A DNA stretch of 64,000 nucleotides. Source: Prostheceraeus crozeri. Taxonomy: Eukaryota > Platyhelminthes > Polycladida > Euryleptidae. Shown here piece by piece: positions 1 to 64,000 of this stretch. The stretch spans positions 1-64,000 of the forward strand of contig CAJQUW010003210.1 in the NCBI GenBank assembly GCA_907163375.1, in the 5' to 3' direction. Positions within the stretch are counted from its first letter, which is position 1. Each line of letters starts with the position of its first letter. The notes beneath the pieces were generated by a model, which did no database searches, was not told the origin of the DNA, and was given only the letters and a program-made list of their open reading frames with translations. A program made the translations under genes and the position numbers.

Positions 1-2
1 AT

Positions 3-293
3 TTAGGTGAGAAGATTCCAAAAATAACTGAAATAAATTCAATTGTTGTACATTGTGACATTATTGAAGGAGGATATATAAATGGTAAATTATCAAATTT
101 AATATTCAGTTTTCCAGCTTTTACTGTACCCATTGGTTATAGATTAAATGTAATTCCACAAACATTAATATATTTTCCTATTACAAGAAAAACTATTAAC
201 AACATTGGCATTAGAATCACTGATGAAAAAGGACAAGAAATAAATTTTGGAGGTGAAGAGATTATGATAGATCTTTTGGTTCGGGAGGTATAA
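3..293 (+). CDS. C-terminal 96 residues of a probable Polinton virion (capsid/penton-type) protein, 5' end outside window
   Basis: An open frame runs in from the left edge and stops at TAA 291-293. It is rich in beta-forming residues (alternating I, V, T, F) and ends in a pattern like IRITDEKGQEINFGGEEI followed by a short hydrophobic tail. Proteins ending in a D-x-x-G-x-x-I-x-F-x-G-E-x-I motif recur in animal Polintons just upstream of the packaging ATPase; assignment to the minor capsid (penton-like) protein is inference from that position and pattern. It lies 212 bp upstream of the ATPase on the same strand. Its stop codon falls inside the first unit of a 21-bp repeat, so the array may have captured the end of the gene. 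It could also be a different structural protein. Confidence 0.55.
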   Translation, partial: LGEKIPKITEINSIVVHCDIIEGGYINGKLSNLIFSFPAFTVPIGYRLNVIPQTLIYFPITRKTINNIGIRITDEKGQEINFGGEEIMIDLLVREV

Positions 294-342
294 ACTCCCG
301 TTCGGGAGGTATAAACTCCCGTTCGAGAGGTATAAACTTTTA
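280..342 (+). repeat. Three 21-bp tandem units, two forming perfect hairpins
   Basis: Units at 280-300, 301-321 and 322-342. In the first two, CGGGAG and CTCCCG flank GTATAAA, so each can fold as a 6-bp stem with a 7-base loop; the third unit has lost the stem. The array overlaps the stop codon of the upstream gene and lies in the gap before the ATPase, where it could act as a transcript-end or processing signal. That role is inference. Confidence 0.85.
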
Positions 343-383
343 CGCTACAATAGAGAAGTTTAATTTTTTTATCATTTTTCATT

Positions 384-431
384 ATTAATCTTATTAATCT
401 TATTAATCTTATTAATCTTATTAATCTTATT
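384..431 (+). repeat. 9-bp tandem repeat (ATTAATCTT) x5
   Basis: Five perfect copies of a 9-base unit run from 384 to 428, followed by a partial copy, about 75 bp upstream of the ATPase start. The minus strand stays open across it (reading RLI repeats), but this is a consequence of a period divisible by three, not evidence of a gene. Confidence 0.9.
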
Positions 432-505
432 ATTGGAAACAAAAAATAAACTTAAATTAAAATTTTATTTTTTATTTTTTTGTTTCTAAAAACACTAATT
501 CAATA

Positions 506-1294
506 ATGGATAAATTTATTACTTTAAAAATGAATGAAATGTCTTTAAATAAAAAAAAACTTAAATTTAATCATCATCCAAATTTATCTAATAAAGTTTT
601 AGCAGTTATTTGCGGAAGATCAGGATGTGGAAAAACGTATCTATTATTTAAAATTTTAACGACTCCAAATTTTTTGGATTATAACAATCTTATAATTTAT
701 ACAACAACGGCAGAACAACCCGTCTATCAATTTTTAAAATATGGATTTGAAAATAATCTTACAAAAACAGCAATTGCTTCTCTATTCGAAGAATATGAAA
801 AATCTGAATATGAAGAAGAAATAAATTTGTGGTGTGAAGAAGCAGCAAAAAATAAACAATTAGTTGAATCCAATAAAAATAAACATATAAAAATACAATT
901 AATAGATGATAGTGGTAATATGCAAGATCCTAGTAAACTAGATAAAACAATGAAACATTGTGTAATTTTTGATGATTGTGTTAATGATAGAAATCAGTCA
1001 GTTCAGAGAAATTATTTTACACGAGGTAGACATAATAACTGTAGTGTTTTTTATTTGACACAAAGTATGTATTCATTAGATGGAAGTGTTATTAGAAAGA
1101 ATGCAAATATATTTATACTATTTGAAATAAATGCAAGAAACTTAAGTGATTTGCTAAGAGATTTATGTATAAGAGATAAAGATGAATTTAAACAATCGTG
1201 TAATAATGCTTGGTCAAAAGATTATGGATTTATCACAATTAATATTGATAAAAAAATTCATGAAAGAGTTATCGAACAATTGTTTACCGAGTAA
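506..1294 (+). CDS. Polinton packaging ATPase (A32-like, FtsK/HerA superfamily)
   Basis: A complete 262-residue gene. It carries a Walker A P-loop, GRSGCGKT, at residues 37-44; a Walker B strand ending in two aspartates, CVIFDD, at 152-157; an arginine-finger type motif, RGRH, at 173-176; and a following strand YLTQS near 183-187 with the conserved glutamine. This order matches A32-like DNA packaging ATPases of Polintons and large DNA viruses, which pump genomes into capsids. Length fits the family. The first ATG is used; a second in-frame ATG follows nine codons in, so the exact start is open. No frameshift or stop is present, so this copy could be recent or still under selection. It is followed by a convergent gene. 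Confidence 0.92.
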   Translation: MDKFITLKMNEMSLNKKKLKFNHHPNLSNKVLAVICGRSGCGKTYLLFKILTTPNFLDYNNLIIYTTTAEQPVYQFLKYGFENNLTKTAIASLFEEYEKSEYEEEINLWCEEAAKNKQLVESNKNKHIKIQLIDDSGNMQDPSKLDKTMKHCVIFDDCVNDRNQSVQRNYFTRGRHNNCSVFYLTQSMYSLDGSVIRKNANIFILFEINARNLSDLLRDLCIRDKDEFKQSCNNAWSKDYGFITINIDKKIHERVIEQLFTE

Positions 1295-1470
1295 TAAAAA
1301 TATACAAATATAATGTTTTAATATTTTATTTTTTATTATCAGCTTTAATTTTGTCTATTTTTTTAAAATATAATATTTGAATTTTGTGGTAACATTGGTA
1401 TACAGCAAAAACATTTTACTGAACAAATTATTTTTTTATTGCTTTGTTGTTTGTAATCTTTTCGTTTAAA

Positions 1471-1620
1471 GTTTTCACGTTTAAAGTTTTCACGTTTAAA
1501 GTTTTCACGTTTAAAGTTTTCACGTTTAAAATTTTCACGTTTAAAATTTTCCTGTTTTAAGTTTTGTTTAATAAAGTTTTGTTTAATAAAGTTTTGTCTA
1601 ATAAAGTTTTGTCTAATAAA
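1471..1620 (+). repeat. 15-bp periodic array, ten units, running into a coding end
   Basis: Ten consecutive 15-base units: six of the type GTTTTCACGTTTAAA (1471-1560, the last two diverged) then four of the type GTTTTGTTTAATAAA or GTTTTGTCTAATAAA (1561-1620). The second part is the 3' end of the minus-strand gene and encodes a K-T-L-L-N/D five-residue repeat; the first part lies just beyond its stop. The shared 15-bp period on both sides of the stop suggests the gene end grew by repeat expansion. Confidence 0.9.
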
Positions 1621-2318
1621 GTTTTTAGCTCTTCTAAAAAAATTTTTTCATTTTCTTCATTAAAAATTTTATCATCAATAAAAGTTTTACCATCACTAGA
1701 AATTTTACCATCCTTTTTATTTTTATCATTAACTTTTTCTGTCTGTGATTGAAATGATATTTGATTTACTTCATTAGCTATTTGATCAAATTTTTCAATC
1801 TCATCTAACGTAATAACATTATCATCACATACTCTTTGAAAGTAGTAGTGTAGTTTATCATAGACTTCTTTAATATGTAAATGCTTAGTTTTTAATGATT
1901 TTCGTTTCTTAGTTATTAAAGATTTTTCTAACATTGTAGCAAGTGAAGTTGCAAAAACACCCGTACCTGTTAAAGCTGTAGCAACTACTGGAATTACTAA
2001 AACACCTGAAGATATAACAATTGTTAAAGCACCTAAACTTATTGTTAAGAATATGCCAATTCCTTGTGTTACATTCTTAACTTTAGTCCATCTCTTTCTT
2101 AATTTTTTATAATGCTCTAATCTTAATAATAATTGAGATTCCTTATCTTTCATATACCTTACTCTATCTTTGTGTTTTTCAATATTTAATTCACTTATTT
2201 TTAATTGAGATAACGAAGGATATATTCTTGAGGTTTCTTCCATTTCTGAAGTTCCTTCCATTTCTGAAGTTCCTTCCACTTTTGTTTCTTCCATTTTTAA
2301 AGAAATATTTTTAGTCAC
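1557..2318 (-). CDS. Polinton small membrane/coiled-coil protein of unknown function
   Basis: A complete 253-residue reading frame, convergent with the ATPase. Visible parts in order: an acidic N-terminus with an imperfect six-residue E-G-T-S-E-M repeat (about 13-30); a charged, heptad-like helix (about 38-80); a hydrophobic, glycine-rich stretch at about 86-126 that could form a membrane hairpin; a basic segment; a D-x-x-I-x-x-x-E-I-x-x-F motif near 166-178; and a lysine-rich tail ending in four K-T-L-L-D/N repeats. Proteins of this plan, with a short helical segment, a Gly/Ala hairpin and a C-terminal D-x-x-I-(S/T)-x-x-E-(F/I) helix, are common in animal Polintons beside the ATPase; their function is not established. 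No signal peptide. The ATG at 2318 is the first in frame. Confidence 0.72.
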   Translation of the reverse strand: MTKNISLKMEETKVEGTSEMEGTSEMEETSRIYPSLSQLKISELNIEKHKDRVRYMKDKESQLLLRLEHYKKLRKRWTKVKNVTQGIGIFLTISLGALTIVISSGVLVIPVVATALTGTGVFATSLATMLEKSLITKKRKSLKTKHLHIKEVYDKLHYYFQRVCDDNVITLDEIEKFDQIANEVNQISFQSQTEKVNDKNKKDGKISSDGKTFIDDKIFNEENEKIFLEELKTLLDKTLLDKTLLNKTLLNKT

Positions 2319-2378
2319 ATGATATATTTTAAAAACCTGAAAATGGATTTAAAAGACGTTTTTAAAAATACTAATTTT

Positions 2379-2522
2379 CGGTGTCCTAGAACGGTCATGA
2401 TTTAAGCAATGAAAAATGTCATAATCACAAATTTGAGATTCTTAACTTTTCTGATTTTTTCGGTGTCCTGGAACGGTCATGATTTAAGCAATGAAAAATG
2501 TCATAATCACAAATTTGAGATT
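2379..2522 (+). repeat. Two 62-bp direct repeats in the Polinton terminal block
   Basis: Copies at 2379-2440 and 2461-2522 differ by one base (CCTAGAACGG against CCTGGAACGG) and are 82 bp apart. Each begins CGGTGTCCT. A related motif, CCTGTCCTGGAACAG, recurs at 2822-2836, so this sequence marks the terminal region several times. Confidence 0.9.
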
Positions 2523-2560
2523 TTGAAAAATTTGAAAATTGTGTATTTTTAAAAACGCCC

Positions 2561-2675
2561 AAATCGGAGCGAAGCTCCTCTGGCTTTAGCCGATTTATGA
2601 ATTTAGGTCTTCATAACCTGAAAAAGGGTTCAAATTCATGAATCGGCTTAAGCCAGAGGAGCTTCGCTCCGATTT
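2561..2675. repeat. Large hairpin: 35/36-bp inverted repeat around a 44-bp loop
   Basis: Arm 2561-2596 (AAATCGGAGCGAAGCTCCTC and on) pairs with arm 2641-2675, with one mismatch. The left arm itself contains a small palindrome, GGAGCGAAGCTCC. The loop holds a stretch (2597-2640) repeated as a variant at 2735-2780. It sits in the Polinton terminal block and could be a replication or protein-primer related structure, or a foldback insertion. Confidence 0.9.
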
Positions 2676-2687
2676 ATGTTGTTTTTT

Positions 2688-2720
2688 AAAAGTACCATTT
2701 TTGAAAAAATGGTACTTTTT
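2688..2720. repeat. Perfect 15-bp-arm hairpin (AAAAGTACCATTTTT)
   Basis: The arms AAAAGTACCATTTTT and AAAAATGGTACTTTT are separated by a few bases. This is the second strong hairpin within 150 bp in the terminal repeat region of the Polinton. Confidence 0.85.
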
Positions 2721-2840
2721 GAATGAACCAAATTCATGAATTTAGGTCTTAAAAACCTGAAAAAGGGTCTAAATTCATAAATTTATGTCGTTTTTAAAAG
2801 TACTAATTTTTTTATTTTTGGCCTGTCCTGGAACAGTCTT

Positions 2841-3292
2841 TTATCCATTACTCTCATGTTGCGTACCCCAAAATAGAAAATCATAGGATTTTTTATTATT
2901 CCGTGCACCCTCACCTATACATATAAAAATAGCAAGAATTCACTCATATTAAAATTTAATTAGGCGCATAAGTATACGAAATTCGTAATTTGGTAACACA
3001 AAAATTTAACTAGGCGTAACTGATGCACACTTGTGTAACAACACAAGCATAGCGAAAGTCATGATCCAGCATCAAACGAGCACTTTGTTTGCTTTTAATC
3101 ATTACGATGATGGAGAATCCGGATTCATATAAGTATGGAGTTGGGGTCCTGTTGGTGGCCGCTAATTAACAACGGTCGCTTCAAGGCCAGATGATGACAA
3201 TCCAATGCGGAATGCGCATAAATTTTAACAGTTCAACTGACCCTTGAACAGAAAAGTAATAAAAAAATTCAATTATAATAAATCTCTCATAT
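2841..3292. other. No gene seen; short repeats only
   Basis: First DNA outside the inferred Polinton end. I see a 16-bp near-duplicate (AAAATTTAATTAGGCG at 2951, AAAATTTAACTAGGCG at 3001) and a small hairpin CTTGTGTAACAACACAAG at 3030-3047. A hAT-end-like string also starts near 2848 (CTCTCATGTTGCGTACCCC), in the same direction as the one at 3284. Confidence 0.6.
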
Positions 3293-3342
3293 TCTGCGTG
3301 CCCCTCAAAATTCCTTCACACATCCCAGGTTGGGAACCCCTG
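3293..3342 (-). mobile_element. hAT-type transposon terminus, solo
   Basis: Read on the minus strand the segment starts CAGGGGTTCCCAACCTGGG, a classic hAT terminal inverted repeat, and continues into a GGGGCACGC motif typical of Charlie-like hAT ends. The element would extend to lower coordinates. I could not find its partner end or an 8-bp TSD, so it is a solo or eroded terminus. Confidence 0.4.
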
Positions 3343-4005
3343 GGATAGATAAGGAGCTTGAAATTGCTCCAATACAAAAACTTTGCAAAAAATCGATCTT
3401 GCTCTCAAGGAAAAGCAGTTCATACTACCTCTCAGAATATTTGGAGATAGAATCTGACGCAAGCCATATTTGCACTCCCTCATGGGCCGACCCGCATGTC
3501 CTAATTCTATTATCATGGCGCTTTCCAATAGATAGCATTTCCTCAAATATATCAATGTTAGCTCTATACACTACTCGTGAAATCATCCACCAGTATCATT
3601 CACCCTCTAAAACACGTTGTGCCTCTAAATAATTCATGTTTACAGTGAGAGTCCACACAGCATCGTGCATTCAGATCCTTCTTTTACAGTTGTTCTGATG
3701 AAACTGATAGTAAGTAATCATGTAATCATGACAATATTTAATACTAACGTGGGAGGTTCATTTCTTGAAATTGTGTATTAAATACATATGGAATACATGG
3801 AGCACCACATGAATAGATGCAATCATGTCTATCCTATTTTGTACGACCAGGGTTCGAAAACAATACGTACTTCAAAGATATATTCCTTTTGTTTTTTTTG
3901 TCTATTAGGAAACTTTCAAATAATAACATTCGAAGTCAGATTCACACATTCTTCTGCAAAACTAAGAAATATTGGTTTGAATTCAGAGTTTATATTCAAC
4001 TTGTA
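3343..4005. other. No gene or repeat recognised
   Basis: Opposite-strand open frames overlap at 3316-3632, but neither shows a recognisable motif and both look like chance. Confidence 0.5.
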
Positions 4006-4927
4006 CACTGTAAATCGCTGGATACGAAAATTGCATGCAAACATATACCAAGTTCACATACAATTTGAAACTAACATTTAATGCGAGATTCTCGTATGCT
4101 TACAGAGATCTGGTATGTCTTTCATACGACATCTCACTTACTTTCGCATGTGATTGGTATGTAGCGATACGAACCATTCTATCCGTGATTGGCTGTTTTA
4201 AGATGAAATACGAGTTGTTGATATGTTTTCTATATGCGAGGCCCTATGCAAATTCGTGGGATTTCGTATGGGCTTTGTAAGTAGATCTTTAAATCACCTA
4301 GCAAAATAGATATATATACTCGTATATATTACATACTACTGTTAAATAACATTTTTGAGTAATGTCAATCACATGCATTCTGATGGATAGCGTGGTATTT
4401 AGAGTATTTCATCTAGACTCGATTTACTGTGAAATTAATGCCGTATATCATCGTTGCTACTTATTCACAAGACTCATAATTGGCTCATCTCCATGAACTA
4501 AGTTGATAAACATCATTTCAATAAAACAATAACTTACGAGCCACCATGTTGACTAATATATCTCAAACATAACTATATTTGCTTTCATGAATTATAATGT
4601 GTTTTTTTCGGATTGATAATATGCTTAATTTCAAAATTACATAATGCATAGACGTTGATGGTTATATGCTTATTGATTGATTATTCATGAAATTCCTTAG
4701 ACTTACGTGCATTAAAATCGAATTCAGTATTGTAAGTTTGACTCTTAAATGTCATTATCTTACTACTTATAAAACAGAAATAAGTGCCATGAAACTTTAA
4801 AACGATCTTTATTGCCAAAAGCCCTTAAGTCATACGAAAAGCATACAAATAGATGCAAAAATATACCAAAAACAAAAACTTTGGTATGCATCCTTCGTAT
4901 GTGATTGTTATCGAGCGATTTACAGTG
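4006..4927. mobile_element. 922-bp MITE with CACTGTAAATCGCT ends, TA target site
   Basis: The left end CACTGTAAATCGCT (4006) is matched in inverse by AGCGATTTACAGTG ending at 4927. Both are flanked by TA (4004-4005 and 4928-4929). Inner flanks are also inverted (ATATACCAA and TTGGTATGC). A TA duplication fits the Tc1/mariner group. The core shows no transposase, so this is a non-autonomous element; a second family with similar CACTG(T/C)AAA ends is at 50559. Confidence 0.75.
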
Positions 4928-4929
4928 TA

Positions 4930-6130
4930 GAGATATAATTGATAGTCAGTCATCCTACTACATGCTGAAATGATCTGTTCCTAACATGCACATTAGCAAG
5001 AAACATGATTACCGCATTTTACTAAATGAAATCAGATTTCCAATGCTAATGAAACAGTTGCATTGTCAAAGGGGTAAAGCAGTATCTCTACCTCAATGTC
5101 TTATTCAAGTCACAGTTATACACAAGGTTTTAAAAGCGTGCTTTGTTTATTGTTTCAAGGATGGATTTTAATCACACTAAATTGAACATGAGTTACTTAT
5201 CTGTCAGGAACATGGTTGTAAAGCTTTGTTTTTAACACGGTTTTTGTTGTCCTGATTTGAAGAATGTTTTGAACACCGTAGAATATCTGTTTAAGTACGT
5301 AATGCTTTTATGCTATAATTGAGACTTCAGTAATTGATGAGAACGATGTAGGTAATTTGATGTTTTATTCAAAACGGCAACAAATTTAGGCAAGTGATCC
5401 AACAATCCTGCCACGTGTAAAGTGGCAAATTTGAAAGTCTAGAGCACTTTCAAGCGTAATTGCATCCAAGTAGCTGATAGCTTATAGAAACAGAATGATA
5501 TGAACGTGCAAATTTCAAAATCACAACAGCACGTTATCGACATGACAAGGCCTTTAAATTAGACAAAAAGGCAGTCTTGAGGTTGCCAACGCATTCAATA
5601 TATTTTTGAATTGAAAATAAATAAATAAAGTTGCTGGAATCAATAAAAGAAAGCTTGATGGTCATTTTTAACGTTGATCAAAGTTAGGCATTAATCCAGG
5701 TCAATGTCGTTTCCCTCAGGTGGGCTGATTCGGCGTCACAAACGGAGTTGGCATCATACTAGCGAATGACTAATTCTTACAGCACATTTTTTGAAGTTTT
5801 TAAGTTACCGATTACGGCATCTACATATAGGAAATTCCCCATCAACTTTAATACCTAAATACGAAGGCAAAAAAGTCGCTTAGGTAATTTCAAAATTACC
5901 ATGCCAATCGCAGGATGAAACCCCATCATCCCTCATCAGGGAGTGATAACAATCACTGAAATGAGCAGGGCAATTTTTTATGACATGTCATATCTTGTCA
6001 TATTCTTAGAGAAAGGTCATTCATTCTTTTGTCATATATTCTGTGTGTGATCACATATAGTCACATTTTGGTAATTTTTCTGTAGTTTTAGACTGCTAGA
6101 GACACCGGAAGAGCGTATAGAATATGACCG
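4930..6130. other. No gene recognised
   Basis: Ordinary A+T-rich intergenic sequence with a short AAATA run near 5616. No convincing coding or repeat structure. Confidence 0.5.
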
Positions 6131-6367
6131 ATGCTTGCAGAATGCTTACAAGAAGATAGCGCGCAGATCAGTGTCCACCTGAAAAGAAGACTAGAAAGGA
6201 ACGCGGACTTTGATGCCATCATCACGATGGAAAAGCAAAAACTATCGCCAGCACTTTTTTGCGCTGAGCTGCAGCGCTGTCAGCCAATCGCTGTTTCGGT
6301 AGAGAGTTCTTTCTCGATGTTGAAGAAGATGCTATGTAAAGACAAACCTTTTAAGCATCAAATGTAG
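6131..6367 (+). pseudogene. hAT transposase C-terminal (dimerisation domain) fragment
   Basis: A 78-residue frame with the string ALFCAELQRCQPIAVSVESS then FSMLKKMLCKDKPF. This is the hATC dimerisation signature (R-x-x-P-x-x-x-x-x-V-E-R-S-F-S-x-L-x-x-x-L-x-x-x-R-x-x), here with S in place of the usual R after VE and K in place of the usual R in KDRxF. The catalytic domain is missing upstream, so this is a short relic. It is not the missing tail of the hAT pseudogene at 23.4 kb: strand and position differ. Confidence 0.72.
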
Positions 6368-8512
6368 TAAATTACATTACTGTTTTTTCACAGCAAGCTG
6401 TAAATGAGTATATAGTGGTTAAAGTTTTAAGTGAATCGTTTTATTTGTCGTAAATTGAATTTTTTGTCTGGAAATAGAACATGATTTTTGCCAAATTTTT
6501 CTAAATTACAATTTCAGATTTTTAGGTCATATTTTGTTATATTTTAAGCTTTTTAGGTCATACTTTTTCGAATTTTCGATTATAAAAAAATGTCCTAGAA
6601 ATGAGGTATATTGGGATACGGGCATGCAAAAACAGGTCATTAAGACCATAAATAAAAACAAAAGCCCCTTCCTGAAGTAATGCCAAGCAGCGATAATGAT
6701 TAGCAGCCTAGATCCTAACATTGATATCAAGAATACTATGAAAACAACAACAAGACACTGGAGAACTGAAAGAAAAATAAGCTAGTTGCTCAAACGTTTT
6801 ACTGTTTTACGAATAGTGTCTCGTCAATTCGAGCAAACGGTATTAGATGCAAAATGTTGACATCCAATGCGCATTGAAAGGCTTACAGTTTTGTAGTTGA
6901 AGTTTAAATCTAGATCAAACGAAGCTCTTAATGGTCCCTATTTCTTCCAAATTTGAAGTTTTCACCTTTTTGTATGGATACACAATTTTCTGGGAAAATA
7001 ATTTCTGTTTTAAGCATTAAAATAATTGTTATTTTATCACACTAATAACTTAGTGTGATTAGTAAAAATTTATCACACTAAGTTATTCACTAACCTCCAT
7101 CGTCCTCCAGCATTCGTGAATCCCGTCTAAACCACCTTGAGGTCATAATTTCAATGAAGAAGAGAAAACATGACAGGTCGACATTGCGCTGCTGGAACAC
7201 TACTCAAGTGATAGTGGAAAGCGAATCGCTGAAGCAGTGACATTTCATTGTCCGAAGTTGCTTTTATGCATAGATAGAAACTGCGTGACCGCATCAATCA
7301 AATGTTTAGTGAACGTATAGAAGGTCAATAAGGACGAACATGAAAGGTTAATTCCGAAAGTCGCTCTTTCATTTGTTGTCAAGTGAAGTTTAGATCAAAG
7401 GAATTATCAATGCAGATGAATAACTAATTACAACAACCTCATGTAGGTACACGTACACAAGCAATGAAGAAGACATTAGCAGTGGGCATCGAATTAACGG
7501 ATGAAGAATACATTCAAATGAAGAACAGAATACTGCAAGGCAATGTCACTCTTGCTAGTGTTCAGGCAGTGAATTATGACGAGATCATATTCAAACACAG
7601 TGCATGAGAAAGTAGCATGTGGTGTGCGATGTGAATATCAAAATAGATAGCCATGGAGATTTGCACAACTGATTTCATACAAATTGCCGTGATCCAATGT
7701 TCAGCAGTGTGCAAATATCATCCTCGATATCATCGCGTGCAACTAGTCAACGTCTTGACATGAAAGCTTTTGTATTATGCAATGACAGTCCACTGTCTCT
7801 TCCGACATCGTTCGACGAAAAATCATTCAATTCGAAAGATGCTGACAACGTCTATTCTCAAATCCTGCCAGACGTAGCCGCAAGACGATGTTTTGATCAG
7901 GTCTGAACCAGCAGCGCTGAAGCTACGGACGACATGACATTATTCAAAACTTCTAATCTGTTGAGAACATAGAATTGGACATCAAGTGCCCGAGTACATG
8001 AAAGATCCTTCTATGGTTGAGGACGAGAGTTATCTGACAAGGACCGCAGTGACAAGTTGCATAGTTGCATGCTTGCAAATCAAAACATAAAAGGAAAGCA
8101 TTTTGTTGATGGCTATGTAAAACGAATATCTGAAATTTTGAAATAAAGAAAATTCTGTTCATGGTGAACTGGCTAGATATCCGAATATGCCTGCCTAGCT
8201 TATTGAGTGCATTATCTTCCGCCGCATGCGAAGTACATATGTGAGATGACAGTACTTGGACTTGCTGGCACCTGTTCAACAAGCGCCTATCCATCACAGC
8301 TCGCTTGTTGAACGTTCCCGACTTGTGTCCTGACGACCACCCAAGTCATTTGCTGAGTTCATGGTGGATTCCGCACCAGTTCCACTCAGTCTTCATTTAG
8401 CCTAATTAATCTGTCAGCTTGGATTAATGCAACCTAAACTACAAGCTACTGGCACGCTAATGCAACCACCACGCACGAAGCATGCTCTATTGTCGTCAGG
8501 TTCATCGGACAA
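6368..8512. other. No firm gene; two faint coding-like stretches and a hairpin
   Basis: At 7036-7087 ATCACACTAATAACTTAGTGTGAT forms a hairpin, and half of it is repeated downstream. Two stretches have protein-like composition without any motif I know: 7454-7606 (about 50 codons containing GIELTDEEYIQMKNRI) and 7697-7906 (69 codons, containing SSISSRATSQRLD). They may be decayed exons or transposon coding remains; I would not call either a gene. Confidence 0.3.
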
Positions 8513-9373
8513 GTGATAGTTATCGCACTCTAGACTTCGTCGAGATCGAAGGTCGAGACGAAGCCTGGAGTGCAATAACTACCTTATTGCTTGACAGCGC
8601 GGAGGAGACGAATTGCACGGTTTCTGCACGCTGTCATACACAGGAGGGTGCCGATCATAGAAATAAACTGTTCATCTGAAGTTCGCTAGAATGGAAATTG
8701 ACTCAAGGTCGCGGCACATCCGAGGGAACTAAGTTGGGGCATGAAGAACCAATTAAAGGCTTCGATTTACTCATGTGACTGATTCTAACCCAATGATACA
8801 GACGTTGGCAGGTGCATCTAAGTGAAAATGCGTGCGATTTATGTGCCGCTATTGTGCATTGCATGAAGCTTAATTTCCATTCTAGTGGTTTTACTGTTGT
8901 CAATTTCTATGGTGCCGATAGATCGCCAAGTCAGCGCATTCCTTCATGAAATGACGGTGCGTAAATTACACTGAGTTTTAAAAAAGAACTTTTTTGGAGA
9001 ATAACTGTAGATAAATACCATTGATAATAATTCGATTTCTATGGCTTAGAATATGCCTATGATAATGGTATAAAATAACAATGTGCTGGTCTACCAATCG
9101 TTCCATCATAGAAAGCTCAAAGTGGACGCTACCTTTAGCGTTATCATGGCGCTGTTTATCAAAATATTTGGCAAGTGCTTCAGAATATCTCCATACTTAA
9201 CTGTTGTAAACATCAAGTGTTCTATTTCTATGTCTTGAAATAGACGTCTGCATACAACGAATACATTGTATACAACCACAGTAAGATAAGAAATTTTACC
9301 AGCCATGTAGCGATAAATTCTTCGATAATATTTATTGTGCGATGAGGGTCATTGATCATCCGTCGAGCAATGA
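8513..9373 (-). repeat. Large dispersed repeat, copy 1 (partner at 61.33-62.34 kb)
   Basis: On the minus strand this segment aligns with 61333-62338: both share GCTCGACGGA near the start, a stretch encoding V-V-V-x-N-V-F-V-V-C-R-R, the string TAAGCCATAGAAATCGA, and an end that folds back on itself (8513-8583, arms GTGATAGTTATCGCACTC and its inverse). This copy carries a 256-bp MITE at 8656; the partner lacks it but carries a different insertion. The frame conserved between copies (9106-9306) is short and unassigned. Confidence 0.7.
8656..8911 (+). mobile_element. P-type MITE (CATAGAAAT ends), copy 1, 8-bp TSD GTGCCGAT
   Basis: The element starts CATAGAAAT and ends ATTTCTATG, with a second inverted block TAGAATGGAAATT about 30 bp in from each end. 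It is flanked by perfect 8-bp duplications GTGCCGAT (8648-8655 and 8912-8919). Copies 2 (19206) and 3 (53719) share the sequence and each has its own 8-bp TSD. CA-initial ends, an inner inverted repeat and an 8-bp TSD suggest a non-autonomous P-superfamily element; hAT is the alternative. Confidence 0.9.
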
Positions 9374-9508
9374 AGACTCTTTAAAGCACATGAATTTGTG
9401 AAGGCGCCTTTATCTCGCACATGTTATGAAGTGATTGCCGAATGCAATCAGTAATCAATATACGTTCATTAGTACATAGTAACTAAAGAATTCACATTCT
9501 CAACAGCT

Positions 9509-9590
9509 GGTGCAGTGGCCTAATGGTTAAAGGGTGTGCTTGAATCCCCCGGAGATTGGAACGTAGAGATTCGAATCTGCCCACTGATTC
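9509..9590 (+). mobile_element. tRNA-derived SINE head
   Basis: An A box (TGGCCTAATGG, 9516-9526) and a B box (AGATTCGAATC, 9567-9577) lie about 40 bp apart in tRNA-like context, forming an internal RNA polymerase III promoter. The 3' body after 9590 is not recognised and no tail is obvious. The cloverleaf is imperfect, so this is a SINE head and not a tRNA gene. Confidence 0.65.
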
Positions 9591-10749
9591 GTTCCTATAA
9601 GTCGAAAAATGTGTCCTTGTGGTTCCGTTTTAGAATAGACAACTAAACCTTTTTTTCATTTTCATACTTCATGACATCTTCAGAATGTTGATCATCGCAA
9701 GATAACAAAATCTGTCACAGAATCTAGAAAATATTTCGTTGTCTCAACATGAAATGTCAATGGAATATACGATCTCCAATCTGTTTACTTACACAGCTAA
9801 ATATTCAGAAAAGTTTGAAAACAGTTGGGATAAATCACAAGAATGATTCTATCTTTCCAAGACAGCAGCCTGACTTCAAATTACAAGGCATTTTCAAAGC
9901 TCTGGGGTGGTAAACTATTTTAACTTTTATCGAGATTTCTATGTTGACAAAAATAACAACAAAACTTCAGAATTCAAACATCTGTAGCTAAGTCTGACTG
10001 ACGGGGACGTAATGATGAAGTTTAGAAAGAAAATCTATTTTATTGAATGAATCGCTGAAATCCTTTATTTTAAGTGCATCTGAAATAGAAATTTAATCCA
10101 AAATGAAGGTTTAAGATGATACTTATCAGTTGAATCATCACAAAGCAATCAATAGAGTAATAGATAATAAACGCCAACGATTAATTATGATGAGAGAATC
10201 TCAACCTGAAACGATTTTTGAATGTACCCTAGAAAGTCAATGAATTAATCAACCTTCATCATTTTAGGGGATTTGTTATATTTTAAGACAAATAATCATG
10301 AAAATTTGCCTTTTAAGTACTTTGTTTGGATTTTCTTTATTTGGATTCCATTAATATCCATCGTTTCTTTTCAATCGTATCTATTAATGCCATCGATAAC
10401 TTCAAAAGCTGCTTCCATGTATGACGCTTCATACCACGTTCGCTCATCTTTCATTCGGTTCTGTATTGCTTTTTATTATGCTATTGTCACTTCCCGATTA
10501 ATTTTGTAGTGTTATCGACAAGTGTTATGTTAGTCAATAAAGGCTATTATTATGAAATAAGGCACCAGCAACAATCGATAGCATGTTGTTACTGAGTTGA
10601 ATGTTTGCATCATTGTACTTATCATTTGTTGTCAGCCTGCTTATTTTAGCTCGTTCACTGCTGTCGTTCGGAATAAATTATCAAAGTGTCTTTCGAAAAG
10701 TCTACTGTGCATCGTGCTCATCTTAAGAGCAATATAACATGCTTTAAAT
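9591..10749. other. No gene recognised
   Basis: A+T-rich sequence. A frame at 10273-10509 is hydrophobic but has no family motif. Confidence 0.5.
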
Positions 10750-10841
10750 CCACGCTTAAAAACATGCTTTTAATGTTTGTGTTCTTATGGATTAATCGTA
10801 TTTATGAACACGAAGCATTTAAAGCATGTTTAAAAGCGTGG
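10750..10841. repeat. Foldback, 35-bp arms
   Basis: Arm 10750-10784 (CCACGCTTAAAAACATGC and on) is the inverse of 10806-10841 (ending GCATGTTTAAAAGCGTGG) with a few mismatches. This is a decayed hairpin element; no TSD found. Confidence 0.7.
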
Positions 10842-11077
10842 CATAAAATATTGCTTTGGATGCGGTGTTGTGTTAAAACTGTTTTTTCTTCTCTCTTTGA
10901 CAATGCATTTGCTCAATTGTGGTCAGAAGCCTGATATTATTTTATAAAATGCAACATGTGGTAATCGTGCCTTGCGATAACATCCACATAGTTTGAGCAT
11001 TATTGTATATACCGTGACTATAAAATCCATCTAAGCACCAAAGAGACACTTACAAGAGCTGGAAATTTTTTAGTTAA

Positions 11078-12953
11078 CCCATTTAAGGCCGCCTATATAA
11101 ATACCGGCAAATTTTCTGTATTTCAGAATGTTATAATTAAGAATAATATATGATGACCAGTTCAATACAATAACCGTTTCTTCAAAATTAAAGCCGTAAA
11201 GATTTCGTTACGATGGCGTCATATGATGTCAAAATATACAAAGGTATGTTTTTTTCAAATGTAGCTTATGAATTGCTCCAAGCAATTCTTGTGCCCAAGA
11301 ACTGGTCATAGCTTCATCATAAAAGCTCTCAATCATATTTCAGAGGTATTTGTCGGATTGTGAATTGGCAAATTGAATCAAAGGCCTGCTTTATGATTCT
11401 TGTCGTTGCTGTTTGCTGTGAAATCGTTATCGTTGAAATGAGAACAAGTTATTATTTTTTGAAATTCCTGTCGAGAAATTGATTATCTTACTGCGTCGAC
11501 TCCAAAGTTAGAGTTGAAGAAGCCTCGGTAATTCGCAATGTCCACATCAATAAAGAACACCAAGAAATGAACGCATTTGAGATTGTTCAGCATTATGTAG
11601 GCCTTAACAATTCTTTTGTCCTGGGTTGTCATTGGCTTCTGCCTCTAAGACCGATAAGACCATCGGCATGGGTATCAAGCATCTCACAAAAATTCTCACC
11701 CTCAAATGCATCCAGAGAATTCTTGTCCTATTTGCGAAGATGGGAATCACCGATATTTGCCATTTTATTGACTGCTTTCTCTGTATACTGAAATGGTCAT
11801 TCAAATCATCTTTCGTTGCAATCTCACACTGCCCTACGATGTCACTAACCTCTGAGACATCGCTTGAGAAACGTACCTCAGAGACACATGAACTGATCTT
11901 CAACTCATCATCCTCAGAACTCTGATGAAGCATTCACTTCTGGAGGTTTTGTGGCAACAGTCATGTGGCGTCATCGTCGGCATTAGGCCTATTGCATATT
12001 TCAGTCCATAGTAAGCAACAGCTTGGGTATTGTCCTCAGATAGCTACATAGGTTGACGTACAATCCAGTTTAGCCTTTATAGATATTTTAGACCAGTTTG
12101 CGCCATCTCGAGCCGATGGCGTGGCCTAGTAAGGCGAAACCCACTGTCTACGGCGAATGAAGTTTTGCATTGAAGTTTTTTGAGTCGGAGGACATCTGTG
12201 TATTCTATGCTCAGGCGAACTGGCACCCTGCAATGTTCATGCTTAAGCTATAAGTGGAAATGCTTGATATTTGATCTCTCTTTGACGTTCGTTCGTACAT
12301 GAGCCGACAAGTCTAATGTTGAGGAACGTGCTATGGCAATGGACTTCGGTTGGTTTTGTGATGGGAAAGCCATAGGCTAAAAATATCAACAAGCATTACA
12401 CACACTTAGAAGAAACTAAGAGCGCAATATTCCAATGCAATTGTCGATCGTTTTCAGCATTCAACAAACATTAGTTTTGAAAAAAATTGACAGTACTCAC
12501 CACCGTTTGCTTCATTTACACTGTTGTTGTTTTTGACATTTTGTATATCATATTGCGCCAGTGTAACTAAAACGTTACGGTTTCAAAAAATTGACATACC
12601 ATGTCATGAATAAATGCTAGAATGAGAGAATGAGAGATGAAGTATTGATTGCTATTTTCAGTATTATGTGAATAATGAGATTACGCAAATCACATGGATA
12701 ATAAATTACATGTGCACGTTCATCCACTGTGTCTACCAGTATAGAAGCAGATTTTATGCCCAGCTTTTGTCTAATTTTGTGATCAGATATAAGCAACAAA
12801 AAGTGCTAATTTCTGAATTGGCGATAGTTTGCCTGAAAATATATGATAAATCATGTATGGCAATCAAAATAATGTATCATATGTCGCTAGCTGGATAAGA
12901 CGGCAGACTCCGAAAAGTGCTGTAACGAAAACGCTACGATGGCGCCAAATGGG
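11078..12953. mobile_element. TTAA-flanked element, possible piggyBac-like, non-autonomous
   Basis: TTAA (11074-11077) is followed by CCCATTTAAGGCC, and the far end GGCGCCAAATGGG is followed by TTAA (12954-12957). Seven bases match exactly (CCCATTT), followed by similar GC-rich strings. TTAA duplication with C-rich ends is the piggyBac pattern. About 1.9 kb; the overlapping frames at 11.6-11.9 kb show no DDE_Tnp_1_7 motif. With short inverted ends and no second copy in the window, this stays a candidate. Confidence 0.4.
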
Positions 12954-12957
12954 TTAA

Positions 12958-13943
12958 GCTAATATGTATTCTGATATTCACTACATTGCCGAAGAAACAG
13001 AAATTATATGCCTATTACAAAAAAATGTAAAATTCAAATTTAAAAATCCAATTTACACCATGAAGATCTATAATGCTAGAAAAATGGACTTTGTCATACC
13101 CGAAAAATGCCTTGCACCTAGTCTAATTTGGCTCTTCGCAGGAGATCTTGGTGGGAGAAAAAGTGCCACAGGAGGTCGTAGATTGATTCAGCTATGAAGT
13201 GAGGTGCTATGGAGCGAATGTTGCGGGCCGAGCCAATGTAGACGGCAAATATCCAACTCATATTCACTGTTCCTCCATCGCAGAACGGATGAATGTGGAT
13301 GAGACCACAGAAATCAGCCGCGCTCTTTTCATACTAATAAAGATGTCCTTTCCCTCATGATATGAAGTGCATCGATTCTTCAGATTTATGTCTGAGTAGA
13401 ATCGGTCACGCGTATCCCTCAAGTATCACAAGGTATCATCACATTATCCCTTCTTTCTTCTGCCGCGACATGCTGTCCACGCTGATAGTCATCTGAGGTA
13501 ATGTCCTCCAGAAGACGATTAATTGTCACGATTCCCTTTAGTCTACTTTCTTTTCCAGAAGAAAGAGGATAGGGAAAGTCACTCCTGAGAATCTCTGTTG
13601 GAAAACCGAGTTATCAAGGCCTCATATTTCGGCAATGAGTTCATCTCCTTAACAATGAGAAATCTCTGAAAGTGAGTTTTGACATTTGAGAAAGTTTTCA
13701 CGGAAATCATTCAAAATCATTCATTTTTATGCCAGTCTGAACTTGCTGCGATCAAAAGGGCATGAACATGTACGTGAAAAGGGCACGTAGATCTCGTATC
13801 TCTAAAGGAGCTCGGATGATCGAAATGTCAATGTGGATTGAACAACGATATTGTGGCAGAGAAGAGAAAAATGTGAAGATTAAGTGAAGACGAATGCACC
13901 CGTTTTCAGAAGAATATCTGTTGTAATTCTTTGACATGCATGT
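12958..13943. other. No gene recognised
   Basis: Slightly more G+C-rich than its surroundings but without a convincing frame, repeat or element end. Confidence 0.5.
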
Positions 13944-13951
13944 GTCCGAAA

Positions 13952-15051
13952 CAGGGATTGCAAATACCCGGGCTTTTTCAATCACCTAGACCCGGGTACC
14001 CGGGCGGATCCCGGACCCTATTATTAAAAGTGATAAAATTGTATGTAATTCGCTTGCATTATCATGAAGCATTGAATAGTCTGGTTTCTGAGATAAGATT
14101 AAATTATGCGTTTCATAATGCATAAAAACATGCTAATGAAATGATATTGAAATCCTAGAATTTTGCTATCGCCAAATTTAGTTGTCACTCTGGTTTTCAT
14201 TGTTATTATACCATTTTACGAAACATCATTACTAAATATCAATAGATGATCACAAGCATTTAAAATGACGGTAATACAATCTGAGACCCAGCATAGAGAA
14301 ATGTGTACTCTTTCTTAAGACATGATGCGTAAAACTGAATTTATGTATCAATTAAGTTTTTATTTACCATCATTGTCAAAAAAGAGATTAATGCATACCA
14401 ATTTCAATAGCGATCAGTACGTGTACTTAATTAAAAGAAAGGAAAAGCAACAAACTTGCTTTTATTTGTGCTTTTTAACTATTAAGCGTATATCCCACTA
14501 TTATAAACTTAATGATAATTTCAGCTATTGTTCATTGTTAGTATACAGTTATATAGTTAGCAAGTAGTAGTTGGACCAGCACCATAAGTCTGGAGAATCA
14601 TAATGGATCTTTCGTCATGTTATTAGCTTTGAAATTCATGGATGTCCATTCATTCCTTAGTGTGGATTAGTAAAGTGGGTGCAGTGGTTACAAGCTTGCA
14701 ACGGTAACATGACAATTAGAATGAACAAAGCATGAAAACTTCATCTTATCTGTAACCTTAGTATATGGTCATTCAATATCGAGCTGCAGATATTCCTGGA
14801 TAAAATATTTCTATTCAGATTTATATTCGCATTCTTAGCTGCCACATGCACTGCCAACTTTTAGAGAGTAACGAGAAAAAGTAGTTTGAGGTTCTATAAC
14901 TTTTATAACTTCAATCGTTAAATAGGATCCTCCACATCATTAAAGACCATCAACAATTTATCTTCAACGTTCTTCACTGGATCCGGGCGGATCTCACACC
15001 GGATCCGGATATTTGCACCCAGATCCGCCGGATCCGGATCTTGACCCGGTG
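13952..15051. mobile_element. hAT-like non-autonomous element, 1.1 kb, 8-bp TSD GTCCGAAA
   Basis: The left end reads CAGGGATTGCAAATACCCGG, a hAT-like start. The right end, read inversely, begins CACCGGGTCAAGATCCGG. Perfect 8-bp duplications GTCCGAAA lie at 13944-13951 and 15052-15059. Both ends hold unusual GC-rich islands built of CCCGGG and GGATCC palindromes, against an A+T-rich core. A further inverted match, GCAAATAYCCGG, lies near each end. No transposase is visible inside. The outermost inverted repeat is weak, but TSD and subterminal symmetry agree. Confidence 0.7.
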
Positions 15052-15059
15052 GTCCGAAA

Positions 15060-16767
15060 TAATGAAACACAGCTATTTTGAACATTCGTGATTTTCTCAA
15101 AGGGAATTCATCAATTTCTGAAAATTTCAACGCTTCTGCCAAGTTTACTAATAATCACATTTAGTAGTAGGATAAAATTTCTTCAACCATGCAACAACCT
15201 TCACAATCCTAATTGATGGGCAGTCAAATTGATGTCCATTTATGTGTTGAAATCGTCCATTCATTCGTCAATTATTCTCAAGTATTACTAGCCGCACCTG
15301 CGTGCACCGGTGCGGCGGGCATAATAACCGTTGCACCGAAAATTTTATAAGTTACACTGAAGCGCTGAAGTGTAGCCGAAATCATTTCTTTTTCGCTCTA
15401 GACTGATAGTCAATAAATACTTCAAGATCTTAAAAGTAGGTTTGCTATCTTCTGTAGTAAATGTTCAGAATTGATGAAGATTTCATAAAGTACTTCGAAA
15501 ATTCAGCATTTGCTAGGTTTCTTTTGATTTTATTTTGCCAATCCTTGCAAGTGAATTTCACCATCACACTTAGTCGCAGCCAGAAAATGGCAAAAAATTG
15601 CATTGTCTGAATTGTTTATAATGTCGGTCTTGTTTTGTAATATCCATTTTGAATTTCCTCAACCTATGGTGACCATTGTCCTATTCTATTTCCACAACCA
15701 GCATCTGCAGTCGGTACAGTATATTAGACGTCTGTTTTGAACATGTATGCGACAGTGTTTGGAATCTATGGTAGTACCATCTTAACAGTGAGAATGAGTA
15801 GTGTTACAAGTCTTAAGATTTCCATTTTTACTAGATATTGGGTCAAAGCTGATCAATTTTGATTCGCTGACACGAGAAAGCTCCATCGAGTTCTTTTCAG
15901 AGTTGATTAATCCAATGGCTACAGTAGCATTGCATCTGTACACTTGCGGATTGGAGAACGCCATTAGTCCTCATTAGGACTAGTCTACTTCAATTAATAT
16001 TTTAAATTAGTATGCATTATATTCTATTATAAATGGCTACTGGGATGACTTTCATCATCGTATGAGAAATAATCAGTGGCGGATGAAACGTCCGGGTTTT
16101 AATTGTTTCTTTTAGAATATATATACGCTGCACGTGCAGTATACATGTATACAAAGGAAGAGCTTATCATTGATATTTTATCAAAATCATGAAAAATACA
16201 ATATCTGAAAACAGGAAAAATGAAATGAATCGAAGCAATGTCTCTCCAATCAACAAATTTCTGCGCATTAGAGTCAACATCTAGACATTTTTCGGTTTTA
16301 GACAGTCTCTCTGTGATGATACAATGCTACCAGATGGTACAAAAAATCTTTCGGACAGAACGCAGGATATATCTTGAGATTCTGAACTATGAGATTCCTT
16401 TGAGAATATGAAGTGGACCATGATATATTCACTATGAAATTCCGAGATTCTTAGGTCACAAGAAATGAGATCTTTTGGCCCTAAACTGATTTCTCCTGAA
16501 CATGAAACATCTATTATTTTTGTCACCCTTCACATTTTTCTCATCATCAGGAAATACAACAGTAATTTAATGATTCAGCATTGATTTTCAAAATGTTTCA
16601 ACTTTATCATTTAGACATTTGAAGTTTCAAATGAATTGAATTGATAAACAGAATTGAATAACGTTCTTCTACAATTAGTTGGATTAATCATGTTGTATGC
16701 TTAAATATCACTCTTCTATCTCTGCTGCGACAAAGATTTACAGATAGAATAAATTAACTTTGAGTAA
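15060..16767. other. No gene; one GC-rich patch
   Basis: A patch at 15296-15340 (GCACCTGCGTGCACCGGTGC) is related to the ends of the small element at 16768. Otherwise unremarkable. Confidence 0.5.
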
Positions 16768-16867
16768 AGCTGTGCACCAAAAAGTCAATTTGATCAAAAT
16801 TCAAACGTTTCGGTGCACCGCACCAAAAGCAGGTTATCACAAAAGAACCGGTGCACCGTGCACAGCT
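16768..16867. mobile_element. 100-bp MITE with AGCTGTGCAC ends
   Basis: Left AGCTGTGCACC (16768) and right GGTGCACCGTGCACAGCT (ending 16867) are inverted, and GGTGCACCG strings lie inside. End type resembles hAT, but no 8-bp TSD is visible. Confidence 0.5.
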
Positions 16868-17154
16868 CTATTTTCAAGAGATGTTGGTGTCAACGTCTGA
16901 CACTACATTTGTATATGTATGAAGGTTGTCATTGAAGTACTTAGATCGGACAAACACCCTGAAAAAAATATTGCACTGCGGAAACACACTTCTAAGATAC
17001 ACAGCTCCTAGAAATTGGCGGCATGTAGTAGCTGACAATGCTTGTGATAATAGTGTGTTAATAATAATGATAGTACATGTAATAATGGCTTTCATTTGTA
17101 TAACAACAGTGATTCTGTAGACGTACATGAAATGTGCAAATTTAAACACATCAC

Positions 17155-17396
17155 ATGAAATCAAAGATACACACAAAAATTTATCCAGCAGAGTTGGATA
17201 AACGGAAAGTGTTTGCCTTCGGTGGGCGTAGTGGGCACCCACTCCGTGTAGAAACAATCCTTGAGTGGGTGACTAACATGGTCAACAGCTTTACGAAAAA
17301 GGGGCAAGCAGATTTTGTCAACAACTTCAAACAAGGCTTGGGAAATATCCTTGCGAACAATTTTAGACTCTTTTCTCAAAACCAGACATTACTAAT
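17155..17396 (+). pseudogene. Unassigned coding fragment interrupted by a MITE
   Basis: An open frame with natural composition and motifs such as VFAFGGRSGHPLRVETILEW and FVNNFKQGLGNIL. I do not recognise the family. A possible splice acceptor (TTTATCCAG) precedes it at about 17190. The frame runs into the MITE at 17397; if the MITE and one CTAAT copy are ignored, the same frame goes on from 17972 for about 20 codons to TAG at 18030-18032. It may be an exon of a lost host gene or a piece of a transposon gene. Confidence 0.4.
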
Positions 17397-17966
17397 GGGT
17401 AAGTCCGCCAAAAATGTGCATTTTCGCGAAATTCGTTTCCGATGATTCTAATTTTCAAATTATGTCATTATTCTCTCAATGTTCATTTTCTTTAGAAAGA
17501 CGCATCATTATCTGATATCGTACAATTCCTTAAACCATTATGTCATGATTGTTTACATCAAAAAATATTCATAAAAGTCGAAATTTCCCATTTTTTGACG
17601 TTCCAGAGCGCTTGAACCTAAACTTACACAATTTTTTAATTGTGAAAAAGAAATTCTACCAAATCTTTTTCTCAAACATGCCTTAATTTATGCCAAATTT
17701 GACAGATCAAATACTGCAAGGCTGAAATTCTTTCTTTTGGGTCCTGAAAATGGCTTACTAGGAGTTTCTTGTAAATTCAATGTCATAAGACCGACGTTGC
17801 CAAAACATGCATGGCCAAACAAAAGCATAAAAACAATAAATGGTGTGGTTGGCACATCTACATATCTTTTCTGCATCATCAACTCAGTAATTTAGCCTAT
17901 CAAATCATTTGATTTGAAAACTTTTCTTTTTGACACCCCAAAATGCACATTTTTGGCGGATTTCCC
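17397..17966. mobile_element. 570-bp element with GGG...CCC ends, 5-bp TSD CTAAT
   Basis: Starts GGGTAAGTCCGCC and ends GGCGGATTTCCC; the inverted ends match over about 27 bp (three mismatches). Flanked by CTAAT at 17392-17396 and 17967-17971. No coding capacity. A relative at 34.49-35.80 kb shares most of its length but has been split by a piggyBac-like MITE. Superfamily not assigned; TSD length could be 4-5 bp. Confidence 0.75.
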
Positions 17967-18033
17967 CTAATACTTAATACTGTTGTGAAAGTTTCAAGCA
18001 TTGAAGTCCAACACTCCATAACAAAGAGCTAGT

Positions 18034-18831
18034 GTGACCATGAGCATTGAAAGCAATGCTTCTTTGCGGCAAGCGTTGTGATGACAACCGCACCTGAGTG
18101 ATGGTGGCTTTTCAGTGGTTGAGAACGGTACGATGTCAGCTCGTTGTCAATGTCTTTTATAAAGACTCAATGATGCAAATAGTGAGCCTGGGTTTGTCAT
18201 TAGTAATAATATGCAGTAGTAATGGCATATTTTAGGGAGCTGCTTGTGCTTAATTGATTTTCTCTTAACCTAATTTTCTTATTTAATGCTTAAAGAGTAT
18301 GTACTTTCGTATACAATCTATACCTTCTGGAATTAGCTAGTGTGAATTTGGACAGATGAGCGATCTCGTGTCTATTGTTATTGGTCGACCCCACGCATGA
18401 CCACACTCCTGATAGTGTCTAGATTGTCACATCCGTCATCTTGTATGTCTCTTCTTGACAAGAATAGCACCTTGATAATCAGGTAACTGTCACTGCTTCG
18501 GTTAAAAGTCTACACTGAATTAGATTGTAGGAAAGTCAGGATACGATGGACATCACGTTGTCTGACAGGTGAAGATCAACCTGATCAACCTGATTAATAA
18601 CGGAAGTACCAGCACTACCTGAGGTTGTGCAGAATGTCATCAAAATTATTTGGGTGTGACGATTTGATGATTTGGAAATTGACGGAATCGCAAGAGAATC
18701 ATGAAGGGATTCACAGCAATCCGCAGTTGAAGAAAGACTGATCTGTAGAAGTTCTTGTGATTTATGATAAGGAAAGTTCATGGCAACATTCTGTGCCATT
18801 TTCTACGTCACATGTAAATTAACATTACACT
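18034..18831. other. No gene recognised
   Basis: A minus-strand frame at 18536-18799 shares the short string A-D-C-C-E with the repeat at 61.6 kb, and the nucleotides TTCACAGCAATCCGCA are shared too, so this stretch may contain a diverged copy of that element. Confidence 0.35.
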
Positions 18832-18990
18832 TGAATATCTAAAGAGAAGAACAGCTATTACGTCAGTACAAGACACCAACACCCTTGATTCCCCGACCGC
18901 ACTCGCCTGACCTAGGAATCGAACCGAAGTCCGCGGTGGAGACGAGCACGCACCTTCTTCACTAGGCCACACTGACGGTTCAAAAGGTAT
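18832..18990 (-). mobile_element. tRNA-derived SINE, copy 1
   Basis: On the minus strand the head carries an A box (TGGCCTAGTGAAG, about 18957-18969) and a B box (GGTTCGATTCCTAG, about 18911-18925), followed by a conserved body GGTCGGGGAATCAAGGGTGT and a tail ATAGCTGTTCTTCTCTTTA. The same body and tail recur in the copies at 19.15 and 19.66 kb. Confidence 0.75.
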
Positions 18991-19149
18991 GCGAGTGAAG
19001 GCAGAAGTCATCTCCAAATGATATCGACAGCTTATTGTCCTGTTATTATTGACAGAAAGCTACCAGCGTTCACATTGTAGCGAGACAGCATATCAGCATG
19101 TCATGCGACTGCGTCACAGTGTAGATTGACAACAAAGGTCTGTCGTACT

Positions 19150-19537
19150 TCATTGAATATTTAAAGAGAATAACAGCTATTAAGTCAATGCAAGACACCA
19201 ACACCCATAGAAATAAACTGTTTATCTGAAGTTCGCTAGAATGGAAATTGACTCAAGGTCGCGGCACATCCGGGGGAACTAAGTTGGGGCATGAAGAACC
19301 AATTAAAGGCTTCGATTTACTCATGTGACTGTTTCTAACTTAATGATACAGACGTTGGCAGGTGCATCTAAGTGAAAATGCGTGCGATTTATGTGCCGTT
19401 ATTGTGCACTGCATGAAGCTTAATTTCCATTCTAGAGGTTTTATCGTTGTCAATTTCTATGCCAACACCCTTGATTCCCCGACCGCGTTCGCCCGACCTA
19501 GGAATCGAACTGAAGTCCGCGGTGGAGACGAGCTCGT
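19150..19537 (-). mobile_element. tRNA-derived SINE, copy 2, split by a MITE and 5' truncated
   Basis: The SINE tail lies at about 19152-19205 and the body and B box at 19462-19537; the two parts are joined perfectly if the MITE at 19206-19461 and one CCAACACC copy are removed. The A box is missing: the copy ends within the region upstream of the B box. Confidence 0.75.
19206..19461 (+). mobile_element. P-type MITE (CATAGAAAT ends), copy 2, 8-bp TSD CCAACACC
   Basis: 256 bp, the same length as copy 1 and very similar in sequence. The TSD CCAACACC is at 19198-19205 and 19462-19469. The uninterrupted form ACCAACACCCTTGATTCCCC is seen in SINE copy 1 at about 18888, which serves as an empty-site control. 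Confidence 0.93.
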
Positions 19538-19654
19538 CCGCTGTGTGACGTAATCGAATGACATGCTGATATGCTGTCTCGCTACAATATGAACGCTGGT
19601 AGCGTTCTGTCAATAATAATAGAACAATAAGCTGTCGATATCACTTAGAGATGC

Positions 19655-19850
19655 CTTCACTCGCATTCCTTTTGAACCGGCAGCGTCGCCTAGTGAAGAA
19701 GGTGCGAGCTCGTCTCCACCGCGGACTTCGGTTCGATTCCTAGGTCTGGCGAGTGCGGTCGGGGAATCAAGGGTGTTGCTGTCTTCTATTGACTTAATAG
19801 TTGTCATTCTCTTTAAATATTCAATGAACTGCGACAAACTTTTGTTGTTA
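19655..19850 (+). mobile_element. tRNA-derived SINE, copy 3, inverted
   Basis: Plus orientation, with A box (CGCCTAGTGAAGAAGG), B box (GGTTCGATTCCTAG, about 19731-19744) and the same body and tail as copy 1. The spacer before it (19540-19650) is the inverse of the spacer after copy 1 (19000-19120), so 18.83-19.85 kb is an overall inverted structure. Confidence 0.75.
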
Positions 19851-21479
19851 ATAACATTGCACTTGTGCCCCATTCGCATGATGATATACACTGATGATGG
19901 TGCGAAAGCTCTCTCTCTCTGGATCTACGTATGTAGCTTCTCTAAATAGTTCAAACTTGTCTCTTGCTTTTACAGGAATTAATTCTTTGACTAAGTCCGA
20001 TGTTTCTGCTTCCTTTTACAAGGACTATATCGAATGCTGGAAAATGCAATCAGATACAGTACACAGACGTTAGTGAAACATAAATTATACATCAATATAA
20101 AAGGATAGATCAGACAGTTAAGACAAGGTCAAAGTCAACAAGTCACCACTGAACTGGAAATTAAGTAGGCCTATAGCAAAAGTAAGGAGGAAAGTTGAGA
20201 TGGACTGATTGTAAATTAGAGAGTGAGGATTCACCAGCACAAATGAAGACCTTTGACTGTTCTTAATATACGCAGATGCAAGTGATCGCCTAAAAATGGT
20301 GTTCCGCTCCATTTTAATGATGTTCCAATTGATTGAGGCTCCAGGGCCAGTCTGATTGGTAATTTTTGAGTGTTGAAATTCGACATGCTCTTGAGCTTAG
20401 AAATCCAACTTTTCCCATTGCTTAACTTGGCTAGACTAGATCGAACAGAAGCTGTGACTTGATAGTTATTTCACCTGATCTTGATGTCGCAAGATTTTAG
20501 GAAGAGTCGAATTACTGAAACTTGCAAGAATAGCTGCGAATTCTTGCCGCAAGGTGATATATTGTGAGTTATTTTAGCCACGCGGAATTGCTTCTATTCA
20601 TAAAAAGAAATGAGAGCAAAATTTGCGAATCTTTACAAAGTTAGCTCACAAAGTACCGGTACCTTGCACCGTTGACACGACAGGCAAGCATGTCCACCCA
20701 GTGACATAGTTTTTAGTGTACATGTCTCGTGTAATTGCGCGCATTCTCAATCTAAATCTTACTGCTTGTTCAGTTTGACCAATAGGTTTTATATTGTTAA
20801 GTGTACAAGATATTTGGCACACTACATGTCTGCAAAGCCATTGTGCTTTTTTCATGCAGTTTGCAAGTCCAGTAAGATCGATCCCACTTTGTCTTTTCGG
20901 TCTTCTTTCTACATCGATGACTCAGGGTATCTCCCTTTGAAATATTTTTGCGAATCTTATGATTTAATTCACTCATACGGACCAACCTGATGACTTGTCT
21001 CTTCGAAACCTCAAGGCATGCGAGTTCCATGAGAGTTGCAGGACTGCGTTTCACGGACTTGTAATTCATTTATGGATCTGCTTCTGTCGAGAGATGCTCG
21101 CATCTCTGTCTTCACCCTATTTTCCCGAACTATTTTGACTTCTGAAAGCCTGGAGAAGGAAACTGCACTAATTCTGAAGCTCATCAATCGCTTCCAAAAT
21201 TTCAGTGCAACACAATTGTTGCATGCCGTTCCACTGGTGGCATAAGCTTTCCATCAAATCAGCACTCCTGTTCCCATAGATGGTAGTTCAAGGATGCGCT
21301 CAAGAATTCCTGAAAACTCTCATAATTGCTCATGTTAATAAGACCGATTTGCTGGAGCACGTGTAGTAAAACAAGCACGTGTCGCTGCTTGCAAATTTAG
21401 TTGGTTGACTAAGTAGACTAAATAGCTAGTTAATTGGTTGGAGACTAAATTTTATTTGTTTTCTCTTTTCAACTGAAAA
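19851..21479. other. No gene recognised
   Basis: A short CT run at 19911. Frames at 20.6-21.2 kb lie on both strands and look like chance. Confidence 0.5.
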
Positions 21480-21945
21480 GCATTAAGTTTAGAGGTATAA
21501 TTTTAGACATGACATGTCTTTAGGTCATTTCCTGTTAAGTGTATGTGATATTATCATGTTTATGATCGGCGATATATGCGAGAATGCGAATAAATTGGGC
21601 CAACGTGTCGGTCTTTGCCGACATTAGGAGGCTTGCCAAGTCTGAGTTTAGCGTCATAGATAAATGTTCATGAACATGATCAGAAATGACCTGAAGACAT
21701 TCCGTGTCAGAAAATGTGGCTCCAGACTTAGTAGGCCCCTACTTTTCATTTGCTTTAAGAGAAAACAGAAAATTTCTTTCTTTGCCAAACATATGCCCCA
21801 TTGGATTTAAGTGCTTGTCTTTGATCCTGTCTGACAAGAAGATGAACTAGCTAGAACTCGGCAGACTCGCACATTTCCCATATGTACATCATTATGTGAA
21901 AGTCTCATTGTGGGTTTCGTTCTGGCTGCCGGACTATATATCTAG
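21480..21945 (+). mobile_element. GTCCGGCAGCC element, copy 1, left end missing
   Basis: Aligns with the 3' two thirds of the element at 31639-32310: shared GGGCCAACATGTTGGTGTTTGC-type block (here with changes), TCCTGTCTGACAAGAA, and the terminal CTGGCTGCCGGACTA. Its left inverted end is absent. Confidence 0.7.
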
Positions 21946-23403
21946 ATGTCTCGTAATTACTCAAGATATCACTTATTTCAGTCGCCACGCAACCAATGCG
22001 TAGGAAGCTTAAGAAGCATGACAGACTTAGAGTTGTTGATGTATGTACACAATGTTCTGCTATATTACAAGGGTTATGTAATATAGATGATGTTGCTTCT
22101 TGGCAATTATTAAGCGATCTGTTCTCTCAAAAGTTTTCCCAAAGTACGTTTGCATCCCGTGTTGAGTGAAAATGCAATATTGTTAGTGTACATGTTGCTG
22201 TTGAGACATACAGTACTGGAAAGCAACCGTACGCAAAGAAATCAACCTCAATGCTTTAAGTTTTCTAGCGATATTTGGCTCCGTGCGCTGTTCGAAACTG
22301 GAGCTTTGCGTTTTTTTGACACGAACACGATCGTGTTTTGTATCGTGTTGAGCCTTGTCATTCGTGATCACATTTTAACAATTAGAGTTGTCTTTTATTC
22401 TCGTGTTGACAAGAATTCATTTCAAAATTTTAAAACGAAGTGACCTGATGACTTACCCTGTTCCAGCTAATGACAAGCTATCTAGAATATTTTGCGATGA
22501 TGAAGGATGGATAAACAGCTACTTGCACTGCTATATTGCAAGACCAATGCATGTACATTTTAATGCAAATGCATAATTGAAAAATACATTATAACTACGA
22601 GCATCAGACGGCTGTGTGAACCCTCTGTGTGGAACGTCTGTATCCTTTTGGACTCAGAGTGCTGACTACTACCCAAATTTGAACACACCAGTGCACGCCT
22701 CGCCCGCCCCATAGTTGCCAGCGCAGTTATCTCCGCCGCAAGCAAGAGACGTGCTATTTCAACAGCAGAGCTTGTCATAAAGCAGTAGGCAGTGTATGCT
22801 AGGTCCAGCATAACTTGATAAACGGCTTCTTAGTACTTTTAGTTCGGCCAATGATCTACAGCCAAATGACAAAATTCAATGGTATTCAGAAGAATTCAGA
22901 AAAAATAATTCTCAAAGTATGTTACTTATCTGATCTTTCAGGGAGCTAAATTCAGCGAGTTGACGAAAAGAGTTAAAATTGTTGACATAAAGTCTTAGAT
23001 CAAGCGGCTTCGTTTTCAAAGAACCACCGCAAAAATTCGACAGGGACGGCCGAATCATCCCCATCCGTTGGATATAGTTGACTATACACTGTAAACCGCA
23101 CGCTCCTATTGCTACCTCCTATTGCTCTAAACGTTGTGAGTTTCGGAGTTTTCTGGCGTAACAATAGGAGTGAAGGTGCTAAATTTTATGGCATTCGGGC
23201 TTCTGTGTTCTTGGTTAGTGGCGAGCATTCGTAGTTTTTTCAGCTTACTTTAGGAACGCACGGTTTAACAGACTACTCAGTCAAAAAAATCGCTAAAGAG
23301 TCGAAAAATTAACAATCTCAATGATTCTCGATTCCCACTAATTTCAAATGAACGAAGAGATAGCTGAAATAATGAGAATTTAAAACGTATTAGTTTGAAT
23401 TAT
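21946..23403. other. No gene; one solo MITE end
   Basis: At 23089 TA is followed by CACTGTAAACCGCACGCTCC, like the ends of the TA-flanked MITEs, with CTCCTATTGCTACCTCCTATT repeated and inverted within 100 bp. The partner end was not found. Confidence 0.4.
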
Positions 23404-24940
23404 TCAGCTGATGATAGGAAATGATAGGAAATTGTTATCAATGCCTGACAAATAACAAGCCGCTTTTGCAAATGATGAACCACAATATGGCCACAGCTTC
23501 TTTCTCATCTGGTTTCGTAGAAGGCAGCAACTCTCCCGAGCGATGGCAGGCACTTCTTCACTAATCTGCATTTGGAACAAGTGAATATCCAAAGTAAGAT
23601 AGTTCAGGTAAGATAGATGAGAAGTTGGCTCATCAACCTCAACTCTGTCAAAGAAGCACTTGACGGCTTCCATAATATCCAACAGAGATTTCAGTGAAGG
23701 TAAAGGTGGCAAATTGTCAGATACATGACAGTCTTCTTCTGACAGAAATACAGTGTAGTTGTCCACCGCAGATCGAAGTCGAGAATGTTGAAAGCGCCAT
23801 GGGTGAGTCGTGCTTTTATCAGGAATAGCACGCTTCAGTCGCTTCGCATTTTGGTCGCGTACATTATAGAAAGATTCCACAGAAGTCAGATTAGACAGCA
23901 TGCCACTTAGTAATTCTGGTGGAGACTTCTCGAAAACGTCTTTGACACAAGTCGACAAGGCATGTTTGGTACAACCAATTCTACCACCCAAGTTCAGCGT
24001 CGTTGGATAACGGCCGTCGAACGCTGCGACCATTTTCGGTTCGTTGTCGCTAACTATAAAGATGGATTGAGAGAGCTCACCCTGTTTTTCATCATCCGGT
24101 GACTTAATGCATTCTTCGAGAATTTTGAAAGTGAACTAAGCGTCGTGTGGTACATATCCAAATCACAAATCTTAAGTGGATAACTGAACCAACGCCAATC
24201 TTTATCGAGTCCACAAGCAACAATAGCAAAATAAGAAAGTCGATGTTCATGTCTTCCAGACCAAAAATCAATCATGCATGATACACCAGCATCCGGATCG
24301 TTGAGACTGTTTCTAAAATGATGTTGCAACTTCGCATGGGATTGCTCTCCCTCAGTCATCAACCCCGATGAAATGTAAGTTCGTCCGATGGAATAGTCAT
24401 TGATCTTGTTGTTTCTGTGCGTTACCGAAGAAGCGAAGTTTGCGCAAGAAGATGCAATTTGAGCCATGGCGTTGATGGACACAGTCGGATGTGCACAAAC
24501 AAGCTTCACTACATGCTGCTGCCATTGTTCTTTTGCTTCTTTCGGAAGAGGAGGCTTGCTTGTTGGTGGAGCACATTGAAAACTTCGGTGAATGGTGAGT
24601 TGATTAGACGTCGGCGTCGCCGGTGCGCAGTTTCTCTCGAGATGGCGCTTTATTGCACTGACCCCACTCTGGTTGACCCACTGTCCTCTTGTCTTCTTAA
24701 ACCAAAGAAACAATTTCTTACAGGGATCACAATAAAGGAAAGGGACCAACAATGGTTTCTTGTCGTCTCCTGAGCTCTCGGCAACCGGTGATATGTCCAC
24801 TTGCACGGCATTTATCCTCGAATCAAGATTGGCACTACCACTGGTTAATGACTTCGGTGGTGGAACAAAAGATACACGAGCAGCAGAAATGTGCTGCTGC
24901 AGAGTTTTTTGTCTACTTCGAGGAACTTGTTCGAAGACAT
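23404..24940 (-). pseudogene. hAT transposase with BED zinc finger, frameshifted and truncated
   Basis: Reading the minus strand: a BED-type finger (C-x2-C ... H-x4-C, from YCDPCKKLF through RHLERNC), then the first catalytic region, CMIDFWSGRHEHRLSYFAIV, with its aspartate near 24275; a frameshift at about 24125-24140; the second aspartate in IFIVSDNEPKMVAAF near 24040-24060; and the C-x-x-H motif of hAT proteins (GCTKHALSTCV). The C-terminal insertion partly remains, but the catalytic glutamate region and the hATC dimerisation domain are missing beyond 23404. The longest frame opens at about 24806; a better ATG at 24940 needs a second frameshift at an A6 run near 24910. Cannot be active. 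Confidence 0.85.
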
Positions 24941-25211
24941 CGCAGCGACGACCTGCCTCAGATTGGGAACTGAAGTTGCAGACGATTATAATTACATCAT
25001 ATATCTCGATTCCTCTTCGGTCTGCAGCCTAATGAATCATCGCCAAGCGTCAATCAGGGGAAAAGAATGTTTTGCGAGCTCACATTCCCTCACTTGAATT
25101 GTCAAAAGTTGCGTAAGTGAACTTGATCATGCAGCGCACGGGGCGAGAGAATCGGTCGGTCAATGACATGGATACTGATTCTCCTCCCGTCGGTTGACGC
25201 ATGGAATACTA

Positions 25212-26628
25212 CACCATTTCCACTTTAATTACAGAACTCTGCAGTTATATTCAAGAATCCAGCAGATTTATTTCAGCATTTCAAGTTTGTATTTCAGATT
25301 GAAGCATTTATATTTTTGACAACATTTTAATTTCAGAGAATTTTTGTGCGTGTGTTTAAATCATTTATATTTGAGAATGCAACACTTATATTTCAGACTT
25401 TGTCATTTCTAATTCAGAAATAGACTTTATATTTCAGAAATAATCATCTATAATTCATTTTCAGTCATTTATATTTCAGAATTCCAGAAAAGACGATATA
25501 TATTTAAGAAAGTGTCATTTATATTTCAGATTTGCAGTTTATATTTCAGAACCGGTCATTTCAATTTGAGATAGCTGCACTTATAATTTTAGACGCTAGA
25601 AGTAATTCAGAATACGTCATTTATATTTCAGAAATCCCCATTTCACTTTCAGAATTGGTCACTTGCAATTCATATGTCAAGTTTTAATTTCAGAAACGGT
25701 GAAATATATTTCAGAATGCATCAGTTTAATTTAAGCACTTCTCAGTTGTCAGAAAATGCTTGCAAAGATCCGAATAGTGTGCAGGAGGCTAAGGTATAAA
25801 TTGGCCAACACAGATGATTGATAAAATTACTGTTGGTGACAATGCAAGTGTCCGATAATTGTGCAATTTGTTTGAGACCAATGTGAAAAGCAACATTATT
25901 ACGAATCCTGCCATGTATGCATTTATTCCACCGCGAATGCATTGCTCCTATTACGAACAGCGTCAATGCGTTAAATATAAAATCTCTGGATGAAAAAACG
26001 CATCTTTTATCTTACAAAATCAAATTAAAGAATATTGAATATCTCACAAAGTGATAGAAGCTTCCATTTTATTGAAAATGCAACTTCTGATTTAAAGAAA
26101 AAATTCTCAAATTTAATTGATGCATTCTGAAATATATTTCACCGTTTCTGAAATTAAAACTTGACATATGAATTGCAAGTGACCAATTCTGAAAGTGAAA
26201 TGGGGATTTCTGAAATATAAATGACGTATTCTGAATTACTTCTAGCGTCTGAATGATAAGTGCAGATATCTCAAATTGAAATGACTGGTTCTGAAATATA
26301 AACTGCAAATCTGAAATATAGATGACACTTTCTTAAAGATGACACTTTCTTAAATATACTATATCGTCTTTTCTGGAATTCTGAAATATAAATGACTGAA
26401 AATGAATTATAAATGATTATTTCTGAATTAGAAATGACAAAGTCTGAAATATAAGTGTCGCATTCTCAAATATAAATGATTTAAACACATGCACAAAAAT
26501 TCTCTGAAATTAAAATGTTGTCAAAAATATAAATGCTTCAATCTGAAATACAAACTTGAAATACTGAAATAAATCTGCTGGATTCTTGAATATAACTGCA
26601 GAGTTCTGTAATTAAAGTGGAAATGGTG
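25212..26628. mobile_element. 1.4 kb foldback element of tandem ATTTATATTTCAG motifs, TA target site
   Basis: Two arms of about 520 bp (25212-25733 and 26108-26628) are inverted copies of each other around a 374-bp loop. Each arm is built of degenerate units about 25-30 bp long centred on TTTATATTTCAGA, close to 20 per arm. The ends are CACCATTTCCACTTTAATTA and its inverse, directly bordered by TA on both sides (25210-25211, 26629-26630). The right arm has an extra duplication of about 18 bp (GATGACACTTTCTTAA twice near 26321-26352). No coding potential. Architecture is that of Drosophila FB-type foldback elements; superfamily unknown. Confidence 0.9.
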
Positions 26629-26714
26629 TAGATATTAACACCTGGAATGATCATTTCCCAAATTTCTTCCTCTCGCTCGGGATTTCTTAAGTCAAAGCTT
26701 CGAACAGATGTAAG

Positions 26715-29460
26715 CTGACCTTAATGAAACTGACCAAGTGGACTCGCTAAAGGCTATTGAGGAGAAGTTCTCGTCTGAAACCTCTCCCTCTGGATTTATG
26801 ATTCACCGCCATGAAGGTATTCTTTACTTTCTGTACTTAGACCTGTCGTCCTCTCCACCCCAAGTCAAACGATCTATAATAATTCATCCCAATTTGAAAT
26901 TTAAAGTCTGCGGTTCTACAAGAAGTTATCCCCCATACCGATTTAAACATATCACGTCCACCGATACAATACGCCGCATGAGTATTCTACTTAATCTCAT
27001 GGCTTTCGTGAAGAGCAACTCTAATGAAGCCAATGAAGAAAATTTGAAAATGGATGCGATCGCCCTTTTGCGAGTAAGTCATACACATCATATATTTAAT
27101 TCATATCACAAATACAGTCTTTATGTATTCTATTCATTTTCATGTATTTTATTCATTCTTGCATGGATACTACATGCATTTTAGATATATAATAACATTT
27201 TATCATAGTGAATTGATTCAAGTTTTAATAGATATTCATCAGACAATGATTTTCAATCAAACTACAAGTTATTATAAATTGAATATACTTCACTGATCAA
27301 TTGATATAAGGAGCCACTACGAGTAAATGTTATTTTTGACATTGACACTTGAATATTTCAGCTAACTGAATCCTTGGGCTCAGCCCTATGGGCCACTATG
27401 CTCAAATTTCTAGCGACTCTCACTACATGATATTTTTGACATTGACACTTGAATATTTCAGCTAACTGAATCCTTGGGCTCAGCCCTATGGGCCACTATG
27501 CTCAAATTTCTAGCGACATTTTTTTAATCTTGCTTTTTATATTCGTGCAACGCACGTTTCTTCAGATTCAATATCATACATTATTACTTTCACATTTTCA
27601 GAGACAAGTCGAGCTGGATGAAAATACAACAGAGAATCGTTGTCTCAATTTCTTGATAGAGCAGCTTGAATCCTGTCAATGGCAAGAAACTATTCCTCAT
27701 TTTTGATCCAACCCATAATCTGAAGAACCTTTACAACAATTTTCGCTCGAGAGCTATGTTTCGCTGTCCTGAATTTCCTCTAATCCTTTGTGAATGTACT
27801 GAAGGCCGTTTCAAAGATATAGTTTCTGTTTACGATGCAGAGAAAAACCAACCCCTAAAACTAGCTCACAAGTTGAACAAGACCGTCATGAATCCTTCCA
27901 ATATTCAAAAAACGAATGTTAAACTGGCCAATGCTGTTCCACTAGTCCACTATCTACGCATTGAAAGCTTATGGATATGTCAATGCTGCCAAAATTATTG
28001 AACTGTTTAGAAAAGTTTGGAATATCTTGAATGTTAAGACTTCGAGTATTGGATTCCACAAGAGAGACATCACTTTAGATCCCGTTACATCTGTTGACGA
28101 TTGGAAGCTAAATAAAGTTTCTAATGGAATTTCATGCCTTTTGTGCAAATGGGAAGATTCCCAGGTAAGACACTTGTTAAATGAACTATTAATCAATATG
28201 TTTGAAGCCATACCCTTATATAGTATTCAAGATAATTTCCAATAGACAGAGAGCGCTGTATGAGATAATTTTCAGGAAATTTCTCTGGTTTTTTCTGGAA
28301 TTGATGGCTAGACGGATAAAATATTAAGGTTTTAGGAAGATATTTAGTAAAACAATTGAATGACCATGTGTTTTGTTGGCTATGTAATTATTATTGCAAA
28401 ATTAATTAATAATTCGACTAGATCAACTAAATACATATTCGAATATTTGCAAGATTAAATGCAGATAATATCAAATGTTTCTGGTTGAATGAACTATTTT
28501 CTACTAGATTTCGTGCCGGTAGACAATTATTTTTTTCATTAATTTGAATTAACAATTGAGATAATATATTGAACTACATATATGTATTATTTTCAGGAAC
28601 CCGGGCTTACCAAGCAAACATTTCTCGCTTTCAAGCAGACTATCCCTGTTATTGTCGGCTTATCGCACCACTTGTTTGAAGAGCATGGGTTTAACTACCT
28701 TCTCCTCGGACTTATTCAATCAGACAACCTGGAATCACGATTCGGATGGTATCGACAGCTCAGTGGTACGAATTATTTTGTCTGTTTGAAGCAGCTGGAG
28801 TATAGTGAGCGGAAGACTCGAACCATCTCACTTTTGAGATACTCAGGCTTCTCTGTTGCTGACATTGATAATGTCCTTGAATTAAGTGAGCCTGTACAAG
28901 TTGATATTGGTATAATAGCAAAGGAACAACCTGATGAACTTCTACTGAACCATTTGCCATCAGAGAAAGACATGGTTGTCCTCATATATGTTTGTGGTGC
29001 CTGTGCCCGATCCATTTATAGAACGAAAAAATGTGATTCCTGCAAAGCTTCACTGATTGATCCGGACAAGAATTTATCTGTGGACGAGAACACGCCCGCA
29101 TATGAATTTCTTGATTCAATCGATAGAGGAGGCTTATATTTTCCGCTAAGCCATGTACTACAGATCAGGGTGTGTTGCTGGAAAATTTTTAAAGAGGTCG
29201 ACGCATCGCAAGCATTATCGAGAAAATTGTTTTCGACTCAAAACAGCCGTCGCATATTTTGTAACGTGGTTGAAAATCTCTTTTTAGACAACAACATTGA
29301 GGCATTCGGTATAACCATGTGTACAAATGGGCATTATCTTGTTTTTGAAATGTCCAATCGTCTGTATAATTGCTTTTTGAAAAACTACACAAATCGAATC
29401 TCAGAAAGAGATTTGAAGGCCAAATTAAACGCAAAGTGTTCCAAGTTTTCGAATCACTAA
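26715..29460 (+). pseudogene. P-element/THAP9-like transposase, several exons, frameshifted
   Basis: A first exon (about 26715-27073, donor GTAAGT at 27074) encodes a part like FKHITSTDTIRRMSILLNLM, typical of the region before the catalytic core. A small exon follows at 27362 and is duplicated at 27462. From 27606 the frame runs to a frameshift near 27670-27690, then FDPTHNLKNLYNNF (an aspartate region, near 27703), then another frameshift near 27955-27965. An intron at 28165-28596 has good signals (CAG/GTAAGA ... TTTTCAG). The last exon (to TAA 29458-29460) holds SDNLESRFGWYRQLSGTNYF, the conserved acidic block of THAP9-like transposases, and C-x2-C pairs in the tail. No THAP zinc finger fits between the left end and the first exon, so the N-terminus is deleted. 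Non-functional. Confidence 0.88.
27331..27517 (+). repeat. Exact 87-bp direct duplication, 100 bp apart, carrying a splice acceptor and small exon
   Basis: 27331-27417 and 27431-27517 are identical. The unit includes TTGAATATTTCAG followed by a frame-compatible exon reading LTESLGSALWATMLKFLAT. Exon 1 ends at a codon boundary, so either copy would splice in frame, but both then meet stop codons. Confidence 0.95.
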
Positions 29461-29741
29461 AAGCATTATTTTGAAATGTATTTGTTTTTAGTTCTTCATG
29501 ATTTTGTTAATGCTGTAAGACCCTATATCAAACAAATGAATACAATGTGCCGATGTTCCTATCAACAATAATATATGCATGTAGCAATAGTTGTATGCAT
29601 AAGATAGGATAAAGCACTGGACGATTAACTAATCCGACAAAAAAAATCATTTCACGCGCGTCTGCCTAATGGCCTCTCATCGTAGCGCGTCAAAATGAGT
29701 GATCATTCCAGGTGTTAATATCTAGAATTCCATGGTTGACG

Positions 29742-31638
29742 ATGCGAATTGACAGACAGCCTCAACAGATACATGTAATTACATAATCCAGGTTCTCTCT
29801 CTCTCTCATTCATTCAAGACCGATATTAGTCTTCCTATAAGATTGATAAGCCAAGAAAAGAATTGTTATGATGATGGTTACCGACCCGTGTTTCGTCACC
29901 CTGACAGAATCATGCTTTTTTCAGACAAGGACAGCCTGCCTACTGTAGACACACCTGTACAATGTACATGTATAAATGTTGCATTTTCACTTCAATCTGT
30001 GCGTCATTCATGAGCGGCTTCGCCTAGTCATCCAGTAAGATGAGTGCAACTACAGCCTGCATTCTCGCTTTCTCACAACCTTTGCAAACCAAAAAAGAGT
30101 TGATACTTTCAAATAAGATTTAAATTTATCTTATTTTGGTGATCAAAATTTTCATTTAATTCCCATGGGATTCCCATGATCTGAAGCAAGATTCCCATGG
30201 GAATTCCCATTCCCACGACAAGCCTGCCTAGTAGGAATGCCTAAAATTAGTAGGATTGCCTGATCGCATCGGTTATGAAGATCGCCCAGCCGAGCTGACA
30301 TTCTTTCATGGGTCCGCGCTGTCAGAAGCTTTGTTGTGATAATGTATTAGTATATTACTCATAATGTACATTAAAGGATTCCACTAAAATAAGATTTAGA
30401 TGATTTACAGTCATTAATTATTTCTAATATTTGTGATAATTAAATAGTTTATTCAATACATGATTTCTGATTATCAATTTTGTAGCTGCGATATATATTT
30501 GTAGGTGAGTAGTAGTGAAGTTGCAAACCTCACTCAGACAGTATAGAATAGGGAACTGCTACTAAAGTCATAAATGCCTAAACTCATGTGATTCGAGGAG
30601 AACTGAGATATCTCTTTAAGTCTTCTCGTAAGTAAATCGAAGAGGATTCGGAGAAGTTAATGATTAGAAGACTTCAAGATCAAAGAGATCTGACTTGAAA
30701 TTCGAGAAGTTTGAGAAATTGAACCGATATCTACGGAATGACAATTGTTGAGTTAATTTTGCTGTCTTGAATTGAGATCACGAGACAGAATGTCTAACGA
30801 TTGCACAAATGATTGAAATGGGCATTTCGAGACCCTTAATCTTGTGAGAGATTGATTTAGACGGATTTTGACCAGCACTTCAATCAGTCTGAACTGATAT
30901 GTTTAGCTCATTTAATGAACCTCAGAATGAATTCGAAGACATTTAGAAAAATCGTGACTTCCTTAAATGCAAGTACTGATGTCGAGACACATTTATATGA
31001 ATCTAGATGGATCAACCCATGAGAGACACATTAACAATGCGAGTTCAATGTAAGTTGATAAATAATTCAAAGGTTGTAAGGGAGCGTGTGAATAATTTTA
31101 AGACCGGTTGTGAATGCTATTTCGATAGATAAGACACACTGTAAATTCAAGCTTTCATGATTGACTTTCTTCTAACTGCCACTGTGATATAATTTGGTAG
31201 AATTTGAGTCTGATGTTAGCCATCAGCTGAAAATATTCTACAAAATATATTTTGATTCTATAATCCATAAGATAGTTTAAATAGCAAAACTACATGTACA
31301 TGAAATTCTATAAATACATGGAAAAAATACAATGAATACATGAACACTTGAACATTTTGAACAACTTGAACAGCTTGAACACATTGAACGCAAAAATACA
31401 TGAAATGAATTCTACATGAAATTTTTTTGCATGCACACGAAATACTTTTAACGCATTTCGTGCATTAATCTTGTAAAAGTGATATTCAATTTCTCTAGGT
31501 CGGCCGTTTAAAAGCAAATAAACCAAAAGCAGATATTCAAAATTTATAATCACCGATTTTGACACATATGTTTTGAAATTCTCTTTTTTGATTCCTGTTC
31601 ACGATGCTAAATTGAGTGATTTTGATAAGCAGCTACTA
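29742..31638. other. No gene; small repeats
   Basis: CT run at 29797-29807. TTCCCATGGGA strings are repeated at 30165-30215 near CAGGCTTGTCGTGGGAATGG (minus strand), which resembles a transposon end. The 10-mer AGCCTGCCTA occurs at 29932 and 30231 and might be a TSD, but no inverted ends support it. 31070-31600 is featureless. Confidence 0.4.
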
Positions 31639-32310
31639 TAGTCCGGCAGCCAGAATGAGTTTCAGCAGGGAACGAGGCCGAAAGTGAGACTTAAACAGAA
31701 TGATGTGCACCCCATGCCCTCTGTCAGACAGGATTAAAAAAAACACATATAAATCCAATGGGACGCAGATTGCAGTTTTTGGTTAAAAAATGAAATTTTC
31801 TATGGTTTCTCTGATTAAACGAAAAGTACTAAGCCCAGAGTCATAATTTTTGGCAAGGAATTTCTTCAAGTCATTTCCTATGATGTGCATGTGATATTAC
31901 CATGCTTCTGATCTGAAATGCATGTGAGAATGTGGATGAAGTGGGCCAACATGTTGGTGTTTGCCGACATTAAGAGGTTCGCCAAATCTAAATGTACTTA
32001 GCTTTATAGACTGGGGTGCATGAAAATGAAAGGAAATTACTTGAAAACATTCCATGCCAAAAATTATGTCTCTTGGCTTAGTACTTTTCGTTCAATCAGA
32101 GAAACCATAGAAAATTTCATTTTAACCAAAAACTGCAATCTGCGTCCCATTGGATTTACATGTGTTTTTTTTAATCCTGTCTGACAAGAATAGGAACTCA
32201 CCAGAACTCGGCAGACGTGCCGATTCGTAGTAGGCATAGGGTGTACATCATTCTGTGAAAGTCTCATTTTCGGCCTCGTTCCCTGCAGAAACTGGCTGGC
32301 TGCCGGACTA
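31639..32310. mobile_element. GTCCGGCAGCC element, complete copy with long inverted ends
   Basis: TAGTCCGGCAGCCAG (from 31639) pairs with CTGGCTGCCGGACTA (to 32310). The inverted arms run about 240 bp each, including ACGAGGCCGAAAGTGAGACT and TCCAATGGGACGCAGATTGC on the left and their inverses on the right. No coding frame. Flanks allow a 3-bp CTA duplication at best, so the superfamily is open. Relatives at 21.5 and 51.8 kb are partial. Confidence 0.85.
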
Positions 32311-32618
32311 CTAAAGAATAGGTAGATCTATTCCTAGGACGGGAGCTACTGACACTTTCTTCCTAATTTCGCGCACAAAGGGCTTAATAGCATGGATTTG
32401 TAGAGCTTGAAACGTTGAATAAAATAATCAAATTCTTCAGTGTCACAGTCAGTCGCTTTCGGTTATAGGTAAGGTTTAAGGATCCCCATTGAAATCCAAT
32501 GGTGAAATTCAAGAAATATCTATGGATTGTGAAACACTTGCCAATTTTCGTATATTTTCTTTTGCAGAAAAGAAACTACTGATCAGAATGCCATGAGATT
32601 TGAAACATGATTGAGTTC

Positions 32619-32812
32619 AGAATATCAACTTCGATATAAAAGTTGATGTGAGTCACATGATTTAGTCTTTCATGTTTGAGAGCCTCTACAAAATGAGTAA
32701 AATGGCCAAAATTAAGTCAAAACATGAAATTTACGCATTTTGTATAGGCTCTCAAACATCAAATACTGAAGCGTGTGACTCACTTCAACTTTTATATTTA
32801 AGTTGATGTTCT
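32619..32812. mobile_element. 194-bp foldback element
   Basis: The segment folds almost fully: AGAATATCAACTT at the left and AAGTTGATGTTCT at the right, with further matches inward (GTGAGTCACA with TGTGACTCAC, GTTTGAGAGCCT with AGGCTCTCAAAC). No clear TSD. Confidence 0.8.
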
Positions 32813-34490
32813 AATTAATCCGCTTGATTTAAGCGGATGGGATTATTAGATTCTTAACCGATAATTCGACGTTTTTCGGTGAAGTATAAAAGTAAAATCT
32901 GATTCCGTAGGAAGTTGATTATCTGTCATTGCTGCTTTAGGTGCCATGGATTTTATTTTATTGAGACAACAATGAAGGGTGGTTGTTGTTCGTTAAAACA
33001 TGAAACAATGGTTTTAGAGGCAACAATGAAAGGAAGATTCATCAGCGATTCATTACCCAATATTTCCATATTTAAGTTTCTAAGAGTTCAGATTAAATTA
33101 GCTCTAAAAAACATGAGATGCTGAAATTTGAATTATCGATATTCTTCTTTTATTCAAAAACAAATTTACTCACTAGCGTACATCAGATGGGAACTTTCAG
33201 ATAGCTTTGTACAATTCATTTTAGCACGCAAACTCTTCGACTGTGTCATTAGTTTCAATGTCAACAAAACTCATTCGATAACGTGAAATTGTTAATCATT
33301 CACTTTAATCCTGAGAGGAGGTAGAAGTCATATTCAACGAAGGCGACTTTCTCTGTCAATGGCTTTGCAGATAGACAGCTGTATCAAATGTAAATCAAAA
33401 GGGAATCATTCCATAATGAAAGGATAGACAGTTCAGGATCATGTGACAATGAAGAAATCACTTTCAAAGAAGTAGTCAGGTGTATTCAGTATTCGGTCAG
33501 TACAGTCAGTATTCGTCAGTATTAGTCAGTACTCGGTCTTCACAAGGCTGAATTTTTATTTTTAGGACAGAGCGGTCTCATCTCGCCTAGTGGCATAGGC
33601 ATGTAGCCAAATTCCTACTTTATAAAGCAGCCACATGACTTCTTCAGTTCTTGCAAAGCTTTATATTCTGATTGTTTTCCAGCTGATAATGAATCTACAT
33701 AAATATGGCGAGCACTTCGTCCATCGTTTGAGGCTTGTATTTCGTCTTGAGATTAAAAGGTTTTATTCTCCCTTCTCCTGGTGTTTTAGTTATGCTTGTC
33801 TTGCTTGACTATTACTCCTAGCTAGGTTATCTCAGGGATTTCAGTATTGCTTTTATTTCTACAGTTTGATTTTATCTTCTAGGAAATTCCATTAGCGCTC
33901 TTGTTCAAGTTTTTTATGTCTTCGTGTCTTGGATCTTCGCTAATGTCAACTATGATCATTTTTGAAATAATTATATATTTATATTGACGGAAATGTTAAC
34001 CAATTAACCAAACGTTAACCGATTAACTTATGAAAGAAGCTGCACGAAGCAAAATTGCAATTTTAACAATCTAAGAACAACCAATTATTTAAAAATTCAC
34101 TGATTCATGAACTCCACAAGAAAAGGACAAAATATATGTTGGAAATGCAATTTTTGATGTCATAATCAGGAAGTACAGTGCTTCAACCCAATATTTTGAA
34201 AACATTTATGGATTCGAACAAAATCTGCATAGCACGCATGCAGTGTGTAAACTATAGATAGATTTCATGTTTATATGTACCTACTATAAAGGGCCGCAAA
34301 GGAATCACAAATCCTGCTTTGTTGTCACACAACAGAAATATGAATTTATCTGCCATAGTATTCCATATATTGAATTTTGACGCTGGAGCGAACACGAGAT
34401 AATGCTTTAATGGCACCCAACGAAAATGAATGATTGTCATCCATGCTCAAGAATCTTGACAAATCACCAAATGTTTTCACTACAACAACT
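32813..34490. other. No gene; short CAGTATTCGGT tandem run
   Basis: At 33485-33540 a CAGTATTCGGT-like unit of about 9-14 bp is repeated five times. The rest is unremarkable. Confidence 0.5.
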
Positions 34491-35800
34491 GGGTAAATCC
34501 CTGTATTCTAAAACTGTATTTTCGAGAAATTTCTTTCCGTTGCTTCTGATTTTCAAATAACGTCATTAGTCTCTCAATGTTCTTTTTCTTTAGAAAGACG
34601 TATCATCATCTGGTATCGACTCATTTCCTAGACCATTAGACCAATATAACGGTTTCTATTAACCTTACTCTGCCCAAGGAAGTTAAATTTATATTAAAAT
34701 GACCATTTTTTGTATCATATTATTCATTTAGCATTAGTAATTGCATTTAGATTGGTTAAAACTTTTACATTGACAAAGCTATCGAACAGGCAGTTTCCAC
34801 ACTATAGTGTCGGTTTGGCAGTTTGGGAGTATGCACACTACAGTGCGGATGCTAGATAAAGAGTACTCTTAAAATGGATAACAGCATTTTAGTGTTAAAA
34901 ATAATAAGTATAATGAAAACATCAGTTATCTTAGTAAATCATGCACATTGCACATGTATATTACATTACATGGATATTTTATCCTTATCGTATACAATGA
35001 AAGTGCACGCTAAGTGACAGTCATGTTATGAAAGTCTATATTGCGTAATGAAAAAATTTGAGGCAATTCTTGCCTTTCGTCACGCAAAGATGAGCATTGC
35101 ATTAATTTTTTTGTTTCAAAATATCCTAGGTAATATTGACAGACAACGATCTGAAAATCCCTATCAATGGTAACCCTTATAATACGTATTTTCAAATTTT
35201 GAACGATTTTCTATCAATCTTATACCAGTCTTTTGAATTTAATGTTTGAACATGAGTTTAAGACATAACTGAAAATAATGCTTCCGATTTCTGCATACGA
35301 TTAATTGTATGAATTCGTGCCATATTCTTTAAGATTATAGTTTGAACATTACAGTGTGCAGTGGGCAGAGTAAGGTTAAAAAATTTTCATAATAGTCGAA
35401 AATTCCCATTTTTTGACGTTCCAGAGCGTTCGAACCTAAACTCATACAATTGTTTAATTATGGACAAACGTAATTCTACCAAACCTTCTGCTCGTATATG
35501 CCTTGCCCCAAATTTGTTAGATCTAATATTACAAGGCTGAAGCTCTCTGTTTTGTGTCCGGAACATGACTTGCTAGAGGTGTCCTGTAGATTCAATGTCA
35601 TAAGACCGACGATGTGGTTCATATGCCAAAAACATTCATGGCCAAAAGGCATAAAAGAACAAATGGTGTGATTGTCATATATCTATGTCTTGTTTGATCT
35701 ATATATGCTCGTATAATAGGATAAGCAAAATATAGGTCATAAGCACAATAATATATCTATGATTGCTTGTCATTTGACACCAAAAATGCTACTTTTTTAT
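34491..35800. mobile_element. Second GGG...CCC-type element, split by a piggyBac-like MITE
   Basis: 34491-34658 and 35376-35800 align in order with 17397-17966: GGGTAA start, CATTAGTCTCTCAATGTTCT, CCCATTTTTTGACGTTCCAG, AATGTCATAAGACCGACG and a CACCAAAAATG end. The left end is diverged and the right end eroded, so this is the older copy. Confidence 0.75.
34663..35375. mobile_element. 713-bp piggyBac-like MITE, TTAA TSD, with preserved empty site elsewhere
   Basis: TTAA (34659-34662), then CCTTACTCTGCCCA; the other end TGGGCAGAGTAAGG, then TTAA (35376-35379). The 14-bp ends are perfect inverses and start with CCTT, as piggyBac ends (CCYT) do. Near the left end CACTATAGTGTCGG and CACTACAGTGCGG, and near the right end CAGTGTGCAGTG, form subterminal repeats. 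The related element at 17.4 kb has the uninterrupted sequence at about 17550-17575. No transposase inside. Confidence 0.92.
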
Positions 35801-36762
35801 TTGCATCTCTCGAGTTGCTCCAGGTAAGATGATGTTATTTCCATCCATGCGCCAGACGGTAAAAGCGTCAAAATATAGATGTCCATATAATGTCCATATA
35901 ACATTGTTGGATACAAAGTTGATATTCCAATTTATTGTTTTCCAAGTATATCTATCATATCTTTCAAATTCCTTGTTTAGAAAGTTTAGTGATTATGGAA
36001 TTCATGATATAAAAACACACATTGCTGTTCCTGACGCCTCATCTCGTGTAGAATAGCATTTGTGCTTAATTATCTTATCGTTTTAGATGCAATTTCATCT
36101 CCAGAGTCATTGAATTGAATTGATTCAAACAGAGTAACTGTAAACAGTACAGAGCAATGCACTTTCACAGCAATTAGTCTTCATCAAACACGGGAATTCG
36201 CTCAGATTCTCTGGCTCAAGATCATGTTCAAGTATCCTCCGGAAATCCTCTTCACACCTATGGATAGATGGATGAAAATCCGAGAGTAAAATAAGTTTCC
36301 CTTTAGAAACTATTGTTTCACATTGCATGTTGCTGAATCAATTAAATGATAGAATTAGAGGAATACGTGCACATGATACTTGCATTGATGGACCGCATCC
36401 GCACTTTCTGAAAAGTAGAACTGGGAGTACCACAATTCATGCAGTTTCGTGACATTAATGCTCAAACCGAAAGCCTGTGTTAGTCTGATGCTCCTTGTAG
36501 CATTTTGATGCCTCAGAATTTCAAATTTCATCTTTCAACTATACACAGACAACTTAAGGATATTGTGTCCACGTTTAACGGGCCTAATGAAGGGGAAATT
36601 GCTTTCATGGAGAATATGAACATTTGGTTATTATTTGTTTTTTTCGAATCTAAATTAATTATGGCACAATGATATCCGTGGTACGAAATGTAAAAATATT
36701 GTGTTAGATTCCCGGAACTGATGCCGCCCTATAATCTGTTGACCAAATCGATCATATGCCAT
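35801..36762. other. No gene recognised
   Basis: Frames at 35829-36056 and 36125-36328 have no motifs. Nothing repetitive seen. Confidence 0.5.
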
Positions 36763-37610
36763 AGAAATCCGACTTTTTGCCATGAGACTAGAATGGACAA
36801 TAGCGGTTTGTTGATGGTCTTTCAGGCGCTCATTTGGGCACCGATCTATGTCAATGTTGATAGATCTTCAGAGGAGTCAAGAAACTCAAACATGGAATAA
36901 CAGAATTACACAGGACGTCTCTTCTTCTGTTCGACTAAAAAGGCAGCATTGGAACATGCAAGGCTAATGAAATGGCGGAAATGACGTAATGGACAATGGC
37001 GGTTTGTTGATTGTCATTTAAGTCGATCATTTAGCCACAGATCTCGGTCAGTGTTGCTGAAATTTATGAAGAATCGAATTACTGAAACACAGAACCACAA
37101 AATTAGACAAGTCGTCTCTTCTTCTGTTTGACCAGAAAGGAAACATTGGAACATGCAGCGTTAATGAAATGGCACAATCTGCTGATATAATACCATAGCA
37201 ATCAAACGATGAGCAGCCAGTTCACCATTAAACACGTTAAATTGTGCGAAGTTTCAGTGACTGCTATCAACCGGATCTCACAGCAGAGACAGACGATGTC
37301 AGGTTCTACAGAGAAGTTTGTGAACGTTTTTTGTGCAGCTGCTATACGTATTATGTAATAATGGTCAGACGGTCCAACATTATCGAGAAAACTTTTGCGC
37401 AATGATCTGAGGTCTTCGAATCTGAAGGAATCGTGGCTATCGGAGCATTTTGAAGGAACGACTATTTTTCCTATCTCTGTAAGACATTGGAAATTTCTCT
37501 TTGCCCCGTTATTAAGTCTCTGCATGTGAATCTGCATGTCATCGCTTTGAATCAGCTTGCACTTCTAGCAAAGTTACACGCCTAAAGAATCTAGTTCTGT
37601 ACATGCAACA
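36763..37610. mobile_element. P-type repeat, rearranged, with a 197-bp internal tandem duplication
   Basis: Starts CATAGAAATCCGAC with ACTAGAATGGAC 29 bp inward, like the ends of the 256-bp MITE family. Units beginning GACAATAGCGGTTTGTTGAT (36795) and GACAATGGCGGTTTGTTGAT (36992) are 197 bp apart and extend through CTTCTTCTGTT in both. From about 37087 (CACAGAACCACAAAATTAGA) it aligns with the 522-bp element at 61581-62102. No right terminus with TSD was found. Confidence 0.65.
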
Positions 37611-38383
37611 GTTGTAAATTCTTGCTTGGCTATTTATTGCAAGTCACTCTATTAAGTGCTTTTACATATGATGAAGGCAAACTATGATATCTACATGTGA
37701 TGTAAAAAATTTCAAGGCCTAGAATAATATGCAATGTTGAATACATAATTTTTAGTCCTATATTATTGCAGTGTCGGATTTCTGTGGTTGCTGCCTTGAA
37801 AATCCTAAACCGACAACTTTACATGGGATGGAAATTTCAAAATTGTGCTCACAAAGAGACTATACATGTATATATTTTATTCGTCACCTGAGTTTGCATC
37901 TGACAAGTTTAAGTACTCAATGTAAAAATTGCTTCTGTGCCAACTTATACTGTTACTCATTTTTTTCTGAATAACGTTTCAGAATACACAAATCAAACGC
38001 CAAACTCCATCCATCAACAATTCTATCACCTTACTTAATCGACAGCATCTCTCCTTCGTACGAAAAGTAATATAGACAATGAATTTGACGCTTTCAACTC
38101 ATGATTGTTGAAGCTGATTGTTGATATTTCAAATAGTGTAATTTTTGATTATAAACATTCATATACATGCGAATTGCATTGCCGTTTTCCTTCTTCCACG
38201 AAAATGAGGAATTCAACATTTATACGATATGCCTACATCTTTGTTTTACATATTATGAGAAGTAAATATATTTCAAATGAACTAATTTCCTCTGCGATTA
38301 TACTTCACAATGAAGTTATATCTTCGCACACTAAAAAAACAATGGGCTCTCCAACTGTAGTTCATAAAGAGATCTGCGAACTT
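37611..38383. other. No gene; one faint exon-like frame
   Basis: After TATTATTGCAG a frame at 37771 reads SDFCGCCLENPKPTTLHG, with cysteine pairs, then runs to 37974. No family recognised; weak. Confidence 0.25.
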
Positions 38384-38600
38384 TGTATGAAGCATCCGTG
38401 AGCTGCGGCGTTTGGCCTGGGCTGTCATTCAGCGCTGTATGAAGCATCCGTGAGCTGTGGCGTTTGGCCTTGGCTGTCATTCAGGTCTGTATGAAGCATT
38501 CGTGAGCTGTGGCGTTTGGCTTTGGCTGTCATTCAGGTCTGTATGAAGCATTCGTGAGCTGCGGCTGGTTGTCTGGGCTGTCATTCAGCTCTGTATGAAG
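38384..38600 (+). repeat. 52-bp minisatellite, four copies
   Basis: Units start TGTATGAAGCATYCGTGAGC at 38384, 38436, 38488, 38540 and 38592, exactly 52 bp apart. The last is partial, and similarity decays from the fourth onward. Confidence 0.93.
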
Positions 38601-39227
38601 GACTCGGAAGCATGTGTTCCGACATTTCCTTGCAAAATTTTCTTTTACTCCCCTCACTGCACAAAAAATGGAGAAGACAATTCTCTCCGAATTGCCACAC
38701 CCCGTCTTGCTTAAGTTGCACAGCATTGATGATCCGGAATGAAGAATGTGTGGGAAGAGTTTTGAAAGTCCACACTTGAATATTCGTTAATTTCTTCCTG
38801 TGGCTTAAATCTATCTCAGAGAGACCTGTGAAAGGATCTTCATTGAAGCATGGTTAAGAGGAAGCGTGCGATTGATGAAGAAGAAAAGAGAAAAGAGCTC
38901 GTGTCCTCAAACAATGATGGACAGAGATTTATCTCACCATTAAAGAGGATGTGACGGTTTATCAAGGACGTCTGTCAGCAAATTTCCATCTGTTCGTGTC
39001 ACAAAGTTTCAGTTTTTTTCCTTCTCAACTATCGATTGACATCCACGTGAGGTCGTCATGTTTGCTAAACTCTACCTTGCATAAATTACACCGGTTAATG
39101 GAAGAATGTTAATCGACGAACTACTCCATCATTGAAAATGCAGGTGAAGTACATAGCTTTCAAACAATTACTCCTGATGAATGGTGAAGAAAACATATTC
39201 TTATATGGATCGGTGGAAATAAGTAAT
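38601..39227. other. No gene recognised
   Basis: Ordinary sequence between two repeat arrays. Confidence 0.5.
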
Positions 39228-39420
39228 TTATAGATAGCGTGGTAGTGCAGTGTTGATTAGACTGGCTCTGCCAGAAGTTATGTGTTCGAGTCCGACACGG
39301 ACATAATGCCGCCTTTTGACAAAGCAGAGATTTTGCACGTGAGAAATGCTGTGTCACGAGTAGAAGTGGCTGATAACAGACTCTATTCTTCAAATGCGGC
39401 AGCCACAGTCTGGCACTATC
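39228..39420 (+). mobile_element. tRNA-derived SINE, second family
   Basis: A box region GTGGTAGTGCAGTGTTGATTAG and B box GTGTTCGAGTCCGAC (about 39281-39296) are spaced as in a tRNA. The following body includes TTTTGCACGTGAGAAATGC. The 67-bp minisatellite begins about 45 bp after the body, so the SINE tail may have seeded it. Confidence 0.6.
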
Positions 39421-39465
39421 CTCAGAGTGACTTATCCAAGCAGACGGTCAGTCAAGCACTTGGTT

Positions 39466-39815
39466 AGCAACCTTTCAAGTGAGAGCGGTGGTACCTCCCC
39501 AAAAGCCGTTCAGTCTCACAAGGTTATATTTAGCAAGCCTCTCAGGTGAGAGCGGTGGTACCTTCCCAACTGCCGTTCAGTCTCACAAGGTCATGTTAAA
39601 AAGCTTCTCAGGTGAGAATGATGGTATCCCCACAACAGCCGTTCAGTCTCACAAGGTTATGTTTAGCAAGCTTCTCAGGTGAGAGCGATGGTACCTCCCC
39701 AACAGCCGTTCAGTCTCACAATGTTATGTTTAGCAAGCCTCTCAGGTGAGAGCGGTGATACCTCCACAGCAGGTGAGCATTCTGACACGGTCATATTTAG
39801 TAGGATTCCAACTGG
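39466..39815 (+). repeat. 67-bp minisatellite, five copies, each with a CAGGTGAG string
   Basis: GAGAGCGGTG-type anchors lie at 39481, 39548, 39614, 39681 and 39748 (spacing 66-67 bp). Each unit contains GCCGTTCAGTCTCACAAGGT and TTAGCAAGC then CTCAGGTGAG, which matches a splice donor consensus. Five donor-like sites in tandem are unusual, but nothing shows they are used. Confidence 0.92.
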
Positions 39816-42800
39816 ATGCGTTCGTAATTGCTAGCACCTACTGATAAATTATCACCAGTCAGTTAGTTCAATATGTGTTGAAAATGATTATCAAGGTGCT
39901 GGGATTTTGTTTTTTGGATAACGCCTGTGCATTAAAGTTGACGTCATTTAGATTATCATTCAGAGTTTTAGAAACATTGAGACGAATTATTATGAAGAGA
40001 TAGAGTAGCGGAATTTCACTATTCTTTATCAGAGACGTTATAAAGCATCACAATTAGCTGACATTAGAGGATCAACTTTCATTAAAATGTCCGCCTTCTA
40101 CGATGTAACTGAGCCGGCTATCAGGCTTGACCTTCATTACCTTCGTTACAGAATGAAATGAGGCTTGACTGAGAAGTTATTTGATCGACTCTGAGGAAGA
40201 ATTTTTCCTAATTTGTTTGATTTTCTTTAGAAATTCGATTCCTTCATGAACTTTGAGACGATGCAGAGGTATGTAAATGAACTTTCCATGTTCGAATCTT
40301 CATCTAATGCATTCAGTGACATCTATCTTTCTACATGAGTTTGCTTGAAACGTTGCAAATTCATCTATGAAGAAATTATTTCATTCAACTTCTCTGTTTA
40401 CCAATTCACAAAGAGAGTTTTCGTGGGGAAACGAGTATCAGTTCTTGAGTTGACTTACTTCGAAATGTTGCAGGATAAATGAAGACATCTGACGCACAGA
40501 CCATTTATGTAACAGTTTCTAGCATTTTGGCATCTAAAACAGGTCGTTATCATTGTGATCAAGCGAGTAATCAAAATTTATGAGTACAACAATTTAGCAC
40601 ATGCAGGTAATTATTGTAAATCATCCGGGTGGAGTCGTTGAAATGAATAAATGAATAATAGGAATTGATGATATTTGATATACATTAATTAATTTATTTA
40701 ATTGATAATGATTAATAATAGTAATATAATAATTGAATAATGGACACTGCCGAACATTGCGATATTGTGAGCCACTTCAGAACTGGGTCTGTTTGATCGA
40801 AGGGCAGGGGTGAGATGTACACCCTATCTGCCTCAGGCTAATGATGGAGCGATTCATATACTTCAGAATCTCCAAAAATAATACCAACAAATTTATAGCA
40901 GTCCTGTGATGGAATTCGAACATGATCTATCTAGCGATGACATACACTGCATCTTGAGTTGACCTTGCTACTTCAAAAGGCATCCGTGACCGAAAACTGA
41001 GCTAAATCATGTCACGGTTATTGGCTAACCTTTGGAAAGATAAGAAAAGAACAAAATAAAATATTATATTGTCTGAGTGACTGAACAAGACTTTGTCTGA
41101 GTGACTTAGGAAGCCATATTGTTAGGTTGACTTTTGGCTTTAGCGTATTTCCTAAATTCCCCCAAGAACCTTTGAATTTTGCACACTGACAGGATACAAT
41201 TTTGGCCTATTTTGCAGGTACTTTTACCAATCTTTGAAAACTACTTACTTTATAACTTTCAATGTAAAGCATCATTTTTCGGTATGAGTGTTGAATAGTG
41301 AGTCTCATATCATGATTGTCTGTCTAACCACAGACATCGAAAAAGTAAAAGGCCACTTTAAACATGAGTGAGATTTTGCTCTCGTTTTAGATTAAATGAA
41401 TCCAATTTCGAAGCACCATGAAATGCCTATTATTATCCGATGCATGTAAATCTGATACTTCAGTCAGATAGTAATGTGTAACCAAAAATTTGACTTGTCC
41501 TATCCCTCATTCTTTGAATTATAGAAGCTGCAGTTTTACTAAAATATTCTAACAACAACATGAAGTCAGGAAAACATGATTGTAATATGATGCAATACTG
41601 TCAAAAACATCTGATAATTTCAATTCTTGTTGAATTGTTCGCATCTATAATTCAAGTTGATGACTGACGCGCTGTTGACAGTGAGTAATTATGTTAGTTA
41701 TTCATTAAATATTTATAATCATCATTACCGGTTTCAACATTGATTGTTATAAAACCATCTACCTTAGTTATATGTATTAGTTAAGCTATAAAGCCGATTC
41801 TGAAATGCAATTCAGAAATTCGCTTGTGAAAGCTTATAAGTTTTCTATTTTTAACCAAGCTTATGTAAACATCGCTTAACATTCGCTTACGTAAGCCATC
41901 AGTTTTCAAAAGTGTCTTTGGCTATAGTGTTAAAGTGAATTTGATAGCAACTGCGACGTCGCATGTTGTGTTTCCAACTGATTAACAATTGAATAACGTC
42001 AATGTAAAGAGATGAAAAAGAGCAGCTTTAAAATCATAAATTAATACATGATCTCTTAACACAGTGTTCTTTAGCAATGTGGTATTAAATCCACGCATTT
42101 GGACGCTTTCGTTTAAATTTTGTATTGAAAGCAAACTTATTGAAGGAGAGACAAAATTCCAAAGATGCTTTCTTCTTTATTATTTTTCTACTGTTCTAAT
42201 TATCCTCTGACATGACCATTCCTAAGATATTTCAAAAGTGCTCTCAAGTCCTTATTATGATCCCGTAAAACTTGTAGAAATAAAGGTATGATGACGACAA
42301 GTATATGTAGCATGAAATGAATATGTGACATTGCATTTAGCGAACGCTATCAGCACTCTACATGTAAATGCATTTTTTCACACATCAAAACAGCCTTTGA
42401 CGCTTCTGATTCGTTTAATAACATCTTTGACTTTGTTTCTGTGAATGCACTGTTCATGGTGAGACTCGATACTTCTAAGAATGTGACAGAGCGTCTGAAG
42501 CTAGATAATTGACGTCACTAATAACATTTTTTTAGAACGAAAACCATCAGTTTTCTTTCTATAAGCCAGCGGTGAAAAGTCCATACACTCACAATCTCTT
42601 TCAAAGGCACCACAAAGTATTCTTGGACATCTGTTCTGCACTCATGGAGCTCTAATTCGCATTGTCATGTCGACTGCTTGCCGGTCGATTGTTTTGTGCG
42701 CCCTCGTCGAATGGTAGAATGTTTATCGGTTACTTGGTTTCTCATCGGCTTATTCGTGAATTTTTGGCATCATTCTCATCGTCTCATTCTCAATTGTGAC

Positions 42801-43249
42801 GTCGTCATCGTAGTTTGTGCATATTCTCCCGTTATTCGCCGTTATTAGAGGATTATTTCGTGATCATCTGATTAGTGCTTACGACTTCTTTCTTTTCGTG
42901 CGACTGCACAATCTGAGCCTTTACCGAGATATCGTGCACGTCATGCCGGCGATTTCTGTACATTCGGATTATCTGTGACAAATCTCAATCCTTCTCTCTG
43001 TGGTGGTATAGCGTTGTGATGCGAGCTGCCGCTTGAGTGGTGTACGGTTCTGTAGTCGAGACCGTCGCGAATATCATTTTGTGACCTACTGTATTGTTGA
43101 CGTCCAGCAGTGCCAAATACGAACTATTTTGTACAGGCCTAGATCCGCACACATAAATGAGAGCTCCACTTTCATCTACAAATCCAGAAAATGAAAGTCT
43201 GCAATAAAAGTGATGACAAGATGGCTTCGCTTTGCGTTGACATGCTGGG
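39816..43249. other. No gene or clear element in 3.4 kb
   Basis: Includes a very A+T-rich patch at 40640-40740. 42.64-43.25 kb, just upstream of the LINE endonuclease, has higher G+C and may be LINE 5' UTR or the remains of a first ORF, but no motif proves it. Confidence 0.45.
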
Positions 43250-46130
43250 AAGTAGAATGTTGATTCACTGGAACGTATGCAGCATCTGTCCAGCCGTTGA
43301 AAATATAAACGTGCAACGTCTTGGGCATTACCTAGTCCTGGTTGAACGACAGTTATCAAGACGAATCCGTCTGCACCCCTGGATTCCACAAGCCTACGAC
43401 GAGATCGTCCTCAAAGAATGGGTGGTGTAATAATACCGTACATACGCGATTTATTCAGTTACATCCAAGGAACTGATCTGGAGATTGAATCCATTGAAGC
43501 AGTTTGGGTGTTGAATAGCAAAGCTGGCAAGCCTTTTTTGATTTGCGCAGTTTACGTGCCATCAAATGAAAATGTGTCATCGTGGTTGAACATCTTCGAA
43601 GATTCTATCAGCCTTGCTTACTTGGAAAATAAGCATGTTGTAATTATGGGAGATTTTAATATCAATCATACAGATGGGAATGAAGAATACCATTAACTGA
43701 ATGATATGATGAATCAATTCACAGTAAACCAAGTTGTAAATGAACCTACTCGAATTACAAAGGACAAAACTTCATTGAATTTACCATGAATGGATAACAA
43801 TTGATTTGAACATCCATCAGGTAGAGGTTCCGAAAATTAGCCTGAATGACCACTTTCCCACGTGCAAATCGATTAGTGGCAGATTTATGGGTGGCAAGGC
43901 TCACAAGACTATTTCGTACCGTTCATGCAAGACTTGTAATGAAAGCTCATTCAAGAGTGACCTTGAGTGTCTACCATGGTCAGTATTGGATATGTTCGAT
44001 GATCCTAATGATGCTTTTGAAGTCTGGAACCAGATGGTGATCGAACTGATTAACCACCATGCACTCATTCGAGCAAAGAGGATAAAGAGAGATTGGAAAC
44101 CAGAATGGCATCCAAGATTGGCATCCGAGAAACTGTGAGAACACGTGACTATTACAAAGCCAAGAGAAATGATGAACTGTACCGACTCTATCGAAACAAA
44201 CATGCTTCGTTAATAAGAACAGCAAAGCAGGACTTCTATCCTCAGCATAATGAGGCCAACTCTAGAAATACCAAAGGACTATGGAAACATCTTAAATGCT
44301 TAGCCCCTTCTCGGAAATCCGGCGTCGCAGTTATTATGAAATTTGAAAGTGGGTTGTCTAGCAATCAAGAAGAAGTCGCAAACGAGTTAAACCACTTCAT
44401 TGTAAACACGGCAAGTAAGTGTATCGGCAAACAAGATTTGGCCGCTCACAGTGGCTTTTCAAATCTGCGATCATATATCTCTGGATGCAATTAAGATCCT
44501 TTTGTAATCCCTGTAAGAAAAATTGAGGAAACTGACCGTTTGCTTAAGGGCTTGAACCCGAGTAAAGCAACTGGCCTTGATGATATTCCTCCTGATGTTT
44601 TAAAGTTGGCATTTCAGGAATTAGCTCCTTCGATATCAAAAATCATAAATCTAGGCACAACGACTGTCATATTCCCCGATCGATGGAAGCAGGCACGAAT
44701 ATCTCCTGTACACAAGAAGGGTAAAATGGATAATATGGAAAAGCATAGACATTTGTATAATCACGTTCAGTCCATGTTACACTCCTCACAGTCAGGTTTT
44801 AGAGAACATCATTCCTGCGAAACTGCTCCTGTGAATACTATGGACAAATGGACCGAGAACATCGAACGCGGACTTTTGAATGGGATACTTACGTGCATGT
44901 TTGATTCCAAGTAGGCATTTGAGCTGATGGACCACAATATCCTCATCAAAAAACTAGCCATTTACAATTTCGGTTCGATTGCATTAAATAGGTTCGAATC
45001 CTATATAAAAGAAAGGTCACAAGTCCTTCATTTCGAGGAGAACTATCGAATAATCTCAATTCCATAGCCGGTGTCCCATAGGGTTCAGTCATTGAGGCCT
45101 TACTTTTTATAATCTTCTTAAATGACCTTCCTTTGTACCTATCTCCTGAAAGCTATATGAATATGTAAGCAGACGATATGACAATAAATGCATCTGAAGG
45201 CTCAACTGGAGAATTAAACTATAAACTGAAAATGGCATTGAGTGAAACAATTAATTGGTGCGAAGACCATAATAATAAAATAATCTTGAATCGAAATAAG
45301 ACAAAAGCAATAGTGACAACAACGCGACGGAAAAGACAAAGACTATTTACCATTTTGAATGCAACAGAAGGTGATGCTGACCTAGAGATTGTTTGGCAAA
45401 CTGCTGAGCGTAATAGTCGATCATGATGTGACTTGTAGTCAGCAAATTGACAATGTCTGCAGAAGATTGAGTGGTCACACAGCGTTATTGAGAAGGATAA
45501 AGACTTTTTACTGACAAATGTCAGTAAAATTTTCTATTCCTCCTACATTCAAGCTTGCACTGACTACTGTCTGGCAGTATAGGGCTCAGGTAGCACACCG
45601 CAGCAAATTGAGAGACTACAAAATCTTGTTGTACGCGTGATGTCCGATTGTTTCAAAAGAGCAAGTAGAAAATCACTCTGCAGGGAATTGAAAGTGATGC
45701 CTATTCGAGAAAGTGTGAATTTCAAGCAAGTCACACTGGTGTACTAAGGCACAAATGATTTGGCCTCGGTGTATATACGAGCACAAGAAATGTTCACAAA
45801 GCGGACTACTCAAAGTCAAGTTACACGAGCGATATCTGCCGGAGAACTATACGTACCGCATGCCAAAACAAAACAATGAAAGAACACTCTTCGGTGTAAA
45901 GGCCCGAAGCTTTTCAACCTCTGCAATCGAAGCATCAAAGAGTGACACGATCCGAAGTTTCAAAAGACGATATTTCGACCACTTCTTTGCGAATTTTTGA
46001 ACGCTTATCTGACTTTTGTTAATTTCTCTTACTTTCATGTTGTTGTTTAGATGACCATTCCAAATTAGCTATGCTAGAAATGTTATCCTCCTAAAATAAA
46101 GAATTTATTATCATTATCATTAATTGATTG
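43250..46130 (+). mobile_element. Non-LTR retrotransposon (LINE, CR1/Jockey-like), near full length, dead
   Basis: In order: endonuclease domain, reverse transcriptase, a C-terminal domain, a short 3' UTR with AATAAAGAATTTATTATCAT and a tail of TTATCA repeats (46105-46130). The A-rich/ATTATC tail and the EN-RT order define a LINE. The 5' limit is set by the first endonuclease motif and could be further upstream. Confidence 0.88.
43255..45997 (+). pseudogene. LINE endonuclease/reverse transcriptase, with frameshifts, stops and an internal deletion
   Basis: The endonuclease begins with IHWNVCSICP (43260), shifts frame before GGVIIPYIRDLFSYI (43420), and contains IMGDFN (about 43645-43665), the APE-type D-x-N motif. 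The RT domain starts near 44540 with KGLNPSKATGLDDIPPDVLK and RISPVHKKGK. About 30 residues are missing between KHRHLY and QSGFREHHSC. In the catalytic box the tyrosine codon is TAA (45166-45168), so MYADD reads M-stop-ADD. Two further stops flank the VPQGS region. The C-terminal end, FSTSAIEASKSDTIRSFKRR, is typical for this clade. Confidence 0.9.
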
Positions 46131-46384
46131 CTGCGAGTTCAATGACACGAAAAATACAGTCATATTCAATGATTCAGTGAATAAAATTGTCATGATAAGC
46201 TGCTTAACATCAGTTAAGTTGACGAAGCACAGAGCAATGAGATGAAACCTATTTGATGATCATTTTTGTTCTTTCGGGTCGAGATTCCTCTCAAATAATT
46301 TCGGATTATTTTAGCGGCATCCTGACGCTGGAAGCGTCGGTCCTTCATTATCATTATTTGTTGTCTCTGAAATCAATTTAGCAT

Positions 46385-46640
46385 TATGATTGAGTTTATT
46401 TCCCATGCAAATACTTCTTTATAAGTCTCAGCAATATCCGAATTTTCGAAGCCATCGTAACATCATTTGCGTGTCGAAGTGTCAATGCCTGTGATCAAAA
46501 TATCCGAATGAATATATTAAATAGGATTGGTCCAAGCCATGACCCCTGAAGAACACCACTAGATGCAATGCCACAAGAAATTTTCAAATGGGATAATCTT
46601 TGGCTTTTTGGTACTTTGGCATAGTTACTAGCCGTCCCGC
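46385..46640 (-). pseudogene. LINE reverse transcriptase palm fragment
   Basis: On the minus strand one frame reads LKISCGIASSGVLQGSWLGP then ILFNIFI, the SGVPQGSVLGP motif of RT domain 4, followed after one stop by HANDVTMASKI, the remnant of YADD (first Asp changed to Asn). Different LINE from the one at 43 kb and on the opposite strand. Only about 85 codons survive. Confidence 0.8.
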
Positions 46641-47759
46641 GTTGACGTTGATGCCATTAGGCATGTTGATCCGTGTTGAGCCACTCGATCAAAAAATTTA
46701 GAAAGCTAGCCGATCTCAATGAACAATGACAGAAATATATTCGTTTTACAATCCGCATGTCTCACTACATAAGACAGGCAACATACAAACTTCACTTTTC
46801 TGAAAATTTTGCACTTTTTTGATGTTTTAATCATCGTTTGAGAAAGGATAAAAAAATACCAAGGTAGTGTTATCATCTAGGATACCGCCTGTCTCTGAGA
46901 TAGACGCAATGCTAATAAATAAATGAAACATAACATATCATCACTTTGCTTTCCTTGATAATGAATATATGTGTTAACTACACTACATATTTGCTGGTGC
47001 GTTCATTTGAATGTTCCCTCGCATACAGTTGGTAACTCGTTTATGATTAATGATGTGTATCACGCACTGTCTTGCGCCATACATGTATTAAGCCTCATAG
47101 GCCCCATTCTACAAATGTAGAACCAATGATTTCAGCTTGCTGCTTGTTTCTATTAAAAACATCATTTTGATATGAAATACGGGTTCCATTATACAGCATC
47201 ATTCTACATGATGATGCCATGAAGAAGAAAATGCTATTCATTTGAAACTTCCTGTCAATCACCGCTATACAGAAGCATTATTTTCAACTGTTTATCGAGA
47301 TGTCAAATCCTACAGCATCACGCCAAAAAATGATAGCAAGCTGTTCCGGCTGTTTCACGATTAAATGCTTTCCTCATGGAGCTGCAGTAGGTGGCAGCGG
47401 TGCTAGAACCTCAAATTAGTCGAATGTTTAGGCCCATAAATATCATCTCAACGTTTTCATCGATCAATATTTTGCACTATTTATTCTACGGATCGATCTT
47501 TTGACCAGATTTGACTGTGACAGGAACAATCACATTTTCGTGACGTGACGTCAAATGGAAGCTGGCCATTTCTGGAAGCATGACTATTTTAATTAAATTA
47601 CTTGCAAACTTCGAAGAAAAGTAAGAAGCTTGTGGTTATTAAGAGATTTAATGTCGCTACTAATGCCTCATAAAGTGACAGTCTCAGATTTGATATGCAG
47701 ATTGTCCTCAAAATTTTCGCAAACATATTTAGCCCTTTCATGCATATTGTACCCTTTTG
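46641..47759. other. No gene recognised
   Basis: Unremarkable intergenic sequence; minor hairpin-like strings near 47108 and 47190. Confidence 0.5.
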
Positions 47760-48170
47760 ATGACATTTCGACCCGCATCTCTCAGCGCCAATGCTCGACT
47801 CTTATTTGACCACATTACCTCCCTACTCCAGTCCCTACAGTGGTTACCCACGAGATCGTATAACATTTCGTCTAACAGTCCTTGCTTACAAATGTCTTAG
47901 AGGTGGCGCCCCAAGTTATCTGTCCTCCTGTCTCCAGCCTGTACGTGTCTTCCAACCCTTCCCGTAGCCATCTCCGAACTGCCTACAATGACCAACTTCT
48001 CATTCCGACTTCCCGACTGAAGACAGTTGGTGCTAGTGCTTTCCCTGAAGCTGCAGCTCGCACCTGGAATGACCAACCAACGAGCTTGAAAGCTGCTGAG
48101 TCAGTGGTCACCTTCAAGAGCGGCCTGAACTGCTGCGAAGAGCCTTATTCTGACCATTCCTGACAGTTGC
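47760..48170 (+). pseudogene. LINE C-terminal fragment (CR1/L2-like)
   Basis: Frame 1 reads SLQWLPTRDRITFRLTVLAY-like text at about 47835-47910, then frame 2 continues with SHLRTAYNDQLLIPTSRLKT and FPEAAARTWNDQPTSLKAAE up to the stop at 48161. The pattern W-L-P-x-x-x-R-I-x-F-(R/K)-L, S-R-L-K-T-V-G and A-A-x-x-W-N marks the C-terminal region of CR1/L2 LINEs. One frameshift near 47900. It is G+C-richer than its surroundings. No 3' tail was recognised. Confidence 0.85.
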
Positions 48171-49954
48171 GCTGTAGATAGTTTCAGACATATTAATGGT
48201 TTTATATTAAAGTACCTTTGAAGTCCGATCGGACAAAAATGTCACTTAAACTTGTCTCCTTCAATAAAAAATATATTGATCCAAAGTGGCAAAAATTTGT
48301 AACGAGAAGATCAATGCAATTCTAATGGCACCTCTCCTGACTTCATGCGCTCCTTAAAACGCCCGTAAGCTTCATTAGAAGAAAAAATGTTTTTTTCAAA
48401 ATAACTTCGATTTTGAAATAATTTAAGTATGAAAGGGTGAAGTAGTAGGCATAGTTAGAAAATGATTGTGATTTTCAGTTTCCGCAGTTTCGTAGAACTT
48501 TTTGAGAATTTATTTTGAATACATTTCCATCGCAAATCTGATGATCCAATTTCTTTCAATCATTCAACAATCACATCGTAAAATTTTAAGAATCAGAATG
48601 TCTGCATGAATTATTTGTATATCATGCAGTATATTATTGTATATTATTTGTACCTGACCACATCATAGAAACAATAAATATATATCTATAAACGATGCAT
48701 TGATGATAGTGAACAAGTAATACTGGAAGCTAGCCATGAAATCTTACATCCGGGTGTAGTTATCGAGATATTTGTATTAATGTTGATAGTCTATTTTACT
48801 TTAGAAAACGTCAAGGAAGATTATTGCTCAAATTTCGAAGCTAAGCATTTTATCAACTTCAAATTCAATTCACAGAAAGGCTTCAGAGAATTATGTAAAC
48901 TATATAAAGCAGAAAATCTTGAAGCTAAATCCATTGCTAACGACTGTCTGCGAACGAAATTTCAGTTGAAATTCCTGTGATCCGTTTAAAAGCATAATTC
49001 CACTGGGGTCAAGAATAAGCAATGCACTGAAACGCGCCGGGATTCAGATGTAAAATCAATGTAATGCTCGGCAAAGACTTCAAGATGATGCCAACGCAGT
49101 TAGCATTTCTATGGCATTCTATGGTATCTACATGGCATTTTCCTTATTTCGTGCAAGCAGAAGCTACTATTTACGCCTTAGAAAACTGGATGGTGAAATT
49201 GTAATCTGGATATCATTTTTCACTTACTTTTATCGAATTCCTCAATTCGTGGTAACCGTCGAAGTCTCCCACGACGTTCTTTTCCATCCATTATTTGATA
49301 ATAAGGCAAGTACGAATCACAATTCACACATGAAAGCGAAGATCCGATGTTTGAATACAAGACGAACACAGTAACACAGCTCAGACGTGAGGTAAATCCT
49401 GTTTTAGCAATTTCCCCGATCCTAGACTTCTCCAAGCCTCCGATTGGTGGATAGGATAAGAGGGAAGGTGAAAGAATGACAGAAAATGAATGAATCCACG
49501 ATGGAGTAAATAAAGACTTTAGGGAGATGAAGGCGGAGGGATTGAAAATTATACTTCATGGCACGCAAATGTGATAGATTCGTCTTTGAGTGATACGTCG
49601 TGAGCTGACAGATATGTCGACGCTGATGAGGAGATGAACCACTCAAAGGAGTGAATGAAGAAGTGGATTTTCTTCTCGCGATGAGATTCTCATTACTTGA
49701 GACTCAATTATTGAAATTAAAAAAAGAATTCTTTCTCGACTTACAATTTATCAAATATGTGCAACAACTTCCTGATATTAAGAAGAAAGACCAGTAGAAA
49801 GATAGAAGCTCGTGGTTTTTTTACATTCAAGTAAATCGATTGAATGATGGATTGATGCTTGTACAAACATGAGAAAAGCCATGGCAAGCCGATGTTCCGC
49901 TTTTGCATAAGCTAGAAGAACAGACTATAAGCTAGCATTTTGCTGAAGAACACT
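48171..49954. other. No gene recognised
   Basis: Frames at 48780-48980 and 49111-49374 lack motifs. Confidence 0.5.
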
Positions 49955-50075
49955 TCAGCTGCTCTCTCTCTCCATCTCTCTCTATCTATATATCTATCTA
50001 TCTATTTATCTATCCATCTATCTATCTCTTTATCTCTATCTCCCCCTCCATCTCTTCCTCTTTACCTCTCGGCTA
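49955..50075 (+). repeat. CT/CTAT microsatellite
   Basis: A compound CTCTCTC, TATCTATC and CTCCCTC pyrimidine-rich run. Confidence 0.95.
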
Positions 50076-50558
50076 CAAAAAAATAAATGAAACTTGCAAT
50101 AGTTGCAGACACTAGTCGGTTCATTTGCACAAAATTTTAATGCTGAATTTAATCAATTTTCTAGGTGAGAGCATAGTATTTCTAAAAGTAAGAAAAAGGA
50201 ATCTGAATGTCACACACGTAACGATTGGATCACACAGTGTGTTATTGTATCAAAATAATCTTATTTTTTAGGAGAAATCATACCAGTACTGACTTTTGAC
50301 AAGCAACACTGCCTTAGAAAATGACGATGAAAAGCGGAAAGTTCTTCGATCGAATCCATTTTGAAATAAAACCATCAGGCAAAAATAAGATATTTCACCC
50401 AACAATTTTACTTCAATGCAGATTCGATAGAAAAGCATTTTACTTTTCTGCTCAGTTTTCAGGACGATGTCGACCCATATCAGCAACGGATCAAACCGCG
50501 AAAAGGTGCTGATCCTTCAAAGTGTCAGATTTCTGGAGTATATCATGGAGTAAGTATA
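50076..50558. other. No gene recognised
   Basis: Overlapping opposite-strand frames at 50268-50512 only. Confidence 0.5.
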
Positions 50559-50841
50559 CACTGCAAACTCTAGGGCACGAAATCTCGCTTAAATTAGGCA
50601 CGAAATTTAGGCATCAATTATAACCAACACAAGGCATGAGCAGGCACGAAGTTCATGGTGCGAGTTCGTGTCCATTGATTTTTCCTTCGATTTCATTGGA
50701 TGAACAAATATTTGGTTTGGTGCCTATTTAGTGCCTAGTGGCGCCTACTGGTGCCTCGAAGCACTAGAAGGCGCTAACTGGGCACTAACTGGCACGAAAT
50801 TTCGGCTTCGTGCCTAAGTTAGTGCCCTACAGTTTACAGTG
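50559..50841. mobile_element. 283-bp MITE with CACTGCAAACT ends, TA target site, GTGCC-rich core
   Basis: CACTGCAAACTCTAGGGCAC at the left and GTGCCCTACAGTTTACAGTG at the right are inverted with a few changes; TA borders both (50557-50558 and 50842-50843). The core is packed with AGGCAC or GTGCCT strings in both orientations (more than ten), so the element is largely a set of subterminal repeats. Confidence 0.85.
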
Positions 50842-51840
50842 TAGTGGGTAGAGTGGCGACTCAAAACATCTCAGCATACAGTGAAGAAAATTATATCAGA
50901 AGATTCAGTTTTAGCGAAGATTGCGTTCCGGCGGTTCAAAAAATATTTCATCCATTTTTATGAAGCTTTTTTGCAAAACATTCCTATGTTTATATACTAG
51001 CGATTTATCACCTCTATATAAGTAGCATGAAACTTATTGGATATCAAAGTGATTGAAAATTTATTGGCAGGTGTCTTAATTAAATAAAATTGAGCTGTTT
51101 ATCAAGGAGATCTCATCAAACACGTTACAATCTAAGTCTTCGTTGAACAGTTGACATCTCATTGTGCTTCTTGACTGAGATCTCAAGTTTTTAATTCAAT
51201 TTTTATCAGCACGATATTATTCACTAAACTTATGTTTCATTTCTTGAATCTGAATAACATTGCTGACCCATTTACATCCTTTAAAGTCAAATATGATCAT
51301 TGTCTTCAGTCATTATGATGTCTTGCTCTTACATTGGCAGGTAGTGCGATATGATCACGCCTATGAAAATTTCGAAGGTTGAGCATATCAAAGTAGTCAC
51401 CCATCCAATCGCTAATTTGATAGACATCCTCTCCAAGGTTGTCATGACACGAAAGATTTGTAAAATAGTATTCTGCTTCTTGTCTGTCATGATCAGTCAA
51501 ATCCGTGTAAATCTCTCCAAAAGTGCAAAAATTTGCATGTCTCACATGTGGTACTGAGTCTCACTCGAGTTCATTTAATAAAATTGAAACTGCATGCACA
51601 ATGTGGATACATGTTAATTAATACTGAAATGCAACTCTACCTAATATACTTACTCTACGACGATAACCAAGAAAATCAAGTAATTTCTATGCTATGTCAG
51701 AACGAATCCAAATATTTGATAGTAAAGCCTTCATTTCCCTCATAACGCAGATTTCAGAATGATTGCGTTACAATGCCAGTTCTCACGTGATCACAAATGT
51801 CACCACGAAAGGTCCTTGAAACATGGTAACAAAGTTGCAA
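50842..51840. other. No gene; one coding-like frame
   Basis: The minus-strand frame 51306-51545 (79 residues, with YYFTNLSCHDNLGEDVYQIS) has protein-like composition and low lysine for such an A+T-rich region. I know no family for it. Confidence 0.25.
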
Positions 51841-52385
51841 TGACGGCCGGCCACCTGTACGAGTTTTTCACAGAATGATGACCCTGCGATTACTACGAAT
51901 ATGCGCTGCATGTCGATTTCTACCCGCGCCGGCCCCTCTTCTTTGTCAGACAGAGAAAAGCACGTGTAAATGTGTCTTGGAACGCAGATTGAAGTATGCG
52001 GTAAAACTAAAATTTTCCATGTTTTCTCTGATCAAGTGGAAAGCACTGAGTCTTGAGCCAAAAATTTTGGCAAGGAATGGTCTTCAAGTCATTTCATATC
52101 ATGATCATGCACCTTCGTCTATAAACTTAACACAGATCTTTCACGCCTTCTTATTTCGGCAAAAACAGCATTTTGACTAATTTTTAGTCACATTTAACTT
52201 CAAACACATATAGGTCGGATATTACTGATCAGAGGTACACAGCATGTACAAGACAAAATACAACCTGAAGATATTCCACAACAAAAGCTATGGCTCTAGA
52301 CTGAGGCCCCTACTGCCTTTCACCTAAGATTCAATTTAAGATTTGTAGTGGCTACAAGGTGAACATCATCCTGCGAGAAAATTAA
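51841..52385 (+). mobile_element. GTCCGGCAGCC element, copy 3, degenerate
   Basis: Shares TGTCAGACAG, CTTGGAACGCAGATTG, TTTTCTCTGAT and TTTTGGCAAGGAAT with the element at 31.6 kb; both ends are missing or unrecognisable and the middle is replaced. Confidence 0.6.
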
Positions 52386-53710
52386 TATTTCAGAGAATTT
52401 GTGAGTTTTATCAAATAATAATAATATGTATATGCAAATCTTAAATGCTCCTTTCTTATCATTTAATTGTGACTTCACTAGTCTTTCAAAACTCACGAAT
52501 TCAGGATTGCTTTTTCAATTCAATTGCAGGAAACTACAGAATTATTTCTGCTATGCATTAACTTGCTAATGGGCCCTAACATGTCATAAGAGTATACACA
52601 TATTAAAGTCATTTAAATAGTCAGAACTAGATTTCTTAGAAATTCATAGGTGCACTAATGACACTCTATATGATGATTTCTATGATACATCATGATTATC
52701 TGTTTCAATTTTCTTCTAACATGCATGATGAAAATCATGTCTAATTAAAAACGAATGATGATGCACAATTAGCTTATTGTTCATGATAACCTGTTGAAAA
52801 AAAGCAGCGAAAAGACTGTTTTCAATATCATTCTCCAAATGGAAGCCTACATAATTCTATACATGAAAATTACTTTAAAATCCAGTCTGATTATACTCTC
52901 TCCAAACCTTAAACTCAAAATTCTAGCATCGTTTAACGAAATTATTCTCAAATCAGATGAAAATTGATGAATGAAATGATGATGAAATCCAATGAATTTT
53001 CTGCATGTCACATGATTTAATGAGACTAGAGCAGATCAGACGTATTCTACATGATATTCGTGATTCCAAAGATGATCAAATTCTTCTTGTTTATCATCAT
53101 TCCCTTTTCTTACATCTAACTCAGACAGTAGTACTGCCGCTGCATTGTGACTCTAATAGCTTCAGCAAGAAACAATGCACACAGCCAACATAAAAATGAA
53201 AGAATTCATCATAGAAATTCCATCAATAAGATATTTTGAGCTTGCCCAACAGACTCTATTCAACGCTGTTTCTCAGCGATGTTGTATGTGAAATGGACAT
53301 TGTGTTGGAACACATCAAATTTGAATAATTTGCTCCATGATAAATGATTGGATAAAGAAGATTGCATTAAGGACAAAACATGATCATGAGTGATAATATT
53401 CGACATAAATTAAAGTGCAGAGAGCTGGAAAGCATATCATAAAATGAGGAGAATGAAAATCAAAGGTAAATAAGGAAACAAGGAAACTGGGCAAGAGAAT
53501 ACAGTGCATCTTCGATTACGCGGTTAAGCAAGTAATCAAATCCCATGATTACTTTACATTGATATACTCGTGAGGATAACAAAGCGTCTGTTCAGTAACA
53601 AACAAATACATGCATGTAATAACAAATCCTCGGAAACTGAGTAAGCTGAGCATGTTTTAATGATAGTGATGAATAGTGAATTGCTTTTCAACGTTACTCG
53701 TCGCTCCACT
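52386..53710. other. No gene recognised
   Basis: A+T-rich, no clear frame or repeat. Confidence 0.5.
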
Positions 53711-53718
53711 GCCTAAGC

Positions 53719-53956
53719 CATAGAAATAAACTGTTTATCTGAAGTTGACTAGAATGGAAATTGACTCAAGGTCGCGGCAACTAAGTTGGGGCATGAATGA
53801 ACAATTAAGAGCTTAAATGATGACTGATTCTAGCCCAATGATTAAGACGTTGACAAGTGTATCTAAGTGAAAATGCGTGCGATTTATGTGCCACTGTTGT
53901 GTAGTGCATGAAGATTAACTTCCATTCTAGAGGTTTTATTGTTGCCAATTTCTATG
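53719..53956 (+). mobile_element. P-type MITE (CATAGAAAT ends), copy 3, 8-bp TSD GCCTAAGC
   Basis: 238 bp, slightly shorter than copies 1 and 2 because of small deletions. The TSD GCCTAAGC is at 53711-53718 and 53957-53964. Just beyond the right TSD another CATAGAAATCC begins (53965), so it landed directly beside an older end of a related element. Confidence 0.92.
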
Positions 53957-53964
53957 GCCTAAGC

Positions 53965-54649
53965 CATAGAAATCCGACAATCTACAATAATAGATGACTA
54001 TAGAACGGACATTAATGAAAGCAATGCTGCATCGAGGACATGCAATGTACGCTATCATGACAGCGGTACATAAACGATGGCTGCTTCCAGTGATTGAGAA
54101 TGGTCAGAAATCGGTGTGCTTTGTAAATACAGATTGTTTCATAAAAAATGGATCACCCTTAAACATCGCCTTAACTTCAACTTTGTCTAACTCCGCCAAA
54201 CTTGAACGAATTTCTCTGAAATTTGGAAGATATGTCAATTGTGCTTACTAATATCATTGTTGGAAATTTCAAGCATGAATATTGAGTTGTTTTCCTGTTA
54301 CAGATAAAAAAGTAGTAGATAATTTGATCTTCATTTAGCAATGTTACACAAAATCATACCTCACTCTTACAAAATTACATTTGTTTCCTTTGTTATGTAA
54401 TATGTTGTTTTACAAGTCAAAAGCTATCAAGCAAAACAAAAATAAAGAAAATCGGTCAATCACGGTGGGTTTTGAGGGGTCAAAATCGATGTATCGACTC
54501 CATTCAAAATACCTTCATGAATGGGTAGCCTAGGGTCCCAGAAGTTGTAAAAACTGCATTTCAAAAAAATCGGTCGGTAGCTTTTTTTGGTGGGACCATT
54601 TTTTCAAAATGGCGGCATATTTTTCAGATTTTTGTCCTTTGTTCGAACC
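53965..54649. other. No gene; possible outer part of the next transposon
   Basis: Begins with a CATAGAAATCCGACAATCT end of a related element. At 54445-54640 there is AAAATCGGTC (twice) and TTCAAAATGGCGG, the last of which recurs inside the inverted end at 54760. This suggests that the unclassified transposon may extend further left than its matched inverted repeat. Confidence 0.4.
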
Positions 54650-57508
54650 ATCTTCATGCACAAACTCTATTACAAATCCAGTATAAATTGATCAAGGAAT
54701 ATCAGTGTGACATATTATAGGTATGCTGTTGTGTTATTGGCCCATAACGATGCCAAATTTTCAAAATGGCGGTCATTTTTTGCTTTTTTGCATTTTTGAA
54801 GTTCAGATTATTTATACAAGCCTTCGAGTTTGCTCATATCATGTTCTCTCGTCACACGTCATAATCAGAAGCTATGTTGTCGTTATCGCTATTCCGAGAG
54901 AGACAAAAGCAGCTATTTTGAGGTCGGACGAATATCTATGTCCCATCTAGACATCAACGATCGATGATCGTTTCAATTCAATGCAACACATATCATGGCT
55001 ATTCAAAGATGATTTTGGTATTGTGACGTCAGCCAAGCAATATCATAATGAAAGTCAACATATTGAGCACATCAGAAGTTGTTTTCATCACATTCAGACA
55101 AGTATGCCATATGAGCGAATGAACCACAATGCGTGTAGAGAGAAAGTTTGTTTACTGTGTCTCCGAAAATCGAAGGAAATGCGAGTTCTTACAGAAAATC
55201 AGATTAGGACTATTCATTCAAATTTAATGCATTTTGATCCCGATGATATTCGATATCCAACAGCAGTTTGTGGAAAGTGTCGTCTTATTCTATCGGAATA
55301 TTCTCGAAACATATATGATCACACTATTGAATTACCAGAATATTCATTGATTGGGCGTCCATCACGAACTCGAGATTCTGATTGTGACTGCTACATTTGT
55401 AAAATTACAAAGTCAACCTCAAATCCAAATTTGAAACAACGCAACGCGTTTCCATGGAAAAAAGCTGAACAGCCATCAGAATCTGGAATTTCTAAGAAAC
55501 TGTGTGCAAAATTTCTATCTGAATTCGGAAGAGGAAAGAGTCATCAGTGCACCAAAGATACATTTAAACAGAACTTAAGTGATATTCAGTCACAAACATC
55601 ATCGGATGATGAATGTGTGGGTTCTACAGGCCAGTCACGAACCGCAAGCTTTGAGATTTCTTCAAAAAGTCTTGCTCATATTCAAAGTGAGTTGAATCTT
55701 TCTCGTAACAAAACACTGAAGCTAGGTCAAGAAATTCTTAAAGCAACGCAGAATCAAGTATCAATTGAACCATTTTTGAAAGACAAGTTGCACAATATTA
55801 GTCATTTTCTCGATGAACAATTTGAAGTGAAAACGTGCCACTTTTTTGATAATTCTGGGGAACAGTACGAGAGACCTGCAGTGTATTGCAAAGATATTCA
55901 AAGACTTATCCATGTGATATGCACAACGAGAGGTATTGACCACGACAATGTTTTTATCAAATTGCCTCTTGATGGAGGCGGAGGCTTTTTTAAAGTCATG
56001 ATCAGCGTTTTTACCATCGATGACGAGAATGTGCAACCAAAGACAAGACATCGAAAAGATACTAATACCAGCGTAAAGAAAATTTTCTGGATTTTGATTA
56101 CTCCCGAAGTGGATGAGAATTATCGAAACGTACTCCAAATGTTCGTGACATTGATATTAAAAGATCTTGGAGACAGGTGGAAAATTGTTTCAGATTTAAA
56201 GCTTGCCAACATTATTCTTGGTCTGATGGCCCACGGATCAACCCATCCTTGCAGTTATTGTGATATCGATAAGTCAAAGTTGGATAAAGAAGGAAAACTC
56301 AGGTGAGCTAAAATGTTGTCGCGAGTCTGACGTAGAATCATCTTTGAGGAAATACGTTTGCAAATTTTTCATATCTTATGTGGATAGGCCCTCTATACAG
56401 TACATTCATAATATTCTTTGTTTGAAGTGCTACTTACATTTTTATAATACGAGTATCAAAGCTAAAAGCTGCAAGCACTATTGCACATGTATAGGCCCTA
56501 ATTCTAAAGTCTTAGAACACGTAGGATCTATGACAAAGGAATAAAAAACTCTATGTAAACATTTTTGCTAGATTGAGCCTAAACAATACTCTTTATGTTT
56601 TAGGACCATTGGCAACTTGAAAGAAAAGTTCTGGGTGTGGTTTTCCAGCAGTAAGGGTAAATCAAATGCAAAACAATTTGGAAATGTTATTCATTCTCCC
56701 TTGTCAAACATGCGGATGAAAATGTTGAAATTATCGACATTCTGGTACCACCGGAGCTACATCTCCTCATTGGTGTTGTAAATACGTTGTGCAATCATCT
56801 GATCAAAGTCTTGCCACAGGCCATAGAAAAAGAAGCCATGCATGGAGGAGCATTCGATGGCAACTCTTGTATGACTCTTTTGAATAATATTGACTTGTTG
56901 AGATCTTTGTGCCCACTACAATGTCTACGATTCGTTGAGTTATTCTCACTCTTCAAATTGATTGTGAAATCTTGCTTTGGAGCAGCATTGTATCCTGATT
57001 TCCGACGTTTTATTGATGATTTGAGGAGAGCATACTAAGATCCAGGACTTCCTGTCACACCGAAGTTGCACATGGTGTTCTACCATGTGCCAGAAAGCTG
57101 CGCACTCAGACTTTAAAGTCACTTGGTTAAAATACAAGGTCAATTTGATCAATTCAAGATATCCTGAACGGCCCCTTCACGCAGTTTGCGAGTACAACTC
57201 TTTGCATTTGTAAATTTAAGCTGTCAGGCCTATATACTATGTCTGCAATTTTCCTACTTATGTACAAAATGCCGAGTCACAGTCGATATATTAAATGCAT
57301 TCATTACATTGTTATTAACACTAATGAAATACATATACTCATATAAAATAATCTGAACTTCAAAAATGCAAAAAGCAAAAAATGACCGCCATTTTGAAAA
57401 TTTGGCATCGTTATGGGCCAATAACACAACAGCATACCTATAATATGTCACACTGATATTCCTTGATCAATTTATACTGGATTTGTAATAGAGTTTGTGC
57501 ATGAAGAT
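54650..57508 (+). mobile_element. Unclassified DDE-type DNA transposon with about 165-bp inverted ends
   Basis: ATCTTCATGCACAAACTC at 54650 through TTCAGATTATTTATA near 54815 is the inverse of 57343-57508, nearly without change. The arms include CAAAATGGCGG and CCCATAACGATGCC. A transposase gene lies between. I could not find a TSD directly outside these limits, so the true ends may lie further out on one side. Confidence 0.8.
54981..57213 (+). pseudogene. Transposase-like protein with Cys-rich N-terminus and D-D-E residues, family not assigned
   Basis: The first exon codes 441 residues: C-x2-C pairs at about 57-60 (CLLC), 97-100 (CGKC) and 137-140; a low-complexity linker; DGGGGFFK with an aspartate at 331; SDLKLANIILGLMAHGSTHP with a second aspartate at 405; then C-x2-C at 424-427. 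A good donor (CTCAG/GTGAGC, 56303) and acceptor (TTTTAG, 56603) remove a 301-bp intron. The frame then shifts near 56705, continues through IKVLPQAIEKEA and GGAFDGNSCMTLLN, meets a TAA at 57036, and resumes as PVTPKLHMVFYHV, a likely glutamate at 57093, a one-base shift, SDFKVTWLKYKVN and the stop at 57211. The order D...D-CxxC...E fits an RNase H-fold transposase. Similar proteins occur widely in invertebrates; I cannot name the superfamily. Confidence 0.75.
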
Positions 57509-57879
57509 AAACAATACAAAGCACAAATGAACAATAACGAGATCGCATTCACAAAAGGCAAAGTGTCAGGGTTTTCTTTGCGAGCCTTACACAAATGTGC
57601 ATCGATGGCATAACGATGATTTTCGACTATTTTAAGAGCTGTAAGGGGCCCTCTCAGATCGAATTAATCCTCACATACAGCAAGGAACCATGAATTCTGA
57701 ACGTTATTGTATTAACGATTATTGTCATTCCTCTTTATATGAAATCATTTTCATTAGATATGATTTGTCATACACCACTTGTCACATTGATCATTAAAGA
57801 AATCCTATGATGATTATTATTATTATCTTTCTATACACCCACAAACATTGCAGGTTTCTGTAATTTGAATATTCTTCAG
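57509..57879. other. No gene; ATT microsatellite
   Basis: Short TTATTATTATT run near 57815; otherwise nothing. Confidence 0.5.
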
Positions 57880-57994
57880 ATAAGCAATGACGTAGATCGG
57901 TGCCTGACCGATCGGCTGAAATGACCATCAACAAACAGCTGTTGTCCACTCTAGTTACACTAACTTAAATGAAGAGAAAAATTGGATTTCTATG
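57880..57994 (-). mobile_element. P-type repeat terminus (CATAGAAATCC), partial
   Basis: On the minus strand it begins CATAGAAATCC at 57994, with ACTAGAGTGGACAACAG inward, then TTTGTTGATGGTCATTTC and CACCGATCTA, matching 36763-36870. The rest of the element is missing. Confidence 0.65.
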
Positions 57995-58045
57995 TCTAGC
58001 GAGCTAGAAATTGGTGCATGTGATCAGGTGCTTTCTTTCTTCTAG

Positions 58046-58185
58046 ATGAAGATGAAGATCCGCCATCCTTGCCATTCATTTATCCTTCGTTTATGATACG
58101 TGCTCTCGAACTAGAGCAAAGTCAGGTAGTTTCACAGAATTTGGTACCTTCAAGATTGAAAGTTGAAGACGAACGCGGCGAATGA
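58046..58185 (+). CDS. Candidate terminal exon of an unknown gene
   Basis: A good acceptor (GTGCTTTCTTTCTTCTAG, ending 58045) opens onto the only frame without early stops: an acidic start (EDEDPPSLPFIYPSF), then MIRALELEQSQVVSQNLVPS and an acidic end before TGA 58183-58185. About 46 codons in phase 2 with a missing upstream exon. Composition is protein-like, and no transposon family fits. No upstream exon or poly(A) signal could be tied to it, so a chance match remains possible. Confidence 0.28.
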
Positions 58186-58766
58186 ATCGACTGAGTTTGA
58201 GTGTAAGTCTACTGTTTTTACCGTCATAATGACATAGACATAGATATTTTGCTATGATTAAGAAGCCTGTAGGTGAAATGAATTTTGAAAAACGCCAAGC
58301 GAATGTTCAAAAGCATGAATAAATATTGTGCATTCTACCATGTTACCAGGTTGGCTTGACGAACATCGCGGTGTAGCCTACACTATACATGAACAAGTCT
58401 TCGAAGCATCTTGAGGGATACTGGATTTTGCTTCAATCCCATCTGATGCTGATTTTTATGAAAATATTCTTATATGAATCCACTTCATTGTTTTCATATT
58501 CTCTGAACCAGCGACCCATATTCTGTAATAGGGGTGAGTCAGGGACTCAGATTTTGTGAAAATGCCCAAAGTCATTATCAAAGCATTCCTTCAAATGGTC
58601 CACCGAACATTCGTCACAAGCTTTTTCTATGCTCATCAAAAATCCATGGAATCGTTAAATTCATTCGGATAATCAAAACTTGGCAACATAATCGAGGATG
58701 CACTGTATTTGATAATGAAAGACGTGCAGCTTCTGTCATACTACTTCATTCAGTGATTACGCCTAA
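58186..58766. other. No gene recognised
   Basis: A long frame starting at 58534 runs into the MITE at 58767 and is not credible as a gene. Confidence 0.5.
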
Positions 58767-59070
58767 AGGCTGGTTTCCAATGGGTCGTAGGTCGCTTCAC
58801 CGTCTGCGCTGTCGCGTGAACTTTGACGTCACAATTATCTTCCTTTTTTCTTGTGGCAAGAACGCTCTACGTTCATGGCGCTGGAATATTTGCAGTCACA
58901 ATGGGCACTGCATTGCATGCGACGTCACAAGGATGACATACATGTCAAAGCAGCAGACAATGATTGAAAGCCTTGCGAGTTGAAACGCAGCTGCGTTAAA
59001 CATTTGACAAATCAGGGCGCACTATTGCGGAAACTGAGCTTACGACGCGTGACCCATTGGAAGCCAGCCT
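58767..59070. mobile_element. 304-bp PIF/Harbinger-like MITE, TSD TAA
   Basis: AGGCTGGTTTCCAATGGGTC at the left and GACCCATTGGAAGCCAGCCT at the right are inverted with one mismatch in 20 bp. TAA is duplicated at 58764-58766 and 59071-59073, the T-W-A target of PIF/Harbinger. Core is G+C-rich with several GTCGC and GCGAC strings. Confidence 0.85.
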
Positions 59071-59472
59071 TAATACGAAGCATTTTGCAGATGAAGTCAC
59101 ATGGCCTTCAGAAATACGATGACATCATGCAAGGTTCTTCCATGAACACGTTTATCCCAATTGAATATGAAGCCAGCGCATGTGGAATTTCAGTGTAGTA
59201 AACATGTAGAAAGATTAGTCATGTCGGATGTCACTATCTCTCAAAGAGCAACGTGACTTCCAACATAGCAGATTTAACAGTTCTGATCTACGAATCAGAT
59301 TTTCCAAGGTTTTATTCATATGCTGTGCTAGATAACATGAATCTGCAGCATTGTGCAATGGAACCGTTATGGGTTGAAACATAGATTATTTATGGGTAAA
59401 TGCATACGAAAGTTGGAACCTTACCCATGAAAAAAAGCTTCAAAGGTTTCACATGATAATATACCTTTGCGC
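59071..59472. other. No gene recognised
   Basis: Nothing repetitive or coding found. Confidence 0.5.
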
Positions 59473-59690
59473 TTCCAATTTGGTCAAATGTAATTTCGAA
59501 TTAGTCTGATTCGTTTCAAGTAATTTCTATTTAGTCGGTGGAGTCTAAAGTAATTTAATTTCGTCAAAAGTAAAAATGCAGTTAGTCAAAGTAAAATCGA
59601 TCGGTCAAAGTAATCATCAAATTAGTCATAGATAATTTTGCTTGTTAAAGTAATTTCAATTTAATCAAAGTAAAATCATTTAATTCCATT
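59473..59690 (+). repeat. Degenerate tandem AATTTAGTCAAAGTAATTT units
   Basis: About eight units of 22-30 bp, each with AGTCAAAGTAA or a variant. The same string in inverse (CCTTTGACTAAATT) occurs once at about 60884-60897 on the other side of the transposase, so the array is likely an amplified transposon end. Confidence 0.7.
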
Positions 59691-59704
59691 TGTGTATGTT
59701 TTAT

Positions 59705-60767
59705 TCAATCGTATATATCATCTCTACGAATACATGCTGGAATGTACTTCATCACATGAGTCAGAAAACTATTGCACTTCTGAATATTAACAACCGGTAA
59801 ACAGCTCTCCAATTCACGCGAAACAACACGAATCCTTCGCAGTTGTAGATTACCAGGAGAAGTACGATTGTAAATTTCAGCTTGAATATGTGGCTCCGAC
59901 AAACTTCGTTTCACAGCCGCTTTCAAGCAGGATCCTGCCATCTCACAAGCATTTAGAAAAGGAGAATTTGTCGGAAGATGTCGAAGATAGCCTTGCTGCT
60001 GATTACCGAATCCTGGAGCATCCATGTGAGGCCTGGCGTTGTCACATAAAACAACGTAGTTAACATTGACGATGGCCATTAATTCACCAAGTTCAACCAA
60101 AAAATCATTGAATCTTTCTTTGGTCATTCCGCCAGCGAAGATGGAATAATGGACAACACCAAGTATGGGACTTACAGCCAAGCAGATGGTGACATTTTGA
60201 CCTCTTTGTCCTTCTACGATACGAACCGCGCGATCACCGCATATGGATCTTCCTTTAGTTCTGGCTGTCCACACATTGCATCCAAACTCATCAAGAAACA
60301 CCTTGTGTGTATGCAGACCGTCACCCATCATCCAATTGGCGAAGACACTTCTCTCTTCCTTTACTTGAGGTGTATTCCACTGCACCGGTGCTACCCGAAC
60401 ATCTTTGAGAGTATAAAACATGCCATCAATTTGCTTACTGATGCATTGATGACTGACAGCAGGTTTATCGGGTAAGTCCACACGCAAAGAGCTCCTTCAG
60501 CTCTTTGAGTGTGATAGTTGGCTTCTCTTCTATTTTTGATATCAAATAGAATCTCATTTCATCGTCGAACTTGTGATGTCTTGCCCCTCCTCGATTCTGC
60601 CGCTCTACTCTACCGTTCATCATGAAATTAACTATGATGTTACGAGCAGTTTGACGGGAAATGTTTAAATTTCTTGCCAACTCTTGATAATCTCGACCTT
60701 CAATGAAGGCGTCAACCAAACGTTGGCGATCAACATTGTTGATAGTTTGATAAGCTCCCCTCAGCAT
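59705..60767 (-). pseudogene. mariner/IS630-type transposase with one frameshift
   Basis: The N-terminal part (60465-60767) has a helix-turn-helix: QRLVDAFIEGRDYQELARNL, ISRQTARNII, then the linker GRVERQNRGGARHHKFDDEM. After a frameshift near 60480 the DDE_3 domain follows: FLDEFG (first Asp), VVLCDNARPHM (second Asp), LPTNSPFLNACEMAGSCLKA, where the glutamate of the usual N-P-x-E-N is kept in NACEMAG. Spacing from the second Asp to this Glu is 32 residues. Typical pattern elsewhere is LPPYSPFLNPIE, so a few sites are substituted. First ATG at 60767. Probably a young pseudogene, since only one frame change is evident. Confidence 0.9.
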
Positions 60768-60905
60768 ATTCAGTGATGCCAGATTGACTGCAGATTTTCA
60801 TTAGAGCCTTTGGTATATATACCTACAGAAACCAGATTGACCAGAATGACACGTTCGCTGAACACTGATCAATATGAAATCCCTTTGACTAAATTGATTG
60901 TGATT

Positions 60906-61332
60906 TGCAAAAGCTTAATAGTAATAAAAGTAAAATCTTAATGCTTATTCTCGCACAATCAATGTCAATTGCTGTAATTTGAAATAATTGCCATCGGTAC
61001 ATGAAGAAAAGCATTGTGGCTAAGCTATGATCAAAACTATGATTGATTGATTTGATGACAGCTTTATCAAGATGAACTTGATAGCAATCTGAACAATTTA
61101 TTCTGTGTATCTTTTCCATTATATTTTCAATATTCTAAAAATTCCTGAATATATATTTTGATAGTTGTAAATCCGCTATGGAGTGCTTCATGCAAGTAAT
61201 TAGACCTGTCTGGCTTCGGGATCCCGAAAAAGTTTTGGTTGGGATCAGGATTGGAACATTGGAACTCCACACGATCATGCTTTTGACACCGCACTATGAT
61301 TTGAGACTTCATCATACCGGCAAACCTAATTA
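60906..61332. other. No gene recognised
   Basis: At 61217 TTCGGGATCCCGAA is a perfect 14-bp palindrome; otherwise plain. Confidence 0.5.
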
Positions 61333-62338
61333 TGGCTCGACGGAGGATAAATGACCCTCATCGAGCAATAAATACTATCATGCTATACATTCCTATGTAT
61401 CGCTACATGGCTGTTGAAATTTCCTATCCCACTGTAGTTGTATGCAATGTATTCGTTGTATGCAGACGTATATTTCAGGACATAGAAATAGAACAATTGA
61501 TTCTGAAATACTAGCCAAATATTTTGATAAGCAACGCCAGGATAACTTGATTCACTTTGAGCTTTATATAATGGAACGATCACAGAATTAGACAGGTCGT
61601 CTCTTCTTCTGTTTGACTAGAAAGGAAACATTGGAACATGTAGCGTTAATGAAATGGCACAATCTGCTGACATAGTACCTTAGCAATCAAACAATGAGCA
61701 GCCAGTTCAACATCAAACACGCCAAATTGTGCGACGTGTCAGTAACTGTTATCAACCGTATCACACAGCGAAGAGACACAGTCGATGTCAAGTTCTGAAG
61801 AGAAGTTTGTGAACGTTTTTTCGTGCGCCTGCTAACATTTTTTAAAATGATCGGAGGGCCCAACATTATCGAGAAAGCTTTTGCGCATTGATCTGATTTC
61901 TTCGAATCTGAAGTAATCATGGCGATCGAAGCATTTTGAAGAAATTCACAGCAATCCGCAAGCGACGCATGACTATTTTTCCTATCTCTGCAAGGCATTG
62001 AAAATTTCTCTTCGCCCACTTAATAGGCTCCTCCACGTGCCATCGTTTTGAATAAGTTTGCATTTCTGGCAAACTGACACGGTTAAACAATCCATTTCTG
62101 TGGGAACGATTGGGAAACCAGTACTATGTTATTTTATGCCATTATGATAGCCATATTTTAAGCCATAGAAATCGATCTTTTATCAATGGCATTTATCTGC
62201 CCTCCTATGTATGACGGAGTGTTGAAACCGTGCAATGATTCATCTCCGCAGCGCTGTCAAACAAAAAGGTAGTCATCGCACTCAAGGCTTTATCTCGATC
62301 TTCGGTCTAGACGAAACTTAGAGTGCGATGACTATCAC
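61333..62338 (+). repeat. Large dispersed repeat, copy 2 (partner at 8.51-9.37 kb)
   Basis: Same order of blocks as copy 1 in opposite orientation, split here by the element at 61581-62102. The final part, 62268-62338, is the same hairpin (GGTAGTCATCGCACTC ... GAGTGCGATGACTATC). Confidence 0.72.
61581..62102. mobile_element. 522-bp element with CACAGAA ends, 8-bp TSD GGAACGAT
   Basis: CACAGAATTAGAC at the left and ATCCATTTCTGTG at the right; GGAACGAT at 61573-61580 and 62103-62110. Copy 1 of the host repeat has the single site (ATCGTTCC, 9097-9104) without insertion. Related to 37087-37610. Ends resemble the CATAGAAAT family, so a P-type origin is likely. Minus-strand frames in the two copies do not agree, so it is non-coding. 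Confidence 0.88.
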
Positions 62339-64000
62339 ATATACTACGTTCTGAAGCACGTCGATATCTCGCAAGGAGCTGATCCGGTCTCTAAGAGTTG
62401 ACACATCAAGTCAACGTCACCAGCGTTTTAGATGCATAGTATTTTTCACAATCAAAGCAATTGGACGCGTCGCATTTGAAGATCATAGTGCGTTCGATAA
62501 AGTTTCGCTTGCTTCAATAAAAAATCAATTTTGAAAATTTAACATTAAAAGTAAATTACAACAAATAGTTTCAATGAAATTATTTCTTACAATAAAATGG
62601 AAATTCAAATTCTGTGCTACGACTTGTGTGTCTGAGAGACTCTGAAAGGAGAAACAGATGTTCAAAGAAACAGACTAAAACACAAAACAAAGGTTCATTA
62701 AAATTGATGATTCCGACTCAGCTTCAAAATTTACGACTTGAAGATGATAAGGAATTCAAATTTTTGATTTCCATATCCTCACTTCTCAAACAATTTCAAA
62801 TTCATGTGTTTTCTAGACTGTAGAGAAAAGTTTTGAAACGAGCAGCACAGCTGCAGGTAGAGTAGGTATTTATTTGACTTGTGCTTCAATTGTAGTTGCG
62901 AATACATATCAAAGAGGTTCATATTGATGTAGTTTTGATTTTGTATTAACTTTAAGGCGATCATCCAACAACAAGAAATCAGCTATAAATAGAAAATGTC
63001 TGAACTTTCATCCATTGTTCGCAATAAGTAAAGACTCTATCACTTTCCTCTGCTGCTGCTAATTACGCATAAATAGGTAAGACAAAAGGAGTACATCATG
63101 CTCCCTGTGCTTCTCCAAGTGCAGCCCGTCTAAGAAATAAAATGAATAATGTTATTTTAAGTAACAATTTATTACTCTTTCGGCTTACTTTGCGCAAGTA
63201 GCTGAAAGACGTGTTGTTAATCAATTATGGATTCCAGTAGTATATCTGAATGGGTTGTAGTTCGGAAATTGACAAGATAGGTAGATAGAGTGGAGAGAGG
63301 GAAAGAGGGAGAAAGTAGCGTTGTTGGCCGACAGGTTTCGTTTGAAAAGGATGTCAACTCCGAATAGAGTCACCACAATGATAGAGGAAAAGATAGAGAG
63401 AAAGGTGAAACGAAAAATGTTTCCTCAAACGGCAGGGTTAACTAGAAAATTTATTCACTCCTGCACCACAAAAGAAGGAAAGAAGAAAAGGAAAACTCTC
63501 AACCGACAGGATGCTTTTTGAGAGAGTGACAGACGGACGGACAGAGAGAGAGAAGAAGGATGGGTTGTTCTCAACCTGAACAATTACCAAACTAACGACT
63601 TGGCTTGAATTTTGAAGCTCCCGCATATGCTCCTATGCTGAAGAATTGTAGCTCATTCTCTGTTTTCATAGACGATAAGGCAATGTCTATATGAATGAGA
63701 CCGATGGAATAAGAGGTTATGCAACCTGCTGTGATGAAGTATGCCTATCTGAAAAGTGCACGGTATCTGTGAATATTTCTTCATGCTCTCTTTTCGTTAA
63801 TGAATCACAATTAGAGTGGCGGAGCGATATTCAAAATCAAAATTTATGCCTCAGAATAACTGCTAATGATAATATTTGAATTCCATCATGTGTATTTTAA
63901 TAAAATTTACCTGGAAGATCTGTTATTAATTATATGGAATTTATCGGAATGAAAGATTTTGTAATACGATCAAAATCTTGCAAGTGTCTGATATTAGATT
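62339..64000. other. No gene; purine-rich tracts
   Basis: 63260-63320 and 63520-63560 hold GA-rich runs (GAGAGAGGGAAAGAGGGAG, GAGAGAGAGAAGAAGG). Frames present (63321-63521, 63691-63879) show no motifs. Confidence 0.5.

Follow-up and report, generated by a model that had tools for sequence, protein, structure and literature searches.

Within the window, a stretch of 64,000 nucleotides of the Prostheceraeus crozeri genome, a transposon of the P superfamily (the P-like element, 25200–29734) carries a 1,417-bp foldback element (25212–26628) inside its left inverted end, and is itself inserted in a third, high-copy repeat (Table 1). Once joined across the foldback, the left end agrees with its right-hand counterpart in 34 of 35 positions, and the similarity ends there. 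The first-pass annotation had proposed that a GTTGACG pair bounds the P-like element, that a TA-bordered foldback interrupts its left end, and that removal of the foldback restores an end of about 35 bp with one mismatch; the coordinates of both elements hold, and the restored end is as described. With ≤3 mismatches allowed, the window contains two occurrences of the foldback end and two of the P-like end, against none in shuffled sequences.

Table 1. Features of the nested site, by position in the window.
Feature	Position	Strand	Remark
Outer repeat, left part	23437..25199	-	95% identical to L086
Target duplication GTTGACG, left copy	25193..25199	+	single copy in 4/4 aligned empty sites
P-like left inverted end, outer piece CATGGAATACTA	25200..25211	+	final TA is one copy of the foldback duplication
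Foldback TA duplication, left	25210..25211	+	
Foldback element CACC...GGTG, 1,417 bp	25212..26628	.	
Foldback left arm, ~21-bp repeats (core TATATTTCAGA)	25212..25735	+	
RING-transposase gene start, remnant in foldback loop	25842..25970	+	compared with L075, L079
Foldback right arm	26106..26628	-	
Foldback TA duplication, right	26629..26630	+	
P-like left inverted end, inner piece	26631..26653	+	match to right end
Internal-deletion junction	26668..26677	+	10 bp common to both sides; alignments to L009, L015
P-like transposase, first remaining exon	26714..27073	+	96% to L015
100-bp minisatellite in intron, ~2 units	27327..27517	+	unit number varies among copies
P-like transposase, next exon	27602..28163	+	further frame break near 27950
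P-like transposase, last exon	28597..29460	+	open through to stop
P-like right inverted end, 35 bp, undisturbed	29700..29734	-	
Target duplication GTTGACG, right copy	29735..29741	+	same empty sites
Outer repeat, right part	29742..30229	-	96% identical to L086, there contiguous with left part

The window copy alone allows a target duplication of either 7 bp (GTTGACG) or 8 bp (GGTTGACG, with ATTCCAT as the right end). The 8-bp reading is ruled out by other copies, which give 7 bp and the tip CATG (CATA in one end). Eighteen paired P-like copies were read, including that of the window; the other 17 represent 16 distinct insertions (L010 and L013 are the same insertion on two contigs). The two copies of the duplication agree at all seven bases in 17 of the 18, and at six of seven in the remaining one. 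Inverted ends with 7- or 8-bp duplications are a trait of the P superfamily, seen here as 35-bp ends and 7-bp duplications.

When its flanks are joined, the resulting 300 bases match in full at least 40 places in the genome, in the third repeat, and all four outer-repeat copies that were aligned have a single GTTGACG, that is, they are P-like empty sites. The left part of the outer repeat contains broken coding frames (23404–24135 and 24054–25028); it is presumably hAT-like, to judge by motifs only, and a Pfam search of this part returned nothing meaningful. The empty site of the foldback is seen in 34 unoccupied P-like ends, belonging to 17 copies, each with one TA only. The nested site thus offers exact empty sites for two families, because unoccupied P-like ends and continuous outer-repeat copies both exist in the genome; these are the only two insertions with empty sites, and how the outer repeat itself arrived is presumed. 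The third repeat goes beyond the first-pass annotation, as do the internal deletion of the P-like element and the kinship of the foldback with a RING-finger transposon of IS630/Tc1 type.

Among the 18 paired P-like copies the foldback is present only in that of the window, being absent from both ends of the other 17, and no foldback sequence occurs in any of 28 P-like loci (L001–L028). The fetched flanks (about 0.2–0.4 kb per side) of the 20 other paired foldback copies contain no P-like sequence. A junction of foldback and P-like element (one of the two junctions, used as the query with ≤3 mismatches) has a single occurrence in the 2.05-Gb source genome, namely the window. Two nested insertions, the P-like element first and the foldback later into its left end, are shown by the empty sites, and this is the order that had been claimed from the window alone. 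The same annotation had suggested looking for P-like copies without a foldback and for foldbacks outside P-like copies, and the surveys above returned both; foldback arms at both ends of all P-like copies, which it had named as the refuting result, were seen in none of the 17.

It had also raised, and doubted, the possibility that the P-like element has the arms as an original part of itself, like the long repetitive ends of Galileo. The P-like element does belong to the same superfamily and makes 7-bp duplications, as Galileo does in the accessible text of PMC4168063. However, its right end in the window is bare, none of the 17 other copies has any arms, and foldbacks elsewhere have TA flanks of their own. 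The native, long and internally repetitive inverted ends that characterize Galileo are not found in the P-like element, which has 35-bp ends without foldback arms. Native arms are refuted by the foldback-free copies and by the single genome-wide occurrence of the junction used as query, and we give them practically no credence.

It is highly probable that the locus arose by two nested transpositions, of the P-like element and then of a foldback derived from a RING transposon, into an older repeat. In a first step the P-superfamily element, with its 35-bp ends and 7-bp duplications, would have entered the high-copy coding repeat at GTTGACG; in a second, the foldback would have entered a CTAG in the P-like left end, with duplication of TA. 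Since the foldback splits this end 12 bp in, the P-like copy has probably been immobile from then on.

Judged by its alignments, the P-like copy of the window descends by internal deletion from an element that bears a THAP domain. The deletion at 26668–26677 amounts to 585–598 bp, varying with the copy compared, and has removed the THAP exon; a further deletion of 570 bp, at 27665–27669, has removed the N-terminal part of the RNase-H domain. With both gone, the copy could therefore be mobile only with a transposase made elsewhere. The THAP domain, a trait of the P superfamily, is present in the relative L015 (PF05485, 4.9e-6, above cut-off), and the TNP-like_RNaseH_N domain (PF21787) appears there as two adjoining weak pieces (0.013 and 0.15, both below the Pfam cut-off). 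A Pfam search of the window copy gave no match to PF21787, and PDB and NCBIfam searches returned nothing meaningful for the P-like catalytic pieces tried. The THAP domain of L015, the 7-bp duplications and the existence of deleted copies resemble the P superfamily (Drosophila P element, 1360, Galileo; THAP9), as does the tip CATG, which is also that of the Drosophila P element; the weakness of the RNase-H match is a difference.

The foldback has arms of about 524 bp, 99% complementary over the outer 214 bp and with indels of up to 20 bp in the inner part; long arms with internal direct repeats are the mark of foldback-type elements. Open reading frames within the arms are repeats and not genes. 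The genome contains five other whole-length matches (86–93%) and 386 matches to the foldback end (182 + 204). Of the 21 paired copies read, 20 are bordered by TA at both ends and 17 by CTA and TAG; L076 is the copy without TA on the right. Separately, a single end, L045, is preceded by TAC. One copy, at L059, has inverted flanks around it. This locus, and the near complementarity of the arms, could be taken to mean that the foldback is a palindrome produced by local rearrangement (a hairpin or inverted duplication) with no transposon involved. Such an origin is hardly credible, given that the same ends with TA flanks recur in all but one of the copies read, that the empty site is exact, and that coding relatives have such arms.

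The foldback appears instead to be non-autonomous and to derive, by deletion, from an IS630-Tc1-mariner-type transposon whose transposase has an N-terminal RING-H2 finger, a domain typical of ubiquitin ligases. The coding relative is about 2.5 kb long, with one ORF of about 400 codons that encodes a RING-H2 finger, a helix-turn-helix and a DDE domain, and its ends are long arms built of ~21-bp repeats. The loop of the window foldback encodes the same N-terminus as the ORF of L075; this remnant comprises the first 43 codons of the gene, one of them a stop, and is then cut off. The arms of L075 match the window foldback at 96% and 89%, and its ORF gives a RING match above cut-off and matches to HTH_32 and DDE_3 below it; in this copy the DDE domain is truncated. 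The L080 copy has CTA and TAG flanks, a 583-bp inverted match at 99.8% and an open frame. It scores 141 bits with the NCBIfam IS630 model (NF033545, cut-off 100) and 1.6e-24 with Pfam DDE_3 (PF13358), with HTH_32 and zf-RING_2 also above cut-off. Two coding copies, C7708 and C4990, which are 61% identical, have foldback arms, CACCATTTCC ends and CTA/TAG flanks as in the foldback. Both traits of the IS630-Tc1-mariner group are thus present, namely a DDE transposase (L080) and a TA duplication, the latter in the paired foldback copies (20/21), in C7708 and C4990, and by the one-TA empty site.

In all three relatives read, 32 residues separate the second D from the E, rather than the 34 of the Tc1 family proper (DD34E). 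Three relatives compared over the RING are 46–61% identical to one another's reference, and the eight zinc ligands expected of a RING-H2 finger, with the Arg that follows them, are identical in all of them; the RING match of the third, L081, falls below cut-off (25.6 of 27.3 bits) with all ligands present. PDB matches of L080 include Arkadia, RNF165 and others. The AlphaFold model of the RING transposase is weak (mean pLDDT 56, RING part below 50), and its matches to Mos1, Sleeping Beauty and Metnase are therefore supporting only. No relatives from outside the source genome were confirmed in the viral and prokaryotic contig collections.

The ORF is found in few of the foldback copies read, and arm-type repeats are present in the relatives C7897 and C304 on the one side that was read, although C304 has no RING; arms and RING are therefore separable. 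These observations would suit an ORF (that of L075, L079 and L080) that is captured cargo in a family moved by another transposase. We consider this improbable: the ORF is itself an IS630-type transposase, the TA duplication is what is expected of the IS630 group, and ends, repeats and transposase occur together in C7708 and C4990, with one end also common to C7897.

The spacing of the arm motif lies near multiples of 10.2–10.35 bp, about one helical turn. In this pooled test of short-range distances the signal was clear: the score is 0.77, whereas 500 random placements reached at most 0.27. Random placement is no null for tandem duplication, which must explain part of the periodicity. Fitting one period per arm gave mixed best values for six arms (19.75, 22.55, 20.70, 20.60, 20.95 and 20.80). 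For the arms of the window foldback and of C7708, 21.0 bp is a better fit than 20.7, and near 21 bp the arm of C4990 lies within its null.

With the RING transposase as the family's own enzyme, a mechanism can be proposed. The transposase would bind the CACCATTTCC ends together with the helically phased arm repeats, and would cut and paste the foldback into CTAG, duplicating TA; it may also move deleted copies in trans. The RING, with its conserved ligands, may have ubiquitin-ligase activity. A wider reading, offered tentatively and held to be less likely than not, is that in this IS630/Tc1-type lineage a working E3 is fused to the transposase and the arms, as helically phased binding sites, serve as a loading platform for many transposase molecules, the RING marking bound transposase or host proteins for removal; the foldbacks of the genome, that of the window included, would then be deletion offspring.

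For foldback elements the coding partner is often not known. In the present family, shared arms, ends, target and a gene remnant establish the link to a coding transposon of IS630/Tc1 type, providing a case for testing what purpose long repetitive ends serve and whether a ubiquitin ligase is supplied by the transposon itself. The term 'DD32E' with transposase was not found in the open-access papers searched, and no RING-finger Tc1/IS630/mariner element was seen by title or abstract opening among the open-access matches listed, subscription papers and Repbase lying outside that scope; the RING fingers in the accessible text of PMC3630058 are in retroelements.

Several known systems invite comparison. 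The repeats in the long ends of the foldback recall Galileo, whose long ends hold several THAP-domain binding sites according to the accessible part of PMC3688188; here, however, the long repetitive arms are on another element, one of IS630/Tc1 type that duplicates TA. The matches to the DDE_3 and IS630 models, the helix-turn-helix and the TA duplication are shared with IS630-Tc1-mariner elements (Mos1, Sleeping Beauty, pogo and others), as may be the fold, the weak predicted model matching Mos1, but the N-terminal RING-H2, the foldback arms of about 0.5–0.75 kb, the 32-residue D–E spacing and the preference for CTAG set the family apart. Tc4 of Caenorhabditis elegans is likewise a foldback element with a palindromic target, CTNAG; it differs in duplicating TNA rather than TA and, to our knowledge, in having no RING finger. 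Nor do we know of a RING finger or arms of foldback length in Bari, in contrast to the present family, although both are of Tc1-mariner type. Long inverted ends are a further likeness, described for some of the Bari elements (PMC4877112).

The window holds a foldback within a P-like element, which itself lies in a third, high-copy repeat, and empty sites are present for both insertions, bearing out the order proposed by the first-pass annotation. The GTTGACG pair that it had taken to bound the P-like element, and the TA-bordered foldback cutting the left end, are in the sequence as it described them. When the foldback and one TA are removed, the left and right ends share 34 of 35 positions, beyond which similarity ceases, in agreement with its estimate of about 35 bp with one mismatch. 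The foldback end and the P-like end each have two matches in the window (≤3 mismatches). The nesting as such is ordinary; more worthy of attention is the transposon that combines a RING finger with foldback arms.

Features of the nested insertion and the coding relatives of the foldback
Feature	Position or length	Boundaries	Remark
Outer repeat	at least 23437-25199 and 29742-30229		from alignment to empty sites
P-like element	25200-29734	copies of GTTGACG	
Foldback	25212-26628 (1,417 bp)	TA at both borders	splits P-like left end after CATGGAATACTA
RING-transposase gene remnant	ATG at 25842		in foldback loop; ends after 43 codons
Coding relative C7708 (L085+L079)	2,533 bp	CTA and TAG	ORF of 384 codons
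Coding relative C4990 (L082+L080+L083)	2,494 bp	CTA and TAG	ORF of 401 codons, from first likely ATG
Coding relative C7897 (L081+L084)		one end, CTA-CACCATTTCC	end about 120 bp from stop codon

At least 40 places match the joined flanks of the P-like element along their full 300 bases, with 95-96% identity, and GTTGACG is single in all four aligned empty sites. Pfam searches of the outer-repeat frames matched no family, and the repeat's own ends and duplication were sought but not found; its motifs suggest that it is hAT-like.

The source genome (2.05 Gb, 14,165 contigs) was searched with the inner 23 bp of the P-like end at ≤3 mismatches; these stay intact when a foldback sits in the preceding CTAG, so the search is unbiased against occupied ends. 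It returned 137 forward and 142 reverse matches. Sixteen close pairs among the matches listed, together with L026 and the window, make up a sample of 18 copies, from which the single-end loci L025, L027 and L028 were left out. Two of the 17 other copies, L010 and L013, are one insertion on two contigs, so that 16 are distinct. CATGGAATTCTAG, or a sequence with one base different, starts all 34 of their ends. The first-pass annotation, which disfavoured a Galileo-like origin of the arms, had called for P-like copies without foldbacks and foldbacks outside P-like copies. Both exist: none of the 17 other copies carries a foldback at its ends, no foldback sequence was found in the fetched P-like loci (L001-L028), and 57 loci of the foldback and its relatives showed no P-like sequence, the flanks covered being 0.2-0.4 kb around paired copies and as much as 1.5 kb at single ends.

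The P-like duplication agrees at 7/7 bases in 17 of the 18 copies and at 6/7 in L011. Aligned pieces are mostly 95-98% identical (86-93% for L026). The duplications tend to a palindrome, with G at position 1 and C at position 7 in 20 of 30 (15 distinct sequences read on both strands, L011 excluded); the Galileo consensus given in PMC4168063 is GTANTAC.

The longest P-like copy read (L015, 4,263 bp) has a THAP exon above the Pfam cut-off (4.9e-6) and TNP-like_RNaseH_N in two adjoining pieces, both below it (0.013 and 0.15). Compared with other copies, that of the window lacks 585-598 bp containing the THAP exon and 570 bp containing the RNase-H N-terminal part, with 10 and 5 common bases at the respective junctions; its transposase pieces matched no Pfam family and have an additional frame break near 27950. 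The deletions and frame break make this copy non-autonomous regardless of the foldback, and the split 12 bp into its end has probably immobilised it. An intron of the transposase holds a 100-bp minisatellite (27327-27517), whose unit number differs among the copies of the window, L012, L018, L022 and L024.

Genome-wide, the foldback end is matched 182 times on the forward and 204 times on the reverse strand (≤3 mismatches), or roughly 190 copies if paired. In 21 paired copies, window included, TA stands at both sides in 20 (the right side of L076 is the exception) and CTA/TAG in 17; at one single end (L045) TAC precedes CACC. The whole 1,417-bp element is matched at five other places (86-93%). 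The P-like end contains TCTAGA, so that CTAG, the preferred target of the foldback, is available there; of the one junction searched (out of two), the window holds the genome's sole occurrence, giving no sign of recurrent insertion. The 21 copies are between 352 bp and 11.2 kb long, and two of the three longest contain reverse transcriptase ORFs (RVT_1), the third (L074) having none. We take these ORFs to be Penelope-like and GIY-YIG-like. RVT_1 ORFs were seen inside L075 (1828-3478), L072 and L073, and near-identical copies stand in a row on contig C3916. Foldbacks on three contigs (L059 on C76, L060 on C94, L065 on C903) occupy the identical position of another repeat; in L059 a 39-bp flank is repeated in inverted orientation on both sides of one foldback, with a second foldback 52 bp away, an arrangement as after inversion between foldbacks.

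The foldback is kin to a RING-finger IS630/Tc1-type transposon. Locus L075 shares its arms, which enclose an ORF, interrupted by a reverse transcriptase insertion, with a RING-H2 finger above the Pfam cut-off (2.6e-10) and HTH_32 (3.9e-7) and DDE_3 (1e-5) below it. The window foldback loop encodes the start of this type of protein, MQVSDNCAICLRPM, followed by a stop. The L075 ORF has at least 150 matches in the genome and that of L080 at least 111, the latter being an IS630 transposase by NCBIfam (141 bits, cut-off 100). Three coding relatives were read (table). The C4990 ORF is 61% identical to that of C7708, which lacks about 17 residues ahead of the first catalytic D, and 46% identical to C7897. 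The arms of C4990 form a 583-bp inverted match (99.8%); in C7897 arm-type repeats lie opposite the end read, the second end being outside the fetched part. In all three, the second D and the E are spaced by 32, and the eight zinc ligands and the next Arg are identical, although the L081 finger scores 25.6 against a Pfam cut-off of 27.3. A weak AlphaFold model (mean pLDDT 56) best matches Mos1, Sleeping Beauty and Metnase. The RING may act as a ubiquitin ligase, and the transposase would move foldback copies in trans. In the open-access papers searched (titles and abstract openings, among the matches listed, a minority for the broad searches) no description of a RING transposon with foldback arms was found.

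At least 14 of the L080 matches align only from about residue 52-62 onward and form a sister group. Its sole member read, on contig C304 (L090, 20850-21450), shows no RING over the stretch read and carries the same arm-type repeats upstream; repeats and RING are thus separable, and the RING may have been either gained or lost within the clade.

Five arms hold 16, 14, 7, 15 and 19 copies of the core TATATTTCAGA (≤2 mismatches), where shuffles give an expectation of <0.6. Pooled core distances up to 125 bp from four lineages fit best to multiples of 10.24 bp, with a score of 0.77 (0.67 at 10.35, 0.41 at 10.5) against a maximum of 0.27 in 500 random placements, which are not a null for tandem duplication. 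The fetched C7897 array has a period of 20.6 bp (R 0.99; 0.28 at 21.0); for the window and C7708 arms a period of 21.0 is a better fit than one of 20.7, and the C4990 arm is within its null near 21 bp. Duplication of a 21-bp unit by itself predicts 10.5 and 21.0, so the deviation suggests that the repeats are held to the same side of the helix. They are putative transposase-binding sites, a reading modelled on the several THAP-domain sites described for the long ends of Galileo (PMC3688188).

Elsewhere in the window, a 277-aa ORF (461-1294, +) matches the packaging ATPase Pox_A32 above cut-off (3.5e-6) in a stretch (1-2000) of 24% GC with tandem repeats, perhaps a fragment of an endogenous DNA virus or of a Polinton-like element. 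Perfect 139-bp inverted repeats at 54650-57508 surround a 451-aa ORF (54951-56306) that weakly matches zf-AD; this is probably another DNA transposon. Two more foldback-like inverted repeats lie at 18831-19852 and 31658-32293; positions 19206-19461 share 96% identity with 8656-8911, and a portion of them 89-93% with 53821-53957 and 8776-8912. Another transposase is encoded at 59705-60496 (-; 263 aa, DDE_3 4.2e-9).
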